Assembly (NCBI GenBank): GCA_018647765.1
Contig: JABGSN010000015.1
Coordinates: forward strand, 30,130-94,129
Origin: Oceanospirillaceae bacterium
GTDB taxonomy: Bacteria; Pseudomonadota; Gammaproteobacteria; Pseudomonadales; Balneatricaceae
DNA: 64,000 bases
Direction: 5' to 3'
In this document: positions 1 to 64,000 of the stretch, in pieces
How positions within the stretch are numbered: position 1 is the stretch's first letter
How the letters are laid out: each line of letters opens with the position of its first letter
Notes under the pieces: generated by a model
What the model was told of the DNA's origin: nothing
The model's database searches: none
The model's input: only the letters and a program-made list of their open reading frames with translations
Translations under genes and position numbers: made by a program

Positions 1-229
1 CGGCACCCATACCAAGAGCCACTCGTTTAGGAGTACCAAACAAGTTAGCTAATACAGGGGTGTCGTACCCTTTAGGGTTTTCAAATAATAATGCAGGACC
101 TTCTGCGCGCAGGGTGCGGTCACAAATTTCGGTCATTTCGAGGTGGGGGTCCACCTCGGTGGTAATGCGTTTAAGCTCGCCTTGCTGCTCTAAGCTGGCA
201 ATAAAATCGCGTAGGTCTTTATATTTCAT
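1..229 (-). CDS. ubiD: UbiD family decarboxylase (3-octaprenyl-4-hydroxybenzoate carboxy-lyase), N-terminal part, truncated by window edge
   Basis: Minus-strand translation from CAT at 227-229 reads [76 protein letters not shown], a typical UbiD N-terminus; downstream of rho as commonly seen. Confidence 0.9.
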
Positions 230-268
230 AGTCATAACCTACGCGGTCTCGCTGCTTGTAAGGGCCGT

Positions 269-1528
269 TTACTTACGCTTCATCGACATGAAGAACTCTT
301 CATTGGTTTTGGAGCCTTTGAGCTTGTCCAATAAGAATTCAGTCGCCTGACCGTCTTCCATAGGATCCAACAATTTGCGTAAAATCCACATACGCTGCAA
401 CTCGTCTTCGCGGGTCAACAACTCTTCACGACGGGTGGATGATTTGCGAATATTAATGGCAGGGAATACACGGCGCTCGGCGATCTTACGATCCAAGTGC
501 ACCTCTGAGTTACCTGTGCCTTTAAATTCTTCAAAGATCACTTCGTCCATCTTTGAACCGGTTTCAGTTAACGCTGTGGCGATAATCGTTAAGCTGCCGC
601 CTTCTTCAATGTTACGCGCGGCGCCAAAGAAACGTTTAGGACGTTCTAAAGCGTGAGCGTCCACGCCACCGGTCAGTACTTTGCCGGAAGACGGCACAAC
701 CGTGTTGTAGGCACGCGCCAGACGCGTGATGGAGTCGAGTAAAATGACCACGTCTTTTTTATGTTCAACTAAGCGCTTGGCTTTTTCTACCACCATTTCT
801 GCCACTTGCACGTGACGCGAAGGGGGTTCATCGAAGGTACTGGCAACCACTTCGCCACGCACCGAACGCTTCATGTCGGTCACTTCTTCTGGACGCTCAT
901 CGATGAGCAATACAATTAAGTGGCAGTCTGGGTTATTACGGGTAATGGAATGCGCAATGTTTTGCAGCATCAAGGTCTTACCAGCTTTTGGCGGCGACAC
1001 AATCAGGGCCCGTTGACCTTTACCCATGGGCGCGGTTAAATCAATAACACGGGCCGTTAAGTCTTCACTAGAGCCGTTACCCAATTCCATGGTCAGACGG
1101 TCTTGGGGAAATAAAGGCGTTAAGTTTTCGAACAATACTTTGTGTTTGGCCTGTTCTGGTGGGCCAAAGTTAATGCTGCTGACCTTAAGTAGAGCGAAAT
1201 AGCGTTCGCCATCTTTAGGTGGGCGAATTTTTCCATCGATGCTGTCGCCCGTACGCAGACTAAAGCGGCGAATTTGACTTGGCGACACGTAAATGTCATC
1301 TGGCCCTGCTAAATAAGACGCATCTGCTGAGCGCAAGAAACCGAAGCCATCTTGCAAGATTTCCAATACACCTTGGCCGAAGATGTCTTCGCCGCTTTTG
1401 GCGTGCCGTTTAAGAATACTAAAAATACATTCTTGTTTACGAGAGCGAGCAACGTTGTCGAGACCCATGCCTTTGGCAATCTCGATAAGTTCGGGCATTG
1501 ATTTTGTTTTTAATTCAGTCAGATTCAT
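269..1528 (-). CDS. rho: Transcription termination factor Rho
   Basis: 419 aa; [23 protein letters not shown], Walker [33 protein letters not shown]. Confidence 0.98.
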
Positions 1529-1678
1529 AATAAGTAGAGGGGCAGCAGTGCGCCATGGGGATAAAAAAGATTATTGGAATAATTGGGGCTATGTAAGCCC
1601 ATTCGCGCCCAGCCGGTGAGACAGAAGGTCTTGCTGGAGTAACCACAGTCTGTATCAACGGGCAGCGAGTGTCAACGT

Positions 1679-2875
1679 TTAAAACACGCTGGCTAGGCGA
1701 TAATGCTCTATTGCGGCGTCAATGTGGCCTAAATCATGCTGTAAGCGGGCCATTTCTGCATGGGCGTGTTTGCTTTGTTGCAGGTTTAAACTGGCCTGCA
1801 AATAATCTTGTGCCTTACCCCACAATTCTAGTCGGCGACACAAGCGGCCTAAGGTCAGCTTTAAGGCTGCACTGTCTTGCACCTGAGTTTGCCAAGCTTC
1901 TGCGGTGCTGAGTCGTTGTTCGATGTCCGACAAGGACAAGTGGGCGTACTCCAATACTAAGTCATCCTGCCATTGTTGCGCTAAATTTTGTTCTATGAAG
2001 GCAGCGGTTTTAACCGCAGGATTGGTTTCTATGCGGCCCATGGCTTGGGCATAAGCCAAAATACTAGCGCCGTGCTGGGTCACAGAGGGTGGCGCTTTAC
2101 GCCACAGCACCTGGAGGTTATCTAAGCCGTTATCGGCTGCATTCGCTGCATTTTTTTGGGTTTCATCAAAGGCTCGACCGTAGGCGAGTTGCTGCTGGCG
2201 ACTCAACTGCTCTGGTGTTAATTGCTTGTACTTGCCCACAGCACTGAGCAACTCAATGAGCTCTGGCCACCGCTGCATACGCTGCAATACATCTAATAAT
2301 AACTGATTGGCTTCGGCATGTTGCGGGTTGAGCTGATGTAGCTTTTGCAAAGCGTCTAATGCGCTTTGATCATCGCCTTTATACAGGCACACTTCAGCCA
2401 ATTTTAAATGTACCAATTGCTGGCTACCGGGAAACTCAGAAACTAATCGCTGCAATACTTGCTTTGCTTCATCCAGCTTACCTTGACGCCCTAGAGCCGT
2501 GGCCAAGGCTGGCAACACCACAATGGGCTGAGTAGTCACTGGAGCAAGCTCAGCGAATTTTTTTTCTGCGCGCAGGTTTTGGCCGTCAGCCAAGGCTAAT
2601 AAGCCGTGTCGGGTTTGCATCTGCATCCGTTTTAGGCGGCTCGACTCCTGCCAACGCCCTAATACTTGAAAGGGTAAATTAAACGCCACCAACAAACGCA
2701 GACTTAACACTGCGACTACAAACAACAGCACCACCGCCGCCAATAGCAACCACAAGCTCATTTCCACACTAGTGTTGCCCCAAGCTAACAGTACATAGCC
2801 GGGGTCAACATGTATCAAAGTGCCCAACCACGCGCCAGCCAACAGAACCAACAACACCATTACCCAAAATCGCAT
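1679..2875 (-). CDS. hemY: HemY-type heme biosynthesis-associated TPR protein
   Basis: Two N-terminal TM segments followed by TPR-like repeats; downstream of hemX. ORF-track start (2902) overlaps hemX; MRFWVMVLLVLLAG at 2875 preferred. Confidence 0.85.
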   Translation of the reverse strand: MRFWVMVLLVLLAGAWLGTLIHVDPGYVLLAWGNTSVEMSLWLLLAAVVLLFVVAVLSLRLLVAFNLPFQVLGRWQESSRLKRMQMQTRHGLLALADGQNLRAEKKFAELAPVTTQPIVVLPALATALGRQGKLDEAKQVLQRLVSEFPGSQQLVHLKLAEVCLYKGDDQSALDALQKLHQLNPQHAEANQLLLDVLQRMQRWPELIELLSAVGKYKQLTPEQLSRQQQLAYGRAFDETQKNAANAADNGLDNLQVLWRKAPPSVTQHGASILAYAQAMGRIETNPAVKTAAFIEQNLAQQWQDDLVLEYAHLSLSDIEQRLSTAEAWQTQVQDSAALKLTLGRLCRRLELWGKAQDYLQASLNLQQSKHAHAEMARLQHDLGHIDAAIEHYRLASVF

Positions 2876-2879
2876 GGCC

Positions 2880-4106
2880 TTACTCCTGCACTGCCGACAC
2901 ACTAGGAGTGTCGTGTAAGGTCGCTATAAAGCGCTGTAAGGCATTAAGCGAGCCGCTGATATTAGGCATGGTCACGAGCACCTTAACCTTAGCTAAGGTG
3001 ACCACTTGTTTATGCATGGCTTGCGCTACCTTGTCATTGGCCCGATAGTATTGTCGCAACAGTTGCTGCACATGAACTAAAGACTGGTCGTAAATGCCTT
3101 GTTGACGGCGTAGTAACGCCACCTGTGTCTGACTTAAGGCCATTTCGATGCGCATACGCACCAGCAGTTCTGCGGCAGGTGTCAGCAACTGTTGATCGGC
3201 TTGAGTACGAGACTGAACTTTAACCAATTGCTTCAACTCGCCCCAAACACTAGCAGATACGGCTTGGGTAGATTGCCACAAGAGTTGAGCCCAAGAGTTT
3301 GATGGCGTCTCCGATGTCGCTGCAGCAGAGTCTTGCACCTCGGCAACGGCTAACACAGCGGGTAATACATGCGCCCGAGGTGCAATAAAGGTTAACTGGC
3401 TGGCTTGTCCCGTGAGTGCTGCAAGTTGCGCATACACGCCTTCAACGTCGATGCTTGGCACTAACGTTAAGGCTGCCAAGTCTGCAGCAATGGCTCGCCT
3501 CACACCATAGGTGCCCACCTGCTCACTGTCGCGAATGATAATATCGGCGGCCTGCAACAAAGCAATCGCCGAACTGCTGGCTTGCTCCATAGCCAAACGC
3601 TGGTTGGCCAAACGCAATAAGTACTCTGCTTCGGCCAATTGCCACTGGGGTAACACTAAACCCTGATCTAATTGGGTCTTCGCCATGCGTTCCATCGAAT
3701 TGATTAAGGCGCTGTCCATGCGGTTTACTTGGGTACTCAGATCACCTTGTTGCTGGGAAAGCTGGGTTATTGCGCTATGCTGATCTTCTGACAACTGTGC
3801 GATCTTTTGCGTCAGCGTTTGTTGCTCTTGTTGCCATTGTTGTAAGTTGGCCGACTGGCCCGTTTGATCGCTAGCAATACTGTGGTATTGGCTCTGTGTT
3901 TGCCACTGCATGTAACCCAAACCACCAACAGCCACCACCAACAGCCACAAGAGGCCATGTTTAGCATTGGCTGGTTTGGCGGCGGCAGGTTTTGTTTTGG
4001 CTGCGCGATCGGCAGGTTTAGAAACCGGCTTAGATTCTGGCTCGGTTTTGGTTGGTGTTTTACTCTTGTCTTGTGTCACTGTGTTAGCATCCTTATTCAC
4101 GGCCAT
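2880..4106 (-). CDS. hemX: HemX-like protein (uroporphyrinogen III C-methyltransferase-related membrane protein)
   Basis: Lys/Pro/Ala-rich N-terminus, single TM, coiled coil, then LPQWQLAEAEYLLRLANQRL typical of HemX; in hemCDXY order. Confidence 0.9.
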   Translation of the reverse strand: MAVNKDANTVTQDKSKTPTKTEPESKPVSKPADRAAKTKPAAAKPANAKHGLLWLLVVAVGGLGYMQWQTQSQYHSIASDQTGQSANLQQWQQEQQTLTQKIAQLSEDQHSAITQLSQQQGDLSTQVNRMDSALINSMERMAKTQLDQGLVLPQWQLAEAEYLLRLANQRLAMEQASSSAIALLQAADIIIRDSEQVGTYGVRRAIAADLAALTLVPSIDVEGVYAQLAALTGQASQLTFIAPRAHVLPAVLAVAEVQDSAAATSETPSNSWAQLLWQSTQAVSASVWGELKQLVKVQSRTQADQQLLTPAAELLVRMRIEMALSQTQVALLRRQQGIYDQSLVHVQQLLRQYYRANDKVAQAMHKQVVTLAKVKVLVTMPNISGSLNALQRFIATLHDTPSVSAVQE

Positions 4107-4118
4107 TATGGCCTCACA

Positions 4119-4892
4119 TCACATGGCATTGAGTGCCCTTACCCGCTGTAATAAAGTATCGCACATTGCTTGGTTGCTGGCACCTTCGCTTACCAGCAAC
4201 TGCTGATAGCCTAATTCACGTGCCTGCTGCGCTACCCGTTGGCTAGGCAGCAGCAACAGCGTTTGTTGAGGGTCGCACCAGTGCTCGCCGCCTAACAGGC
4301 GATCAAAGTTGGCTAATGTATCGCCACTTTGCAACACCACAACTTGGGGTGAAAAACGCTCTAATTGTAGCAGAGTCTGGGCATTTATGACCGGTATTTG
4401 ACGACGATAACATTGCGCATACTCAACCGTTACGCCGACGTCACGAAGTGTTTGTGCGAGGGTTTCTCGGCCCCCCACACCCCGCACGATAAGCACCTTG
4501 TGATAGGACTCTACGTGCGGCATTAAATCAATTAACAAATCTTCACTGGTATCGCCCAATTTAGGCCGCTTTGCATCCACACCATAGGCCTGAAGTTGCG
4601 CCTGTGTTGAATGGCCCATAGCCCACCACTGCACACCTACGGGCCACTGCGGCCAGTAGTCTTGAATCAAGTCGAACCAATGATGTGCAGCATTGGTACT
4701 AATCACAATCACATGATCAAAGGTATAAAGATCCATGGCCAAACGTTTGCTTTGTAAGCCATCAGCCGAACTGGCAACCACTGGCGCAATGGCTAAACAG
4801 GGTTGGTGTAATACCTCAAAACCACTGCCGGCCATCAGCTCAATCATGGCCGTTGCTTGGGCTGTGGGTCGTGTCACCAAAACGCGCTTCAT
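4119..4892 (-). CDS. hemD: Uroporphyrinogen-III synthase
   Basis: MKRVLVTRPTAQATAMIELMAGSGFEVLHQPCLAI; between hemC and hemX. Confidence 0.93.
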   Translation of the reverse strand: MKRVLVTRPTAQATAMIELMAGSGFEVLHQPCLAIAPVVASSADGLQSKRLAMDLYTFDHVIVISTNAAHHWFDLIQDYWPQWPVGVQWWAMGHSTQAQLQAYGVDAKRPKLGDTSEDLLIDLMPHVESYHKVLIVRGVGGRETLAQTLRDVGVTVEYAQCYRRQIPVINAQTLLQLERFSPQVVVLQSGDTLANFDRLLGGEHWCDPQQTLLLLPSQRVAQQARELGYQQLLVSEGASNQAMCDTLLQRVRALNAM

Positions 4893-4903
4893 GGCTATCG
4901 GGC

Positions 4904-5830
4904 TTACTGCGCGCTATAAATGGCTTGTAATATTTCTCCGGCACCTTGGGCCAGCAAGTCTTCTGCTGCGCTAATGCCCAACGCTTCTGCATCTATGCGG
5001 GGGCCGGTGATTTCGGTCATTAACACTCGACTGCCGTCTACCTCCCCCACTAACCCGCGCAACCACAACTGATCTTGCTGCAGTTCGGCAAAACAGGCGA
5101 TCGGCACCTGACAACCACCGTCTAAACGCCTATTTAATGCACGTTCAGCCGTCACACGATCAGCGGTGTCTTGATGGTGTAAGGGAGCCAATAAGGCCAT
5201 GGTTTTAGCATCGTCCAAACGACACTCCACACCGACAGCACCTTGGCCACCGGCGGGAAGGCACTGGGTGTCGGTTAAGCGTGATTGAATACGGTGATGA
5301 AAATCGAGGCGCATAAGGCCCGCACTAGCTAGAATAATGGCATCATATTGGCCTGCATCTAATTTCGCCAACCTAGTATTTACATTACCCCGTAAATCCA
5401 GCAGTTCAAGGTCCGGGCGCAAGGCCTTCACTTGCAACTGGCGACGTAGGCTCGAGGTCCCCACTTTGGCACCGTGGGGCAAGTCATCCAAGCTATTAAA
5501 GTGATTACTAACAAAGGCATCGCTGGGATCTTCGCGCTCACAGATAATGGCCAACCCCAAACCTTCTGGAAATTCCATCGGCACATCTTTCATCGAGTGT
5601 ACGGCAATGTCGGCCCGGTCTTCCAGCATGGCTTGCTCTAGCTCTTTAACAAACAATCCTTTGCCACCCACCTTGGCTAAGGGCACATCCAAGATTTTGT
5701 CGCCTTTGGTCTTCATACCCAGTAATTCAACCACCAAACCTGGATGGTGGCGCTCGAGCTCGGCTTTTATAAAATAGGCCTGCCAAAGGGCGAGCTGGCT
5801 TTCACGGGTAGCAATTCTTAACTTAGTCAT
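4904..5830 (-). CDS. hemC: Porphobilinogen deaminase (hydroxymethylbilane synthase)
   Basis: [44 protein letters not shown]. Confidence 0.98.
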
Positions 5831-5974
5831 AGATCTTCAATGGAGTTGGGACAATATTATGCTGACTAGTGTATCAAATTGCTCACTCATAGACGCCATA
5901 CCGGTGCTGTTTTATTGATCAGTTACAGGTAAAATACGCCCTTAGCTGCCCTTATTCCAACCAAGAGCGATCTT

Positions 5975-6679
5975 ATGCCCTCTGAATCCCCTGCCGATGT
6001 AGAAAACCCGCGTCGTATTCGTAGTTTTGTAAAACGCGCTGGCCGTATGACGCCGTCGCAAGAACACGCGCTGGAGCATTATTGGCCGCGTTATGGTTTG
6101 CAATTAAGTCAGGGGCTACTGGATTTTGAATTACTGTTCGGCAACAACCATCCGGTGATCATGGAAATTGGTTTCGGTATGGGTGACTCACTCTCTACCA
6201 TGGCCGCTACCATGCCACAAAACAACTACATTGGCATTGAAGTTCATCGCCCAGGTGTAGGCCGTTTGCTGAATAACATCGCCACCCAAGAGTTGAGCAA
6301 TGTCAGGGTGTTTTGCGACGACGCCATTGAAGTGATGGCCCAATGTATTGCCGATGGCAGCTTAGGGGCTGTACAACTGTTTTTCCCTGACCCTTGGCAT
6401 AAAAAGAAGCACAACAAGCGCCGTATTGTGCAACCTCAATTTGCTCAAGATATTCGCCAAAAACTATCTGTAGGTGGCGTATTCCACATGGCGACCGATT
6501 GGCAACCCTATGCCGAACACATGATGGAAGTCATGGAGCCGGCCGAAGGTTACAGCAACCAAGCCGGTGCCAGCCAATACTCTGCGCAGCCAGACTACCG
6601 CCCTAGCACCAAATTCCAGCGCCGTGGCGAAGGCAAAGGGCACGGGGTGTGGGATTTGATGTATGGCAAGGAAAGCTAA
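5975..6679 (+). CDS. trmB: tRNA (guanine-N7-)-methyltransferase
   Basis: [44 protein letters not shown]. Confidence 0.97.
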
Positions 6680-6694
6680 CGCGTCTACATACTT

Positions 6695-7159
6695 ATGACT
6701 CCTGCCATCGACCAACTGACCCATTTAGCGATTGCCCACCACATACACGAATACACGCACGACGCGGGTGCGGCGTCTTACGGTATGGAAGCAGCACAAA
6801 AAATCGGCGTGGTGCCACAACAGGTATTTAAAACATTGGTGGTAGATACAGGAAGCAAGCGTTTAGCGGTGGCGGTGCTGCCGGTTGATCAGCAGCTCAA
6901 CTTAAAACTAATGGCCAAAGCCATTGGCGCTAAAAGAGTGGTCATGGCAGACCCAGATGCAGTGAGCCGCAGTAGTGGTTATGTGTTGGGTGGGGTGAGC
7001 CCTATTGGGCAAAAGCGTGCGCTTACTACGGTGATTGATGTGAGTGCTCAAAGGTTTGAACGTATCTATGTGAGCGGAGGGCGCAGAGGTTTGGAGATCG
7101 AGCTTGCAGCCAAAGATTTAGCTTCCGTGACCGAAGGTCAGTTTGCAGCAATTACTTAG
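6695..7159 (+). CDS. ybaK: YbaK/EbsC-family Cys-tRNA(Pro) deacylase
   Basis: PQQVFKTLVV...LPVDQQLNLKLMAKAIGAKRVVMADPDAVSRSSGYVLGGVSPIGQKR, typical YbaK motifs. Confidence 0.93.
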   Translation: MTPAIDQLTHLAIAHHIHEYTHDAGAASYGMEAAQKIGVVPQQVFKTLVVDTGSKRLAVAVLPVDQQLNLKLMAKAIGAKRVVMADPDAVSRSSGYVLGGVSPIGQKRALTTVIDVSAQRFERIYVSGGRRGLEIELAAKDLASVTEGQFAAIT

Positions 7160-7286
7160 TAGATTCAGATGTTTTCTTGTTTTTTGGATCGTGGGCACGC
7201 ACGTCAAGTACACCCCATACAGCAAGCGATCCGAATACGACCATCGCTATAACAGCCACTACATTTACAAAGATATCACTATGCAT
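7152..7286 (-). CDS. Predicted 44-aa single-TM small protein (not in ORF track)
   Basis: Manual translation from CAT at 7284-7286: MHSDIFVNVVAVIAMVVFGSLAVWGVLDVRAHDPKNKKTSESTK*; hydrophobic helix plus charged tail; start overlaps the stop of an upstream hydrophobic frame (ATGCATAG). Confidence 0.5.
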   Translation of the reverse strand: MHSDIFVNVVAVIAMVVFGSLAVWGVLDVRAHDPKNKKTSESTK

Positions 7287-7476
7287 GTTTGATCTCCCCG
7301 ATTAACTGATACATACGCTGGAATCGCGTCCATACAAAGACAGCATTAACCAATGTAACAAATATAGCGGCAATCAACAAAAATCCGAGTTAATCTCGAT
7401 GAGTTACCGCCCAACCAATAGTTGCGACTGCCACACCAATAAATACAAAAAACAGCTGTTTTTGAATTGCCAGATC
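7279..7476 (-). pseudogene. Hydrophobic reading frame interrupted by an in-frame TAA (possible decayed small membrane protein gene)
   Basis: Minus-strand frame reads DLAIQKQLFFVFIGVAVATIGWAVTHRD*LGFLLIAAIFVTLVNAVFVWTRFQRMYQLIGEIKHA*; TAA at 7390-7392; final TAG 7279-7281 overlaps the ATG of the 44-aa ORF. Confidence 0.4.
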
Positions 7477-7579
7477 CTAGATTAACCCATCCAATTGCGG
7501 CGTATCTACGCCTCCTTACTTCATTGGTATGAATAAGTGTAGTCGACAACAAGAAATATGCCCGAATATGAATACAGAA

Positions 7580-7918
7580 CTAATCAGTAAAGGTCACGTA
7601 ACTCGGATCTAAATCAATCACTTGTGCGCTCATGGCGGCCGAGGTGATGCCTATATCAATGAGACTTTGCACAATCATGTTGCTCAAGCCTTGTTTTTGC
7701 TCTGCGGTGCGACCTGCCATGATGTGTGACGTAGCGTGGATAAATCGGTCTGACCCGGTACCCGACACATGGTGATCGTAGCCTGTGCACCGCACTTTAA
7801 TATGATCCGGCTGAAACAATTCTGACTTCACATGGGCGTCAAATACCGCGCGTAGCAACTGATCAGGAGTCACGCTGGAGCTGAGCTGGTTGGAAATTTC
7901 TATAACGCAATGTGGCAT
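7580..7918 (-). CDS. 5-carboxymethyl-2-hydroxymuconate delta-isomerase family protein
   Basis: MPHCVIEISNQL start with N-terminal Pro after Met; HIMAGRTAEQKQGLSNMIVQSL as in CHMI family. Confidence 0.88.
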   Translation of the reverse strand: MPHCVIEISNQLSSSVTPDQLLRAVFDAHVKSELFQPDHIKVRCTGYDHHVSGTGSDRFIHATSHIMAGRTAEQKQGLSNMIVQSLIDIGITSAAMSAQVIDLDPSYVTFTD

Positions 7919-7952
7919 GGTGCAATCCTACTGGGTATGTTGGTGTGTGCTA

Positions 7953-9026
7953 CTAGTGATATTGGGCACTTTGATCGTGCACTGCGTCAACAAACACTTT
8001 TGCACTTTCGGGGTCTACAAACTGGTGAATACCGTGACCGAGGTTAAACACATGACCATCGTTTTTGCCAAAGTCTGCCAATATCCGGCCAACTTCAGCC
8101 TCAATAGTGGGCGCGTCTGCATACAATACGCTGGGATCCATGTTGCCTTGCAGCGCCACTTTACCCCCTACACGCTCCCGGGCAACGCCGGCCTCGATAG
8201 TCCAATCTAAACCGAGGGCATCGGCACCAGTAGCAGCCATTTTTTCTAACCACTGCCCGCCGTTTTTGGTGAATAAAATCACTGGCACTGGACGACCTTC
8301 TGACTCGCGAGTAAGGCCATTAACAATACGCTGCATGTAGTCTAAAGAGAAGGCTTGATAACAAGGGCCACTCAATACGCCGCCCCAAGTATCAAAAATC
8401 TGCACCGCTTGGGCGCCGGCCGCAATTTGTGCATTAAGGTAGGCGATCACAGAATCGGCCAATACACTAAGCACTTGGTGCAGCAATTCTGGGCTTGAAT
8501 ACATCATGGCTTTAATATGACGAAAGTCTTTACTGGAACCCCCTTCAATCATGTAGGTGGCCAAGGTCCAAGGACTACCAGAAAAACCGATTAACGGCAC
8601 GTCACCGGACAATGCACTACGGATAGTGCTAACGGCGTTCATCACGTAACCAAGATCGTCGTTCATGTCCGGCACGGTAAGCGCGGCGACATCGGCTTCA
8701 GTACGTACTGGCTTTTCAAACTTCGGGCCTTCACCGGCTTCAAAGTATAAACCTAGCCCCATGGCATCTGGCACGGTAAGAATGTCGGAGAACAAAATGG
8801 CAGCATCTAAGTCGTAGCGACGCAGCGGCTGTAATGTGACTTCACAGGCAAAGTCAGCGTTTTTGCAAAGGCTTAAAAAGTCACCTGCTTCGGCACGAGA
8901 GGCGCGGTATTCTGGCAAATAACGACCGGCTTGGCGCATCATCCATACAGGGGTTACATCCACCGGCTGGCCCATAAGAGCACGCAGAAAACGGTCGTTT
9001 TTTAATTCAGGTTTGGAAGCAGTCAT
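7953..9026 (-). CDS. hemE: Uroporphyrinogen decarboxylase
   Basis: [61 protein letters not shown]. Confidence 0.98.
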
Positions 9027-9138
9027 AACGAGAGGAGAGGCCTTAAGGCGAGCAAATAAAGATAGCCGCTAATGATATAGATCACCTGCTTAATTGTCAC
9101 GGGTTGTGGCAACTAAGCAGGTTTATACTGCGGTGACG

Positions 9139-10626
<1,488 letters not shown>

Positions 10627-10639
10627 CTAAGCCTTGGGA

Positions 10640-13600
10640 TTATTCTGTCTTAGTCCGAGTGGTCGCCATCAGCTGCTGTAAATTGGCGGCTTTGGGTTTA
10701 ACTAACCAGAACTTACTCACATAATCTTCAAAATGTTTACTTAACTCTTTGCCCCAGCGACTGCCCGTAGCTTGGAAGAAGTTTTCTAAAATACCGCGCA
10801 AATAACTGCGGTACTCTTCCATGTTTTCACCACGAATACGGTGGATTTCGACCAACTCGCTGTTGTACTTGTCTACAAAAGTGCGATCTAGGTCTAACAC
10901 AAAAGCAAAACCACCGGTCATACCTGCACCAAAGTTATACCCTGTGTTACCCAATACCGTCACCCCCCCGCCGGTCATGTATTCACAGCAATGGTCGCCC
11001 GCACCTTCAATGACTGCATGGGCGCCTGAGTTACGCACAGCGAAACGTTCGCCAGCACAACCGGCAGCCATAACGGTACCGCCTGTGGCGCCATACAAAC
11101 ACGTATTACCCATAATAGAGGTCACGTTAGACTTAAAGCTAGAGCCTTTAGGTGGGTAGATAACAAGCTTGCCACCGGCCATTCCCTTACCCACGTAATC
11201 GTTGGCATCGCCTTCAAGGAACATGTTTAAACCGCCGGCATTCCACACACCAAAACTCAAACCTGCGACACCTTTGAGATACACTTCCAACGGATGGCTC
11301 GACATACCCTGGTTGCCATGTTGCTTGGCGATCGCACCAGAAACACGAGCACCTACTGAGCGGTCGCAGTTGGTGATGTTGAATTCAAATTTACCACCCT
11401 TTGAATTAGCAATGGCATCCGACATTTCATCAAACATCTGTTGGTTCATCGCACCCGGGTCGTATGGCTGGTTGCGGCTCACCTGACAGGTATTAGGCTG
11501 ATCGGGCGCAATACCCGCTTGGCTTAACAGTGGCGATAGGTCTAAATTACGTTGTTTGTTAGTCACGCCTGCAGCGCTTTCTAGCAACTCTGTATGGCCT
11601 ACCAATTCTTCAATACTGCGCACACCTAGCTGCGCCATGACTTCACGGGTTTCTTCGGCAATAAAGGTGAATAAATGTTTCACCATTTCTACAGTGCCGC
11701 GGAAGTGATGATCGCGTAATTGTTGATTCTGTGTGGCAACGCCCGTAGCGCAGTTGTTAAGGTGGCAAATGCGCAGGTATTTACAGCCTAACGCCACCAT
11801 CGGTAGAGTACCAAAACCAAAACTCTCGGCACCCAGTAAGGCCGCCTTGACGACATCAAGACCGGTCTTTAAGCCGCCATCCGTTTGCACTCGCACTTTG
11901 CCACGTACACCGTTGCCTCGTAAGGATTGGTGCGCATCAGCAAGGCCTAATTCCCACGGTGAACCCGCATAACGGATAGACGTCAGCGGGCTTGCCGCTG
12001 TACCACCGTCGTAACCAGAAATAGTAATCAAGTCTGCATACGCCTTGGCCACACCCGAGGCAATGGTACCCACGCCCGGACGCGAAACCAGTTTTACAGA
12101 AACCAAGGCTTCTGGGTTGACTTGCTTCAAGTCAAAAATCAGCTGTGCCAAATCTTCGATGGAATAAATGTCGTGATGCGGCGGCGGTGAAATCAAGGTC
12201 ACACCGGGTACTGAATATCGCAAAGTGGCAATCAGGTCATTGACCTTGCCGCCTGGAAGCTGGCCGCCTTCACCGGGTTTTGCACCCTGGGCCACTTTAA
12301 TTTGCAACACATCTGCGCTCGCAAGGTAGGCCGGCGTTACGCCAAAACGACCGGAGGCGATTTGCTTAATTTTAGAGCGTTTGTTGGTACCATAACGCGC
12401 TGGGTCTTCACCACCTTCACCCGAGTTTGAGCGGCCCCCAAGTTCGTTCATAGCCATGGCCAGTGCTTCGTGGGCTTCTGGCGACAAAGCGCCTAACGAC
12501 ATGGCCGCACTATCAAAACGTTTGAATATTTCGCTAACGGGCTCTACTTCGCTAAGGTCAATAGCATTAGCTGGCTTAAGCTTAAGCAAATCTCGTAATG
12601 ACGCTACGCCACGCTCATTCACTAGCTTGGCGTACTTTTTGTACACCTCATAGTCGCCGGTTTGAACGGCTGTTTGCACTGTAGTTACGACGTCAGGGTT
12701 ATAGGCGTGATACTCGCCGCCGTGCACGTACTTAAGCAATCCCCCTTGCTGAATCGGCTTACGGTCTATCCAAGCCTCAGCAGCCAAAGCGGCCTGTTCG
12801 CCTTCAAAGTCGGCGAAGCTCGCCCCCTCAATGCGGCTGGCAACGCCGTGGAAACATAGGTCCACCACCTTACTATGCACGCCAATGGCTTCAAACAATT
12901 GTGCACCACGGTAAGAGGCGATGGTAGAAATACCCATCTTAGACATGATTTTAAGCAGGCCTTTATTGATGCCTTTACGGTAGGCTTTATGGCAGTCCGT
13001 TGGATCTCCAATAATTTCACCCGATGCCACCATGTCGTTGATGACACGATAGCTCAGATAAGGGTATACCGCCGTTGCACCAAAACCAATCAACACTGCA
13101 AAGTGATGCGAATCTCGAGCGCTACCCGTATCAACCACAATATTGGCATCACAACGTAAACCCAAGTTGGTTAAATGGTGATGTACCGCACCTGTGGCCA
13201 TCGCTGCAGGGATAGGTAACATGCCCTTTTCAATGTCACGATCGGTTAATACAACAATGCCTTTGCGATTACGTACCGCGGTTGCGGCTTGCTGGCGCAC
13301 CCCTTCAATAGCCGCCTCTAGACCAAGGGCCGGGTCATAGTTAAGGCTAATGGAGTGCACCCGAAAACCAGGTACATTCATATGCAACAAATCAGTGTAT
13401 TTGCTGGCAGACAAAACGGGTGAACCCAGTACAATGCGTTTGGCAAGTTCAGGCCCTTCCTGGAAGATGTTGCGCTCGCGGCCCAAACACGTTTCCAAAG
13501 ACATCACCACGGCTTCGCGCAGCGGATCGATCGGTGGGTTGGTCACTTGTGCAAATTGCTGACGGAAGTATTCATAGACCGAGCGCACGCGACTAGACAA

Positions 13601-15088
13601 TACCGCCATCGGCGTGTCGTCGCCCATTGAGCCTACCGCTTCTTGTGCACTTTCGGCTAACGGACGAATCACTTGATCACGTTCTTCATACGTAATCTGA
13701 TACATCTTCATGTGTCGGTTCAGCTCACCTTCACTAAAGTCATCAAAGCACTGCTCTTCATTGAGGGTGCCCTCCAATCGAATCGCCGACTTACGCAACC
13801 ACTTTTTATAGGGTTGGGACGCCTTGAGTCGATCATCAATGTCTTTGGTATGCATGACTTCGCCAGTGTGGGTATCTACAGCCAAAATTTGACCAGGCCC
13901 CACACGGCCTTTAGCCACCACGTCTAACGGGTCATAGTCAAAGGTGCCAATTTCTGATGCCGTTACTAGGTAATCATCTTTGGTCATTACCCAGCGCGAC
14001 GGACGCAAACCATTGCGATCTAATAAGCACACCGCATAGCGGCCCGTGTTGAGCACCATGCCAGCTGGACCATCCCATGCTTCCATATGCATTGAGTTGT
14101 ATTCGTAGAACGCGCGTAGCTCAGGGTCCATCAACTCGTCATTTTGCCATGCTGGCGGCATAATTAAGCGTAAGGCGCGGAACACATCCATGCCACCCAA
14201 CACCATCAACTCAAGCATATTGTCCATGCTAGAGGAATCTGAACCAGTCCTGTTGACCACACCTTCAAGGTCTTGTAGTTCAGGAATTAGTGGCGTCGAC
14301 AGCACGTTCTGGCGCGCTTTAGCCCAATTGCGGTTACCTTCTATGGTGTTGATTTCGCCGTTGTGAGCCAAGAATCGAAACGGTTGAGCCAACGGCCATC
14401 GTGGCAAGGTGTTGGTGGAAAAACGCTGATGGAACGTGCAAATAGCCGTGGCGAGTGTTGGGTCACCTAAGTCTTTATAAAACACCGGCAAATCGACCGG
14501 CATCATCAGGCCTTTGTAAGACACCACACGATGAGACAAGCTACACACATAAAATTCTTCGTCAGCCTTGAGTGCATACATGGTGGTTTTGCGGGCCACT
14601 AACAAACGGGCTTCTAGTAATTCGCCGCGTAACTCTACGCTGTTAACAAACACTTGTTCAATGCGTGGTTGGCAATCGGCACCAATAGGGCCTAGGCAAG
14701 AAGTATCAACCGGCACTTCGCGCCAGCCTACGAGCTCTAAGCCGTTGTCTTCAATGGCTTGATTGAGAATGTTTCGAGAGTGGGCCGCTTTATCTTCGTC
14801 TTGCGATAAAAACACCATACCCACGCCGTAGGATTCGGTCAGTTCTTCAGAAAAACTATCCAGCGCCACTTGGCGCATAAAGGCGTCGGGCATTTGTAAC
14901 AACAAACCACAACCGTCACCCGTCTTGCCGTCGGAGGCAATGCCACCACGGTGGGTCATACAGGTTAACGACTCAATGGCTTTTTGCAATAAGTCATGAC
15001 TAGGATCACCATGCATATGAGCAATAAGCCCGAAGCCACAGTTATCTTTAAATTCTTTGGGGTTAAAAAAGCCAGCGTTCATCGGCAT
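10640..15088 (-). CDS. gltB: Glutamate synthase large subunit
   Basis: 1482 aa; [11 protein letters not shown] glutaminase N-terminus, [30 protein letters not shown]; upstream of gltD. Confidence 0.98.
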
Positions 15089-15338
15089 CTCTCTCGCTAA
15101 TCTGGCAAACCATTTTGGCTGCCCTAGGTATTAACAAGTGTCACTAATGCATAACCAACGAGAGCAAGCACCAGCAGGACACTTGCCGTAATTACAAACC
15201 CTTATAAGGGCTTATAGATATATTGAATCAACAAATGGACGAATATCCTACCTGAGAATGGCGCTACAAACAAATATTTTGGGTATTTAGTGGGTAAATA
15301 CCTACACAATAGACGACGTTCGCTACATTTTGTAAAAG

Positions 15339-16835
15339 TTATTCACCGCTAGTGTTGAATTTATCGCGAATCTGCTGCTGAATCTTCAACACCGAACGAG
15401 GCCAAGGCTGCTGATTGCGTAAAGCGAGCGGCAAGGCCTTAATGGCATCACGTGCCGCGCTGCTGCTCTGGTAATCACCCACCAATAAGATATACCAAGG
15501 CGCATTTCCACGCTCAAGTTGCAGCACATAATAAGGCTGCTGTAACTTATGCTGCGTCAAAAAGGCTTCCAATGTAGGCTCCAATCGCGCCCCTAATACC
15601 TGCAAACTAAAATGGTCTGGCGACACCTTCATGAGTGCTGCATAACCATAACCATGCTCACTAATGGTGGTCGCTTGAGGCCAAGCGGGTAATACAGGAA
15701 TGTCTGCAGCAATGGGCTCGGGTGCTGGCTCAGACTCGGGTTTTGGCTCAGGCTGCAGTTTTGGCTGCAAGCTCACGTTGGGCGATGGCGCAGACAGCTC
15801 GATTGGTTGCAGAGGGGGAAGCGCTTGAGCAATCGGTTCGATCAATGATTCATCCACGGCAGTAACATCCTCCTCGATAACCTCGACCAGGGTCGCCATC
15901 TCCGGTAGGTCTATCGGCGTACGCGCCGGATCAGTGACATAGTTAAACACCCATACCCCTGCTAACAGGCACACCACCACAATGGTGGCGGCAATATGCA
16001 TGAGCGGCCATCCTGTTTGCTGCACAAAGCCGCCTTTATGCAAGGCTTTGCTAGCGAGCATATTCAGGTAGCCCGGATTACCTTGAGCCAGCTGGTGCAA
16101 TTGCAACAACTGGATAGGGGCTAAACCCTGACCCTGAGCAATGCCCATGATGTGTAATCGTTGGCGCAGATAATCGGCACTTTCTTCTTGGCTAAATGGC
16201 GCCAACAGCAAATGATAAAAGCGCTCTTGGCGCATTTCAGTGAACTGAGGTGCTTCGATGCGCTCCACCAGGCCTTGGTCGGCGTACAGAATAACGTGCG
16301 GACGCGAATCCACTTTGGCACTTCTGGGCAACAAGTTAGCTAACAATTCCAAGGCATCATCGTCTAACCAGTGTGCATCGTCCACTACTAGCAGCAATAC
16401 TTGCTCGTCACGGGTAAGCTCTTGGGCCAACTCTTGGAGCGCAAGAATAGACGCCTCAAGACTCGCATGATTAGGTAGTTGCAGTGGTAATTGCTGCACC
16501 AACTGGCGTATTACCCAGGCCGCCGAAACGGTTTCATTTAAGGCTAGGTGGACAATGCAGGCATCGGCGGGCTGCACCCTTAAAAACTGGTCTATAAAGG
16601 TGCTTTTACCGGCACCAGTGGGCGCCGTAACCAAGACCAAGTAATCTGAAAAATGACTCAAATGCAGCAATGTGTCGAGCTGGCGCCCACGCGCCTTAGC
16701 TTGATACTCGAAGCTCATCAAGTTGATCGATTGATGATCTTCTTCTTGTTGCTCTAATTGACGCATGTAGGCGCCATAGGAGGCGGCCAAGCTGGATGCC
16801 TTATTGGATGCGAGCACTGCCCCGGAGTGACTCAT
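15339..16835 (-). CDS. damX: DamX-like protein: AAA ATPase domain, TM segment, C-terminal SPOR domain
   Basis: Walker A TAPTGAGKST, LLLVVDDAHWLD, TM IAATIVVVCLLAGVWVF, C-terminal SPOR-like YYVLQLERGNAPWYILLVGDYQSSSAARDAIKALP; next to aroB. Confidence 0.85.
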   Translation of the reverse strand: MSHSGAVLASNKASSLAASYGAYMRQLEQQEEDHQSINLMSFEYQAKARGRQLDTLLHLSHFSDYLVLVTAPTGAGKSTFIDQFLRVQPADACIVHLALNETVSAAWVIRQLVQQLPLQLPNHASLEASILALQELAQELTRDEQVLLLVVDDAHWLDDDALELLANLLPRSAKVDSRPHVILYADQGLVERIEAPQFTEMRQERFYHLLLAPFSQEESADYLRQRLHIMGIAQGQGLAPIQLLQLHQLAQGNPGYLNMLASKALHKGGFVQQTGWPLMHIAATIVVVCLLAGVWVFNYVTDPARTPIDLPEMATLVEVIEEDVTAVDESLIEPIAQALPPLQPIELSAPSPNVSLQPKLQPEPKPESEPAPEPIAADIPVLPAWPQATTISEHGYGYAALMKVSPDHFSLQVLGARLEPTLEAFLTQHKLQQPYYVLQLERGNAPWYILLVGDYQSSSAARDAIKALPLALRNQQPWPRSVLKIQQQIRDKFNTSGE

Positions 16836-16841
16836 AGGACC

Positions 16842-17951
16842 CTAGCGGACCGGCTGGTGATTAAGGGTTTGATGTAACAGTTCCGAACTGAAGTTGGCGG
16901 TCACAACCGCACCGCCCAATTGCTCTAACAAGATGAGTCGGATAGTGCCATCGGTGACTTTTTTGTCAACTTGCATGTGCTGCAGATAGTGGCTCGAGTC
17001 CATAGTGTCTGGCCCCCATGAGGGCAACCCAGACGCCGCCAGCAAGTGCATGATACGTTGCACCGTAGGATGATCGATCCAACCTAAACGATGGGACAAG
17101 TCGGCGGCCATGGCCATACCCGCGCCCACGGCCTCACCGTGTAACCAGCGGCCATAACCCATTTGCGTTTCAACAGCATGGCCAAAGGTGTGGCCAAAGT
17201 TAAGCAACGCTCGGCGGCCTTGTTCACGTTCATCGTCAGCCACAATTTCGGCCTTACAGGCACATGAACGGTAAATCGCTTGACTAATTAAAGCCGGCTC
17301 TAGCAGCCTGAGCTGGTCAATATTAAGTGTTAACCATTGGAAAAAAGGCGCATCGGCAATGAGGCCGTATTTAATCACTTCGGCAAGGCCTGCAGACAAC
17401 TCGCGTGCGGGTAAGGTGGCTAAACTCTGGGTGTCAATCAACACACACTGAGGCTGATGAAAGGCTCCTATCATGTTCTTACCCAAGGGGTGGTTAACGC
17501 CGGTTTTACCGCCCACAGAGGAGTCCACTTGTGACAACAAGGTGGTGGGCACTTGAATAAAATTGACCCCCCGTTGATAGGCAGCCGCGGCAAAGCCTGT
17601 CATATCGCCAATAACTCCGCCGCCTAAAGCGATTAAGGTGGTGGTGCGGTTATGGCGTTGCTGCAGGAGGTGATCAAACACCAAACTCACGGTATCCAGG
17701 TGTTTGTGCGCTTCGCCGTCCTCTAAAACCAAACGATCTAACTGCAAACCTTCAATTTGCAAGCCCTCTAAACCCGCCATCAGCGTATCTAAATACAGCG
17801 CTGCAACAGTGGTATTGGTGACCACCAATATTTGTTTGCCGCTGATATGCGGGGCCAACAACTGCGACTGCTGCAACAAACCGCTACCGATGTATATAGG
17901 ATAACTTCGGTCGCCTAAATCAACCGTCAGTGTTTGGTGTGTGTTGGTCAT
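16842..17951 (-). CDS. aroB: 3-dehydroquinate synthase
   Basis: [60 protein letters not shown]. Confidence 0.98.
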
Positions 17952-17966
17952 GGCCTGGGCTCTAGC

Positions 17967-18482
17967 CTACAAAGCGCGAATGGCTTCTATTTGTTTGATG
18001 ATCTCTGCCACCAACAAACGAGGATTTTGGGCGCCTGTGGCTACCTGAATGTCCGCGGTTTCTTCGTACAGGGCATGACGGCTAGCAAATAGGTCGCGTA
18101 GCACTTGTTCTGGGTCTTCGTTTTGTAATAGTGGCCGGTTCTTGTCTTTCGACGTTCGTTCGAGCTGCTGCTCTACCGTCGCAAACAAATACACCACCGT
18201 GCCACGGGCAGACAAATGCTGGCGATTGTCTGCCGACTCAACCGCACCACCACCAGTAGCCATCACCACATCGCGCTGCTGAGACAGTTCGGCAATCATG
18301 TTAGCTTCGCGTTTGCGAAAGCCCGCTTCGCCTTCAACATCAAAGATCCAAGGGATGTCAGCGCCAGACCTGTCTTCTATTTCTCTGTCCGTATCTAAAA
18401 ATTCTAACTTCAGTTCACGAGCAAGTTGCCGCCCGATGGTGCTTTTCCCAGCACCCATGGGGCCAATTAAAAATATATTCAC
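17967..18482 (-). CDS. aroK: Shikimate kinase
   Basis: VNIFLIGPMGAGKSTIGRQLA (likely GTG start at 18482), ATGGGAV; next to aroB. Confidence 0.96.
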   Translation of the reverse strand: MNIFLIGPMGAGKSTIGRQLARELKLEFLDTDREIEDRSGADIPWIFDVEGEAGFRKREANMIAELSQQRDVVMATGGGAVESADNRQHLSARGTVVYLFATVEQQLERTSKDKNRPLLQNEDPEQVLRDLFASRHALYEETADIQVATGAQNPRLLVAEIIKQIEAIRAL

Positions 18483-18601
18483 CGTGGATTTCCCTGTTAA
18501 TAAACAGCAACAACAAAACCCGGTCATCAAGAGCTTGCTGCATCGCTGCCGGGTAGGATGCTTTAAATTATGGGGATTAAGGTCAACTTAATCAAGGGTA
18601 A

Positions 18602-19801
18602 TCAAGGGTTAACTATCCGAGGAGTAACAAAAACCAGAAGCTCAAAACGTTCTGTGCCGTGTTTGCGCCGCTGAAACCACTGACCGACCAAGGGTAATCC
18701 GGCTAACAGGGGGTTAGACAATAAACGGTCCAACTGCTGCTCATACAGTGCGCCGCCCAACACCAAAGTTTGCCCCAAACCCACCACGGCACGCGTTTTT
18801 AGGCGATGGGTATTCAACGCCAGCTCGCCGTTAGGTAGCAAATCGCCAATTGAGTCTTGCATCACCAGCAAGTCTAATTGCACCTGTTGGTGCGGTAACA
18901 CCCTAGGTGTCACAGTGAGCCCCAACACCGCCTGCTTCCAATGCTGTTGCTGACCTGCCTCAGTGGTCATGACGTACGGCACCTCCTGGCCCGTTTCAAT
19001 GCTCCCCGTGTAGCCTTCTTGCACTAAAATTTGCGGCTGCGCTAAGGTAAGCATCTTACCACTGGCTTCTAACGCTGCTAACTCTAGCTGCAACAACACA
19101 TGGGCGCCTATCAAACCTAATTGCAAACTGCCTCCCGTCGAGTTAAAGCCAACTCCAAGGCTGGCGCCTGGTGACGGTTTGGCCGAGGTGCCGGCAACGT
19201 GACCTAGGGCAGCAATAAAATTCAGACCACTAGACTCTCCTAAGTCCGATTTAGCAATAACGATACGGCCCTCTATTAATAACTGGTCCAGCGGCTGGTC
19301 CAGTTGGCGAATGACCTTGGCCAACTGTGTTGCGCGTGCAGGTTCGTCGTAAATGAGCATTTGATGGGTGCGAGAATCAGCTAACAACTGTCCCCGTGGC
19401 GACAATAGTGTGCTGGCATTTTGTAAGGTTGAAAGCATCTCATCGGCCGCCACGTAGCCTAGTTTTACCCGTGCCATGGGCAACAAAGCGGCGCTCAATT
19501 CATGGTCCCCCTGCGACACGACCAAGCCCTGCGCCGTGTGCTTGCAGGTTAACGCAAAGCCATTGCAGATGAGTGCCAAACCTTTTGCTGGCTGAATTTG
19601 TTTCAACACCAAACTCACCTGAGTATCGATGTCATCAGCTAACACTAAATTGGTCTGTGCCGCCAATGCGAGCTCATACAGAACATCGGTTATGGGCACC
19701 TGGCGCACATCAATGTCGATGGCCTGATTGCCATCACTGTGGCTTAAGTCTGCGGCCAGCACCCCCAGTAATAACAAGCAACGATTAAACAGCGGCCTCA
19801 T
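18602..19801 (-). CDS. Short secretin of the PilQ/HofQ type
   Basis: STN/N0-like N-terminus IDIDVRQVPITDVLYELALAAQTNLVLADDID; secretin core ...QPQILVQEGYTGSIETGQEVPYVM..., VGLGQTLVLGGALYEQQLDRLLSNPLLAGLPLVGQWFQRR, LVFVTPRIV. About 400 aa, HofQ-like size. Confidence 0.88.
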   Translation of the reverse strand: MRPLFNRCLLLLGVLAADLSHSDGNQAIDIDVRQVPITDVLYELALAAQTNLVLADDIDTQVSLVLKQIQPAKGLALICNGFALTCKHTAQGLVVSQGDHELSAALLPMARVKLGYVAADEMLSTLQNASTLLSPRGQLLADSRTHQMLIYDEPARATQLAKVIRQLDQPLDQLLIEGRIVIAKSDLGESSGLNFIAALGHVAGTSAKPSPGASLGVGFNSTGGSLQLGLIGAHVLLQLELAALEASGKMLTLAQPQILVQEGYTGSIETGQEVPYVMTTEAGQQQHWKQAVLGLTVTPRVLPHQQVQLDLLVMQDSIGDLLPNGELALNTHRLKTRAVVGLGQTLVLGGALYEQQLDRLLSNPLLAGLPLVGQWFQRRKHGTERFELLVFVTPRIVNP

Positions 19802-21000
19802 GGGCACACCCCTGTTACGCATTGGCGCTGCAACACCCACTGCTGCTGGCCCTGCTGCAAGATCACTTGCTGCGCATTAGCCTCGACCAACCGCCAAGGC
19901 CCCACAGCTTGACCAAGCCGTAGGCGTTTCACCGTGCCGCTAGCAACCTGTCGAAGCCACACCATGACCCCCTTATTCGCTTGCTGACTAAACCCAGTAA
20001 AGCGCAAATTCGATTGCGCAATCACGCCTTTTGTTTGCGCAGTTGCAAGGGTTGTAAGCGGCCCAGAAAATTGATCAAAGGCCAATCTTATGGACGACTG
20101 TTGTGCCAATGAAAACGGTTTATTATAATCGCCCAAATCTGGCACCACCGGCGCCGCCTGCCAGTGCATTGCCAAGTTCCATAGACCCGGTGACGCTGCG
20201 GATAGAGACAGCTCGGTTAGTGACCAACCGACGCCGCTAGGCACCGGAGCCAGTGCCCGCCATTGGTCGCTCGATAGCTGTGCCGTGAGTTGCAGGCTAT
20301 CGTCTGCCGCAGACACCTCCACGCTAGTGGATAAACGGGATAACCGCTGCACCATGTTCGCCGCTGGCACCGCTGCTAAGCTATGCGCCACTGGCTCAGG
20401 CCTCAGAGCCAATGCATCTAGGGTCTGGTTGGATGTTGCCGCCACAGGGCCATGACTCAGCGGGTACTGCACCCGCAAGCCAATACCATGGGGCTGCGCA
20501 TTTAAGGCCATCACCTTGGCGTTCGGCCGAGCTTGGGTCCAGTATTGCCACCAAGGTTGCCAATCTTGCAGCTGGGTCACCTCAAACTCTATAGCCACGG
20601 CTTGCCCCTGCTGCGTCCAGCGCCAACTCGTGAGTTGTTGGGGAGCGGGTAGCCTGGAGGCCAAGGTAGTCAACTCGAGTGCGGGCAACCACGCCTGTTG
20701 TTGCAGCCGCTGAAGCACCATCGCGTTACGCTGGGCCTGCTGGGTTTGAAGCTGCTTTAGCCAAATCTCTTGCTGTTGTTGTTGAAAGTACAAACCCCCA
20801 GCCTGAAGCACATCATGGGTCTGAGCCATGGCCTGCTGCCAACGGGCGTACTGCCAGCCCACCGGCGTCAGCAACAACAGGCTGACGATTAGGCCCACTG
20901 CGAGCATCGCATAACGCCGGCGCCGCTGCGCTAACAGGCACTGTTGGAACCAAGGCAAAAAATTGGCTTCACTGGCCTTAGGTTGGCGCCACGTTATCAT
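19798..21000 (-). CDS. Probable fused PilN/PilO/PilP-like (HofN/O/P-like) assembly protein
   Basis: Cytoplasmic tail, one TM (MLAVGLIVSLLLLTPVGWQYA), PilN-like coiled coil, then a second region ending with PilP-like GTVKRLRLGQAVGPWRLVEANAQQVILQQGQQQWVL; single ORF between pilM-like and secretin genes. Confidence 0.65.
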   Translation of the reverse strand: MITWRQPKASEANFLPWFQQCLLAQRRRRYAMLAVGLIVSLLLLTPVGWQYARWQQAMAQTHDVLQAGGLYFQQQQQEIWLKQLQTQQAQRNAMVLQRLQQQAWLPALELTTLASRLPAPQQLTSWRWTQQGQAVAIEFEVTQLQDWQPWWQYWTQARPNAKVMALNAQPHGIGLRVQYPLSHGPVAATSNQTLDALALRPEPVAHSLAAVPAANMVQRLSRLSTSVEVSAADDSLQLTAQLSSDQWRALAPVPSGVGWSLTELSLSAASPGLWNLAMHWQAAPVVPDLGDYNKPFSLAQQSSIRLAFDQFSGPLTTLATAQTKGVIAQSNLRFTGFSQQANKGVMVWLRQVASGTVKRLRLGQAVGPWRLVEANAQQVILQQGQQQWVLQRQCVTGVCP

Positions 21001-21668
21001 GACTTACCCCAGCATTTTTGCGCCAGCCACCACGCCATGGAGCCCCTTAGGTCAACCGCTTTAGGGCATTGCACACGACTCAACACCAGCGGCTCCAAGC
21101 TGGCTTCTAGGGTGGTGTTAACCACCGTTTGTAGATGGGCCAAAAGATGTTCAACCGGACGTGCATAATGGGCGTTAAGCACCAACAACATAGTCAGTGC
21201 TGGGGCCAGTTGCAAGTGCTCTACCAACACACTTGAGGCATCAAGGTTAAGTTTTTCTGCGGCCCAGCGCTGATGCGCTAGCTGCTGCTTGATTTGGCTG
21301 CTAACAAGGCGGTGATGCCAGCGGCGTGGTTGCTGGGCATTGGCAATTTGCACATGTGGGCCATGCAGCCAAGTGAAACAAACTTTAGGCAAACCAACGG
21401 TAACCCACAAGTGTCGCTGGCCCACAAGATTATTGATTTGTGCAAGGCATTGAAACCAAGCAGCCTCTGACTCATCAGGTGATCCAAAGGGATCAAATTG
21501 AGGTATTGGCACCGCCCATTGGCCCAAACAACAATGCGACCCATGAGTGCTGCGTGAATTATTAGAGGCCTGCAAAAGCACCATGCGCAGGCACTGTGCC
21601 TGCCAATCAAGGCCAAGAGACAAGGGACTAACGCGACGTTTACACAATTGCTCCAACATAATTCCCAT
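20997..21668 (-). CDS. PilM/HofM-like protein (short, 223 aa)
   Basis: Position at head of the pilM-Q type cluster divergent from ponA; LSLGLDWQAQCLRMVLLQ start resembles PilM/HofM; overlaps next gene by 4 bp. Confidence 0.6.
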   Translation of the reverse strand: MGIMLEQLCKRRVSPLSLGLDWQAQCLRMVLLQASNNSRSTHGSHCCLGQWAVPIPQFDPFGSPDESEAAWFQCLAQINNLVGQRHLWVTVGLPKVCFTWLHGPHVQIANAQQPRRWHHRLVSSQIKQQLAHQRWAAEKLNLDASSVLVEHLQLAPALTMLLVLNAHYARPVEHLLAHLQTVVNTTLEASLEPLVLSRVQCPKAVDLRGSMAWWLAQKCWGKS

Positions 21669-21738
21669 CCATGGGTGGCGAAACTAAATATATCTTATAT
21701 ACTTTCGATTCTTTTTCCGTCTTGAGCTTAAGCATAGC

Positions 21739-24273
21739 ATGACATTTGTAGGCCGCCTGTTTAAATGGGGATTCATCCTCGGCACGCTCTGTGCCTTACT
21801 AATAGGGGCGTTTACCTGGTTTTACCTGATCCCTAGGCTACCCGATGTCAGCGCCCTCAAGGACTATCACCTACAGACCCCATTGCGAGTGATGAGCCGT
21901 GACGGCAAGCTAATTTCAGAATTCGGTGAACAACGCCGCATTCCTTTGCGTATCGACCAAGTACCCCAAGACTACATCAACGCTTTAATTTCTGCAGAAG
22001 ACGAGAACTATTACAGCCACTACGGCGTAGACCCAAAAGGCTTATTGCGTGCGGCAGTACGCATGGTTCAAGCCGGCGGTAAAATCCAAGGCGGCGGCAG
22101 CACCCTCACCATGCAGGTGGCGCGCAATTATCTGTTAACCTTAGATCAAACCTTCATCCGCAAATTTAACGAAATATTATTATCATTTCAGATTGAGCAA
22201 CAACTCAGTAAAGATCAAATTCTAGAAATGTACTTCAATAAAATGTTTTTGGGCCACCGTTCATATGGCATCGAGGCGGCCTCTGCGGTGTATTACGGAC
22301 GCTCAATTAGCGAGTTAGAATTACCCCAACTCGCCATGTTAGCGGGGCTCTACAAGGCGCCATCAAAATACAACCCAATCTCCAATCCACAACGCTCCAA
22401 AGTACGCCGTAATTGGATTTTAGGTCGCATGCTAAAGCTCGGCTATATCCACCAGCAACAATATGATGACGCCATTGCCACCCCAGTCATTGCCCGCTAT
22501 CACAGCCTTAAACCAGAAACTTCAGCATCCTACGTCGCAGAAATGGTGCGCCAAGAGCTGTTTGACACCTTCCCCATAGAAGATGTGTACACCGGCGGAT
22601 ATCGGGTCTATACCACCATCGACAGCCGCCTACAGGACGCCGCACAACTGGCCGTGCAAAAAGGCCTGCTGGCTTACGATCGACGCCACGGGTTTAGAGG
22701 CATTGAAATCAACCATGGTGCCGACCTAGCCGCCGAACAAGCCGAGCGCATCCTCAATCGCATCCCAGTATTCGGCCCGTTGCAACCAGCTATCGTGCAA
22801 CAAGTGAATGAAGATTCGGCCAACTTAATCATGCGCTACGGAGCCACCGCCACCATCCAATTTAGCGACATGAGTTGGATCCGCCCGCGTATTGCTATAG
22901 ACCACTTAGGCCCTAAGCCCGAACAGATTAGTGACATTCTCACAGTCGGTGACCAAATTCGCGTACGTCAGGCGTATTCTGACCCTAACGTTTGGTATTT
23001 ATCACAAGTGCCCGATGCGCAAGGCGCACTCATCGCCCTAGATCCACAAGACGGCGCTATGATCGCCTTGGTGGGTGGTTTTGAATACTTACACAGTAAA
23101 TTTAACCGCGCTACCCAAGCCTTGCGTCAGCCTGGCTCAAACTTTAAACCCTTCATCTATTCCGCTGCCCTAGAGCAGGACTTTACCGCCGCCACCTTAA
23201 TTAACGATGCCCCAGTGGTGTTTGCCGACGCCAGCTTGGAAGACTCATGGCGGCCAGAAAACTATAGCGGCAAGTTTTTTGGCCCCACCCGCTTACGCAA
23301 AGCCTTATACAAATCGCGCAACTTAGTTTCGATCCGTATTCTGCGCGAAATCGGCATCAAATCGGCCATCGATTACGCCGCTCGCTTTGGTTTTAAACCA
23401 GAACAATTACCTCGCAACTTGTCCCTTGCCTTAGGCAGTGCCAGCGTGCCGCCTATTGATGTAGCCACGGCTTACGCCAGCATTGCCAACAAAGGCTACC
23501 AAGTCACGCCCTATTTTATTGAACGTATTGAAGACAGTTTTGGCAAGGTGCTGTACCAAGCCGAACCCACAACGGTATGTGCCAACTGTGATTATATACG
23601 CGCCACCGATACAGTGAATTTAGTCACCCAGCCAGACAGACAGACCACGGTCATTGATAACGGTGCCATCATGGCACTCGACGAAGCCATCGACCAAGAA
23701 GATGCCGACCAACAAGCGGCGCAGGATGCCTTATTGGGCAACCGCAGTCGGCCCACCACAGCGCTTCCCATTGCCCCACAAATTATGGACCAGCGCGTCA
23801 ATTACATCATGCACACCATCCTTCAAGATGTGGTGAAAAAAGGCACAGCACGTAAAGCTCAAAAGCTAGAAAGAAATGATTTGGCGGGCAAAACCGGCAC
23901 CACCAACGACCAAAAAGACGCTTGGTTTTCGGGCTATGTTGATTCCATGGTGGCCACAACTTGGGTCGGGTTTGACCAACCAAAAACCTTAGGCAGAAAC
24001 GAATTTGGTAGCACCGCTGCACTGCCTATTTGGATTGACTTTATGCGCGTCGCCCTAGCTGGCACACCAGAACACCAACGTACCCAACCCGACGGCATGG
24101 TGACCATAAAAATTGACCAAGCCACTGGCGAGTTAGCCCGGCCAGAAGACACCACCTCGTTAGAAGAAATCTTCCGCGAAGAGCGCACCCCGGTACAAAT
24201 GGCGCTACCTAAAAACACTCATTCTAGCGACAGCGCCACCCAGCAAGAAGCGGCGCCAGAACAGGTTTTTTAA
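21739..24273 (+). CDS. mrcA: Penicillin-binding protein 1A (bifunctional transglycosylase/transpeptidase)
   Basis: SAEDENYYSHYGVDPKGLLRAA, GGGSTLTMQVARN, RQPGSNFKPFIYSAAL, LAGKTGTTNDQKDAWFSGY. Confidence 0.97.
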   Translation: MTFVGRLFKWGFILGTLCALLIGAFTWFYLIPRLPDVSALKDYHLQTPLRVMSRDGKLISEFGEQRRIPLRIDQVPQDYINALISAEDENYYSHYGVDPKGLLRAAVRMVQAGGKIQGGGSTLTMQVARNYLLTLDQTFIRKFNEILLSFQIEQQLSKDQILEMYFNKMFLGHRSYGIEAASAVYYGRSISELELPQLAMLAGLYKAPSKYNPISNPQRSKVRRNWILGRMLKLGYIHQQQYDDAIATPVIARYHSLKPETSASYVAEMVRQELFDTFPIEDVYTGGYRVYTTIDSRLQDAAQLAVQKGLLAYDRRHGFRGIEINHGADLAAEQAERILNRIPVFGPLQPAIVQQVNEDSANLIMRYGATATIQFSDMSWIRPRIAIDHLGPKPEQISDILTVGDQIRVRQAYSDPNVWYLSQVPDAQGALIALDPQDGAMIALVGGFEYLHSKFNRATQALRQPGSNFKPFIYSAALEQDFTAATLINDAPVVFADASLEDSWRPENYSGKFFGPTRLRKALYKSRNLVSIRILREIGIKSAIDYAARFGFKPEQLPRNLSLALGSASVPPIDVATAYASIANKGYQVTPYFIERIEDSFGKVLYQAEPTTVCANCDYIRATDTVNLVTQPDRQTTVIDNGAIMALDEAIDQEDADQQAAQDALLGNRSRPTTALPIAPQIMDQRVNYIMHTILQDVVKKGTARKAQKLERNDLAGKTGTTNDQKDAWFSGYVDSMVATTWVGFDQPKTLGRNEFGSTAALPIWIDFMRVALAGTPEHQRTQPDGMVTIKIDQATGELARPEDTTSLEEIFREERTPVQMALPKNTHSSDSATQQEAAPEQVF

Positions 24274-25163
24274 AGCCCACTGAGTGCTGGAGCCTGCTCC
24301 AGCATGTCTAAATGATAGACGCTCATCAAGCCCGACACATAACCCTTTTGACGTTGTTTTTTACTCAACTTACGCCACGACATCCAACCCCTTGCGATAA
24401 TGGTTTGCCCAAGCCACTGATCTAACTGCTGGCGCTGCGTGAGTTTTAAAGGCGAGGCCGCGAGTAACTGTTTATCTATTTTAATGCCCGCTTGGCCACC
24501 CAAACCAATATACCAGTGATACAGGCTTTCACTTATAGACACCACCACACCCTCCATACGCATAAACCCACCTTGTTTGGGGGCTAAGTCGGCCGCTTGA
24601 TAGACTGCAGGTGCGTTCGTGTGCCAAATACCCAGGCTTTGTTTACGAGCGAGCGCCTCGTGCTGCCATAAGCACCCATCAGCGCCGCGTACATCCATGC
24701 TCACCACATAAGCTAACCCCCGGGCCACAAGCAACGCCTCGGCACTCAACCCAGACCCATCATACAGTTTTACTAACCACCGGCCGTAACGGTCTTTAAC
24801 CTTAGGCAACAAGCGCACATAAATCGCAGCATGGGGTGCTAGTTGCAGATTTAACTCATCTCTAGCCTGCTGTGCGTAGGGTTGCGCTGGCCGTGTTTTG
24901 TGAGCCATTTCGGTGGTATTAATCTGCCCTAATCGCAAACGCTGTCCATGGGCCAAACTGAGGCTATCGCCGTCTTGCACATACCAGTGCTGCAGCTGGT
25001 AAATATGGCCCAACTCAGGTTCCCCCAACCAAGGCGATGCCCGCAGCATTTGTTGCTTAGATAAAGCCAAACACTGCGCCGCCACCGCAGGCACATTGGC
25101 TAGTGTCAAAAGCACGCAACAAACCCCAACCATTTGCCGTATTAGTTTGTTATTCATAAGCAC
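24270..25163 (-). CDS. Secreted thermonuclease (SNase)-like domain protein with C-terminal OB-like extension
   Basis: Signal peptide MLMNNKLIRQMVGVCCVLLTLANVPAVAA; VQDGDSLSLAHGQRLRLGQINTTEMAH, KVKDRYGRWLVKLY, ALLVARGLAYVV. Confidence 0.8.
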   Translation of the reverse strand: MLMNNKLIRQMVGVCCVLLTLANVPAVAAQCLALSKQQMLRASPWLGEPELGHIYQLQHWYVQDGDSLSLAHGQRLRLGQINTTEMAHKTRPAQPYAQQARDELNLQLAPHAAIYVRLLPKVKDRYGRWLVKLYDGSGLSAEALLVARGLAYVVSMDVRGADGCLWQHEALARKQSLGIWHTNAPAVYQAADLAPKQGGFMRMEGVVVSISESLYHWYIGLGGQAGIKIDKQLLAASPLKLTQRQQLDQWLGQTIIARGWMSWRKLSKKQRQKGYVSGLMSVYHLDMLEQAPALSGL

Positions 25164-25346
25164 CTACTCGCACTATGTGTGATCATATAGCATAGCTTCT
25201 TTCTAACATGAATGCGGCTCAACTCAGATTAACGCAAGCCCGCCAGCTCTGCCTTCGCCCTGCGGCCGATAAGCCCTTGCTTATACACCGGACTCCTCGT
25301 TAAAATAGCGCCTTACCTTCGCCCCTACAAGCCAACAGGAACACCC

Positions 25347-26756
25347 ATGAGCCAAACTAACGAGATTGCCACAAACCAACAATGGGGAGGCCGTTTTAGC
25401 GAGCCTACCGATGCCTTTGTGGCCCGTTTTACGGCATCAGTGGACTTTGACCAACGTATGTACCGCCAAGACATTCAGGGTTCCGTAGCGCATGCCAAAA
25501 TGCTCACCCATGTGGGCGTATTAACGCAGCAAGAGTGTGATGATATTTTGCGCGGTTTAGAAGAGATTCGTATCGAGATTGAACGCGGCGACTTCACCTG
25601 GTCCGTGGCCCTCGAAGATGTACACATGAACATCGAAGCCGCCCTCACCACGAAGATCGGCATGGCCGGCAAGAAGCTCCACACAGGGCGCTCTCGCAAC
25701 GACCAAGTAGCCACTGATATTCGCCTTTATTTGCGTGATGAAATCGACCTTATTTGTAGTGAAATCAGTCGCTTACAAATGGGTTTTATTGGCCAAGCCA
25801 AGGCCGAAAATGCCACTATCATGCCTGGCTTTACACACTTACAAACGGCACAACCTGTAACCTTTGGCCACCATGTATTGGCGTGGAACGAAATGCTCCA
25901 GCGTGACTACGAACGCCTACAAGACTTGCGCAAACGCCTTAACATTTCGCCCTTGGGTGCAGCCGCATTGGCCGGCACGAGCTATCCCATAGATCGACAC
26001 ATGACCAGCGATTTGTTAGGTTTTGACCGACCTACAGAAAACTCTCTCGATTCTGTGAGTGACCGTGACTTTGCCATTGAGTTTTGTGCTGCAGCGAGCC
26101 TTATATTAATGCACTTATCCCGCGCTTCAGAAGAACTGATTTTGTGGACCTCCGTACAGTTTAATTTTATCGACTTACCGGATCGCTTTTGTACTGGTTC
26201 ATCAATCATGCCGCAAAAGAAAAACCCAGATGTACCCGAATTAGTCCGAGGCAAAACCGGCCGCGTCAATGGTCACCTCATTTGTTTGTTAACTTTGATG
26301 AAAGGCCAGCCGCTCACCTATAACAAAGACAACCAAGAAGACAAAGAACCCTTATTTGATACCATTGATACGGTCAAGGGTTGCTTACGTGCCTATGCCG
26401 ACATGGTGCCAGCCTTAGTGCCCAAGCGTGACCAAATGCGCGCCGCTGCGCTTAAAGGCTTTGCCACGGCAACTGACTTGGCCGATTACTTGGTGGGTAA
26501 AGGCCTAGCCTTCCGTGACGCCCACGAAGTGGTTGGCAAGTCCGTTGCCCATGGCCTAGCCACCGGTAAAGACCTGAGTGAGATGAGTTTGGCTGAACTA
26601 CAAGCCTTTAGCGAGCTAATCACCGCTGACGTGTTTGATATACTGACCTTAGACGGCTCGGTCAGTGCCCGCGATCACATCGGTGGCACAGCGCCTAAGC
26701 AAGTATTAGCAGCAGCAGAGCGGGCACTTGCCCTAGTCAGCAGCCGCCCGCTTTAA
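25347..26756 (+). CDS. argH: Argininosuccinate lyase
   Basis: [51 protein letters not shown]. Confidence 0.98.
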
Positions 26757-26757
26757 G

Positions 26758-27105
26758 TTAGGCCAGCAATCCATCTAAGGCACTGCAGTCAAAGCGCTCC
26801 TGCGCTTGGTCTTGTAGTGCCTGGGCAAGACATTGGCCCAACGTTTGGCTCTGGTCAGTGGTTAAACGCCAGCTGCCTTGCTGCTGTTCAAAGTGTAAAC
26901 CACCGGTCAAGCACGCCAGCCACACTTGGCTTAAGGGCGGCTGGCGACTGAGTATTATTTGACTCGCATTTTCACAGCTAATGGTGAGTAAACCATTAGT
27001 GTTGACGTAATCAATATCACTTTCTGCTTCATCTAAAAGTTCTTCCACCTGCAAAAATAAATCGTCAACCTGCTGCTGGAACTGCGCTTCATTCATGAAT
27101 TTCAC
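26758..27105 (-). CDS. cyaY: CyaY (frataxin homologue)
   Basis: FMNEAQFQQQVDDLFLQVEELLDEAESDIDYVNTNGLLTISCENASQIILSRQPPLSQVWLA; divergent from lptM-lysA. Confidence 0.95.
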   Translation of the reverse strand: MKFMNEAQFQQQVDDLFLQVEELLDEAESDIDYVNTNGLLTISCENASQIILSRQPPLSQVWLACLTGGLHFEQQQGSWRLTTDQSQTLGQCLAQALQDQAQERFDCSALDGLLA

Positions 27106-27253
27106 TTTTGGTAATGGCCTCGTTATTGAGGCCGTTGATTAATATGCGTTCAAAGTAACCCATTGCCGGTGTCTGCGCTAGTGTAGACGCGTGTTTCAGG
27201 GGTATAATCGTAGCTAATTATTAACTTAATACGACAACACTGTGGGTGCCGAC

Positions 27254-27370
27254 GTGAAAAAATTGGTTTGTTTATCGCTACTCTGCCTCAACTTGACCTT
27301 AGGCTTGGCAAGCTGTGGGCAGGCGGGAAGCTTATATGTACCCGACACCCCAGCAACAACCAGTCATTAA
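27254..27370 (+). CDS. lptM: Small lipoprotein LptM/YifL-like (not in ORF track; GTG start)
   Basis: GTG start: MKKLVCLSLLCLNLTLGLASCGQAGSLYVPDTPATTSH*; lipobox LASC and GxLYxP motif; between cyaY and lysA. Confidence 0.85.
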   Translation: MKKLVCLSLLCLNLTLGLASCGQAGSLYVPDTPATTSH

Positions 27371-27386
27371 ACGAGTCATCGACACC

Positions 27387-28640
27387 ATGGATAATTTTGA
27401 ATACCGTAGCAACCGGTTGTTTGCCGAAGACATCGATGTAGCTAGCCTGGCGCAGCAATACGGCACGCCAACCTATGTCTACTCTCGCGACACCTTAGAA
27501 CGTAACTACACGGCCTATAGCCAAGCCCTAGAAGGTTGTGACCACTTAGTGTGTTACGCGGTAAAGGCCAACAGCAACATTGCAGTACTTAATGTGCTTG
27601 CACGCCTTGACGCCGGTTTTGACATCGTTTCTATTGGCGAATTGGAGCGCGTATTGGTGGCCGGTGGTGATCCCAACAAAATCGTATTCTCCGGCGTCGG
27701 CAAACAAACCCACGAAATGCAACGGGCATTAGAAGTGGGCGTCCACTGTTTTAATGTAGAGTCTGAGGCCGAGCTAGTACGCTTACAGAGCGTTGCTGCC
27801 AGTATGGACCGTGTGGCACCCATATCGTTACGCATTAACCCCGATGTGGATGCAAAAACGCACCCTTACATCTCTACGGGTCTAAAAGAGAACAAGTTTG
27901 GTATTGGCATTGACCAAGCGCCAGCAGCCTATGCCCAAGCGAGCACTATGAGCCACATCAATGTGATTGGTGTGGATTGCCATATTGGCTCGCAGCTCAC
28001 TCAAATTGAGCCCTACCTAGACGCCATGGATCGCTTGTTTGTATTAATTGATACCCTTGCAGAACAAGGTGTCGGCATTACCCACTTAGACCTAGGCGGT
28101 GGCCTTGGCGTCTGTTATGGCGACGAACAACCACCCGCCATTAGCGATTTTATTTCCCGTGTACGTGCCCACCTTGGCAACCGCAATTTAGCTTTGGTGT
28201 TTGAACCTGGCCGCTCTATTTGTGCTGATGCTGGGGTGTTATTAACCCATGTAGAATACATTAAGAACAATGATGACAAATATTTTGCCATTGTCGACGC
28301 AGCCATGAATGACCTCATTCGCCCTGCCCTATACAGTGCATGGCAAGACATCATTCCTGCCGACTTAAACGCTAAAGCCTGCGTGCAAGACTTTGACATT
28401 GTGGGCCCCATTTGCGAAACCGGCGACTTTTTAGGTAAAAACCGCCACCTCGCTATTGAGGCTGGAGACCTGCTCGCCGTATGTAGCTCGGGTGCCTATG
28501 GTTTTGGCATGGCCTCTAACTACAACAGCCGCAACCGTGCGGCCGAAGTAATGGTGGATGGCAATCAGTCTCACCTCATAGGCGAGCGCGAACAATTATC
28601 ACAGCAGTGGGCCCGCGAGCGCCTATTGCCAACTACTTAA
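27387..28640 (+). CDS. lysA: Diaminopimelate decarboxylase
   Basis: ORF-track start (27315) overlaps lptM; MDNFEYRSNRLFAEDIDVASLAQQYGTPTYVYSRDTLERNY from 27387; VCYAVKANSN, EPGRSICADAGVLL. Confidence 0.97.
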   Translation: MDNFEYRSNRLFAEDIDVASLAQQYGTPTYVYSRDTLERNYTAYSQALEGCDHLVCYAVKANSNIAVLNVLARLDAGFDIVSIGELERVLVAGGDPNKIVFSGVGKQTHEMQRALEVGVHCFNVESEAELVRLQSVAASMDRVAPISLRINPDVDAKTHPYISTGLKENKFGIGIDQAPAAYAQASTMSHINVIGVDCHIGSQLTQIEPYLDAMDRLFVLIDTLAEQGVGITHLDLGGGLGVCYGDEQPPAISDFISRVRAHLGNRNLALVFEPGRSICADAGVLLTHVEYIKNNDDKYFAIVDAAMNDLIRPALYSAWQDIIPADLNAKACVQDFDIVGPICETGDFLGKNRHLAIEAGDLLAVCSSGAYGFGMASNYNSRNRAAEVMVDGNQSHLIGEREQLSQQWARERLLPTT

Positions 28641-28661
28641 GCAACAAGGAACGGGGCTAAA

Positions 28662-29492
28662 ATGCTATTACGTTTTGCCAAAATGCACGGTTTGGGTAAC
28701 GACTTTATGGTGGTTGACCTTATCACCCAAAGAGCGCATTTATCCACCAAACAAATTCGCCGCTTAGGCGATCGCAACACCGGTATCGGTTTTGATCAGT
28801 TGCTATTAGTGGAAACACCACAAGCACCAGACGTGGACTTTCGTTATCGCATTTTTAATGCCAACGGCAATGAAGTAGAGCACTGTGGCAACGGTGCGCG
28901 CTGCTTTGCCAAATTTGTGCATGATCAACGCTTAACCGGCAAACGTGAAATTGCGGTACAAACCAACAATGGCCGTATTGTGTTGCATGTGCAAGGCGAC
29001 CATCAAGTTACCGTGGACATGGGCGAACCTATTTTGCACCCTGCCTCCATACCGTTTGACGCGCCCCAACAAGCCCCTAGCTACTCAATTGAACAAGATG
29101 GCCAACACTACACCATAGGGGCCGTATCCATGGGCAATCCCCACGGCGTATTGATGGTCGATAATGTGGCCACTGCGCCGGTACATGAACTAGGGCCTAA
29201 GCTCGAACATCACCCCCGGTTTGCCAACCAAGCCAATATAGGGTTTATGCAAATTGTTGACCGCCAAAACATTAAGTTACGTGTATTCGAACGGGGCGTT
29301 GGTGAAACCAAGGCCTGCGGCACAGGCGCCTGCGCTGCGGTGGTAGCCGGCCAACAACAGGGTTTATTAGATACTAAAGTGACAGCTCACCTCAGCGGCG
29401 GAGATTTGCTCATTGAATGGCAAGGCCCTGGCCATCACCTGTCCATGACTGGGCCTGCAACCCATGTATACGAAGGGCAGGTCCGCTTATGA
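28662..29492 (+). CDS. dapF: Diaminopimelate epimerase
   Basis: [49 protein letters not shown]. Confidence 0.98.
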
Positions 29493-30145
29493 GTCAGCTA
29501 GAGAAACAAGACGTGGCTGATTATTTACGCCAAAATCCAGACTTTTTTAACCAATATCCTGAGTTGCTTGCCGACCTTGAACTGTCTCATAACTGCGGCC
29601 AAGCCACGTCGTTGATTGAACGCCAAACGCAAGTCATGCGCCATAAGTTACAAGATTATGCCACTAAGATGTCGGACATTTTAGGCACTGCTCGGCGTAA
29701 CGACGTACAGTTTGAAAAAACCAAACGTTTAGTCATTGAACTGGCTTCAGCCACCAGCCTTAACGCCCTCACTGAGGCGCTAAAACAGAGTTTTATCAAC
29801 GAGTTCCATGCCGATGCGGCCCACTTAGCCTTATTCTCCAAGGTCGACGCTAGTGATAACCACCCCGATTTAAGCGATGCCCAAGGTGACGCACAAATCA
29901 TGGCCCTGGCGGACAAAAACTGGGCTTATTGCCAAGCCTTTACGGAGCCCGAGTTGCAACAGCTGTTCCAGCACTCAAGCACGCTCAAATCCTGTGCCAT
30001 TGTGCCTTTATACCTAGGCGACACACCCCTTGGTGTACTCATTATTGCCAGCAACACCCAAGACCACTACAACCAACAATTGGATACCTTATTTCTTAAC
30101 CACGTTGCCGCCGTAACAGGGCGCTGCCTCGGTCGTTTAACTTAA
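29489..30145 (+). CDS. DUF484 family protein
   Basis: [55 protein letters not shown]; between dapF and xerC. Start at 29489 preferred over track start 29417. Confidence 0.93.
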
Positions 30146-30147
30146 CA

Positions 30148-31095
30148 ATGCCGGACTCTAGCGCTAGCTTAAACCAAACAGTGGCAGATTATTTGCACTA
30201 TTTGGCTCATATCAAACGCTACTCCGAGCACACCATCGCCTCTTATCGGCGTGATATTCAACGTTTAATAGACACGATGCAGGCGCACCAACACATGCTC
30301 TGGGGCGACGTCCAAGCCGATACCATACGCGCCGCCTTAACACAGGCTCGGCAAACGGGCTTAGCTCCAAAAAGTTTGCAGCGCATGCTCTCTAGCTGGC
30401 GTAGTTTATTTACTTACCTGATACAAAACGGCCTCGCCAAGCAAAACCCAGCGGTGGGTATCCAGGCCCCCAAAGCCGGCCGGCGCCTTCCCAGCAGCCT
30501 AGACCCTGATCAAATTAGCCAGATTCTTGATAACCCCGCGGACAACAGCGGCCCTATGGCCACACGTGATCAAGCGCTGCTTGAACTCACCTATTCTTGC
30601 GGCTTACGACTCGCCGAACTGACCAGCCTCAATATACTTGACTTAGACCTAGGCGACGCCACGTTAAGGGTAACCGGCAAAGGCAACAAAACCCGTCAAT
30701 TGCCCATGGGCCGACAAGCTATCAAAGCCGTCAATGACTGGCTGCAACAGCGAAAACACGTTAAATGTCTCGATGCCAATGCCCTTTTTATTAATCACCG
30801 TGGTCAACGCATGGGCCCACGAGGCATTCAGTTACGTATGGCCAAAATGGCCGCCGCCCAAGGTCAGCGCCTACATCCACATATGTTACGGCATTCGTTT
30901 GCCAGCCATTTATTACAATCCAGCGGCGACTTACGCGCAGTACAAGAGCTGCTTGGTCATAGCAACATCAGCACCACACAAGTGTATACTCACTTAGACT
31001 ACCAGCATTTAGCCAAAGTCTATGACCAAGCCCACCCTAGAGCCCAGGCACATAAACCCACAGACTTGTCGGCAGAGGATTCCAACCATGATTAA
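30148..31095 (+). CDS. xerC: Tyrosine recombinase XerC
   Basis: Catalytic motifs LELTYSCGLRLAELTSL, HMLRHSFASHLLQSSGDLRAVQELLGHSNISTTQVYTHLD; dapF-DUF484-xerC order. Confidence 0.97.
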   Translation: MPDSSASLNQTVADYLHYLAHIKRYSEHTIASYRRDIQRLIDTMQAHQHMLWGDVQADTIRAALTQARQTGLAPKSLQRMLSSWRSLFTYLIQNGLAKQNPAVGIQAPKAGRRLPSSLDPDQISQILDNPADNSGPMATRDQALLELTYSCGLRLAELTSLNILDLDLGDATLRVTGKGNKTRQLPMGRQAIKAVNDWLQQRKHVKCLDANALFINHRGQRMGPRGIQLRMAKMAAAQGQRLHPHMLRHSFASHLLQSSGDLRAVQELLGHSNISTTQVYTHLDYQHLAKVYDQAHPRAQAHKPTDLSAEDSNHD

Positions 31096-31786
31096 AGTCA
31101 TTACCTTTGATTTAGATGACACCCTCTGGGACATTGGAACCGTCATCACCAAGGCCAATACGTTGATGCTTGCGTGGATGCAACAACACGCGCCTAAGTT
31201 CAGTCAGACTTATGATCACCATGGCATTGATGCCTTGCGTGACGAAATTTGGCAACAGCAGCCGCAGTTAAAACACGACCTCAGCCAAAGCCGTATTGCC
31301 CTCATACAGCTGGGCTTAGAGCGCTGTGGTTACCGTTCCGCAGCTAACCTTGCACAAGCCGCGTTTGAGGTTTACTTTAGCGCCCGCAACGACGTGCTGT
31401 TATTTGATGGTGCCCAACAACAACTACAAGCCCTTGGCAAACACTATACGGTGGGTGCCCTGACCAACGGCAATGCCGACTTACAGCGCGTAGGCTTAGA
31501 TCACTTATTCGACTTCTACCTCAATTCGGCTCAGGTCGGCGTCAGCAAACCACACCCCAAGTTCTTTGAGGCCGCCTTGCGGCACACAGGTTTGCCGCCC
31601 CAGGCGTTTATCCACATTGGCGACCATCCACAACATGACATTGCCGGTGCACAAGCCGCGGGCATGCACAGCATATGGATGAACCCTAACAACGCCCTGT
31701 GGCCAGCGGGACAAGCAAGCGCCAGCCAAGAAATTCAGAATCTCCATCAACTCAGCGACGCGGTGGCAAAAATCCATGACCACTGA
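31088..31786 (+). CDS. HAD-superfamily hydrolase (YigB-like)
   Basis: MIKVITFDLDDTLWDIG, ALTNGNADL, GVSKPHPKFFEAAL, IHIGDHPQHDIAGAQAAGM. Confidence 0.93.
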   Translation: MIKVITFDLDDTLWDIGTVITKANTLMLAWMQQHAPKFSQTYDHHGIDALRDEIWQQQPQLKHDLSQSRIALIQLGLERCGYRSAANLAQAAFEVYFSARNDVLLFDGAQQQLQALGKHYTVGALTNGNADLQRVGLDHLFDFYLNSAQVGVSKPHPKFFEAALRHTGLPPQAFIHIGDHPQHDIAGAQAAGMHSIWMNPNNALWPAGQASASQEIQNLHQLSDAVAKIHDH

Positions 31787-32774
31787 ACATACGTTTGCAC
31801 CCTATGTCCGCGCTTTAGGCAAAGGTAAGCGTGGCAGCCGTTCACTAACCCAAGCCGAGGCGCGCGACGCTATGGCTATGATCTTGCAACAACAAGTTGA
31901 ACCAGAACAGCTCGGTGCCTTCTTAATGTTGTTGCGCTTGAAAGAAGAAACCCCACAAGAGTTGGCCGGATTTGTAGAAGCGGTACGCGCCCATCACCAC
32001 TATTCACCTGCGTTAGTGGCGGGCATACAAGTGGATTTAGACTGGTCCACCTACGCCGGTAAAAAACGTCACTTACCCTGGTTTTTGCTGGCCGCATTGA
32101 CCCTCGCAGGCCAAGGCATTAAAGTCTTTATGCATGGTGCCAAAGGCCACACAAAGGGGCGTATTTATAGCCAAGATGTGCTCTCGGCCCTTGGCATGCC
32201 TATTGCTCAAAACTGGCAACAATGCCAGACTCAGCTACAAGATCGCAATTTTAGTTTTATGAGTTTGCAACAACTGAGCCCAGCCCTAGACCACATCATT
32301 GGTTTGCGGTCAATTTTCGGCTTACGGTCTCCCGTGCATACTTTAACGCGACTGTTAAACCCGCTGGCGGCTAAACACACCATTGATGGTGTATTTCACC
32401 CCGCCTATGGACCCTTGCATCAGCACACGGCCATGTTATTGCAACACCCCCGTAGCCTCACTATTCGTGGCGACGGCGGTGAAGCCGAAGTCCGCCCTGA
32501 TACCGACTGTCATTTACAGTGGGTTGACGAACAGCAGGCCAGTGACGAAGTGTGGCACCGAACACTTGCCAAGCGCGACACACTAGAGCAAAATCTCGAC
32601 CCCTTGAGGCTAGTTAAGTTATGGCGTGCAGAACAGCAAGACCGATATGGCGAGGCTGCCGTGATCAGTACGTTAGCCGCTTGCTTGGTACTATTGCAGC
32701 AAGCCAGCGGTCAAGCTGAAGCCCAAGCCTTGGCACAAAAGTGGTGGCAAGGCAGGAACAAACAGCTTATGTAA
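31776..32774 (+). CDS. TrpD2/YbiB-like protein (anthranilate phosphoribosyltransferase-like glycosyl transferase family)
   Basis: LTQAEARDAMAMILQQQVEPEQLGAFLMLLRLKEETPQELAGFVEA, then FMHGAKGHTKGRIYSQDVLSALGMPIAQN, LNPLAAKHTIDGVFHPAYGPLHQ as in YbiB family. Confidence 0.85.
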   Translation: MTTEHTFAPYVRALGKGKRGSRSLTQAEARDAMAMILQQQVEPEQLGAFLMLLRLKEETPQELAGFVEAVRAHHHYSPALVAGIQVDLDWSTYAGKKRHLPWFLLAALTLAGQGIKVFMHGAKGHTKGRIYSQDVLSALGMPIAQNWQQCQTQLQDRNFSFMSLQQLSPALDHIIGLRSIFGLRSPVHTLTRLLNPLAAKHTIDGVFHPAYGPLHQHTAMLLQHPRSLTIRGDGGEAEVRPDTDCHLQWVDEQQASDEVWHRTLAKRDTLEQNLDPLRLVKLWRAEQQDRYGEAAVISTLAACLVLLQQASGQAEAQALAQKWWQGRNKQLM

Positions 32775-32885
32775 TATAGTTATAAGAATTTAGTTTTTTA
32801 TAACTAATGTATTTTTGTTGTATCGCTTATATAATTCATTTAGTATTCCGCTGATTTAAAGCATGTGCTTTAAACTGTGGCTTAA

Positions 32886-33658
<773 letters not shown>

Positions 33659-33676
33659 GCCGTAACAACAGCGAGG

Positions 33677-33943
33677 TTGGGTATGGAAACAAAAAAGCTA
33701 CAGGAGCTTCTAGGCCGGCTACACTCTGAATTAGCGGATCATCAAATTGATGATCCAAAAGTGCAACAGCAACTAAAAACTCTGCTGCTAGACATTCAGA
33801 ACCAAGTCACAAACTCGCAACAAACTCAGCTGCCTCAAGCGCAAAACGCGTCAGACTTCGCATTGCTGCTGAGTGCGCAATTCCCGCGTCTCAGTTCGAC
33901 GATACGAGAAATTGCGGACCAACTCGGCAAAATGGGTATTTAA
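33677..33943 (+). CDS. DUF4404-like small protein
   Basis: KKLQELLGRLHSELADHQIDDPKVQQQLKTLLLDI...LSAQFPRLSSTIREIADQLGKMGI. Confidence 0.75.
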   Translation: MGMETKKLQELLGRLHSELADHQIDDPKVQQQLKTLLLDIQNQVTNSQQTQLPQAQNASDFALLLSAQFPRLSSTIREIADQLGKMGI

Positions 33944-33950
33944 CGGCGAG

Positions 33951-34763
33951 CTAACGCTGGCACAATTTACAGTATACGGTACTACGCTGGCCCAGCCGGC
34001 TTTCTACTAACGGCTGGTTACAAACTACACAGGCCTGCCCTGCACGCCCATACACTTGCAATTGTTGTTTAAAATAGCCAGGGTTACCATCACTATCAAC
34101 AAAGTTGCGTAGCGTTGTGCCGCCTTGCTCAATGGCTGCAGCAAGCACTTGTTTACAGGCCCCTACCAACAAATCTAAGCGCTTAGCCGCAATACGGCCG
34201 GCTTGACGGTGAGGATGAATGCCTGCCATAAACAAGGCTTCGTTGGCATAAATATTGCCCACCCCCACTACTTTTTTACTGTCCATAATCAAGCTTTTAA
34301 TGGCCTGTTTTTTGCCTTTACAGACATTTAACAAATGCGCTAAGTCAAATTCGGCGGACAAAGGCTCGGGGCCTAACTGAGCTAACAACGCATGGGCCAT
34401 GACCGGGTGCGGTTGCCATAACATACAGCCAAACCGCCGCGGATCTCTGTACCTTAGGGTCACTTTCTCAAACACTAAATCCACGTGGTCGTGGAACGAT
34501 GGTGGTTCGTTATGGGCCACAATGCGCATACTGCCAGTCATGCCTAAATGGCCAATAACGGCACCCCGATCAAACTCAAACAGTAGATACTTACCGCGGC
34601 GTATTACCTTACGTAATCGCTCACCCTCTACCTGTTGGGCCAAGTCATCGGGCACCGGCCAGCGTAAACGCGCATCTCTAACGGTTACACGGACTACTTT
34701 TTGTGACTCGATGTGGGGGCTAATACCCGCTCGAGTGGTTTCAACTTCGGGCAATTCTGGCAT
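33951..34763 (-). CDS. mutM: Formamidopyrimidine-DNA glycosylase
   Basis: MPELPEVETTRAGI, GVGNIYANEALFMAGIHP, C-terminal zinc finger CVVCNQPLVESRLGQRSTVYCKLCQR. Confidence 0.98.
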   Translation of the reverse strand: MPELPEVETTRAGISPHIESQKVVRVTVRDARLRWPVPDDLAQQVEGERLRKVIRRGKYLLFEFDRGAVIGHLGMTGSMRIVAHNEPPSFHDHVDLVFEKVTLRYRDPRRFGCMLWQPHPVMAHALLAQLGPEPLSAEFDLAHLLNVCKGKKQAIKSLIMDSKKVVGVGNIYANEALFMAGIHPHRQAGRIAAKRLDLLVGACKQVLAAAIEQGGTTLRNFVDSDGNPGYFKQQLQVYGRAGQACVVCNQPLVESRLGQRSTVYCKLCQR

Positions 34764-34935
34764 AAATTATTTACGGCTCACACTTAGTTTGGGCAATTCA
34801 CACTGTCAATAAAGCCATGATTGCTAACCCTTTTCAAGCAAATTTTTCATCACCACATGTTGACAGGCATGCCCAAACGTTTATGGTTATAGCTTCACTA
34901 CAGACATCTAACTCAAGCCAACTGAGGAATTTACA

Positions 34936-35349
34936 ATGCTAAAATCAGTTAAAGTTGCCGACTACATGACCCGCCAACTCATCACCTTCACCGTAGACAC
35001 GCCTTTGTTTGATGCCATAAAAACGTTTTCCGAACACCAGGTTTCTGGCGCCCCAGTAATCAACCAAGACAATCAGTTGGTGGGCGTCTTGTCTGAGGTA
35101 GACTGCTTAAGAGGTATTTTAGACAAAACCTACCACGAAGCAGAAGTGGGCGGCACCGTAGGGGAGTTTATGACTCAAAAAATCGATACCGTGAGTGGTG
35201 CAACCGATATTATTGCCGTAGCCGAGCAGTTCATCCACCGCGGCCGACGCCGCATCCCAGTGGTGGAAGACGGCAAGCTAGTGGGCCAAGTCAGCCGCAA
35301 AGATATTTTACGCGCGGTTAATGATTTCATTTGCAAGGATTGTGATTAA
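34936..35349 (+). CDS. Tandem CBS-domain protein
   Basis: VADYMTRQLITFTVDTPLFDAIKTFSEHQVSGAPVINQDNQLVGVLSEVDCLR and second CBS RRRIPVVEDGKLVGQVSRKDILRAV. Confidence 0.93.
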   Translation: MLKSVKVADYMTRQLITFTVDTPLFDAIKTFSEHQVSGAPVINQDNQLVGVLSEVDCLRGILDKTYHEAEVGGTVGEFMTQKIDTVSGATDIIAVAEQFIHRGRRRIPVVEDGKLVGQVSRKDILRAVNDFICKDCD

Positions 35350-35412
35350 AACAAGGGAATTGTGCTAAAGTAGAGGCCTTCTTCACCGTTAATTGTTGGG
35401 TTAATTGCCGCC

Positions 35413-36615
35413 ATGGGCCGCCTATTTAACAAACACATCATCGTAGCCATTAGTGGAGGCATCGCTGCCTATAAAAGCGCCGAGCTGGTGCGTTTGCTAA
35501 AAAAATCCGGCGCTCAAGTGCAGGTCGTCATGACCTCTGGCGCCACTGAATTCATCACCCCACTGACCCTACAAGCTTTGTCGGGTAATGCCGTACATCA
35601 ACACTTACTTAACCCCGAAGCAGAAGCCGGCATGGGCCACATCCAGCTCGCGCGCTGGGCCGACGCATTGCTCATCGCCCCCACCACGGCCAACGTGATG
35701 GCGCGCTTAGCCCAAGGCCAAGCCGACGACCTATTAACTACCTTGTGCTTAGCCACCCAAGCTCCGGTGTTACTCGCCCCTGCCATGAACCAAGCCATGT
35801 GGACTGATTCAGCCACCCAAGCTAACCTGCAAATATTAGCCCAACGGGGTTACCAAGTTTGCGGCCCCGCAGAGGGTGAACAGGCCTGCGGCGATGTCGG
35901 TGCAGGGCGCATGCTAGAACCTAGCCAACTGCTGCATGCCTTGGACAAGCAATTTGAGCAAGGACTCCTGAACGGAAAAAAAGTCGTCATTACTGCAGGC
36001 CCAACCCGCGAAGCCATTGATCCAGTGCGCTACATCAGCAACCACAGCTCCGGGAAAATGGGCTATGCTTTAGCCGCTGCAGCGCGCGATCAAGGTGCCC
36101 AGGTGATTTTAATCTCTGGCCCCACGCATATTGCGGTACCCACAGACGTGACACTTGTGGCCGTTGAAAGCGCACAACAAATGCTTGCAGCCAGCCTTGA
36201 AGCATGCCTTGGCGCAGACTATTTTATTGCCAGTGCAGCGGTGTCCGACTACCGACCAGCGCAGGCCGCCGAGCAAAAACTCAAGAAATACAATGCTGAT
36301 CATGGTCTAAACATAGCGCTGATCCAAAACCCAGATATTCTCGCCACCATGGCTCAAACATTCCCCAACACCACTCATATTGGTTTTGCTGCCGAAACCC
36401 AACAGCTCATTACACATGCCCAAACCAAGCTTAAGGCCAAGGCCGTGCAAATGATAATTGCTAACGACGTTTCTGACCCAAGCATCGGCTTTAATAGCGA
36501 CGATAACCGCGTTAGTTTAGTCACCGCAGATGGTGTCGACGAATTACCCCTTTTATCTAAGCCTGCGCTGGCACGCCGCTTGATTGACGCCATATGCAAA
36601 CTTAGCCCCCATTAA
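35413..36615 (+). CDS. coaBC: Bifunctional phosphopantothenoylcysteine decarboxylase / phosphopantothenate-cysteine ligase
   Basis: VAISGGIAAYKSAELVRLLKKSGAQVQVVMTSGATEFI, APAMNQAMW, VVITAGPTREAIDPVRYISNHSSGKMGYALA. Confidence 0.98.
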   Translation: MGRLFNKHIIVAISGGIAAYKSAELVRLLKKSGAQVQVVMTSGATEFITPLTLQALSGNAVHQHLLNPEAEAGMGHIQLARWADALLIAPTTANVMARLAQGQADDLLTTLCLATQAPVLLAPAMNQAMWTDSATQANLQILAQRGYQVCGPAEGEQACGDVGAGRMLEPSQLLHALDKQFEQGLLNGKKVVITAGPTREAIDPVRYISNHSSGKMGYALAAAARDQGAQVILISGPTHIAVPTDVTLVAVESAQQMLAASLEACLGADYFIASAAVSDYRPAQAAEQKLKKYNADHGLNIALIQNPDILATMAQTFPNTTHIGFAAETQQLITHAQTKLKAKAVQMIIANDVSDPSIGFNSDDNRVSLVTADGVDELPLLSKPALARRLIDAICKLSPH

Positions 36616-36639
36616 TTCCATTGTTCAAGGCCTTTCATC

Positions 36640-37104
36640 ATGACCCAACGCCCTCAACTCGCCGTTAAAATACTCGACCCTCGTTTAGGTCAGGACATAC
36701 CCTTGCCAACCTATGCAACACAAGGTTCCGCTGGCATGGATTTACGCGCTTGTATCGACGCACCCATTACCCTCAAGCCTGGTCAAACCGAACTAATTCC
36801 CACCGGCATGGCCATTCATATTGAAGACCCAAGCCTCTGCGCGATGCTGTTGCCTCGCTCAGGCTTGGGCCATAAACACGGCGTCGTATTGGGCAACCTA
36901 GTGGGCCTTATCGATTCGGATTACCAAGGCCAACTCATGGTATCCTGTTGGAATCGAGGTGACACCACTTTTGTTATCGAACCGGCTGAGCGCATCGCCC
37001 AGATGATTCTAGTGCCTGTGGTACAAGCCAATTTGACCATCGTAGAAGACTTTGACGCCAGCATTCGTGGCACCGGCGGCTTTGGCCACTCGGGTCGTCA
37101 GTAA
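36640..37104 (+). CDS. dut: dUTPase
   Basis: [50 protein letters not shown]. Confidence 0.98.
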
Positions 37105-37127
37105 ATTTAACTCAGGAGATTACCCGC

Positions 37128-39427
<2,300 letters not shown>

Positions 39428-39451
39428 CAACAAAGAACAACTAATCGCCTT

Positions 39452-40036
39452 ATGACTCAAGCTAAAACGTCCCGCAAAGAACAAATTCTTCATGCCCTTA
39501 TGATGATGCTAGAAGACCGTACTAGCCGCATCACCACGGCCGCACTTGCCAAACAGGTGGGTGTTTCAGAAGCGGCCTTGTACCGCCATTTTGCCAGTAA
39601 GGCGCAAATGTTTGATGCCTTGATTGAATTTATTGAAGACACTATTTTTAGTCGCACCAAGCTGATTCAGCAACAGGATCTTAGCGCCCTTGCTCAGTGC
39701 CAACAGATTATCACTTTGCTGCTCACCTTCGTTGAACGCAACCCTGGTATTAGTCGCATTCTTACGGGCGAGGCTATTGTGGGAGAAAAAGAGCGCTTGG
39801 CCACTAACGTCAGTCAGATGTTTGATAAGCTCGAAGCTCAACTAAAACAAATTCTACGTGAAGCTGAAATGCGTGAAGGGCTGCGCACGCAAGACACTCC
39901 CACGGTCACGGCCAGTATGATTATGGCGTTAGCAGAAGGGCGCATTCGTCAGTTTAGCCGCACCGATTTTCGCCACCCGCCAACGCAGGACTGGGCCAGC
40001 CAGTGGTCCATACTGAGCCCTAGCTTAATGCGCTAG
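39452..40036 (+). CDS. slmA: Nucleoid occlusion factor SlmA (TetR family)
   Basis: [56 protein letters not shown]; dut-algC-argB-slmA-pyrE order. Confidence 0.96.
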
Positions 40037-40689
40037 CCCGCAGGCCCAGACACACCATAATTGCTACGGTAGGCCAGCATCGCGTCGATGTGCTGCTGGT
40101 GACCACCTTGCTCTTGTAGGTATTCAAGAATGTTGTCAAAGTCGATGATGCTCACCACCTGCATATTGTAATCCCGCTCCACCTCTTGAATGGCCGACAA
40201 TTCACCTTGGCCACGCTCCATGCGGTTGATGGCAATTAACGTGGCCGTTGGCGTGGCCTGATGAGCCTCAATAATGGCCATCACTTCGCGAATAGCTGTG
40301 CCTGCAGTAATCACATCGTCAACAATGGCCACTCGTCCGGCTAATTCAGCACCCACAATAGAGCCCCCTTCGCCGTGTGCTTTAGCTTCCTTACGGTTAA
40401 AGGCATAGGGCATGTCAATTCCATGCTGCTCACTCAAGGCCACCGCCATGGTGGTAGCTAAGGGAATGCCTTTATAGGCAGGTCCTAAGATGACATCGCA
40501 CTCGATGCCAGAATCAACCAATGCCTGGGCAAAATACTGACCTAACTTGGCCAACGCAGAACCGGTGTTAAACAGTCCAAAATTAAAATAATAAGGGCTT
40601 GTACGGCCAGACTTTAAAGTGAATTCCCCAAACCGTAACACTTGGCGGTCGATAGCAAAATCAATAAATTCACGCTGGTAGTCTTTCAT
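40033..40689 (-). CDS. pyrE: Orotate phosphoribosyltransferase
   Basis: [58 protein letters not shown]. Start at 40689 preferred over track start. Confidence 0.97.
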
Positions 40690-40932
40690 ATAATCCTCAT
40701 TATTTACAGGCAGGCAGCCACATTTCAACTGCGCGCATTATACACTTTTCGGGGCCTCCTTAGGCACTAAATTGGCCGCGTAAATAAAAGTAAATAGCGT
40801 TAATCTGCAACCAGCGTGGTGTGCCCCACCGCTGAGTCCGTGATACAATCAGTGCTAAATAATAATTACACTCAAAATGCGTGATGACGACTTCACTTAA
40901 GCCCCATCAACGCCAGCGATTAGACCATACCC

Positions 40933-41706
40933 ATGCGCATTATTACTTTAAATGTCGAAGGCATACGCCAAGCGGCCAAACGCGGACTCTTTACCTGGAT
41001 GGTGGAGCAAGACGCCGATGTGGTCTGCCTGCAAGATATCCGTGAAAAAGACTACCAGCTAGACGACCCCTTGTTCCATCCTGCGGGCTGGCACGCCTAT
41101 TTTTTTGACGCCTTTGAAGACGGCTATAGTGGTACAGCGATATACAGCCGCCACCAGCCTAAAGCCATTATGACCGGCCTTGGTTTCCCGGGTTGTGACT
41201 TTGAAGGGCGCTTTATTCAAGCTGATTTTGACAAAGTCAGCATCGCATCCTTGTCGGTGCCGAAAGGCCTTGGTGATGACGACAAGCAAGACGCCAAAAA
41301 CGAATTTATGGACCAATTCAGCAACCACTTACGCAAAACTTTACGTAAGCGCCGCGACTTTATATTTTGCGGTACGCTGCACACCGCCCATAAACCGGCT
41401 GACCTCTCTGGCTGGTACGTTAACCAGAAGAACTCTGGTTTCTTACCCGAAGAACGTGAAGTGTTGGATGAAATATTCTATCAAATGGAATTTTGCGATG
41501 CCTTTCGCCAAGTTAACCAAAACGAACGTCAGTTTACTTGGTGGCCCGACTACAACCGCGCCTTTAAACTTAACGAAGGTGCGCGCATAGACTATCAAAT
41601 CACCACCCCAAACTTGCGCCGTAGCGTGCGTAATGCCCGCATTTACCGCGAGCAACGCTTTTCTGACCATGCGCCATTGATCATTGACTACAATTGCGAC
41701 CTTTAG
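40933..41706 (+). CDS. crc: Crc-like protein (ExoIII/EEP fold, altered catalytic motifs)
   Basis: MRIITLNVEGIRQAAKRGLFTWMVEQDADVVCLQDIREKDYQLDDPLFHPAGW..., LGFPGCDFEGRFIQADFDKVSIASL; divergent from pyrE as in Pseudomonas. Confidence 0.85.
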   Translation: MRIITLNVEGIRQAAKRGLFTWMVEQDADVVCLQDIREKDYQLDDPLFHPAGWHAYFFDAFEDGYSGTAIYSRHQPKAIMTGLGFPGCDFEGRFIQADFDKVSIASLSVPKGLGDDDKQDAKNEFMDQFSNHLRKTLRKRRDFIFCGTLHTAHKPADLSGWYVNQKNSGFLPEEREVLDEIFYQMEFCDAFRQVNQNERQFTWWPDYNRAFKLNEGARIDYQITTPNLRRSVRNARIYREQRFSDHAPLIIDYNCDL

Positions 41707-41744
41707 GCCGCTAGCCCCACAAAATGGCGCAAGTCAGTGGCTAA

Positions 41745-42515
41745 CTATTCGGCCAGCGCCGCGTTTTGTAGCTCGGTAATTTCCGCTATACCTTGGCGGG
41801 CCAGCGCCAACATAGCCGCCATTTGCTCTTCGGTGTAGGGTGCGCCCTCAGCCGTGCCTTGAACTTCAATAAAACCGCCGTCTGCAGTCATGACCACATT
41901 CATATCGGTTTCGGCTTTAGAGTCTTCCGCGTAATCTAAATCCAATACCGCCACATCCTTATAGATGCCGACAGAAATAGCCGCAATTTGACGTTTTAGT
42001 GGATTGCCTTTCATGGCGCCGTGTTTATCTTTCTTTAACACATTAATGGCATCCACCATGGCAATGTATGCCCCAGTGATAGAGGCGGTACGAGTGCCGC
42101 CATCTGCCTGCAAAACATCGCAGTCCAAAGTAATGGTGTTTTCACCCAACTTAACCAAGTTCAACGACGCTCGCAACGAGCGACCAATTAAACGCTGGAT
42201 TTCTAACGTTCGTCCACCCTGCTTACCGCGAGCTGCTTCGCGGCCGTTACGTGAATGAGTGGACCGCGGCAACATACCGTATTCTGCGGTGACCCAACCG
42301 CTGCCAGAACCCCTTAAAAAACGTGGCACACCACGTTCCACGGTCGCAGTACACAACACCTTGGTATCGCCAAACTCGATTAACACCGAGCCTTCGGCAT
42401 GCTTGGTGAAACCGCGGGTAATCTTAATGTCGCGTAGCTGATCAGTTGCACGGCCACTTGGGCGTTTAAAATCAAGTTTGAGGTCTTTAAGCTGATCGGT
42501 AAGTGTGGATGTCAT
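41745..42515 (-). CDS. rph: Ribonuclease PH
   Basis: [99 protein letters not shown]; start at MTSTLTDQ (42515). Confidence 0.98.
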
Positions 42516-42805
42516 GGGGAGCCTTAATTCATTAATGGATAACGTCTGTAGCGGTGCAAAAATACAAGACAAACTAACCCTCTCGTTTCTAGTGGCACCG
42601 CAGATAAGCCCTATTTTAAATGAGTTGAACACAGATGACACCTAGCATGACCGCTTTTGCACACCACAGGCGCTCTTGACACCAGCGTACCAAGCGATAA
42701 AGTTCGATGCGTTAGCCTGCATGCTTGTAACCCCACTGATGCTTGATCAATTTTTGTAACCTCGGGTCCGTCATCCGCAGCCAATTAAGGCTGACATGAT
42801 ACCTG

Positions 42806-42840
42806 TTGACAAACTACAGCCCTAAGTTAACAATGTTAAC
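42806..42840 (+). promoter_or_regulatory. Predicted promoter (TTGACA-17-AACAAT) overlapped by palindromic candidate MarR operator GTTAACAATGTTAAC
   Basis: TTGACA at 42806-42811, 17-nt spacer, AACAAT at 42829-42834; near-perfect inverted repeat GTTAACaatGTTAAC at 42826-42840, 36 bp upstream of the marR start. Confidence 0.5.
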
Positions 42841-42876
42841 CATTAACACAGCCAACTATTAGCGATACTCAAACTT

Positions 42877-43320
42877 ATGCCCTACGACTTACACCAGCGC
42901 CTCGGCTATAAACTCGCCCTTGCGGCCCAAGTAAATAACCAGACCATGATCACCCTTCTGGCAGACATTGGCCTCACTCGGCAAAGCTGGTGTGTGCTGG
43001 TTGCCGTTGAGGCCCAAGGCATCAGCCAACCCTCGGCCATCGCCGATTACGTCGGTATAAAACGTGCTGCAGTGTCGCGCAGCCTCAAAGACATGTCCCT
43101 CAAAGGTTTGCTGGAACGCCAACATGGCCAGCACAGTCGACAAACCATAAACGTGAGTTTGACTCCGGAAGGTAAGCGACTACTTGCGCTTTCAATGCCC
43201 ATGACAGAGGCCTCTGCAGCACACCTCAACCAACAGCTCAGCGGCCATGAACAAACCCAGTTGATGCGCTTATTAGATAAAATTTTGTCTGCACCCCACG
43301 CACCTGCTGCTCGCATTTAA
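42877..43320 (+). CDS. MarR-family transcriptional regulator
   Basis: wHTH: ISQPSAIADYVGIKRAAVSRSLKDMSLKGLLERQHGQHSRQTINVSLTPEGKRLL. Confidence 0.92.
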   Translation: MPYDLHQRLGYKLALAAQVNNQTMITLLADIGLTRQSWCVLVAVEAQGISQPSAIADYVGIKRAAVSRSLKDMSLKGLLERQHGQHSRQTINVSLTPEGKRLLALSMPMTEASAAHLNQQLSGHEQTQLMRLLDKILSAPHAPAARI

Positions 43321-43356
43321 CCTGTTTGCAAAACGCCTGACCCCGGAACCGACCCC

Positions 43357-46300
43357 ATGACTAAGCTATTCTCCTATCAAAATCGCCCGATGCACATGGG
43401 GCCTTATGCCCTCGAGAAGCTCAAATACACCAAACAACTACCCAACTATACAACCTTGCCCAGTATGGCTCCTTTGGCGTTTATTAAGCCCGCAGCACCC
43501 TTATCTATCGTCAACGCCATGGCTGAGTATCAAGCCATGATGGACGTCATTCGCGATGGTGTCGTCAAAAAGCAAGTCGCAAGCATTCCTGAATCCCCTA
43601 ATGAGCGCAGCCAGCACCTTAAATCCTTTGGCTATTTCTGCGATGCATCAATGATGGGCACCTGCGCCATTCCCGACTCAGCGTGGCTTGATCAGCCTTA
43701 TGCCAACCCAAGTGTCGACCGCCTAAGCCACGCCTTAGCCACCAAACAAATTTCTAGCCTCGCCTCTGGCATCGACGTAGTCATGGCCATGTTACGCGAA
43801 GCGATGCAGGCACCAGTTACAGACTGCCTCCACCATAGTCATGCCTTGGTATTTTTATACGAATACACCCGCGACGCCAAAACCAACGAACCTGGAACCG
43901 ACTGGTTGCAAGATGCACAGGCTCAAAGGGCCGCTCTAAGAGCCTCAGAAAGCGCCTCCGTTTTGTCGGCTTATATTCGCTCCTTGGGTTTTAGCGCACG
44001 AGCACACTCAGCTTCGGCGGCCGAAGTCGACTTACAACACTTAGCCGTAGCCGCAGGCCTTTGCAGTATTGATGGCGACACCATTAACAATCCTTACCTA
44101 GGGTCACGTTTTGGGCTTGCCGTAGTAACCACGGACCTTGAGCTTGCCTCAAACGACTATCTTCTGGCTGGGCAAACGCCTCCCCTAAGTAGCTACTTGC
44201 GGCCGTCCCATGACCGCATCCGCAAACCGGCACAAGCCTACAAACAGCGCCGCTTTGTCGATGGCGCAATGCCCTTTGAAAGCATCAAACGGGCTGATCA
44301 ACCCACCACCTACATCGATCAAGCCAACGTACAGCGCGTGCCCAAACGGGCTGATTTATTTGCCCGTTCATTATTTGGTGACATGGGCCCTAAAGTTCAA
44401 AATGCAGCGCGCAATGGTAATTATGTGCGTAAATCTGCCTCAGCTTTTGCCTTTCGCCAAGCCTTGGGGGCGTTTACTTTGTTACAGGATGGTGGCAAAG
44501 CGCCCACAGTAGACCCGAGCGTTGGCGACGCGCAACGCAACGCCGACAATATAAAGGCCACCGCCTATTGGTTAGGCTGCGATGCCGTAGGCATATCCGA
44601 CTGTCCAGATTGGGTTTATTACAGCCACAATGCGGCTGGCGAAGCCATCGTACCCTACCATAACCAAGCCATTTCCATTGTCATCGACCAAGGCCATGAA
44701 ACCATGGAAGGCGCTAGTGGTGATGATTGGATTTCTTGTGCCCAGTCTATGCGCGCCTATCTGCGCTTTTCCTTGCTCGGCGGTGTGTTGGCACAGCAAA
44801 TTCGCAACCTCGGTTACAGCGCCAACGTGCATACGGTCATGGGCTCAGAGGTGGTTCAACCGCCGCTGACCCTGCTGTCAGGATTGGGGGAAGTCAGCCG
44901 CATCGGCGAAGTCATCCTCAACCCCTTTTTAGGCCCTCGATTAAAGTCCGGCACCGTCACCACTAATATGCCCATGACCCACGACAAACCGATCGATTTT
45001 GGCTTACAAAAATTTTGTGAAAGCTGCAACAAATGCGCCCGCGAGTGCCCTTCCGGTGCCATCACTTCAGGCCCAAAACTGATGTTTAATGGCTATGAAA
45101 TATGGAAGTCCGACAGCCAAAAATGTACCACTTATCGCCTCACTACCGAAGGCGGTGCTATGTGTGGTCGTTGCATGAAAACCTGCCCATGGAATTTAGA
45201 GGGATTGTTTAAGGAATTGCCCTTCCGTTGGGCCGCAAGCCACCTACCACGCGCCGCTAAAACCCTTGCCAAACTTGATGATGTACTGGGTAATGGCAGC
45301 ATAAACCCTGTTAAAAAATGGTGGTGGGATCTGGAAATGGTCAAAGACGGCCCTTATACCATTCCCTTACACAACGTTAATACCCGCGAGTTACAGCCCA
45401 AACTTGCCGTCCAGTTCCGTGACCAGACCTTGGCCGTGTACCCTGCCAATTTGTTACCACCACCTTACCCATTCCCCTACCCTATGGACCGCGAAGCCGC
45501 CATTGAGGCCTACCAAAACATGATCACAGCAAGCGAATACCGGCGCCGTCGGGCCGCCGGCATGCCACTTGAGCATGAGTACATTAACGGCGCCATGTCT
45601 GACGCGCCGATCGTGCAAGTACGACTTAGCAAAGCTGAAGCTATCAGCGAAAAAATAATGCAGTACGAGTTTACCAGCCTCGACGGCGGGCCGTTGCCAG
45701 CAGCCACTGCCGGGGGTCATATTAATGTGCTCATCGCGCCCGAATTTTTGCGCCAATATTCTTTGTCGTCAGATCCTGATGATAACAGCCACTATCAAAT
45801 TGCGGTGCTGCGTGAAGACCAAGGCAGAGGGGGATCGGCCTTGATGCAGCGTATTTTCACCAAGGGACGAAAGGTGTTTGTGTCCAGGCCCACTAACCAC
45901 TTTCCGGTCGCTGAGGGGGCCAGTAAAAGCTATCTTATGGGCGGCGGTATTGGCATCACGCCGATGATCGCCATGGCCCACCGCCTGCATACCCTGGGCG
46001 CCGATTTTGCCCTGCATTACTGTTGTTCTCGGGCTCAAGATGCCGGCTTTGAGGCCGAACTAACGCACATGCCGTGGGCCGACAAGGTACATTTACACTA
46101 CTCTGACCAAGGTACCCGCGCCGAGTTAGCAACACTGCTGGATTACCAAGCGCACGCCCATGTGTATACCTGTGGGCCAGAAAACTTTATGCATGCCGTA
46201 CTAGACACTGCCAAAAGCAATGGCTTTGCCGAAAATCAGCGCCATATGGAATACTTTTCAGCCCCGGACATACCCGCATCCAGTAACCATGACTTTACCT

Positions 46301-46554
46301 TAAAGCTAGCTCAGAGCCAGCAAGAGTTTCACATTCCGGCCACTAAGTCGGCCACTGAGGTACTCATTGAAGCAGGGGTTAACATTGAAGTTAAATGTGC
46401 CGATGGCATTTGCGGGGTGTGCAAATGCGCCATTGTTGCAGGCCAAGTGGAGCACCGTGATTTTGTGTTATCTAATCAACAGCGCCAAACACACATGATT
46501 CTATGCCAGTCGCGTGCGGCACAGCCCGACGGAATCTTAGAGGTAGATTTATAA
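43357..46554 (+). CDS. Self-sufficient reductive dehalogenase-type protein: duplicated RdhA cobalamin-type domains, 2x[4Fe-4S], fused FMN/NAD(P)H reductase and [2Fe-2S] ferredoxin domain
   Basis: 1065 aa; CESCNKCARECPSGAI and CGRCMKTCPWN; RdhA-type VLAQQIRNLGYSANVHTVMGSEVVQPPLTLLSGLGEVSRIGEVILNPFLGPRLKSGTVTT; C-terminal RQYSLSSDP, MGGGIGITPMIAM, CADGICGVCKCAIVAGQVEHRDFVLSNQQ. No Tat signal or TM seen. Architecture matches the catabolic BhbA/NpRdhA-type dehalogenases. Confidence 0.85.
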   Translation: MTKLFSYQNRPMHMGPYALEKLKYTKQLPNYTTLPSMAPLAFIKPAAPLSIVNAMAEYQAMMDVIRDGVVKKQVASIPESPNERSQHLKSFGYFCDASMMGTCAIPDSAWLDQPYANPSVDRLSHALATKQISSLASGIDVVMAMLREAMQAPVTDCLHHSHALVFLYEYTRDAKTNEPGTDWLQDAQAQRAALRASESASVLSAYIRSLGFSARAHSASAAEVDLQHLAVAAGLCSIDGDTINNPYLGSRFGLAVVTTDLELASNDYLLAGQTPPLSSYLRPSHDRIRKPAQAYKQRRFVDGAMPFESIKRADQPTTYIDQANVQRVPKRADLFARSLFGDMGPKVQNAARNGNYVRKSASAFAFRQALGAFTLLQDGGKAPTVDPSVGDAQRNADNIKATAYWLGCDAVGISDCPDWVYYSHNAAGEAIVPYHNQAISIVIDQGHETMEGASGDDWISCAQSMRAYLRFSLLGGVLAQQIRNLGYSANVHTVMGSEVVQPPLTLLSGLGEVSRIGEVILNPFLGPRLKSGTVTTNMPMTHDKPIDFGLQKFCESCNKCARECPSGAITSGPKLMFNGYEIWKSDSQKCTTYRLTTEGGAMCGRCMKTCPWNLEGLFKELPFRWAASHLPRAAKTLAKLDDVLGNGSINPVKKWWWDLEMVKDGPYTIPLHNVNTRELQPKLAVQFRDQTLAVYPANLLPPPYPFPYPMDREAAIEAYQNMITASEYRRRRAAGMPLEHEYINGAMSDAPIVQVRLSKAEAISEKIMQYEFTSLDGGPLPAATAGGHINVLIAPEFLRQYSLSSDPDDNSHYQIAVLREDQGRGGSALMQRIFTKGRKVFVSRPTNHFPVAEGASKSYLMGGGIGITPMIAMAHRLHTLGADFALHYCCSRAQDAGFEAELTHMPWADKVHLHYSDQGTRAELATLLDYQAHAHVYTCGPENFMHAVLDTAKSNGFAENQRHMEYFSAPDIPASSNHDFTLKLAQSQQEFHIPATKSATEVLIEAGVNIEVKCADGICGVCKCAIVAGQVEHRDFVLSNQQRQTHMILCQSRAAQPDGILEVDL

Positions 46555-46561
46555 CTAGGGG

Positions 46562-47569
46562 TTATACCTCAAACTGCTCGGTAGTGACCGTAGCCTGCGC
46601 TTTTTCGCTGTAACGCTGGCCAGTCACTGTATGCTGGTTGATCAAGGCATCAAGTTCGACTGCGATCTGGCGCTCAAGAATCACCTCATTAGCGCCTATA
46701 TTTTCTTGCAAATGGTCCAAGCTCTGAGTGCCCGGTATAGCAATAATATGCTCCGACTGAGCTACCACCCAGGCCAAGGCTAACTGCGCTGGCGTACACC
46801 CCTGACGCTCAGCCAAGCGCACATACTCAGGCAGCAAGGCTAGATTGGCTGCATAGTTAGCGGGGTCAAAGCGCGGCATAGACTGACGCAAATCATCCGC
46901 AGCTAGCAACGACGTGTCATGCAACTTATTGCTCAAAAAAGCGCGCGCAAGAGGGCTGAAGGCAATGAAGGCAGCGCCAATGTCTTGGCTCGCTTGTAAC
47001 ACAGCAAGCTCCGGATTGCGTGTCCACAAGGAATACTCCGATTGAACCGCACTAATAGGGTGCTCTGCATGGGCTTTGCGCAAGTCCTCTGCACCGATTT
47101 CTGACACCCCCACGGCCCCAATTTTACCTTCGCGCTGCAAATCGCTTAAGGCGCCAATACTCTCTTCAATAGGCACCTTAAAGTCGCGCCGGTGCAGGTA
47201 GTAAAGGTCGATATGATCCGTTTGCAAGCGTTGCAAACTGGCTTCACAGGTTTGCCGTAGATGCTCTGGGCGGCCATTAACACTGGGCTGACTATCTGGG
47301 GTTTGACCAATGCCGCACTTACTGGCCAAGAAAAACTCCTGCCGCCGCTTACCAATGTGTTTGCCAATCATGGTTTCATTATGGCCATAACCGTACACCG
47401 CAGCGGTATCGAGCATGGTATAACCCAAGTCCAGTGCTGAATTCAAAAACTTGCCTGCGTCTTTGTCATTGGCTACGTTGCCGTAGCCGTGAGATAAGCT
47501 CATGCAGCCTAAGCTGACAGCTGATACCCGTTTTTGGCCCAGCTTACGCGTGTTATTTAATTCATTCAT
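46562..47569 (-). CDS. Aldo/keto reductase
   Basis: MNELNNTRKLGQKRVSAVSLGCMSLSHGYG, LDTAAVYGYGHNETMIGKHI, ALAWVVAQSEHIIAIPGTQSLDHLQENIGANEV. Confidence 0.93.
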   Translation of the reverse strand: MNELNNTRKLGQKRVSAVSLGCMSLSHGYGNVANDKDAGKFLNSALDLGYTMLDTAAVYGYGHNETMIGKHIGKRRQEFFLASKCGIGQTPDSQPSVNGRPEHLRQTCEASLQRLQTDHIDLYYLHRRDFKVPIEESIGALSDLQREGKIGAVGVSEIGAEDLRKAHAEHPISAVQSEYSLWTRNPELAVLQASQDIGAAFIAFSPLARAFLSNKLHDTSLLAADDLRQSMPRFDPANYAANLALLPEYVRLAERQGCTPAQLALAWVVAQSEHIIAIPGTQSLDHLQENIGANEVILERQIAVELDALINQHTVTGQRYSEKAQATVTTEQFEV

Positions 47570-47725
47570 AGGGCCTTTCGCTCTTGAGCATACATTGAAT
47601 AGAAGTTTACACTGCCTGCAATCTAAACGCACAGCCTTAACCATCCGACGGGCCATGAAAACAACACCTGACATTGCCTCTCGGCTTGCTTATAATTGCC
47701 TATTGTTTACTCATTCGGCCCCACT

Positions 47726-48355
47726 ATGTCTCACACCTCTGGTGCACTCTATATTCTTTCAGCCCCATCTGGCGCTGGCAAAACTAGCCTGGTGAAAGCA
47801 CTCCTTGCACAGGACTCACAGGTATGTGTGTCGGTGTCTCACACCACTCGCAAAATGCGCTCGGGTGAGGCCCACGGGGTGGATTATAACTTTGTTAGTC
47901 AAGACGACTTTAGCGCACTGATTGAGCGCCAACTGATGCTAGAATACGCGACAGTATTTGACAATAGCTATGGCACTTCAAAAGCTTGGGTAGAGGCTAA
48001 CTTAGCCTTAGGCCAAGACGTTATTCTAGAAATCGACTGGCAAGGACGCGATCAGGTGCTGGCCATCTTCCCCGCGGCTATTGCCATCACCATTCTGCCG
48101 CCATCCCAAGCGGCGTTGCAAGATCGCTTGCAGGGTCGTGGCACCGATTCTGACGACATTATTGCTCAACGTATGCGCGAAGCCCACAGCGAAATAAGCC
48201 ATTACCACGGCAGTCACTTTTTAGTCATTAACGACGACTTTAATGAGGCATTAACCGATTTACAGTGCATATTCAGCTGCCGACGGCTAAAAACACCCCA
48301 ACAAGCACATAAACACCACCAATTACTGGCTGATCTCTTGTCAACAGGTGGCTAA
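47726..48355 (+). CDS. gmk: Guanylate kinase
   Basis: GALYILSAPSGAGKTSLVKALL, SVSHTTRKMRSGEAHGVDYNFV; upstream of rpoZ. Confidence 0.98.
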   Translation: MSHTSGALYILSAPSGAGKTSLVKALLAQDSQVCVSVSHTTRKMRSGEAHGVDYNFVSQDDFSALIERQLMLEYATVFDNSYGTSKAWVEANLALGQDVILEIDWQGRDQVLAIFPAAIAITILPPSQAALQDRLQGRGTDSDDIIAQRMREAHSEISHYHGSHFLVINDDFNEALTDLQCIFSCRRLKTPQQAHKHHQLLADLLSTGG

Positions 48356-48436
48356 ATTTTGTACACTAGCGCGTCTTATTTTCGGTCTTGTCAAATTATG
48401 GCCGACCCATCGTTATTGCAATATAGGTAAACCCAC

Positions 48437-48760
48437 ATGGCTCGCGTAACCGTAGAAGATTGTTTGGAAAACGTAGATAACCGCTTTGAGCTCATCATGG
48501 TCTCCTCCAAGCGTGCCCGTCAACTCGCCACCGGTGGCAAAGAAGCCCACATTGATTGGGGAAATGACAAGTGCACAGTTGTTGCTCTACGTGAAATCGC
48601 CGACGGCTTTATTAACGCCAGCATCCTTGACGAGCAAGATGAGCTGAACCAACAATTTGTTGAAACACCTGCGGATCAAGACGTGCTAGATGAAGTGACA
48701 CAAACCGTAGCTGAACCTACTGAAGAAGTGGTTCAGGGCACACCAGACATTGACGAGTAA
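48437..48760 (+). CDS. rpoZ: RNA polymerase omega subunit
   Basis: [57 protein letters not shown]. Confidence 0.98.
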
Positions 48761-48795
48761 TTTAGCGGCCTAAGTATTAGCCCTAATTAAACTTT

Positions 48796-48822
48796 AAAAA
48801 AGAGCCGAATGGCTCTTTTTTT
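48796..48822 (+). terminator. Rho-independent terminator after rpoZ
   Basis: AAAAAGAGCC-GAAT-GGCTCTTTTTTT hairpin with T-tract, just downstream of rpoZ. Confidence 0.88.
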
Positions 48823-48912
48823 GTTACTAAATTCAACTAATTGGCAACAAATTTACCCACTCCAGCATTTTTCCGTTACCATGGGATTAACAACCGCAAA
48901 GGATGCTCCACT

Positions 48913-51033
48913 ATGCCCACTATTGACGCCCTCGCAAAGCGTCTCGACGACTACCTTGAACCGATCCAGGTGCAAGCAGTGCGGCGGGCATACTACTATG
49001 CCGAGCAGGCCCATGACGGCCAAATGCGCAAGAGTGGCGAACCCTACGTTACACACCCCTTAGCCGTCGCCAGCATATTAGCCAGCATGCACATGGACCA
49101 CGAAAGTCTGATGGCCGCCATGCTGCATGATGTCATAGAAGATACTGAAGTCGATAAGCCCGGGGTAGAAGGCCAATTTGGCGAAGCCGTTGCCAACCTA
49201 GTGGATGGCGTCAGCAAGCTGACCCACCTAGAATTTAAAACCCGTGCCGAGAGCCAAGCCCATAACTTTCAAAAAATGGCCATTGCCATGGCGAAAGATA
49301 TTCGGGTCATTTTGGTTAAACTGGCAGACCGCTTACACAACATGCGCACTATTGGCGCCATGCGTCCAGACAGCCGTCGCCGCATTGCCAAAGAAACCAC
49401 CGATATTTATGCACCTATTGCCGGCCGCTTAGGCATGCATGATCTCAAAATTGAGCTAGAAGACTTAGCTTTCTCAGCCTACCACCCGATGCGCTACCGG
49501 CACATTCAAAAAGCCGTCACTGCAGCTCGAGGTGAGCGCAAAGCGCTTATGGAACAGGTACAGATTGCCCTAGTGGACTGTTTAGAACATGACGAACTGC
49601 CCGGTCAGGTCAGTGGGCGGCAAAAACATTTAGCTAGCATTTATAACAAGATGAAGGAGCAGCAAAAGTCCTTTCGAGAAATTATGGATGTATTTGCGTT
49701 TCGTATCGTCACTGATAAAGTCGACACCTGTTACCGTATTTTAGGCGCCGTACATCACCTTAACCTCTACCGCCCAGTGCCAGGCCGCTTTAAAGACTAT
49801 ATCGCCATTCCCAAGTCTAATGGTTATCAGTCTTTACATACCACGCTCTACCGCGCTGGATCAGGCGTACATACGCCCATCGAAATCCAAATTCGCACCC
49901 AAGAAATGGAAGACATTGCCAACCACGGGGTCGCTGAACATTGGTTCTACAAAAACACCAATAGCCGCGCCCAACGAGCTCACAACCGCGCACAACAGTG
50001 GATTCGAGAACTGGTGGAAATGCAAAAACGCTCCGGCAATGCCATGGAGTTCATCAACCATGTGAAGCACGACCTATTCCCAGATGAGGTATACGTTTTC
50101 TCGCCCAAGGGCGGTGTATTCTCATTACCCGCTGGTGCTACCCCAATCGACTTTGCCTATGCGGTGCATACCGACATTGGCAATACCTGTATTGCTTGCC
50201 GCATCAATCGCCGCTTGGCGCCCTTGAGTCAAAAGCTAGATAGCGGCGATACCATTGAAATTGTCACTACGGCCAGCGCCAAACCCAACATGAGTTGGTT
50301 AAACTTTGTCGCCACCGCCAAAGCTAGCAGCAATATTCGCCATGCCCTCAAACATCAGGCTACGGATGACGCCGTCAACTTAGGGCGACGCTTGCTGAAC
50401 CAGGAATTAGGCAGCAATGACCTGAGCCTTGACACGATTGATGCCCAGTTATTAAAACATTACGTTAGCCAACACAAGCTAGCCAGTTTAGATGCATTGC
50501 TAGCCGAGGTAGGCGCGGGCAAACGTTTGGCTTACATCGTGGCCACGGCCTTGAGCCAAGAGGCCACCGATGAAGAAGGTCAAACCAAGGCCATTGGACC
50601 CATGGAAATTCACGGCACCGAAGGCGTCATGATTAGGTATTCCCGTTGTTGCCGGCCCATTCCTGGCGACAGCATCGTCGGCCACCTCAACGCGGGGCAT
50701 GGTATTGCGGTGCACCGAACCTTCTGTAACAACATTCAAGATATCGGTCGCGACAAGGACAAAACCCTGGCCTTAGTGTGGGCCGAAACTGGCGATCGCG
50801 ACTTTGATGTGTGTTTGGAAATAGAAGTTTCAGCCAGTCGCGGCATCATTGCCAGCTTGGCCACCAGTGCCACTAAAGACGACGCTAACGTCGAAAAGAT
50901 TGACGTTAGCGAAAAGGACGCACGTTTGTCTGTGGTTAATTTAGAGATCAGTGTACATAACCGTGTGCACCTTGCGCAGGTGATTAAGTCGATGCGTAAA
51001 ATTGCCGGTGTCATTCGGCTCAACCGCACTTAG
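48913..51033 (+). CDS. spoT: Bifunctional (p)ppGpp synthetase/hydrolase SpoT
   Basis: YVTHPLAVASILASMHMDHESLMAAMLHDVIEDTEVDKPGVEGQFGEAVANLVDGVSKL; TGS domain FSPKGGVFSLPAGATPIDFAYAVHTDIG; C-terminal ACT; start MPTIDALAKRLDDYL at 48913. Confidence 0.97.
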   Translation: MPTIDALAKRLDDYLEPIQVQAVRRAYYYAEQAHDGQMRKSGEPYVTHPLAVASILASMHMDHESLMAAMLHDVIEDTEVDKPGVEGQFGEAVANLVDGVSKLTHLEFKTRAESQAHNFQKMAIAMAKDIRVILVKLADRLHNMRTIGAMRPDSRRRIAKETTDIYAPIAGRLGMHDLKIELEDLAFSAYHPMRYRHIQKAVTAARGERKALMEQVQIALVDCLEHDELPGQVSGRQKHLASIYNKMKEQQKSFREIMDVFAFRIVTDKVDTCYRILGAVHHLNLYRPVPGRFKDYIAIPKSNGYQSLHTTLYRAGSGVHTPIEIQIRTQEMEDIANHGVAEHWFYKNTNSRAQRAHNRAQQWIRELVEMQKRSGNAMEFINHVKHDLFPDEVYVFSPKGGVFSLPAGATPIDFAYAVHTDIGNTCIACRINRRLAPLSQKLDSGDTIEIVTTASAKPNMSWLNFVATAKASSNIRHALKHQATDDAVNLGRRLLNQELGSNDLSLDTIDAQLLKHYVSQHKLASLDALLAEVGAGKRLAYIVATALSQEATDEEGQTKAIGPMEIHGTEGVMIRYSRCCRPIPGDSIVGHLNAGHGIAVHRTFCNNIQDIGRDKDKTLALVWAETGDRDFDVCLEIEVSASRGIIASLATSATKDDANVEKIDVSEKDARLSVVNLEISVHNRVHLAQVIKSMRKIAGVIRLNRT

Positions 51034-51044
51034 CTCGGTGCAGT

Positions 51045-53102
51045 ATGAACCTCACACAACTCAATGGTGTTGGCCCAACCCTAGCCGCCAAATTAGCTAA
51101 GCTAGGCTTACACCAAGTTGAAGACCTGCTGTTTCACTTGCCATTGCGCTATCAAGACCGTACTCGCGTAACACCGTTACACGCACTCACCCCACGCTCA
51201 CAATATTTGGTTGATGGCCAGATTACAAGCACTTCCTTGCAGCGTGGGCGGCGTGTCAGCTTACGTGTATCCATTAGCCAAAACGGAGCGCACTTAGGCT
51301 TGCGATTTATGCATTTTCACGCCAATCAAGCCAAAAGTTTCACTGCAGGCCGCAATATACGTTGCTTTGGTGAAGTCCGCCCAGGCCCACAGGGTTTAGA
51401 GATGGTGCACCCAGAATATCAGTTATTTGACGATGCCCCGCCGCCACTCGCCGATCAGCTCACGCCTATTTACCCCACCACTGAAGGCATTAGTGTGGTG
51501 CGTATTGGCCAACTCATTGATCTAGCTTGGCAACAGCTTGAACACCAGCACCTACATATAGAAGAGCTGCTTCCGAAACAACTGATCAAGCAATATCAAC
51601 TGCCTAGCCTGCAGAGCAGCCTGCAACAATTGCACTACCCCAAAGTTGGCGTAGACCTGCAACAACTCGAAAGCCAGGTTACGCCCGCTAAGTTGAGACT
51701 GATCTTAGAAGAGCTCATCGCCCACCAGCTCACCCTAAGTCGCGCCAAACGGCAAACCCAAAGCTTGCCGGCGCCGGCGTTAGCGACAGTACAAAACTTA
51801 GAGCAGCAATTTATGCAACAATTGCCGTTTAGCCTTACGGCGGCACAACAGCGAGTATGGTCGGAAATCATGACTGACTTAAGCCAAACCCTACCTATGG
51901 TGAGAATGGTTCAGGGTGACGTGGGTTCAGGCAAAACCGTGGTAGCCGCCCTAGCCGCGTGCCGCGCGGTAGACAATGGCTGCCAAGTTGCCGTACTCGC
52001 GCCCACAGAAATCTTGGCCGAGCAACACCTGCACAACTTTAAACACTGGCTCGAGCCCTTAGGCGTGGCAGTGGTATGGCTCACGGGCAAACAAAAAACC
52101 AAACCCAAGCGGGACGCGTTAGCAGCGATCGCCAGCGGCGCCGCTCAGGTGATCATAGGTACTCATGCTCTGTTCCAAGACAGTGTGAACTATCAACACC
52201 TAGGCCTTGCCGTGATAGATGAGCAGCATCGTTTCGGCGTGGCACAAAGGCATAGTTTAGTAGGTAAGGCCCCACCGAACTGTGGTTTACACCAGTTGGT
52301 GATGACCGCCACACCCATTCCACGCACCTTGGCCATGAGCGCCTATGGCGACCTTGATCATTCGGTGATTGATGAACTCCCGCCTGGCCGCAAACCTATT
52401 AACAGCGTATTGCTCAACAATGTGCGGCGAGCCAATGTGATCGAACGCGTGCATCAAGCCTGCGCCAATGGTCAACAGGCGTATTGGATCTGCCCGCTAA
52501 TCGAAACTTCGGAGGTACTGCAGTGCGAAGCGGCGGAAGACACCGCTTTGTTGCTTGGGCAACAATTACAAGGGGTAAATGTAGGTCTAGTTCATGGTCG
52601 CTTGGCGGCGGCGGACAAAGCCCAGGTGATGGCACAATTTAAAGTCGGTGAAATTCAGCTACTGGTCGCCACTACGGTCATAGAAGTGGGTGTAGACGTA
52701 CCTAATGCCAACCTCATGGTCATCGACAATGCCGAACGCCTAGGACTCGCTCAGTTACACCAACTGCGAGGTCGTGTAGGGCGAGGACAGGCTCAAAGTC
52801 ATTGCCTATTTATGTATCAGGCGCCGCTATCACGCATGGGACGTGAACGGTTGGACATATTGCGCCAATCCAACGACGGTTTTGTCATTGCCGAAAAAGA
52901 TCTGCAGCTTCGCGGCCCAGGCGAAGTACTAGGCACCCGTCAAGCCGGCGCCATCGGATTACGTGTGGCTGACTTAATACGCGACGCTCATCTATTACCA
53001 CAGGTAAAAAGCATGACGTCGACATATGCATCCCATCCTGCCAAAACAGATCAGTTAATCGCACGATGGGTCGGTGATAACCAAATATTTTCCAAGGTGT
53101 AG
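51045..53102 (+). CDS. recG: ATP-dependent DNA helicase RecG
   Basis: LNGVGPTLAAKLAKLGL, MVQGDVGSGKTVVAALA, VIDEQHRFGVAQR, MTATPIPRTLAMS, QLRGRVGRGQAQSHCL. Confidence 0.98.
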   Translation: MNLTQLNGVGPTLAAKLAKLGLHQVEDLLFHLPLRYQDRTRVTPLHALTPRSQYLVDGQITSTSLQRGRRVSLRVSISQNGAHLGLRFMHFHANQAKSFTAGRNIRCFGEVRPGPQGLEMVHPEYQLFDDAPPPLADQLTPIYPTTEGISVVRIGQLIDLAWQQLEHQHLHIEELLPKQLIKQYQLPSLQSSLQQLHYPKVGVDLQQLESQVTPAKLRLILEELIAHQLTLSRAKRQTQSLPAPALATVQNLEQQFMQQLPFSLTAAQQRVWSEIMTDLSQTLPMVRMVQGDVGSGKTVVAALAACRAVDNGCQVAVLAPTEILAEQHLHNFKHWLEPLGVAVVWLTGKQKTKPKRDALAAIASGAAQVIIGTHALFQDSVNYQHLGLAVIDEQHRFGVAQRHSLVGKAPPNCGLHQLVMTATPIPRTLAMSAYGDLDHSVIDELPPGRKPINSVLLNNVRRANVIERVHQACANGQQAYWICPLIETSEVLQCEAAEDTALLLGQQLQGVNVGLVHGRLAAADKAQVMAQFKVGEIQLLVATTVIEVGVDVPNANLMVIDNAERLGLAQLHQLRGRVGRGQAQSHCLFMYQAPLSRMGRERLDILRQSNDGFVIAEKDLQLRGPGEVLGTRQAGAIGLRVADLIRDAHLLPQVKSMTSTYASHPAKTDQLIARWVGDNQIFSKV

Positions 53103-53194
53103 GCTGCTAAAGAGAGAAATATACTATTATAGGAAATATTTTCCACAATTATCATCTTTTTTGAACTAAAGTCAGGATGTTTAATTAGATTTTC

Positions 53195-53223
53195 TTTACA
53201 AACAGTGAAATTTTTTTTATATT
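53195..53223 (+). promoter_or_regulatory. Predicted sigma70-type promoter of the amino-acid ABC transporter operon
   Basis: TTTACA (53195-53200), 17-nt spacer, TATATT (53218-53223); AT-rich region about 130 nt upstream of the SBP start. Confidence 0.55.
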
Positions 53224-53351
53224 ACCCGCCTGAACATCGAAGAATAACCTCAGCGAATACTGAGAATTCGTAGTTTGGTAACAAAAATAAAAGTATTTTG
53301 CATAATTTCCTGCACTATAAAGACAAAGCCCTTAAAAGGAGGCTTCTTACT

Positions 53352-54374
53352 ATGAAACTAATTAATAAAGTTTTGACTGGCGTGGCACTAACTGCCATGA
53401 CTGCTACCGCTGCCCAAGCGTCTACTTTAGAAGACGTACGTGCTGCTGACGAATTGAAATGTATTGTAACCACTGGTTTGGCTGGTTTTGCTGCACCTGA
53501 CGCAAACGGCCGCTGGGAAGGTTTTGACGCCGACTTCTGTCGCGCTGTAGCTGCTGCCGTACTAGGCGATGGTGACAAGGTTCAATTCGTACCAACTACG
53601 GGTAAAACTCGTTTCACCATGTTGAACTCTGGTGAAGGCGACATCTTGTTCCGCAACACCACAGAAACGCTTAGCCGTGACGCTGACTTGAAGCTAAGCT
53701 TCTTGCCAGTTAACTTCTATGATGGTCAAGGTTTCATGGTTCCTGCATCATTAGGTGTGTCTTCGGCCACTGAACTAGACGGCGCTTCTGTATGTATCCA
53801 AACCGGTACGACTACAGAATTAAACTTGGCTGACTACTTCCGTACCAACGGTATATCTTACGAGCCAGTGCCTATTGAAACTAACGAAGAAGGCTTTACT
53901 AACTATGTAGCTGGCCGTTGTGACGTTTACACCACTGATGCTTCTGGTTTAGCCTCTACTCGTGCAAAGTTCGATGACCCAACACAGCACGTTGTATTAC
54001 CTGAAATCATCTCGAAAGAGCCACTAGGTGGTGCTGTACGTCATGGCGACGACGAGTGGTTTGACATTGGTAAGTGGGTTGTTAACGCTTTGATCAACGC
54101 TGAAGAAATGGGCGTGACTCAAGCTAATGCCATGAACCTTGCTGCTAACGTTGGCAACAACCCAAGTATCAACCGTTTGGTTGGTTCTGAAGGCAACATG
54201 GGCGAAATGCTAGGTCTAGACGCTAAGTGGGCTGCACGTGCGATCGCACAGGGTGGTAACTACGGCGAGATCTACGAGCGTAACGTTGGTCCTAATACTC
54301 CGCTACAAATTGAACGTGGCCTAAACGCTTTGTGGAATAAAGGTGGTGTACTTTACGCTGCTCCAATTCGTTAA
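53352..54374 (+). CDS. aapJ: Amino-acid ABC transporter substrate-binding protein (AapJ/YhdW type)
   Basis: Signal peptide MKLINKVLTGVALTAMTATAAQA; LKCIVTTGLAGFAAPDANGRWEGFDADFCRAVAAAVLGDG; start of ABC operon. Confidence 0.93.
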   Translation: MKLINKVLTGVALTAMTATAAQASTLEDVRAADELKCIVTTGLAGFAAPDANGRWEGFDADFCRAVAAAVLGDGDKVQFVPTTGKTRFTMLNSGEGDILFRNTTETLSRDADLKLSFLPVNFYDGQGFMVPASLGVSSATELDGASVCIQTGTTTELNLADYFRTNGISYEPVPIETNEEGFTNYVAGRCDVYTTDASGLASTRAKFDDPTQHVVLPEIISKEPLGGAVRHGDDEWFDIGKWVVNALINAEEMGVTQANAMNLAANVGNNPSINRLVGSEGNMGEMLGLDAKWAARAIAQGGNYGEIYERNVGPNTPLQIERGLNALWNKGGVLYAAPIR

Positions 54375-54396
54375 TTAACACGAATTTGCAGTGTTT

Positions 54397-54423
54397 AACT
54401 GGGGTGCTTCGGCACCCCAGTTT
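54397..54423 (+). terminator. Strong intra-operonic hairpin (terminator/attenuator or mRNA stabiliser) after SBP gene
   Basis: AACTGGGGTGCTTCGGCACCCCAGTTT: 11-bp stem with UUCG-type loop, between the SBP and permease genes; T-run after it is short. Confidence 0.75.
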
Positions 54424-54470
54424 ATATCTGAACATTAATAATCTTTGGTTGCTACACCGCTGATTAATAA

Positions 54471-54499
54471 TCAATTGTTAAGTTTAACTTAACAATTGA
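54471..54499. repeat. 29-bp palindrome (14-bp perfect arms, 1-nt centre) upstream of permease gene
   Basis: TCAATTGTTAAGTT-T-AACTTAACAATTGA. Confidence 0.9.
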
Positions 54500-54524
54500 T
54501 ACTTACGTAGCTCGGTTCACCTCT

Positions 54525-55709
54525 ATGAGTACTCCTACACCTAGTACCAACCCTTTGTTACGCGCTTGGTATGACAAAGAAACTCGTTCAATCATTGTGC
54601 AAATCATTGCCGCCGCACTGATCCTTTCGTTTTTTGCCTATATTATCAACAATGCGGTAGTCAACTTGGCCGCCATAGGCAAAGACATTAGTTTTAATTT
54701 TCTCTGGCAAAATGCCAGCTATGACATCAATCAACACCTGATTGAATACAGTTCCACATCCAACCACTTTACAGCCATGATTGTGGGTCTTATTAATACT
54801 CTATTAGTGGCCGCCGCAGGTATTGTATTAGCCACGATGCTTGGCTTTATGCTGGGAGTGATGCGTTTATCCAACAACTGGTTAACGCAAAAAATTGCTT
54901 ACGTTTATATCGAGTACGTACGTAACGTGCCGGTACTATTACACATTTTATTACTGCACGGCCTTATCATTAACGCCCTGCCGCGCCCTAAAGGTTCATA
55001 TAATTTTGGTGACACCTTTTTTCTCAATAACCGTGGCTTCCAAATGCCTAGCCCAGAGTTTCAATCATTATTTTGGATCGTTGGGGCTTTTGTAGTGGCG
55101 GGTATCGCCTTTGCATGGTGGTTTAGTCGCCATGCTCAGAAAGTACAGGATGAAACGGGTAAGGCCTACCCTGTGGCCATGATTAACATTGCTGCCATCG
55201 TACTATTACCATTTGCTGTTTATTTTGTTTTAGGTAGCCCTATTGAATGGGATGTGCCGGCACTAAAAGGCTTTAACTTCAAAGGTGGCATAGTTGTTCG
55301 GCCTGAGTTTATTGCCCTTTGGTTAGCCTTATCCTTCTACACAGCCGCCTTTATTGGTGAAATTGTACGTGCTGGCATTGTGGCCATTAACCACGGTCAA
55401 ACCGAAGCGGCCCAAGCCTTGGGTATTTCTAACAGCCGCACCTTAAAACTGGTGGTTATTCCGCAAGCATTACGCGTGATTATCCCGCCACTGACTAGCC
55501 AATACTTAAACCTAGCGAAAAACTCATCGTTAGCCCTTGCCATTGGCTATATGGACATCGTGGCCACCATTGGTGGTATTTCCCTCAACCAGACAGGCCG
55601 CGAAATGGAATGTATGTTGATTGTTATGGCCATTTATTTGGCGATCTCTCTGCTTATTTCCACGGTTATGAACTGGTACAACAATCGCATTCAGCTAGTA
55701 GAACGCTAA
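54525..55709 (+). CDS. aapQ: Amino-acid ABC transporter permease (AapQ/YhdX type)
   Basis: His/Glu/Gln-family permease EAA-like motif NHGQTEAAQALGISNSRTLKLVVIPQALRVIIPPLTSQYLNLAKNSSLALAIGYMDIV. Confidence 0.93.
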   Translation: MSTPTPSTNPLLRAWYDKETRSIIVQIIAAALILSFFAYIINNAVVNLAAIGKDISFNFLWQNASYDINQHLIEYSSTSNHFTAMIVGLINTLLVAAAGIVLATMLGFMLGVMRLSNNWLTQKIAYVYIEYVRNVPVLLHILLLHGLIINALPRPKGSYNFGDTFFLNNRGFQMPSPEFQSLFWIVGAFVVAGIAFAWWFSRHAQKVQDETGKAYPVAMINIAAIVLLPFAVYFVLGSPIEWDVPALKGFNFKGGIVVRPEFIALWLALSFYTAAFIGEIVRAGIVAINHGQTEAAQALGISNSRTLKLVVIPQALRVIIPPLTSQYLNLAKNSSLALAIGYMDIVATIGGISLNQTGREMECMLIVMAIYLAISLLISTVMNWYNNRIQLVER

Positions 55710-55722
55710 GGGAGAAACAACA

Positions 55723-56829
55723 ATGACTGAACAAACTTATGCCCCGGGAACCTATCCCGATCTACCACCGCCCAGTGACACGGTAGGCCCAGTTCACTGG
55801 TTAAAAGCGAATCTTTTTTCTTCGCCAGTTAACTCTATTGTGACTTTGGTAGCTATTTATTTATTATATTTGGCCTTGCCTTCGGCCTTCAACTGGTTGT
55901 TAATTGACGCAACCTACGTGGGTGAAACACGTAAAGACTGCGCCCCAGGTGGTGCATGTATGGCTTTTATTGGTGAACGTTTTAACTTATTTGTGTATGG
56001 CTTTTATCCTGCCGAATTACGCTGGCGGGTAAACTTAGCCGCTATTTTGTTGGTTGTGGCGGGTGCTGCGGTGCTTTGGGACAAGATGCCTGCTCGCAAA
56101 CACATAATGAAGTTTGCCATGATCTACCCACTGATTGGCGCTTGGTTGTTAAGTGGTGGGCTGTTTGGTTTAGAATACGTTGGCACACACCTTTTTGGTG
56201 GCTTAATGCTAACGCTAACCATTGGTGTAACCGGTATCGTATTCTCCCTGCCACTGGGTATTTTGTTGGCGTTGGGCCGTCAGTCTAAACTGCCCATCAT
56301 CAAGTATTTTTGTATTGGCTTTATCGAATTTATTCGTGGTGTACCGCTGATCACCCTGCTGTTTGTGGCTTCAACCATGTTGAGCTACTTCTTACCGCCA
56401 GGCACCACCTTCGATTTGTTACTGCGTGTACTCATTATGGTGACCTTGTTTGCCTCTGCCTACATGGCCGAAGTGATCCGCGGTGGGTTACAGGCGTTGC
56501 CTAAAGGCCAGTTGGAAGCGGCCAACTCGCTCGGCTTGAACTACTCCCAAGCCATGCGTTTGATCATTTTGCCACAAGCGCTAAAGATCTCTATCCCTGG
56601 CATCGTTAACACCTTTATCGGTTTGTACAAAGACAGTACCTTGGTAATCGTCATCGGTTTGTTAGACCCACTGGGTATTGGCCGGGCCTCGGTCGCCGAT
56701 TCGGCTTGGTTAGGTTTATCCACCGAAGTGTATTTATTCGTCGCCGTTTTCTTCTTTATTTCGTGTTTTGGTATGGCACGCTATTCTCTTTACCTAGAGA
56801 ACAAGCTCAATACCGGCCACAAGCGATAA
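55723..56829 (+). CDS. aapM: Amino-acid ABC transporter permease (AapM/YhdY type)
   Basis: ALPKGQLEAANSLGLNYSQAMRLIILPQALKISIPGIVNTFIGLYKDSTLVIVIGL; third gene of operon. Confidence 0.93.
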   Translation: MTEQTYAPGTYPDLPPPSDTVGPVHWLKANLFSSPVNSIVTLVAIYLLYLALPSAFNWLLIDATYVGETRKDCAPGGACMAFIGERFNLFVYGFYPAELRWRVNLAAILLVVAGAAVLWDKMPARKHIMKFAMIYPLIGAWLLSGGLFGLEYVGTHLFGGLMLTLTIGVTGIVFSLPLGILLALGRQSKLPIIKYFCIGFIEFIRGVPLITLLFVASTMLSYFLPPGTTFDLLLRVLIMVTLFASAYMAEVIRGGLQALPKGQLEAANSLGLNYSQAMRLIILPQALKISIPGIVNTFIGLYKDSTLVIVIGLLDPLGIGRASVADSAWLGLSTEVYLFVAVFFFISCFGMARYSLYLENKLNTGHKR

Positions 56830-56853
56830 CAACTAATTTAAAGGTTTCTCCAC

Positions 56854-57618
56854 ATGTCAGAAGCACAAAGTAACTCTACTACAGAAAAATGTATCGAAAT
56901 TCGTAACATGAACAAATGGTACGGCGATTTTCACGTTCTTAAAAACATCAACCTAGAAGTGTGCAAAGGCGAAAAAATAGTCATTTGTGGGCCCTCGGGT
57001 TCTGGCAAATCAACCATGATTCGCTGTATCAACCGTTTGGAAGAGCATCAACAAGGTGACATTATTGTTGATGGAACTGAATTAACTAACGACCTTAAGA
57101 ATATCGATGCCGTACGCCGTGAAGTCGGCATGGTGTTCCAACACTTTAACCTGTTCCCACACCTAACCGTGTTGGAAAACTGCACCTTGGCACCAATTTG
57201 GGTGCGTAAAACACCTAAAGCCGAAGCCGAAGCGACCGCCATGGAGTTTTTGGAGCGCGTTAAGATCCCTGAGCAAGCTAATAAGTACCCAGGCCAACTT
57301 TCTGGTGGTCAGCAGCAACGTGTGGCCATCGCCCGTTCTCTATGTATGCGTCCGAACATCATGTTGTTTGATGAGCCGACCTCTGCCCTTGACCCCGAAA
57401 TGATCAAGGAAGTTCTAGACACCATGGTGTCATTGGCTGAAGAAGGTATCACCATGTTGTGCGTAACCCATGAAATGGGTTTTGCTAAGAAAGTAGCTGA
57501 CCGAGTGATCTTTATGGATCAGGGCGAAATCATCGAATCCAACAACCCCCATGATTTCTTCGACAACCCTCAGCATGACCGTACGAAGCTGTTCTTGAGC
57601 CAGATTCTAGGCCACTAA
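56854..57618 (+). CDS. aapP: Amino-acid ABC transporter ATP-binding protein (AapP/YhdZ type)
   Basis: [58 protein letters not shown]. Confidence 0.96.
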
Positions 57619-57630
57619 TCGATTGTTGTA

Positions 57631-57659
57631 TTGGCTCCTGCGCTCTGCGTGGGAGCCAA
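57631..57659 (+). terminator. Candidate weak terminator hairpin after ATPase gene
   Basis: TTGGCTCC ... GGAGCCAA 8-bp stem, just downstream of the operon; weak T-tract. Confidence 0.4.
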
Positions 57660-57688
57660 ATATTATACCCTTTGCCCCATATACCCAG

Positions 57689-58201
57689 ATGACTTCTCCA
57701 ACACCTGCCCAACTTACGCTTATTGAACAACAACTAGGCCGCAGCCCACGTGGCTTAATTAGTGTTGCTTCCAGCTCTAACAACGGCGTGCCTTTGGCGC
57801 TTAAAATGCACCCTTTGGTGGATAATAAGCCGTTTCCGACCTTATATTGGTTGTGCTCAAAAGACCTGCACAAAGCCATTAACCAGCTTGAAACGGGCGG
57901 CTTAGTGAAGCAGTTAGAACAACGCTTGAAGGATGATGAGGATTGGATGGCCGCCTATCAGGCGAATCAACGCGAATATGTAGCACAGCGATGGGCCAAC
58001 TGTACTCCGCAAGAAGTAGAGCAGCTTAACCAGCTAGGCTTTGCGCCTTTATTTGATAGTTATGGTATTGGTGGTTTGCGCGATTGGCAGCAAATTCGTT
58101 GTTTGCACATGCACTACGCGCACCATTTATGTGGCAATAACGTCATTGGCCAATGGCTTGATCAGCACTATGGGCTTAATGAGCTCGCTATTAGTATATA
58201 G
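57689..58201 (+). CDS. DUF501 family protein
   Basis: LIEQQLGRSPRGLISVASSSNNGVPLALKMHPLVDNKPFPTLYWLCSKDLHKAINQLE, DUF501-like. Internal start MTSPTPAQL at 57689 preferred. Confidence 0.85.
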   Translation: MTSPTPAQLTLIEQQLGRSPRGLISVASSSNNGVPLALKMHPLVDNKPFPTLYWLCSKDLHKAINQLETGGLVKQLEQRLKDDEDWMAAYQANQREYVAQRWANCTPQEVEQLNQLGFAPLFDSYGIGGLRDWQQIRCLHMHYAHHLCGNNVIGQWLDQHYGLNELAISI

Positions 58202-58242
58202 CCTGCCTCAGGCCTTCACAGTGGCGGCTGGTTCAACCCCGC

Positions 58243-58731
58243 CTAAGCGTCCTGAAATTGCCCCTGCGCACGATTCTTAACCACCCTATCTACGTTATAG
58301 ATTCTACCGTTCATACACAGGTACACGCCCTGTGGGAGCGCCTGCACTGCAGCTACGGCTACACCTAAGTTAAAATCAGCATCCGTGAGCTTCATAATGG
58401 CGGGCGCCATGGCGCCCATGATGACAATGGTCTTGCCCGTAGCCGCTTTTAGTACTCGCCCGGTATCCACCATGGTGTCGGTACCATGGGTGATAATGAC
58501 ATGTTGACCCGGATGAGCTTGCACGGCTGAAAGGATCTCACAACGATCTTCATCGGTCATGTCTAAACTGTCTTTAGAGATGATTTGTGTAATCTCGTAG
58601 TCAAAGTTAGCTTTCACCCGCTGCAATATCTCACTCGCGGCTGGCGCACCTATGTGATACTCACTCAGGGCGTCAAAGTAAACTTTATCGATAGTGCCGC
58701 CTACGGCGAGGACTTGTAATTTCATCATCAA
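58243..58731 (-). CDS. Single-domain L-asparaginase N-terminal-like protein
   Basis: VLAVGGTIDKVYF, VIITHGTDTMVDTGRVL, TIVIMGAMAPAIMKLTDADFNLGVAVAAVQALPQGVYLCMNGRI; 162 aa, no second domain. Confidence 0.85.
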   Translation of the reverse strand: MMMKLQVLAVGGTIDKVYFDALSEYHIGAPAASEILQRVKANFDYEITQIISKDSLDMTDEDRCEILSAVQAHPGQHVIITHGTDTMVDTGRVLKAATGKTIVIMGAMAPAIMKLTDADFNLGVAVAAVQALPQGVYLCMNGRIYNVDRVVKNRAQGQFQDA

Positions 58732-58746
58732 ACTTCCTAATCTTAG

Positions 58747-59256
58747 TTACGGCTTGCCCCACGGGCACAAGGCTTCAACATGGTCGCGGCCGAGGCGCTC
58801 TAGGGTGGCAATATTGTCCACAAAGATCTGCTCCGGATTCTGAACATGGGCCAATGCTTGGCTCATTTGAGCCTGACGCAGCAGGTGAATGGTGGGATAT
58901 GGTGCACGATTGGTAAAGTGGCTTAAATCACCTTCGGCCACCTGGTCAAACTGATAGCGTGGGTGAAATGAAGCCAACTGCACATGATCACTCAGGTCGC
59001 TCTGTTCTAACAACTCTTGCAACCAATCTAGTAGGTCTAGGTAGTCATCGAATGCGTGTAGCCCTTTCGGAAACATTAACAAACTGGTGGCAATGTCAGT
59101 TTCGTCAGCATTGAGCAAGGTTTCTAGCTCAGTCACATAAAACGCTTTCCATTGGGCATCGGTAGTGCCTGTGGCCACCGCGTAGCGTACTTGACTTTGT
59201 GCCACCACCGTGTGAGAAAAGGGACACAGATTGAGACCGACAACCATGTCTTGCAA
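58747..59256 (-). CDS. DUF1415 family protein (true start probably upstream of track ATG)
   Basis: VVGLNLCPFSHTV, LMFPKGLHAFDDYLDLLDWLQELLEQ, LASFHPRYQFDQVAEGDLSHFTNRAPYPTIHLLRQ. Confidence 0.88.
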   Translation of the reverse strand: MQDMVVGLNLCPFSHTVVAQSQVRYAVATGTTDAQWKAFYVTELETLLNADETDIATSLLMFPKGLHAFDDYLDLLDWLQELLEQSDLSDHVQLASFHPRYQFDQVAEGDLSHFTNRAPYPTIHLLRQAQMSQALAHVQNPEQIFVDNIATLERLGRDHVEALCPWGKP

Positions 59257-59350
59257 CCATTGTTTGGTTAACTCAATGACCTGTTGATGATCTGTGTCGA
59301 GTGTCTTGCTGGTTAACTTGTTGATATAATAATCCTACCTTATTAGCTTC

Positions 59351-59917
59351 TTGCATGAGCGTCATTTGCCCATTTCTCTAGTTCATTCTCAGCGGCCGTT
59401 TGCCCCTAACTGGCGCAGTTACAAGCGCCCATTGACACACAAAATCCCGCGCCAATGGCAAGCATGGCTCAATGACAGCGGGTCCTTGACCCAACGTCTC
59501 ATACAGGCCAGTGATGGTGCCTTTGAGGTACGGGTGGTGCGTAATTGCTGGCATACCCCCAGGCGATCAGAAGCTCGGGCTTTGGCTCTGAAAGGCCGTC
59601 AAAAAGCCATTATCCGCGAAGTTGAATTGCTTTGCCATGGCCATGTGTGGGTTTGTGCTCGCAGTATTATGCCCCACAATACCCTGACCGGGAGGCTGCG
59701 CAGATTCAGCAACATTGGCACTAAGCCATTAGGCGCATTACTGTTCAAACACCCCAATATGGTACGCGGTTCGTTACAAGTGGCCTGCTTCAAGTCACAC
59801 CACAGCCCGCTGCAGCATTGGGCAAGGCGGTCGGTGTTTTATTTAGACGGTAAGGGGATTTTAGTGACCGAAGTTTTTATGCCGCCTATGGCCCATGTAA
59901 AACCACCAACCGCGTAG
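59351..59917 (+). CDS. ubiC: Chorismate lyase
   Basis: LTQRLIQASDGAFEVRVVRNCW, IIREVELLCHGHVWVCARSIMPHNTLTG, GALLFKHPNMVRGSLQVA; near ubiA. Confidence 0.9.
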   Translation: MHERHLPISLVHSQRPFAPNWRSYKRPLTHKIPRQWQAWLNDSGSLTQRLIQASDGAFEVRVVRNCWHTPRRSEARALALKGRQKAIIREVELLCHGHVWVCARSIMPHNTLTGRLRRFSNIGTKPLGALLFKHPNMVRGSLQVACFKSHHSPLQHWARRSVFYLDGKGILVTEVFMPPMAHVKPPTA

Positions 59918-60344
59918 GTAATAACGCTTCGAGCTGAGCATACAATGCGTGGTATGACTTTACGCCAAGCCCTAGCGGGTCTGTGATATCCTGATGTGGA
60001 TGCAACAACTGCACGCTTGGACGCTCCGCAACGTTAACGCTATGGCCAAGCTCAACCACAAATTCAAGGTGTTCTTGGGTCATTACCCACACATGGTCGG
60101 CCCACCGTAAATCTTCGGCCTGCAATTGCTGGCTGGTACCGCACCATGGTATGCCAGACTGCGCTAATACGAGCCTGGCATCGGCAGTGGTTTGTGCGCC
60201 ATGGGTGACCCTAGTGCCGCACGAAGCGAACTCGATAGCCTTGCCATTTTTCTGCGCCCAGTCTGCTGCCATGGCGTGGGCCATTTGCGATCGACAAGTA
60301 TTGCCTGTACAGATCAACAATAGTCGTATTGATTGGCTTGTCAT
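59886..60344 (-). CDS. Low-molecular-weight phosphotyrosine phosphatase family protein
   Basis: LLICTGNTCRSQMAHAMA P-loop (CxxxxCRS); DITDPLGLGVKSYHALYAQLEAL with DP motif. Confidence 0.93.
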   Translation of the reverse strand: MTSQSIRLLLICTGNTCRSQMAHAMAADWAQKNGKAIEFASCGTRVTHGAQTTADARLVLAQSGIPWCGTSQQLQAEDLRWADHVWVMTQEHLEFVVELGHSVNVAERPSVQLLHPHQDITDPLGLGVKSYHALYAQLEALLPTRLVVLHGP

Positions 60345-60418
60345 TGCGTCTATTACCGCGGGAATTTGGTGTACTTATGTTAGCATGGTGGCTTTCATAT
60401 TGAGCAGCCCTTTTAGCA

Positions 60419-61276
60419 ATGTTAATTACCCACCGTTGGCACGACTACAAACAACTCATGCGCTTAGACAAACCCGTGGGCACCTACCTTTTGCTATGGC
60501 CTATGTTATGGGCTCTTTGGTTGGCTGCTGAAGGTATGCCACGCTTAGACCTACTGTGCATCTTTGTGGTGGGGACTTACCTGATGAGAGCTGCAGGTTG
60601 CGTCATCAATGACTATGCTGACCGCCACCTAGATGGCCACGTTGAACGCACCAAACAACGCCCCTTAGCCACAGGTAAAATCACCAGTACGCAGGCCCTG
60701 ATGCTGTTTTTTGGTCTATGTAGTACCGCTTTTGTGTTGGTACTTTTTACCAATACCGCCACCATCAAGTTGTCTGTGATCGCCGTTATTTTGGCAGCCA
60801 CATACCCTTTTATGAAGCGCTATACCCATTGGCCACAGGCTGTGCTTGGCGCGGCCTTTGCCATGGCCATTCCCATGGCTTTTAGCGCTCAAACAGGCAC
60901 CACTGGCATGACCGCCTGGCTAACCTTTACTGCGGCCGTGTGTATGACCATTGCCTATGATACCTATTACGCTATGGTAGACCGTGAGGATGACTTGCAC
61001 ATTGGTATAAAATCTACTGCCTTACTTTTTGGCCATTGGGATGTCACCATCATTGGCTTGTTTCAGGCCATTTGTGTAAGCCTATTGATGTTGGTTGGGG
61101 AAATCAACCAGCTGGGGGTATTTTACTATCTCGGCTTGGCTACCATGACGGGTTTATTTGTCTATCAAAATAAACTTGGTCGCAGCCGTGTGCGCAGCAA
61201 CTACTTTAGTGCCTTTACCAATAGCCATTGGGCGGCACTGTGTGTATGGATAGGTTTAGTGATGGATTTTATCTAG
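60419..61276 (+). CDS. ubiA: 4-hydroxybenzoate octaprenyltransferase
   Basis: RLDKPVGTYLLLWPMLWALWLAAEGMP, RAAGCVINDYADRHLDGHVERTKQRPLATGKI, YDTYYAMVDREDDLHIGIKSTALLFG. Confidence 0.97.
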   Translation: MLITHRWHDYKQLMRLDKPVGTYLLLWPMLWALWLAAEGMPRLDLLCIFVVGTYLMRAAGCVINDYADRHLDGHVERTKQRPLATGKITSTQALMLFFGLCSTAFVLVLFTNTATIKLSVIAVILAATYPFMKRYTHWPQAVLGAAFAMAIPMAFSAQTGTTGMTAWLTFTAAVCMTIAYDTYYAMVDREDDLHIGIKSTALLFGHWDVTIIGLFQAICVSLLMLVGEINQLGVFYYLGLATMTGLFVYQNKLGRSRVRSNYFSAFTNSHWAALCVWIGLVMDFI

Positions 61277-61996
61277 CCCTGCATGCTCGCTCACGTACAG
61301 GGCAGTGGCGCCCGCCACGGCGATGGGCATAACGAAAAAGTTGACCAAAGGCACCATCAATAATAATGACACCCCACCTCCGAACCCCAGGTGTAATAGC
61401 CTTTCTTGTGCCAGGGCCTGCTTCATGTGCCTAAACTTAACGCCATTATTATCCATGGGGTAGTCCACATACTGGATGGCCATCATCCAAGCGCCAAACA
61501 ATAACCACAACCAAGGCACAACAACGTTGAGGCCAGGAATAAAACTTATAATCAACAACATCACCACCCGCGGCAGGTAGTAACTTAGTTTGCTTATTTC
61601 TCGCCCGATAGCCCGTGGTATAGTCGCCATTAGGTCGCCCACTGTGGTCGGTTTGACGCTGAGGCCGGTTAAATGCTGTTCGACTTTCTCAGCTAATAGG
61701 CCGTTAAAGGGGGCCGCAATAAAGTTAGCCAGTAGGTTAAAGCCCCAAAACACAGCCATGGCAAAAAGACCAAAAAACAATGTCCAAAGAAACCAGGTGA
61801 TGCCACTTAACCAGCTGGGTAACCACACCACAAAGCCATCCATCCAGCCGCTTACGTAACTCATCAATAGCCCAAGGCCGATGGTAAACATGATGACATT
61901 GACCAGCAAGGGCAAGAATACAAACACCCTTAACTGAGGTTGCATTAATAACTTAGCGCCTTCTATCAGGTAGCCGAAACCTTTTAATATCTGCAT
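61256..61996 (-). CDS. cysZ: CysZ-like sulfate transporter/membrane protein
   Basis: MQILKGFGYLIEGAKLLMQPQLRVFVFLPLLVNVIMF, NLLANFIAAPFNGLLAEKVEQHLTG, YVDYPMDNNGVKFRHMKQAL. Confidence 0.93.
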   Translation of the reverse strand: MQILKGFGYLIEGAKLLMQPQLRVFVFLPLLVNVIMFTIGLGLLMSYVSGWMDGFVVWLPSWLSGITWFLWTLFFGLFAMAVFWGFNLLANFIAAPFNGLLAEKVEQHLTGLSVKPTTVGDLMATIPRAIGREISKLSYYLPRVVMLLIISFIPGLNVVVPWLWLLFGAWMMAIQYVDYPMDNNGVKFRHMKQALAQERLLHLGFGGGVSLLLMVPLVNFFVMPIAVAGATALYVSEHAGLDKIHH

Positions 61997-62007
61997 CTCA
62001 CACTGCC

Positions 62008-62436
62008 TTATTGTTGACTACATTGCCACTGGACCTGGCGCATTAACAGCTCGCAGGTGTTCGCTTCGGGCCGCTCAAAGCAGACATCCCGAATCCAGTC
62101 TTTACTTGGCTGGTCCTTTTTTTGTGTAAATTCTGGCACACCTTCACACATTTGCACGCTCGGTAGAGCCACTTGTGCGCAGGCCTTAAAAAACTTACCG
62201 TAGTAAACCCCGCAGCTAAAGTTGCTACAGCCGGCGGATTGGCGAAAGGTTTCCAATAAACAAGCGTGTTGATCATGGGCAGCGCCAAAACTTTTGCCTG
62301 CGGCGGTAAATTGCGGCACTGCTTGTAAATGGCGGGTATTGAGGTTGGCCTGATACTGTTGAAATATGAAATAGGCTAAAACACCTATAACTAGCAGACC
62401 CAGAGATTTGACTAACCGTTTAGTAGAAAGTGACAT
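62008..62436 (-). CDS. Conserved-looking hypothetical: N-terminal TM anchor and Cys-rich (8 Cys) domain
   Basis: TM LVKSLGLLVIGVLAYFIFQQY; downstream segment has 8 Cys (HACLL, GCSNFSC, KACAQ, MCEGV, VCFER, TCELL, QCSQQ). Confidence 0.7.
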   Translation of the reverse strand: MSLSTKRLVKSLGLLVIGVLAYFIFQQYQANLNTRHLQAVPQFTAAGKSFGAAHDQHACLLETFRQSAGCSNFSCGVYYGKFFKACAQVALPSVQMCEGVPEFTQKKDQPSKDWIRDVCFERPEANTCELLMRQVQWQCSQQ

Positions 62437-62468
62437 AAGCGCTCGTGTGAGTAGAGGAGGATGTATGG

Positions 62469-63065
62469 CTAACCGTGGGCCATGCTAATACCAATGTTGC
62501 TCACGCCATCGGCCATAGACATGGTCTTTAGTTGGTCAATTTGTGATGCTTTAGCCACGTTTTGGGAGACTAACATCTGCATAACATCTGCCTGAAATGC
62601 GAGCTCCTGCACCATGAGGTCATGGGTTGAGATGTGTCGAACCAATTCTTCGTCGCCAATTTCTTGGCCGGCATGCAGCTCGACAAATTTGGCCACGCTT
62701 TCGCGGGACAAATGAGCCACACTGGCAGCATCTTCGAAACTTGCATTATCAACACAATGTAACGTCGCCATCAGTGCCACAAGCGCATCAAAGGCCAAGC
62801 CGGCGCCGAAACTTTCATCTTCTTCACCATGAACAATGGCTTCCACTTTAGTCAGTTGGGTTTCGGCATTCATATTGCCTCGTAAAGACAGCTGTTTCCA
62901 TACCTGATCTAGTGCCGTACGGGCAACATCAACGTGGTTGCTTTCCACCAAGCTGTCATAGAGGGCATAGTGAGGGAAAATACGTTCGCACAGGGCTGCA
63001 GAAAAGGCGGTTTGTTGCCAATCTTGCATCTCGCGTAAGGGGGCATATAACTCGTCAAAATACAT
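62469..63065 (-). CDS. YjaG/DUF416 family protein
   Basis: MYFDELYAPLREMQDWQQTAFSAALCERIFPHYALYDSL...; start at 63065 preferred over track start. Confidence 0.85.
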   Translation of the reverse strand: MYFDELYAPLREMQDWQQTAFSAALCERIFPHYALYDSLVESNHVDVARTALDQVWKQLSLRGNMNAETQLTKVEAIVHGEEDESFGAGLAFDALVALMATLHCVDNASFEDAASVAHLSRESVAKFVELHAGQEIGDEELVRHISTHDLMVQELAFQADVMQMLVSQNVAKASQIDQLKTMSMADGVSNIGISMAHG

Positions 63066-63162
63066 AATAGTTCCAACCACTAGAGTGAATACACCACCAT
63101 TATACGGCGTACGGGGGCTGCGGTCATTGTTGTCTCATCATGATTACAGCATGGTGTTGGTT

Positions 63163-63777
63163 TTATCCCCGTGCCACGGCGAATGCGGCAACAATAATGC
63201 CGCCGCCCAAGGTACGGGAAATAACATTTCCCCAACTAGAGCGTCCCATATAGTTAAACAATTTGCGTCCCATCAGGGCATAACCAATCATGACGAAGGC
63301 TAGGCAAGTCATTTTTAGGGCACCGAAATATACGATGTCGTGAGAGAAGTAATCTGGCCGGGTAAACTGCGGAAATAACGCCATAAAAAACAGCAAGGCT
63401 TTAGGGTTCGACAACGAAGTAAACATCCCCTGCCGATAACTTGACCACAGGCTTTTACCTTGAGGCGCTTCAATATTTTTGTCTGCATGAGGTGTAGCAA
63501 TGCCGTAGCGAATTATTTTGTAACCTAGATAAACCAAATATAAAGCACCAATGTACCTGAGGCCATTAAATAAAGCCGGCGTTTGGGTCAGTATTAACCC
63601 TAGGCCGGTTGCCACCAGGCTAATCCAGATGACGTTGGATGTGAGCAAGCCTAACGTTCCCGCCACGGCATTACGAAAGCTAAATGCCGACTGATATAGG
63701 ATAAATAACACCGCTGGCCCCGGGGTAACCTCGAGGAACAGGGTTATAGCAAGAAATTGCAGCGTGGCTTCGATCAT
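63163..63777 (-). CDS. LysE/RhtB family amino-acid exporter
   Basis: LFLEVTPGPAVLFILYQSAFSFRNAVAGTLGLLTSNVIWI, RQGMFTSLSNPKALLFFMALFPQF. Confidence 0.95.
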   Translation of the reverse strand: MIEATLQFLAITLFLEVTPGPAVLFILYQSAFSFRNAVAGTLGLLTSNVIWISLVATGLGLILTQTPALFNGLRYIGALYLVYLGYKIIRYGIATPHADKNIEAPQGKSLWSSYRQGMFTSLSNPKALLFFMALFPQFTRPDYFSHDIVYFGALKMTCLAFVMIGYALMGRKLFNYMGRSSWGNVISRTLGGGIIVAAFAVARG

Positions 63778-63880
63778 GGTGAAGTTCCTATGGTGTGGCC
63801 GGATTATAGCATTCAGCTAATGTCGGCGCAGGCTTTCTGTCTACCGTTGAATGCACCACGTCATACCGGCGTAGATGTTG

Positions 63881-63945
63881 TGTCATACTGGCGTAGGCCG
63901 GTATCTAGCGAGGTTGAAGAGGTCCTGCCGTGCGTCAGGATGACA
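63881..63945. repeat. Imperfect palindromic REP/MITE-like repeat with TGTCAT...ATGACA ends
   Basis: TGTCATACTGGCGTAGGCCGGTATCTAGCGAGGTTGAAGAGGTCCTGCCGTGCGTCAGGATGACA; internal hairpins ATACtGGCgtaGGCCGGTAT and TCCTG..CAGGA; extra left-end copy GTCATACCGGCGTAG at about 63860. Confidence 0.6.
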
Positions 63946-63975
63946 GCAACACCGCGCTTTTCAAGCACCCAATAA

Positions 63976-64000
63976 AAAAGCCCCAATGCGTTAGCATTGA
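63976..64000. terminator. Left half of a probable terminator, cut by window edge
   Basis: AAAAAAGCCCCAATGCGTTAGCATTGA...: inner stem CAATGC-GTTA-GCATTG visible; outer AAAAAAGCCCC arm lacks its partner in the window. Confidence 0.55.

Follow-up and report, generated by a model that had tools for sequence, protein, structure and literature searches.

The self-sufficient reductive dehalogenases are already known to be common in marine Rhodobacterales, and the class has been shown to debrominate phenols under aerobic conditions at the expense of NADPH. JtRdhA of Jhaorihella thermophila debrominates and deiodinates phenols with NADPH, even in air, and was inactive on the chlorinated analogues that were assayed (PMC10463259); the enzyme Ros_A3X954 from Roseobacter sp. 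MED193 removes bromine from 2,6-dibromophenol (PMC13101508). In NpRdhA of Nitratireductor pacificus the phenol oxygen is bound by K488, R552 and S422 and the proton is donated by Y426, and the substitutions K488Q and R552L cripple activity (PMC7565698). In the open literature, subscription papers being outside the scope of the search, we found neither a MarR regulator nor an operator described for this class.

A self-sufficient RdhA and its architecture

The following features were located in the window, by which we mean the whole stretch of 64,000 nucleotides that was analysed:

42668..47639 (no strand): insertion of ~5.0 kb (MarR, RdhA and aldo/keto reductase genes) between rph and gmk, from blastn against G012
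42826..42840 (+): predicted MarR operator, palindrome GTTAACAATGTTAAC, 36 nt before the MarR gene, from the conserved motif
42877..43320 (+): MarR-family transcriptional regulator, 147 aa (Pfam MarR_2, 40.2 bits), 36 nt upstream of rdhA
43357..46554 (+): self-sufficient catabolic reductive dehalogenase (RdhA), 1065 aa, from HMM, sequence, structure and residue conservation
43594..44226 (+): N-terminal repeat of the cobalamin-type domain, aa 80-290 (hhalign against aa 385-560, E 2e-21)
44509..45036 (+): catalytic cobalamin domain, aa 385-560, with S464, M465, Y468 and K530, from NpRdhA alignment and conservation
45016..45195 (+): two [4Fe-4S] clusters and R594, aa 554-613 (Pfam Fer4_16/Fer4_7, conserved Cys)
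45613..46551 (+): phthalate-dioxygenase-reductase-like module for flavin, NAD(P)H and [2Fe-2S], aa 753-1065 (2pia, Fer2)
46562..47590 (-): aldo/keto reductase (Pfam Aldo_ket_red, 241.9 bits), convergent with and 7 nt downstream of rdhA

The rdhA gene is a single ORF that starts with ATG, contains no internal stop and spans exactly 43357-46554 on the forward strand. Its product passed the NCBIfam RDH model TIGR02486 (202.7 bits, cut-off 160.35), and Pfam identified the dicluster ferredoxin part (Fer4_16/Fer4_7) and a C-terminal Fer2 domain; Pfam PF13486 had no match across the whole genome and likewise none in the control genomes. NpRdhA (4ras, 6zxu) matched aa 159-733 with 484.7 bits and, in addition, one N-terminal stretch, and phthalate dioxygenase reductase (2pia) matched aa 753-1062 with 189 bits. 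The [4Fe-4S] ligands are C554-C557-C560-C564 and C590-C603-C606-C610, and those of the [2Fe-2S] cluster are C1014-C1019-C1022-C1050. C554, C557, C560, C564 and C590, tabulated singly, are identical in 89/89 aligned sequences, and all twelve cysteines are invariant or almost so in alignments of 33-35 rows. The N-terminal cobalamin-type repeat (aa 80-290) presumably does not bind B12.

An AlphaFold2 model of the protein, built without cofactors from an alignment that left out three rows from plasmid records, had a mean pLDDT of 79 and a pTM of 0.80, with weak active-site and cofactor loops (pLDDT below 50 at 503-526 and 579-585). A structure search with this model returned NpRdhA first (TM 0.85-0.88 by chain length), followed by 2pia. 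NpRdhA residues Y426, K488, R552, S422 and M423 align with Y468, K530, R594, S464 and M465, all five of which are identical in 89/89 aligned sequences.

No transmembrane segment was detected (highest 19-residue Kyte-Doolittle mean 1.36), no twin-Arg motif lies close to the N-terminus, and no small hydrophobic rdhB-like ORF adjoins the gene, going by inspection of the neighbouring ORFs. A respiratory RdhA, for which a Tat signal and an RdhB membrane anchor are expected, was rejected on these grounds. HMM matches, sequence, structure and the invariant catalytic residues support assignment to the cytoplasmic, self-sufficient BhbA/NpRdhA class.

These results bear out most of what an initial annotation had read from this ORF. 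The 1065-aa frame with two 4Fe-4S motifs is confirmed by the exact ORF and eight conserved cysteines, and the fused phthalate-dioxygenase-reductase-type module with [2Fe-2S] by the 2pia and Fer2 matches together with the motifs RQYSLSSDP, GGGIGITPM and CADGICGVCKC, all of which are present. The hydropathy, N-terminus and neighbours agree with its statement that Tat signal, transmembrane helix and rdhB-like gene are missing, and its proposal of an RdhA-like cobalamin domain of the BhbA/NpRdhA class stands on the TIGR02486 and NpRdhA matches and the retained catalytic residues. The HMM search for RdhA and Fer2 domains that it had suggested came out in its favour, as did comparison with NpRdhA for the catalytic Tyr/Lys pair (Y468 and K530 are conserved in the sequence alignment). 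It did not include the MarR gene, the N-terminal cobalamin-fold repeat or the insertion setting.

Recent insertion at the rph-gmk junction

In the sister species G012 (L121) the flanking DNA aligns by blastn up to window position 42667 and again from 47640, is contiguous there, and is 90-91% identical to the window, such that rph and gmk are adjacent and the site is empty. The initial description of a housekeeping neighbourhood was thus misleading, as rdhA sits in a recent insert and its neighbours do not imply a housekeeping function. No transposase ORF was found within 42668-47639. The two genes are also adjacent in most other congeners, while G011 and G014 hold other genes between them, and the junction may be an insertion-prone site. 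Homologues of the aldo/keto reductase (73-74%) occur elsewhere in five congeners, with none in G012; the enzyme was considered as a functional partner of RdhA, which it does not adjoin at other loci, and this role is unproven. As to the gene content of the two occupied junctions, that of G011 (L127 9375-16015) comprises aromatic-amino-acid hydroxylase, EamA and MMPL genes, and that of G014 (L128 9915-17938) YicC, chromate transporter, PLP decarboxylase, LysR and MMPL genes.

The host genome (2.49 Mb in 68 contigs) is rated 100% complete. Among seven sequences compared, its SpoT is closest to those of Cellvibrionaceae, Cellvibrionales and Halieaceae MAGs (54-57%), against 39-42% for two alphaproteobacterial sequences, and we therefore take the host to be a gammaproteobacterium; judged from its relatives alone, it is probably a marine bacterium. 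A genome scan yielded 80 orthologous loci with 58-71% identity to the window RdhA, chiefly from marine Rhodobacterales together with a few gammaproteobacterial MAGs; full-length orthologues range overall from 58 to 72%, and an OM-1 plasmid enzyme is 47.1% identical over the full length. Separately, a genome from the same order but less closely related (G038:C15; L120 8652-10748) encodes an NpRdhA-like RdhA of 37% identity, which matched only query aa 9-743 and apparently lacks the fused reductase part.

Across 15 genomes of the genus, a second complete rdhA is present only in G014 (72%), and partial copies lie at contig ends in G002 (59%) and G005 (68%). In G012 the C-terminus of RdhA is matched only by two short segments that overlap each other (L119 2924-3053, G012:C46), away from the insertion site, which we read as a decayed copy. 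In a quick tree that includes partial rows, the window sequence, G014 and MAG L002 form one clade (SH-aLRT 100) inside a six-row group with the Rhodobacteraceae MAGs L001, L003 and L015 (100), so that rdhA is nested among Rhodobacterales. The partial G002 copy (L117, G002:C75) joins a Jannaschia plasmid gene (100) in a different clade from the window, and these separate placements indicate at least two acquisitions of rdhA within one genus. In G014, G005 and L002, unlike the window, rdhA ends against an ion-channel gene. The nested position in the tree and the empty site indicate that the marR-rdhA cassette reached the host by recent horizontal transfer.

The MarR gene and its predicted operator

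A MarR gene is adjacent to and co-oriented with rdhA in 34/87 sequences examined. Near the MarR start in 32 of these 34 loci we identified a 15-bp palindrome with the consensus RTTRACAnTGTYAAY (counted at a score of at least 11/14), the consensus having been learnt on the same loci on which it was counted, many of them related; a comparable motif occurred in 0/51 loci where no MarR was found. Palindromicity by itself is not significant, being common within an 85-bp stretch: 22/34 loci reach at least 6/7, a level that an average of 33% of the background stretches also attain. The operator call consequently rests on column conservation, with the TT, AC and G columns invariant among the 32 loci, and on a symmetric arm change, the window site GTTAACAATGTTAAC differing from the Rhodobacterales form GTTGACAnTGTCAAC in both arms (G->A/C->T). 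On this sequence evidence the palindrome is predicted to be the MarR operator.

The exact 13-bp core TTAACAATGTTAA occurs once in its own genome. Ten further sites with one mismatch were found, 8 of them within ORFs, and no regulon emerged; the two outside ORFs (C40:75903, upstream of a 474-aa ORF, and C53:1275) do not lead to an aromatic pathway. We infer that MarR, bound to the palindrome before its own gene, would keep marR-rdhA repressed unless a halophenol, or an aromatic compound related to one, is present, and its ligand would point toward the natural substrate of the marine members.

Predicted activity, alternatives and known systems

We consider it highly probable that the window encodes an oxygen-tolerant, cytoplasmic, self-sufficient dehalogenase for ortho-brominated or iodinated phenolics, laterally acquired as a MarR-rdhA cassette and presumably repressed by MarR. 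By analogy with the characterised relatives, from which the reaction, electron path, substrate class and oxygen tolerance are all predicted, NAD(P)H would reduce the flavin in the C-terminal module and electrons would pass through the [2Fe-2S] cluster and the two [4Fe-4S] clusters to base-off cobalamin. Cobalt would bind the halogen of the substrate, R594, K530 and S464 would hold the phenol oxygen, and Y468 (with K530) would supply the proton as the halide departs.

The substrate preference of the window enzyme may differ from that of NpRdhA, because pocket positions are changed (A419 to C461, F290 to L334 and K307 to A351). It is possible, if rather unlikely, that fold and chemistry are as proposed and the natural substrate is another one, such as a bulky bromotyrosine derivative; this reading arises from the residues at the second-halogen site (C461 for A419) and the pocket mouth (A351 for K307). 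NpRdhA A419M shifted relative activity toward the mono-brominated substrate (PMC7565698), and cysteine is the commonest residue at position 461, beside the second halogen (63/89 aligned sequences), where serine is found in BhbA and valine in the MED193 enzyme. Against this, JtRdhA has conservative changes close to the second-bromine site and still accepts many ortho-halophenols (PMC10463259).

Doubtful to a similar degree is a true catabolic enzyme, with mineralisation of the phenol after debromination, like that of bromoxynil in Comamonas 7D-2. The OM-1 enzyme adjoins pobA and extradiol dioxygenase genes, and BhbA is encoded on an IncP plasmid, within a cluster for bromoxynil catabolism that also contains protocatechuate 4,5-dioxygenase genes and the gene of a TTT solute-binding protein. 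In contrast, no ring-cleavage genes adjoin the window rdhA, and in the 100% complete genome a search set of HmgA, HpaD, intradiol dioxygenase and PobA (LigB-type extradiol enzymes were left out) gave no match for the first three and only fragments far below the cut-off for PobA, with controls matched for each. The marine relatives are mostly neighboured by apparent chromosomal backbone genes, and the recurrent Rhodobacterales neighbours were for that reason rejected as a pathway. The host encodes CobS (Pfam) and, from a reading of the neighbouring ORFs by eye, CobU, CobT, CobC and a BtuR-type adenosyltransferase. As these late cobalamin genes are present and HmgA, HpaD, intradiol dioxygenase and any above-cut-off PobA are absent, detoxification or partial dehalogenation seems likelier than mineralisation or growth on the ring. 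We also noted MetH-type domains as separate ORFs on two contigs (L153, L154, L155; G000:C38, C54), none of which reaches the MetH cut-off, so that they may be parts of a split methionine synthase or other methyltransferases.

A class III B12 enzyme that does not dehalogenate, whether epoxyqueuosine-reductase-like or of another kind, is very improbable, since the weak QueG match (TIGR00276, 24.8 bits, cut-off 200) is expected from shared ancestry, while the RDH model is passed, the nearest characterised relatives are dehalogenases and the full set of dehalogenase active-site residues is present.

Returning to the proposed MarR-repressed phenol dehalogenase, we tentatively suggest that it belongs to an autonomous, self-regulated marine cassette, comprising a MarR halophenol sensor, the RTTRACAnTGTYAAY operator and a one-protein dehalogenase, that may move between Rhodobacterales and Gammaproteobacteria and detoxify without a ring-degradation pathway. 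If so, part of marine bromophenol turnover would be carried out by transferable one-gene detoxifiers, with no requirement for coupling to growth.

BhbA (Comamonas sp. 7D-2, plasmid pBHB), JtRdhA and Ros_A3X954 have the same architecture and have all been assayed, and the window RdhA therefore joins a characterised class. BhbA is 45.5% identical over aa 3-1065; unlike it, the window gene is beside a MarR gene on a chromosomal contig, and the residue at 461 differs. JtRdhA, compared by its published description, shares the duplicated cobalamin domain, the RdhA-PDOR fusion and the equivalents of Y426, K488 and R552 (PMC10463259); it is an assayed enzyme, whereas the window RdhA has a gammaproteobacterial host and a predicted activity. 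Ros_A3X954 (L035) has 61% identity, and differs in its tree clade, in residue 461 and in that no adjoining MarR gene was found. NpRdhA (4ras, 6zxx) has the same RdhA fold and catalytic residues at about 37% identity, and lacks the fused reductase module. Debromination has been demonstrated biochemically for Rhodobacterales enzymes; the present locus adds an intact copy, of recent insertion, from a gammaproteobacterial genus, together with a regulator, a predicted operator and an empty site that are open to testing. What is new relative to these systems is the predicted MarR-operator switch, the insertion with its empty site and the repeated transfer into one gammaproteobacterial genus.
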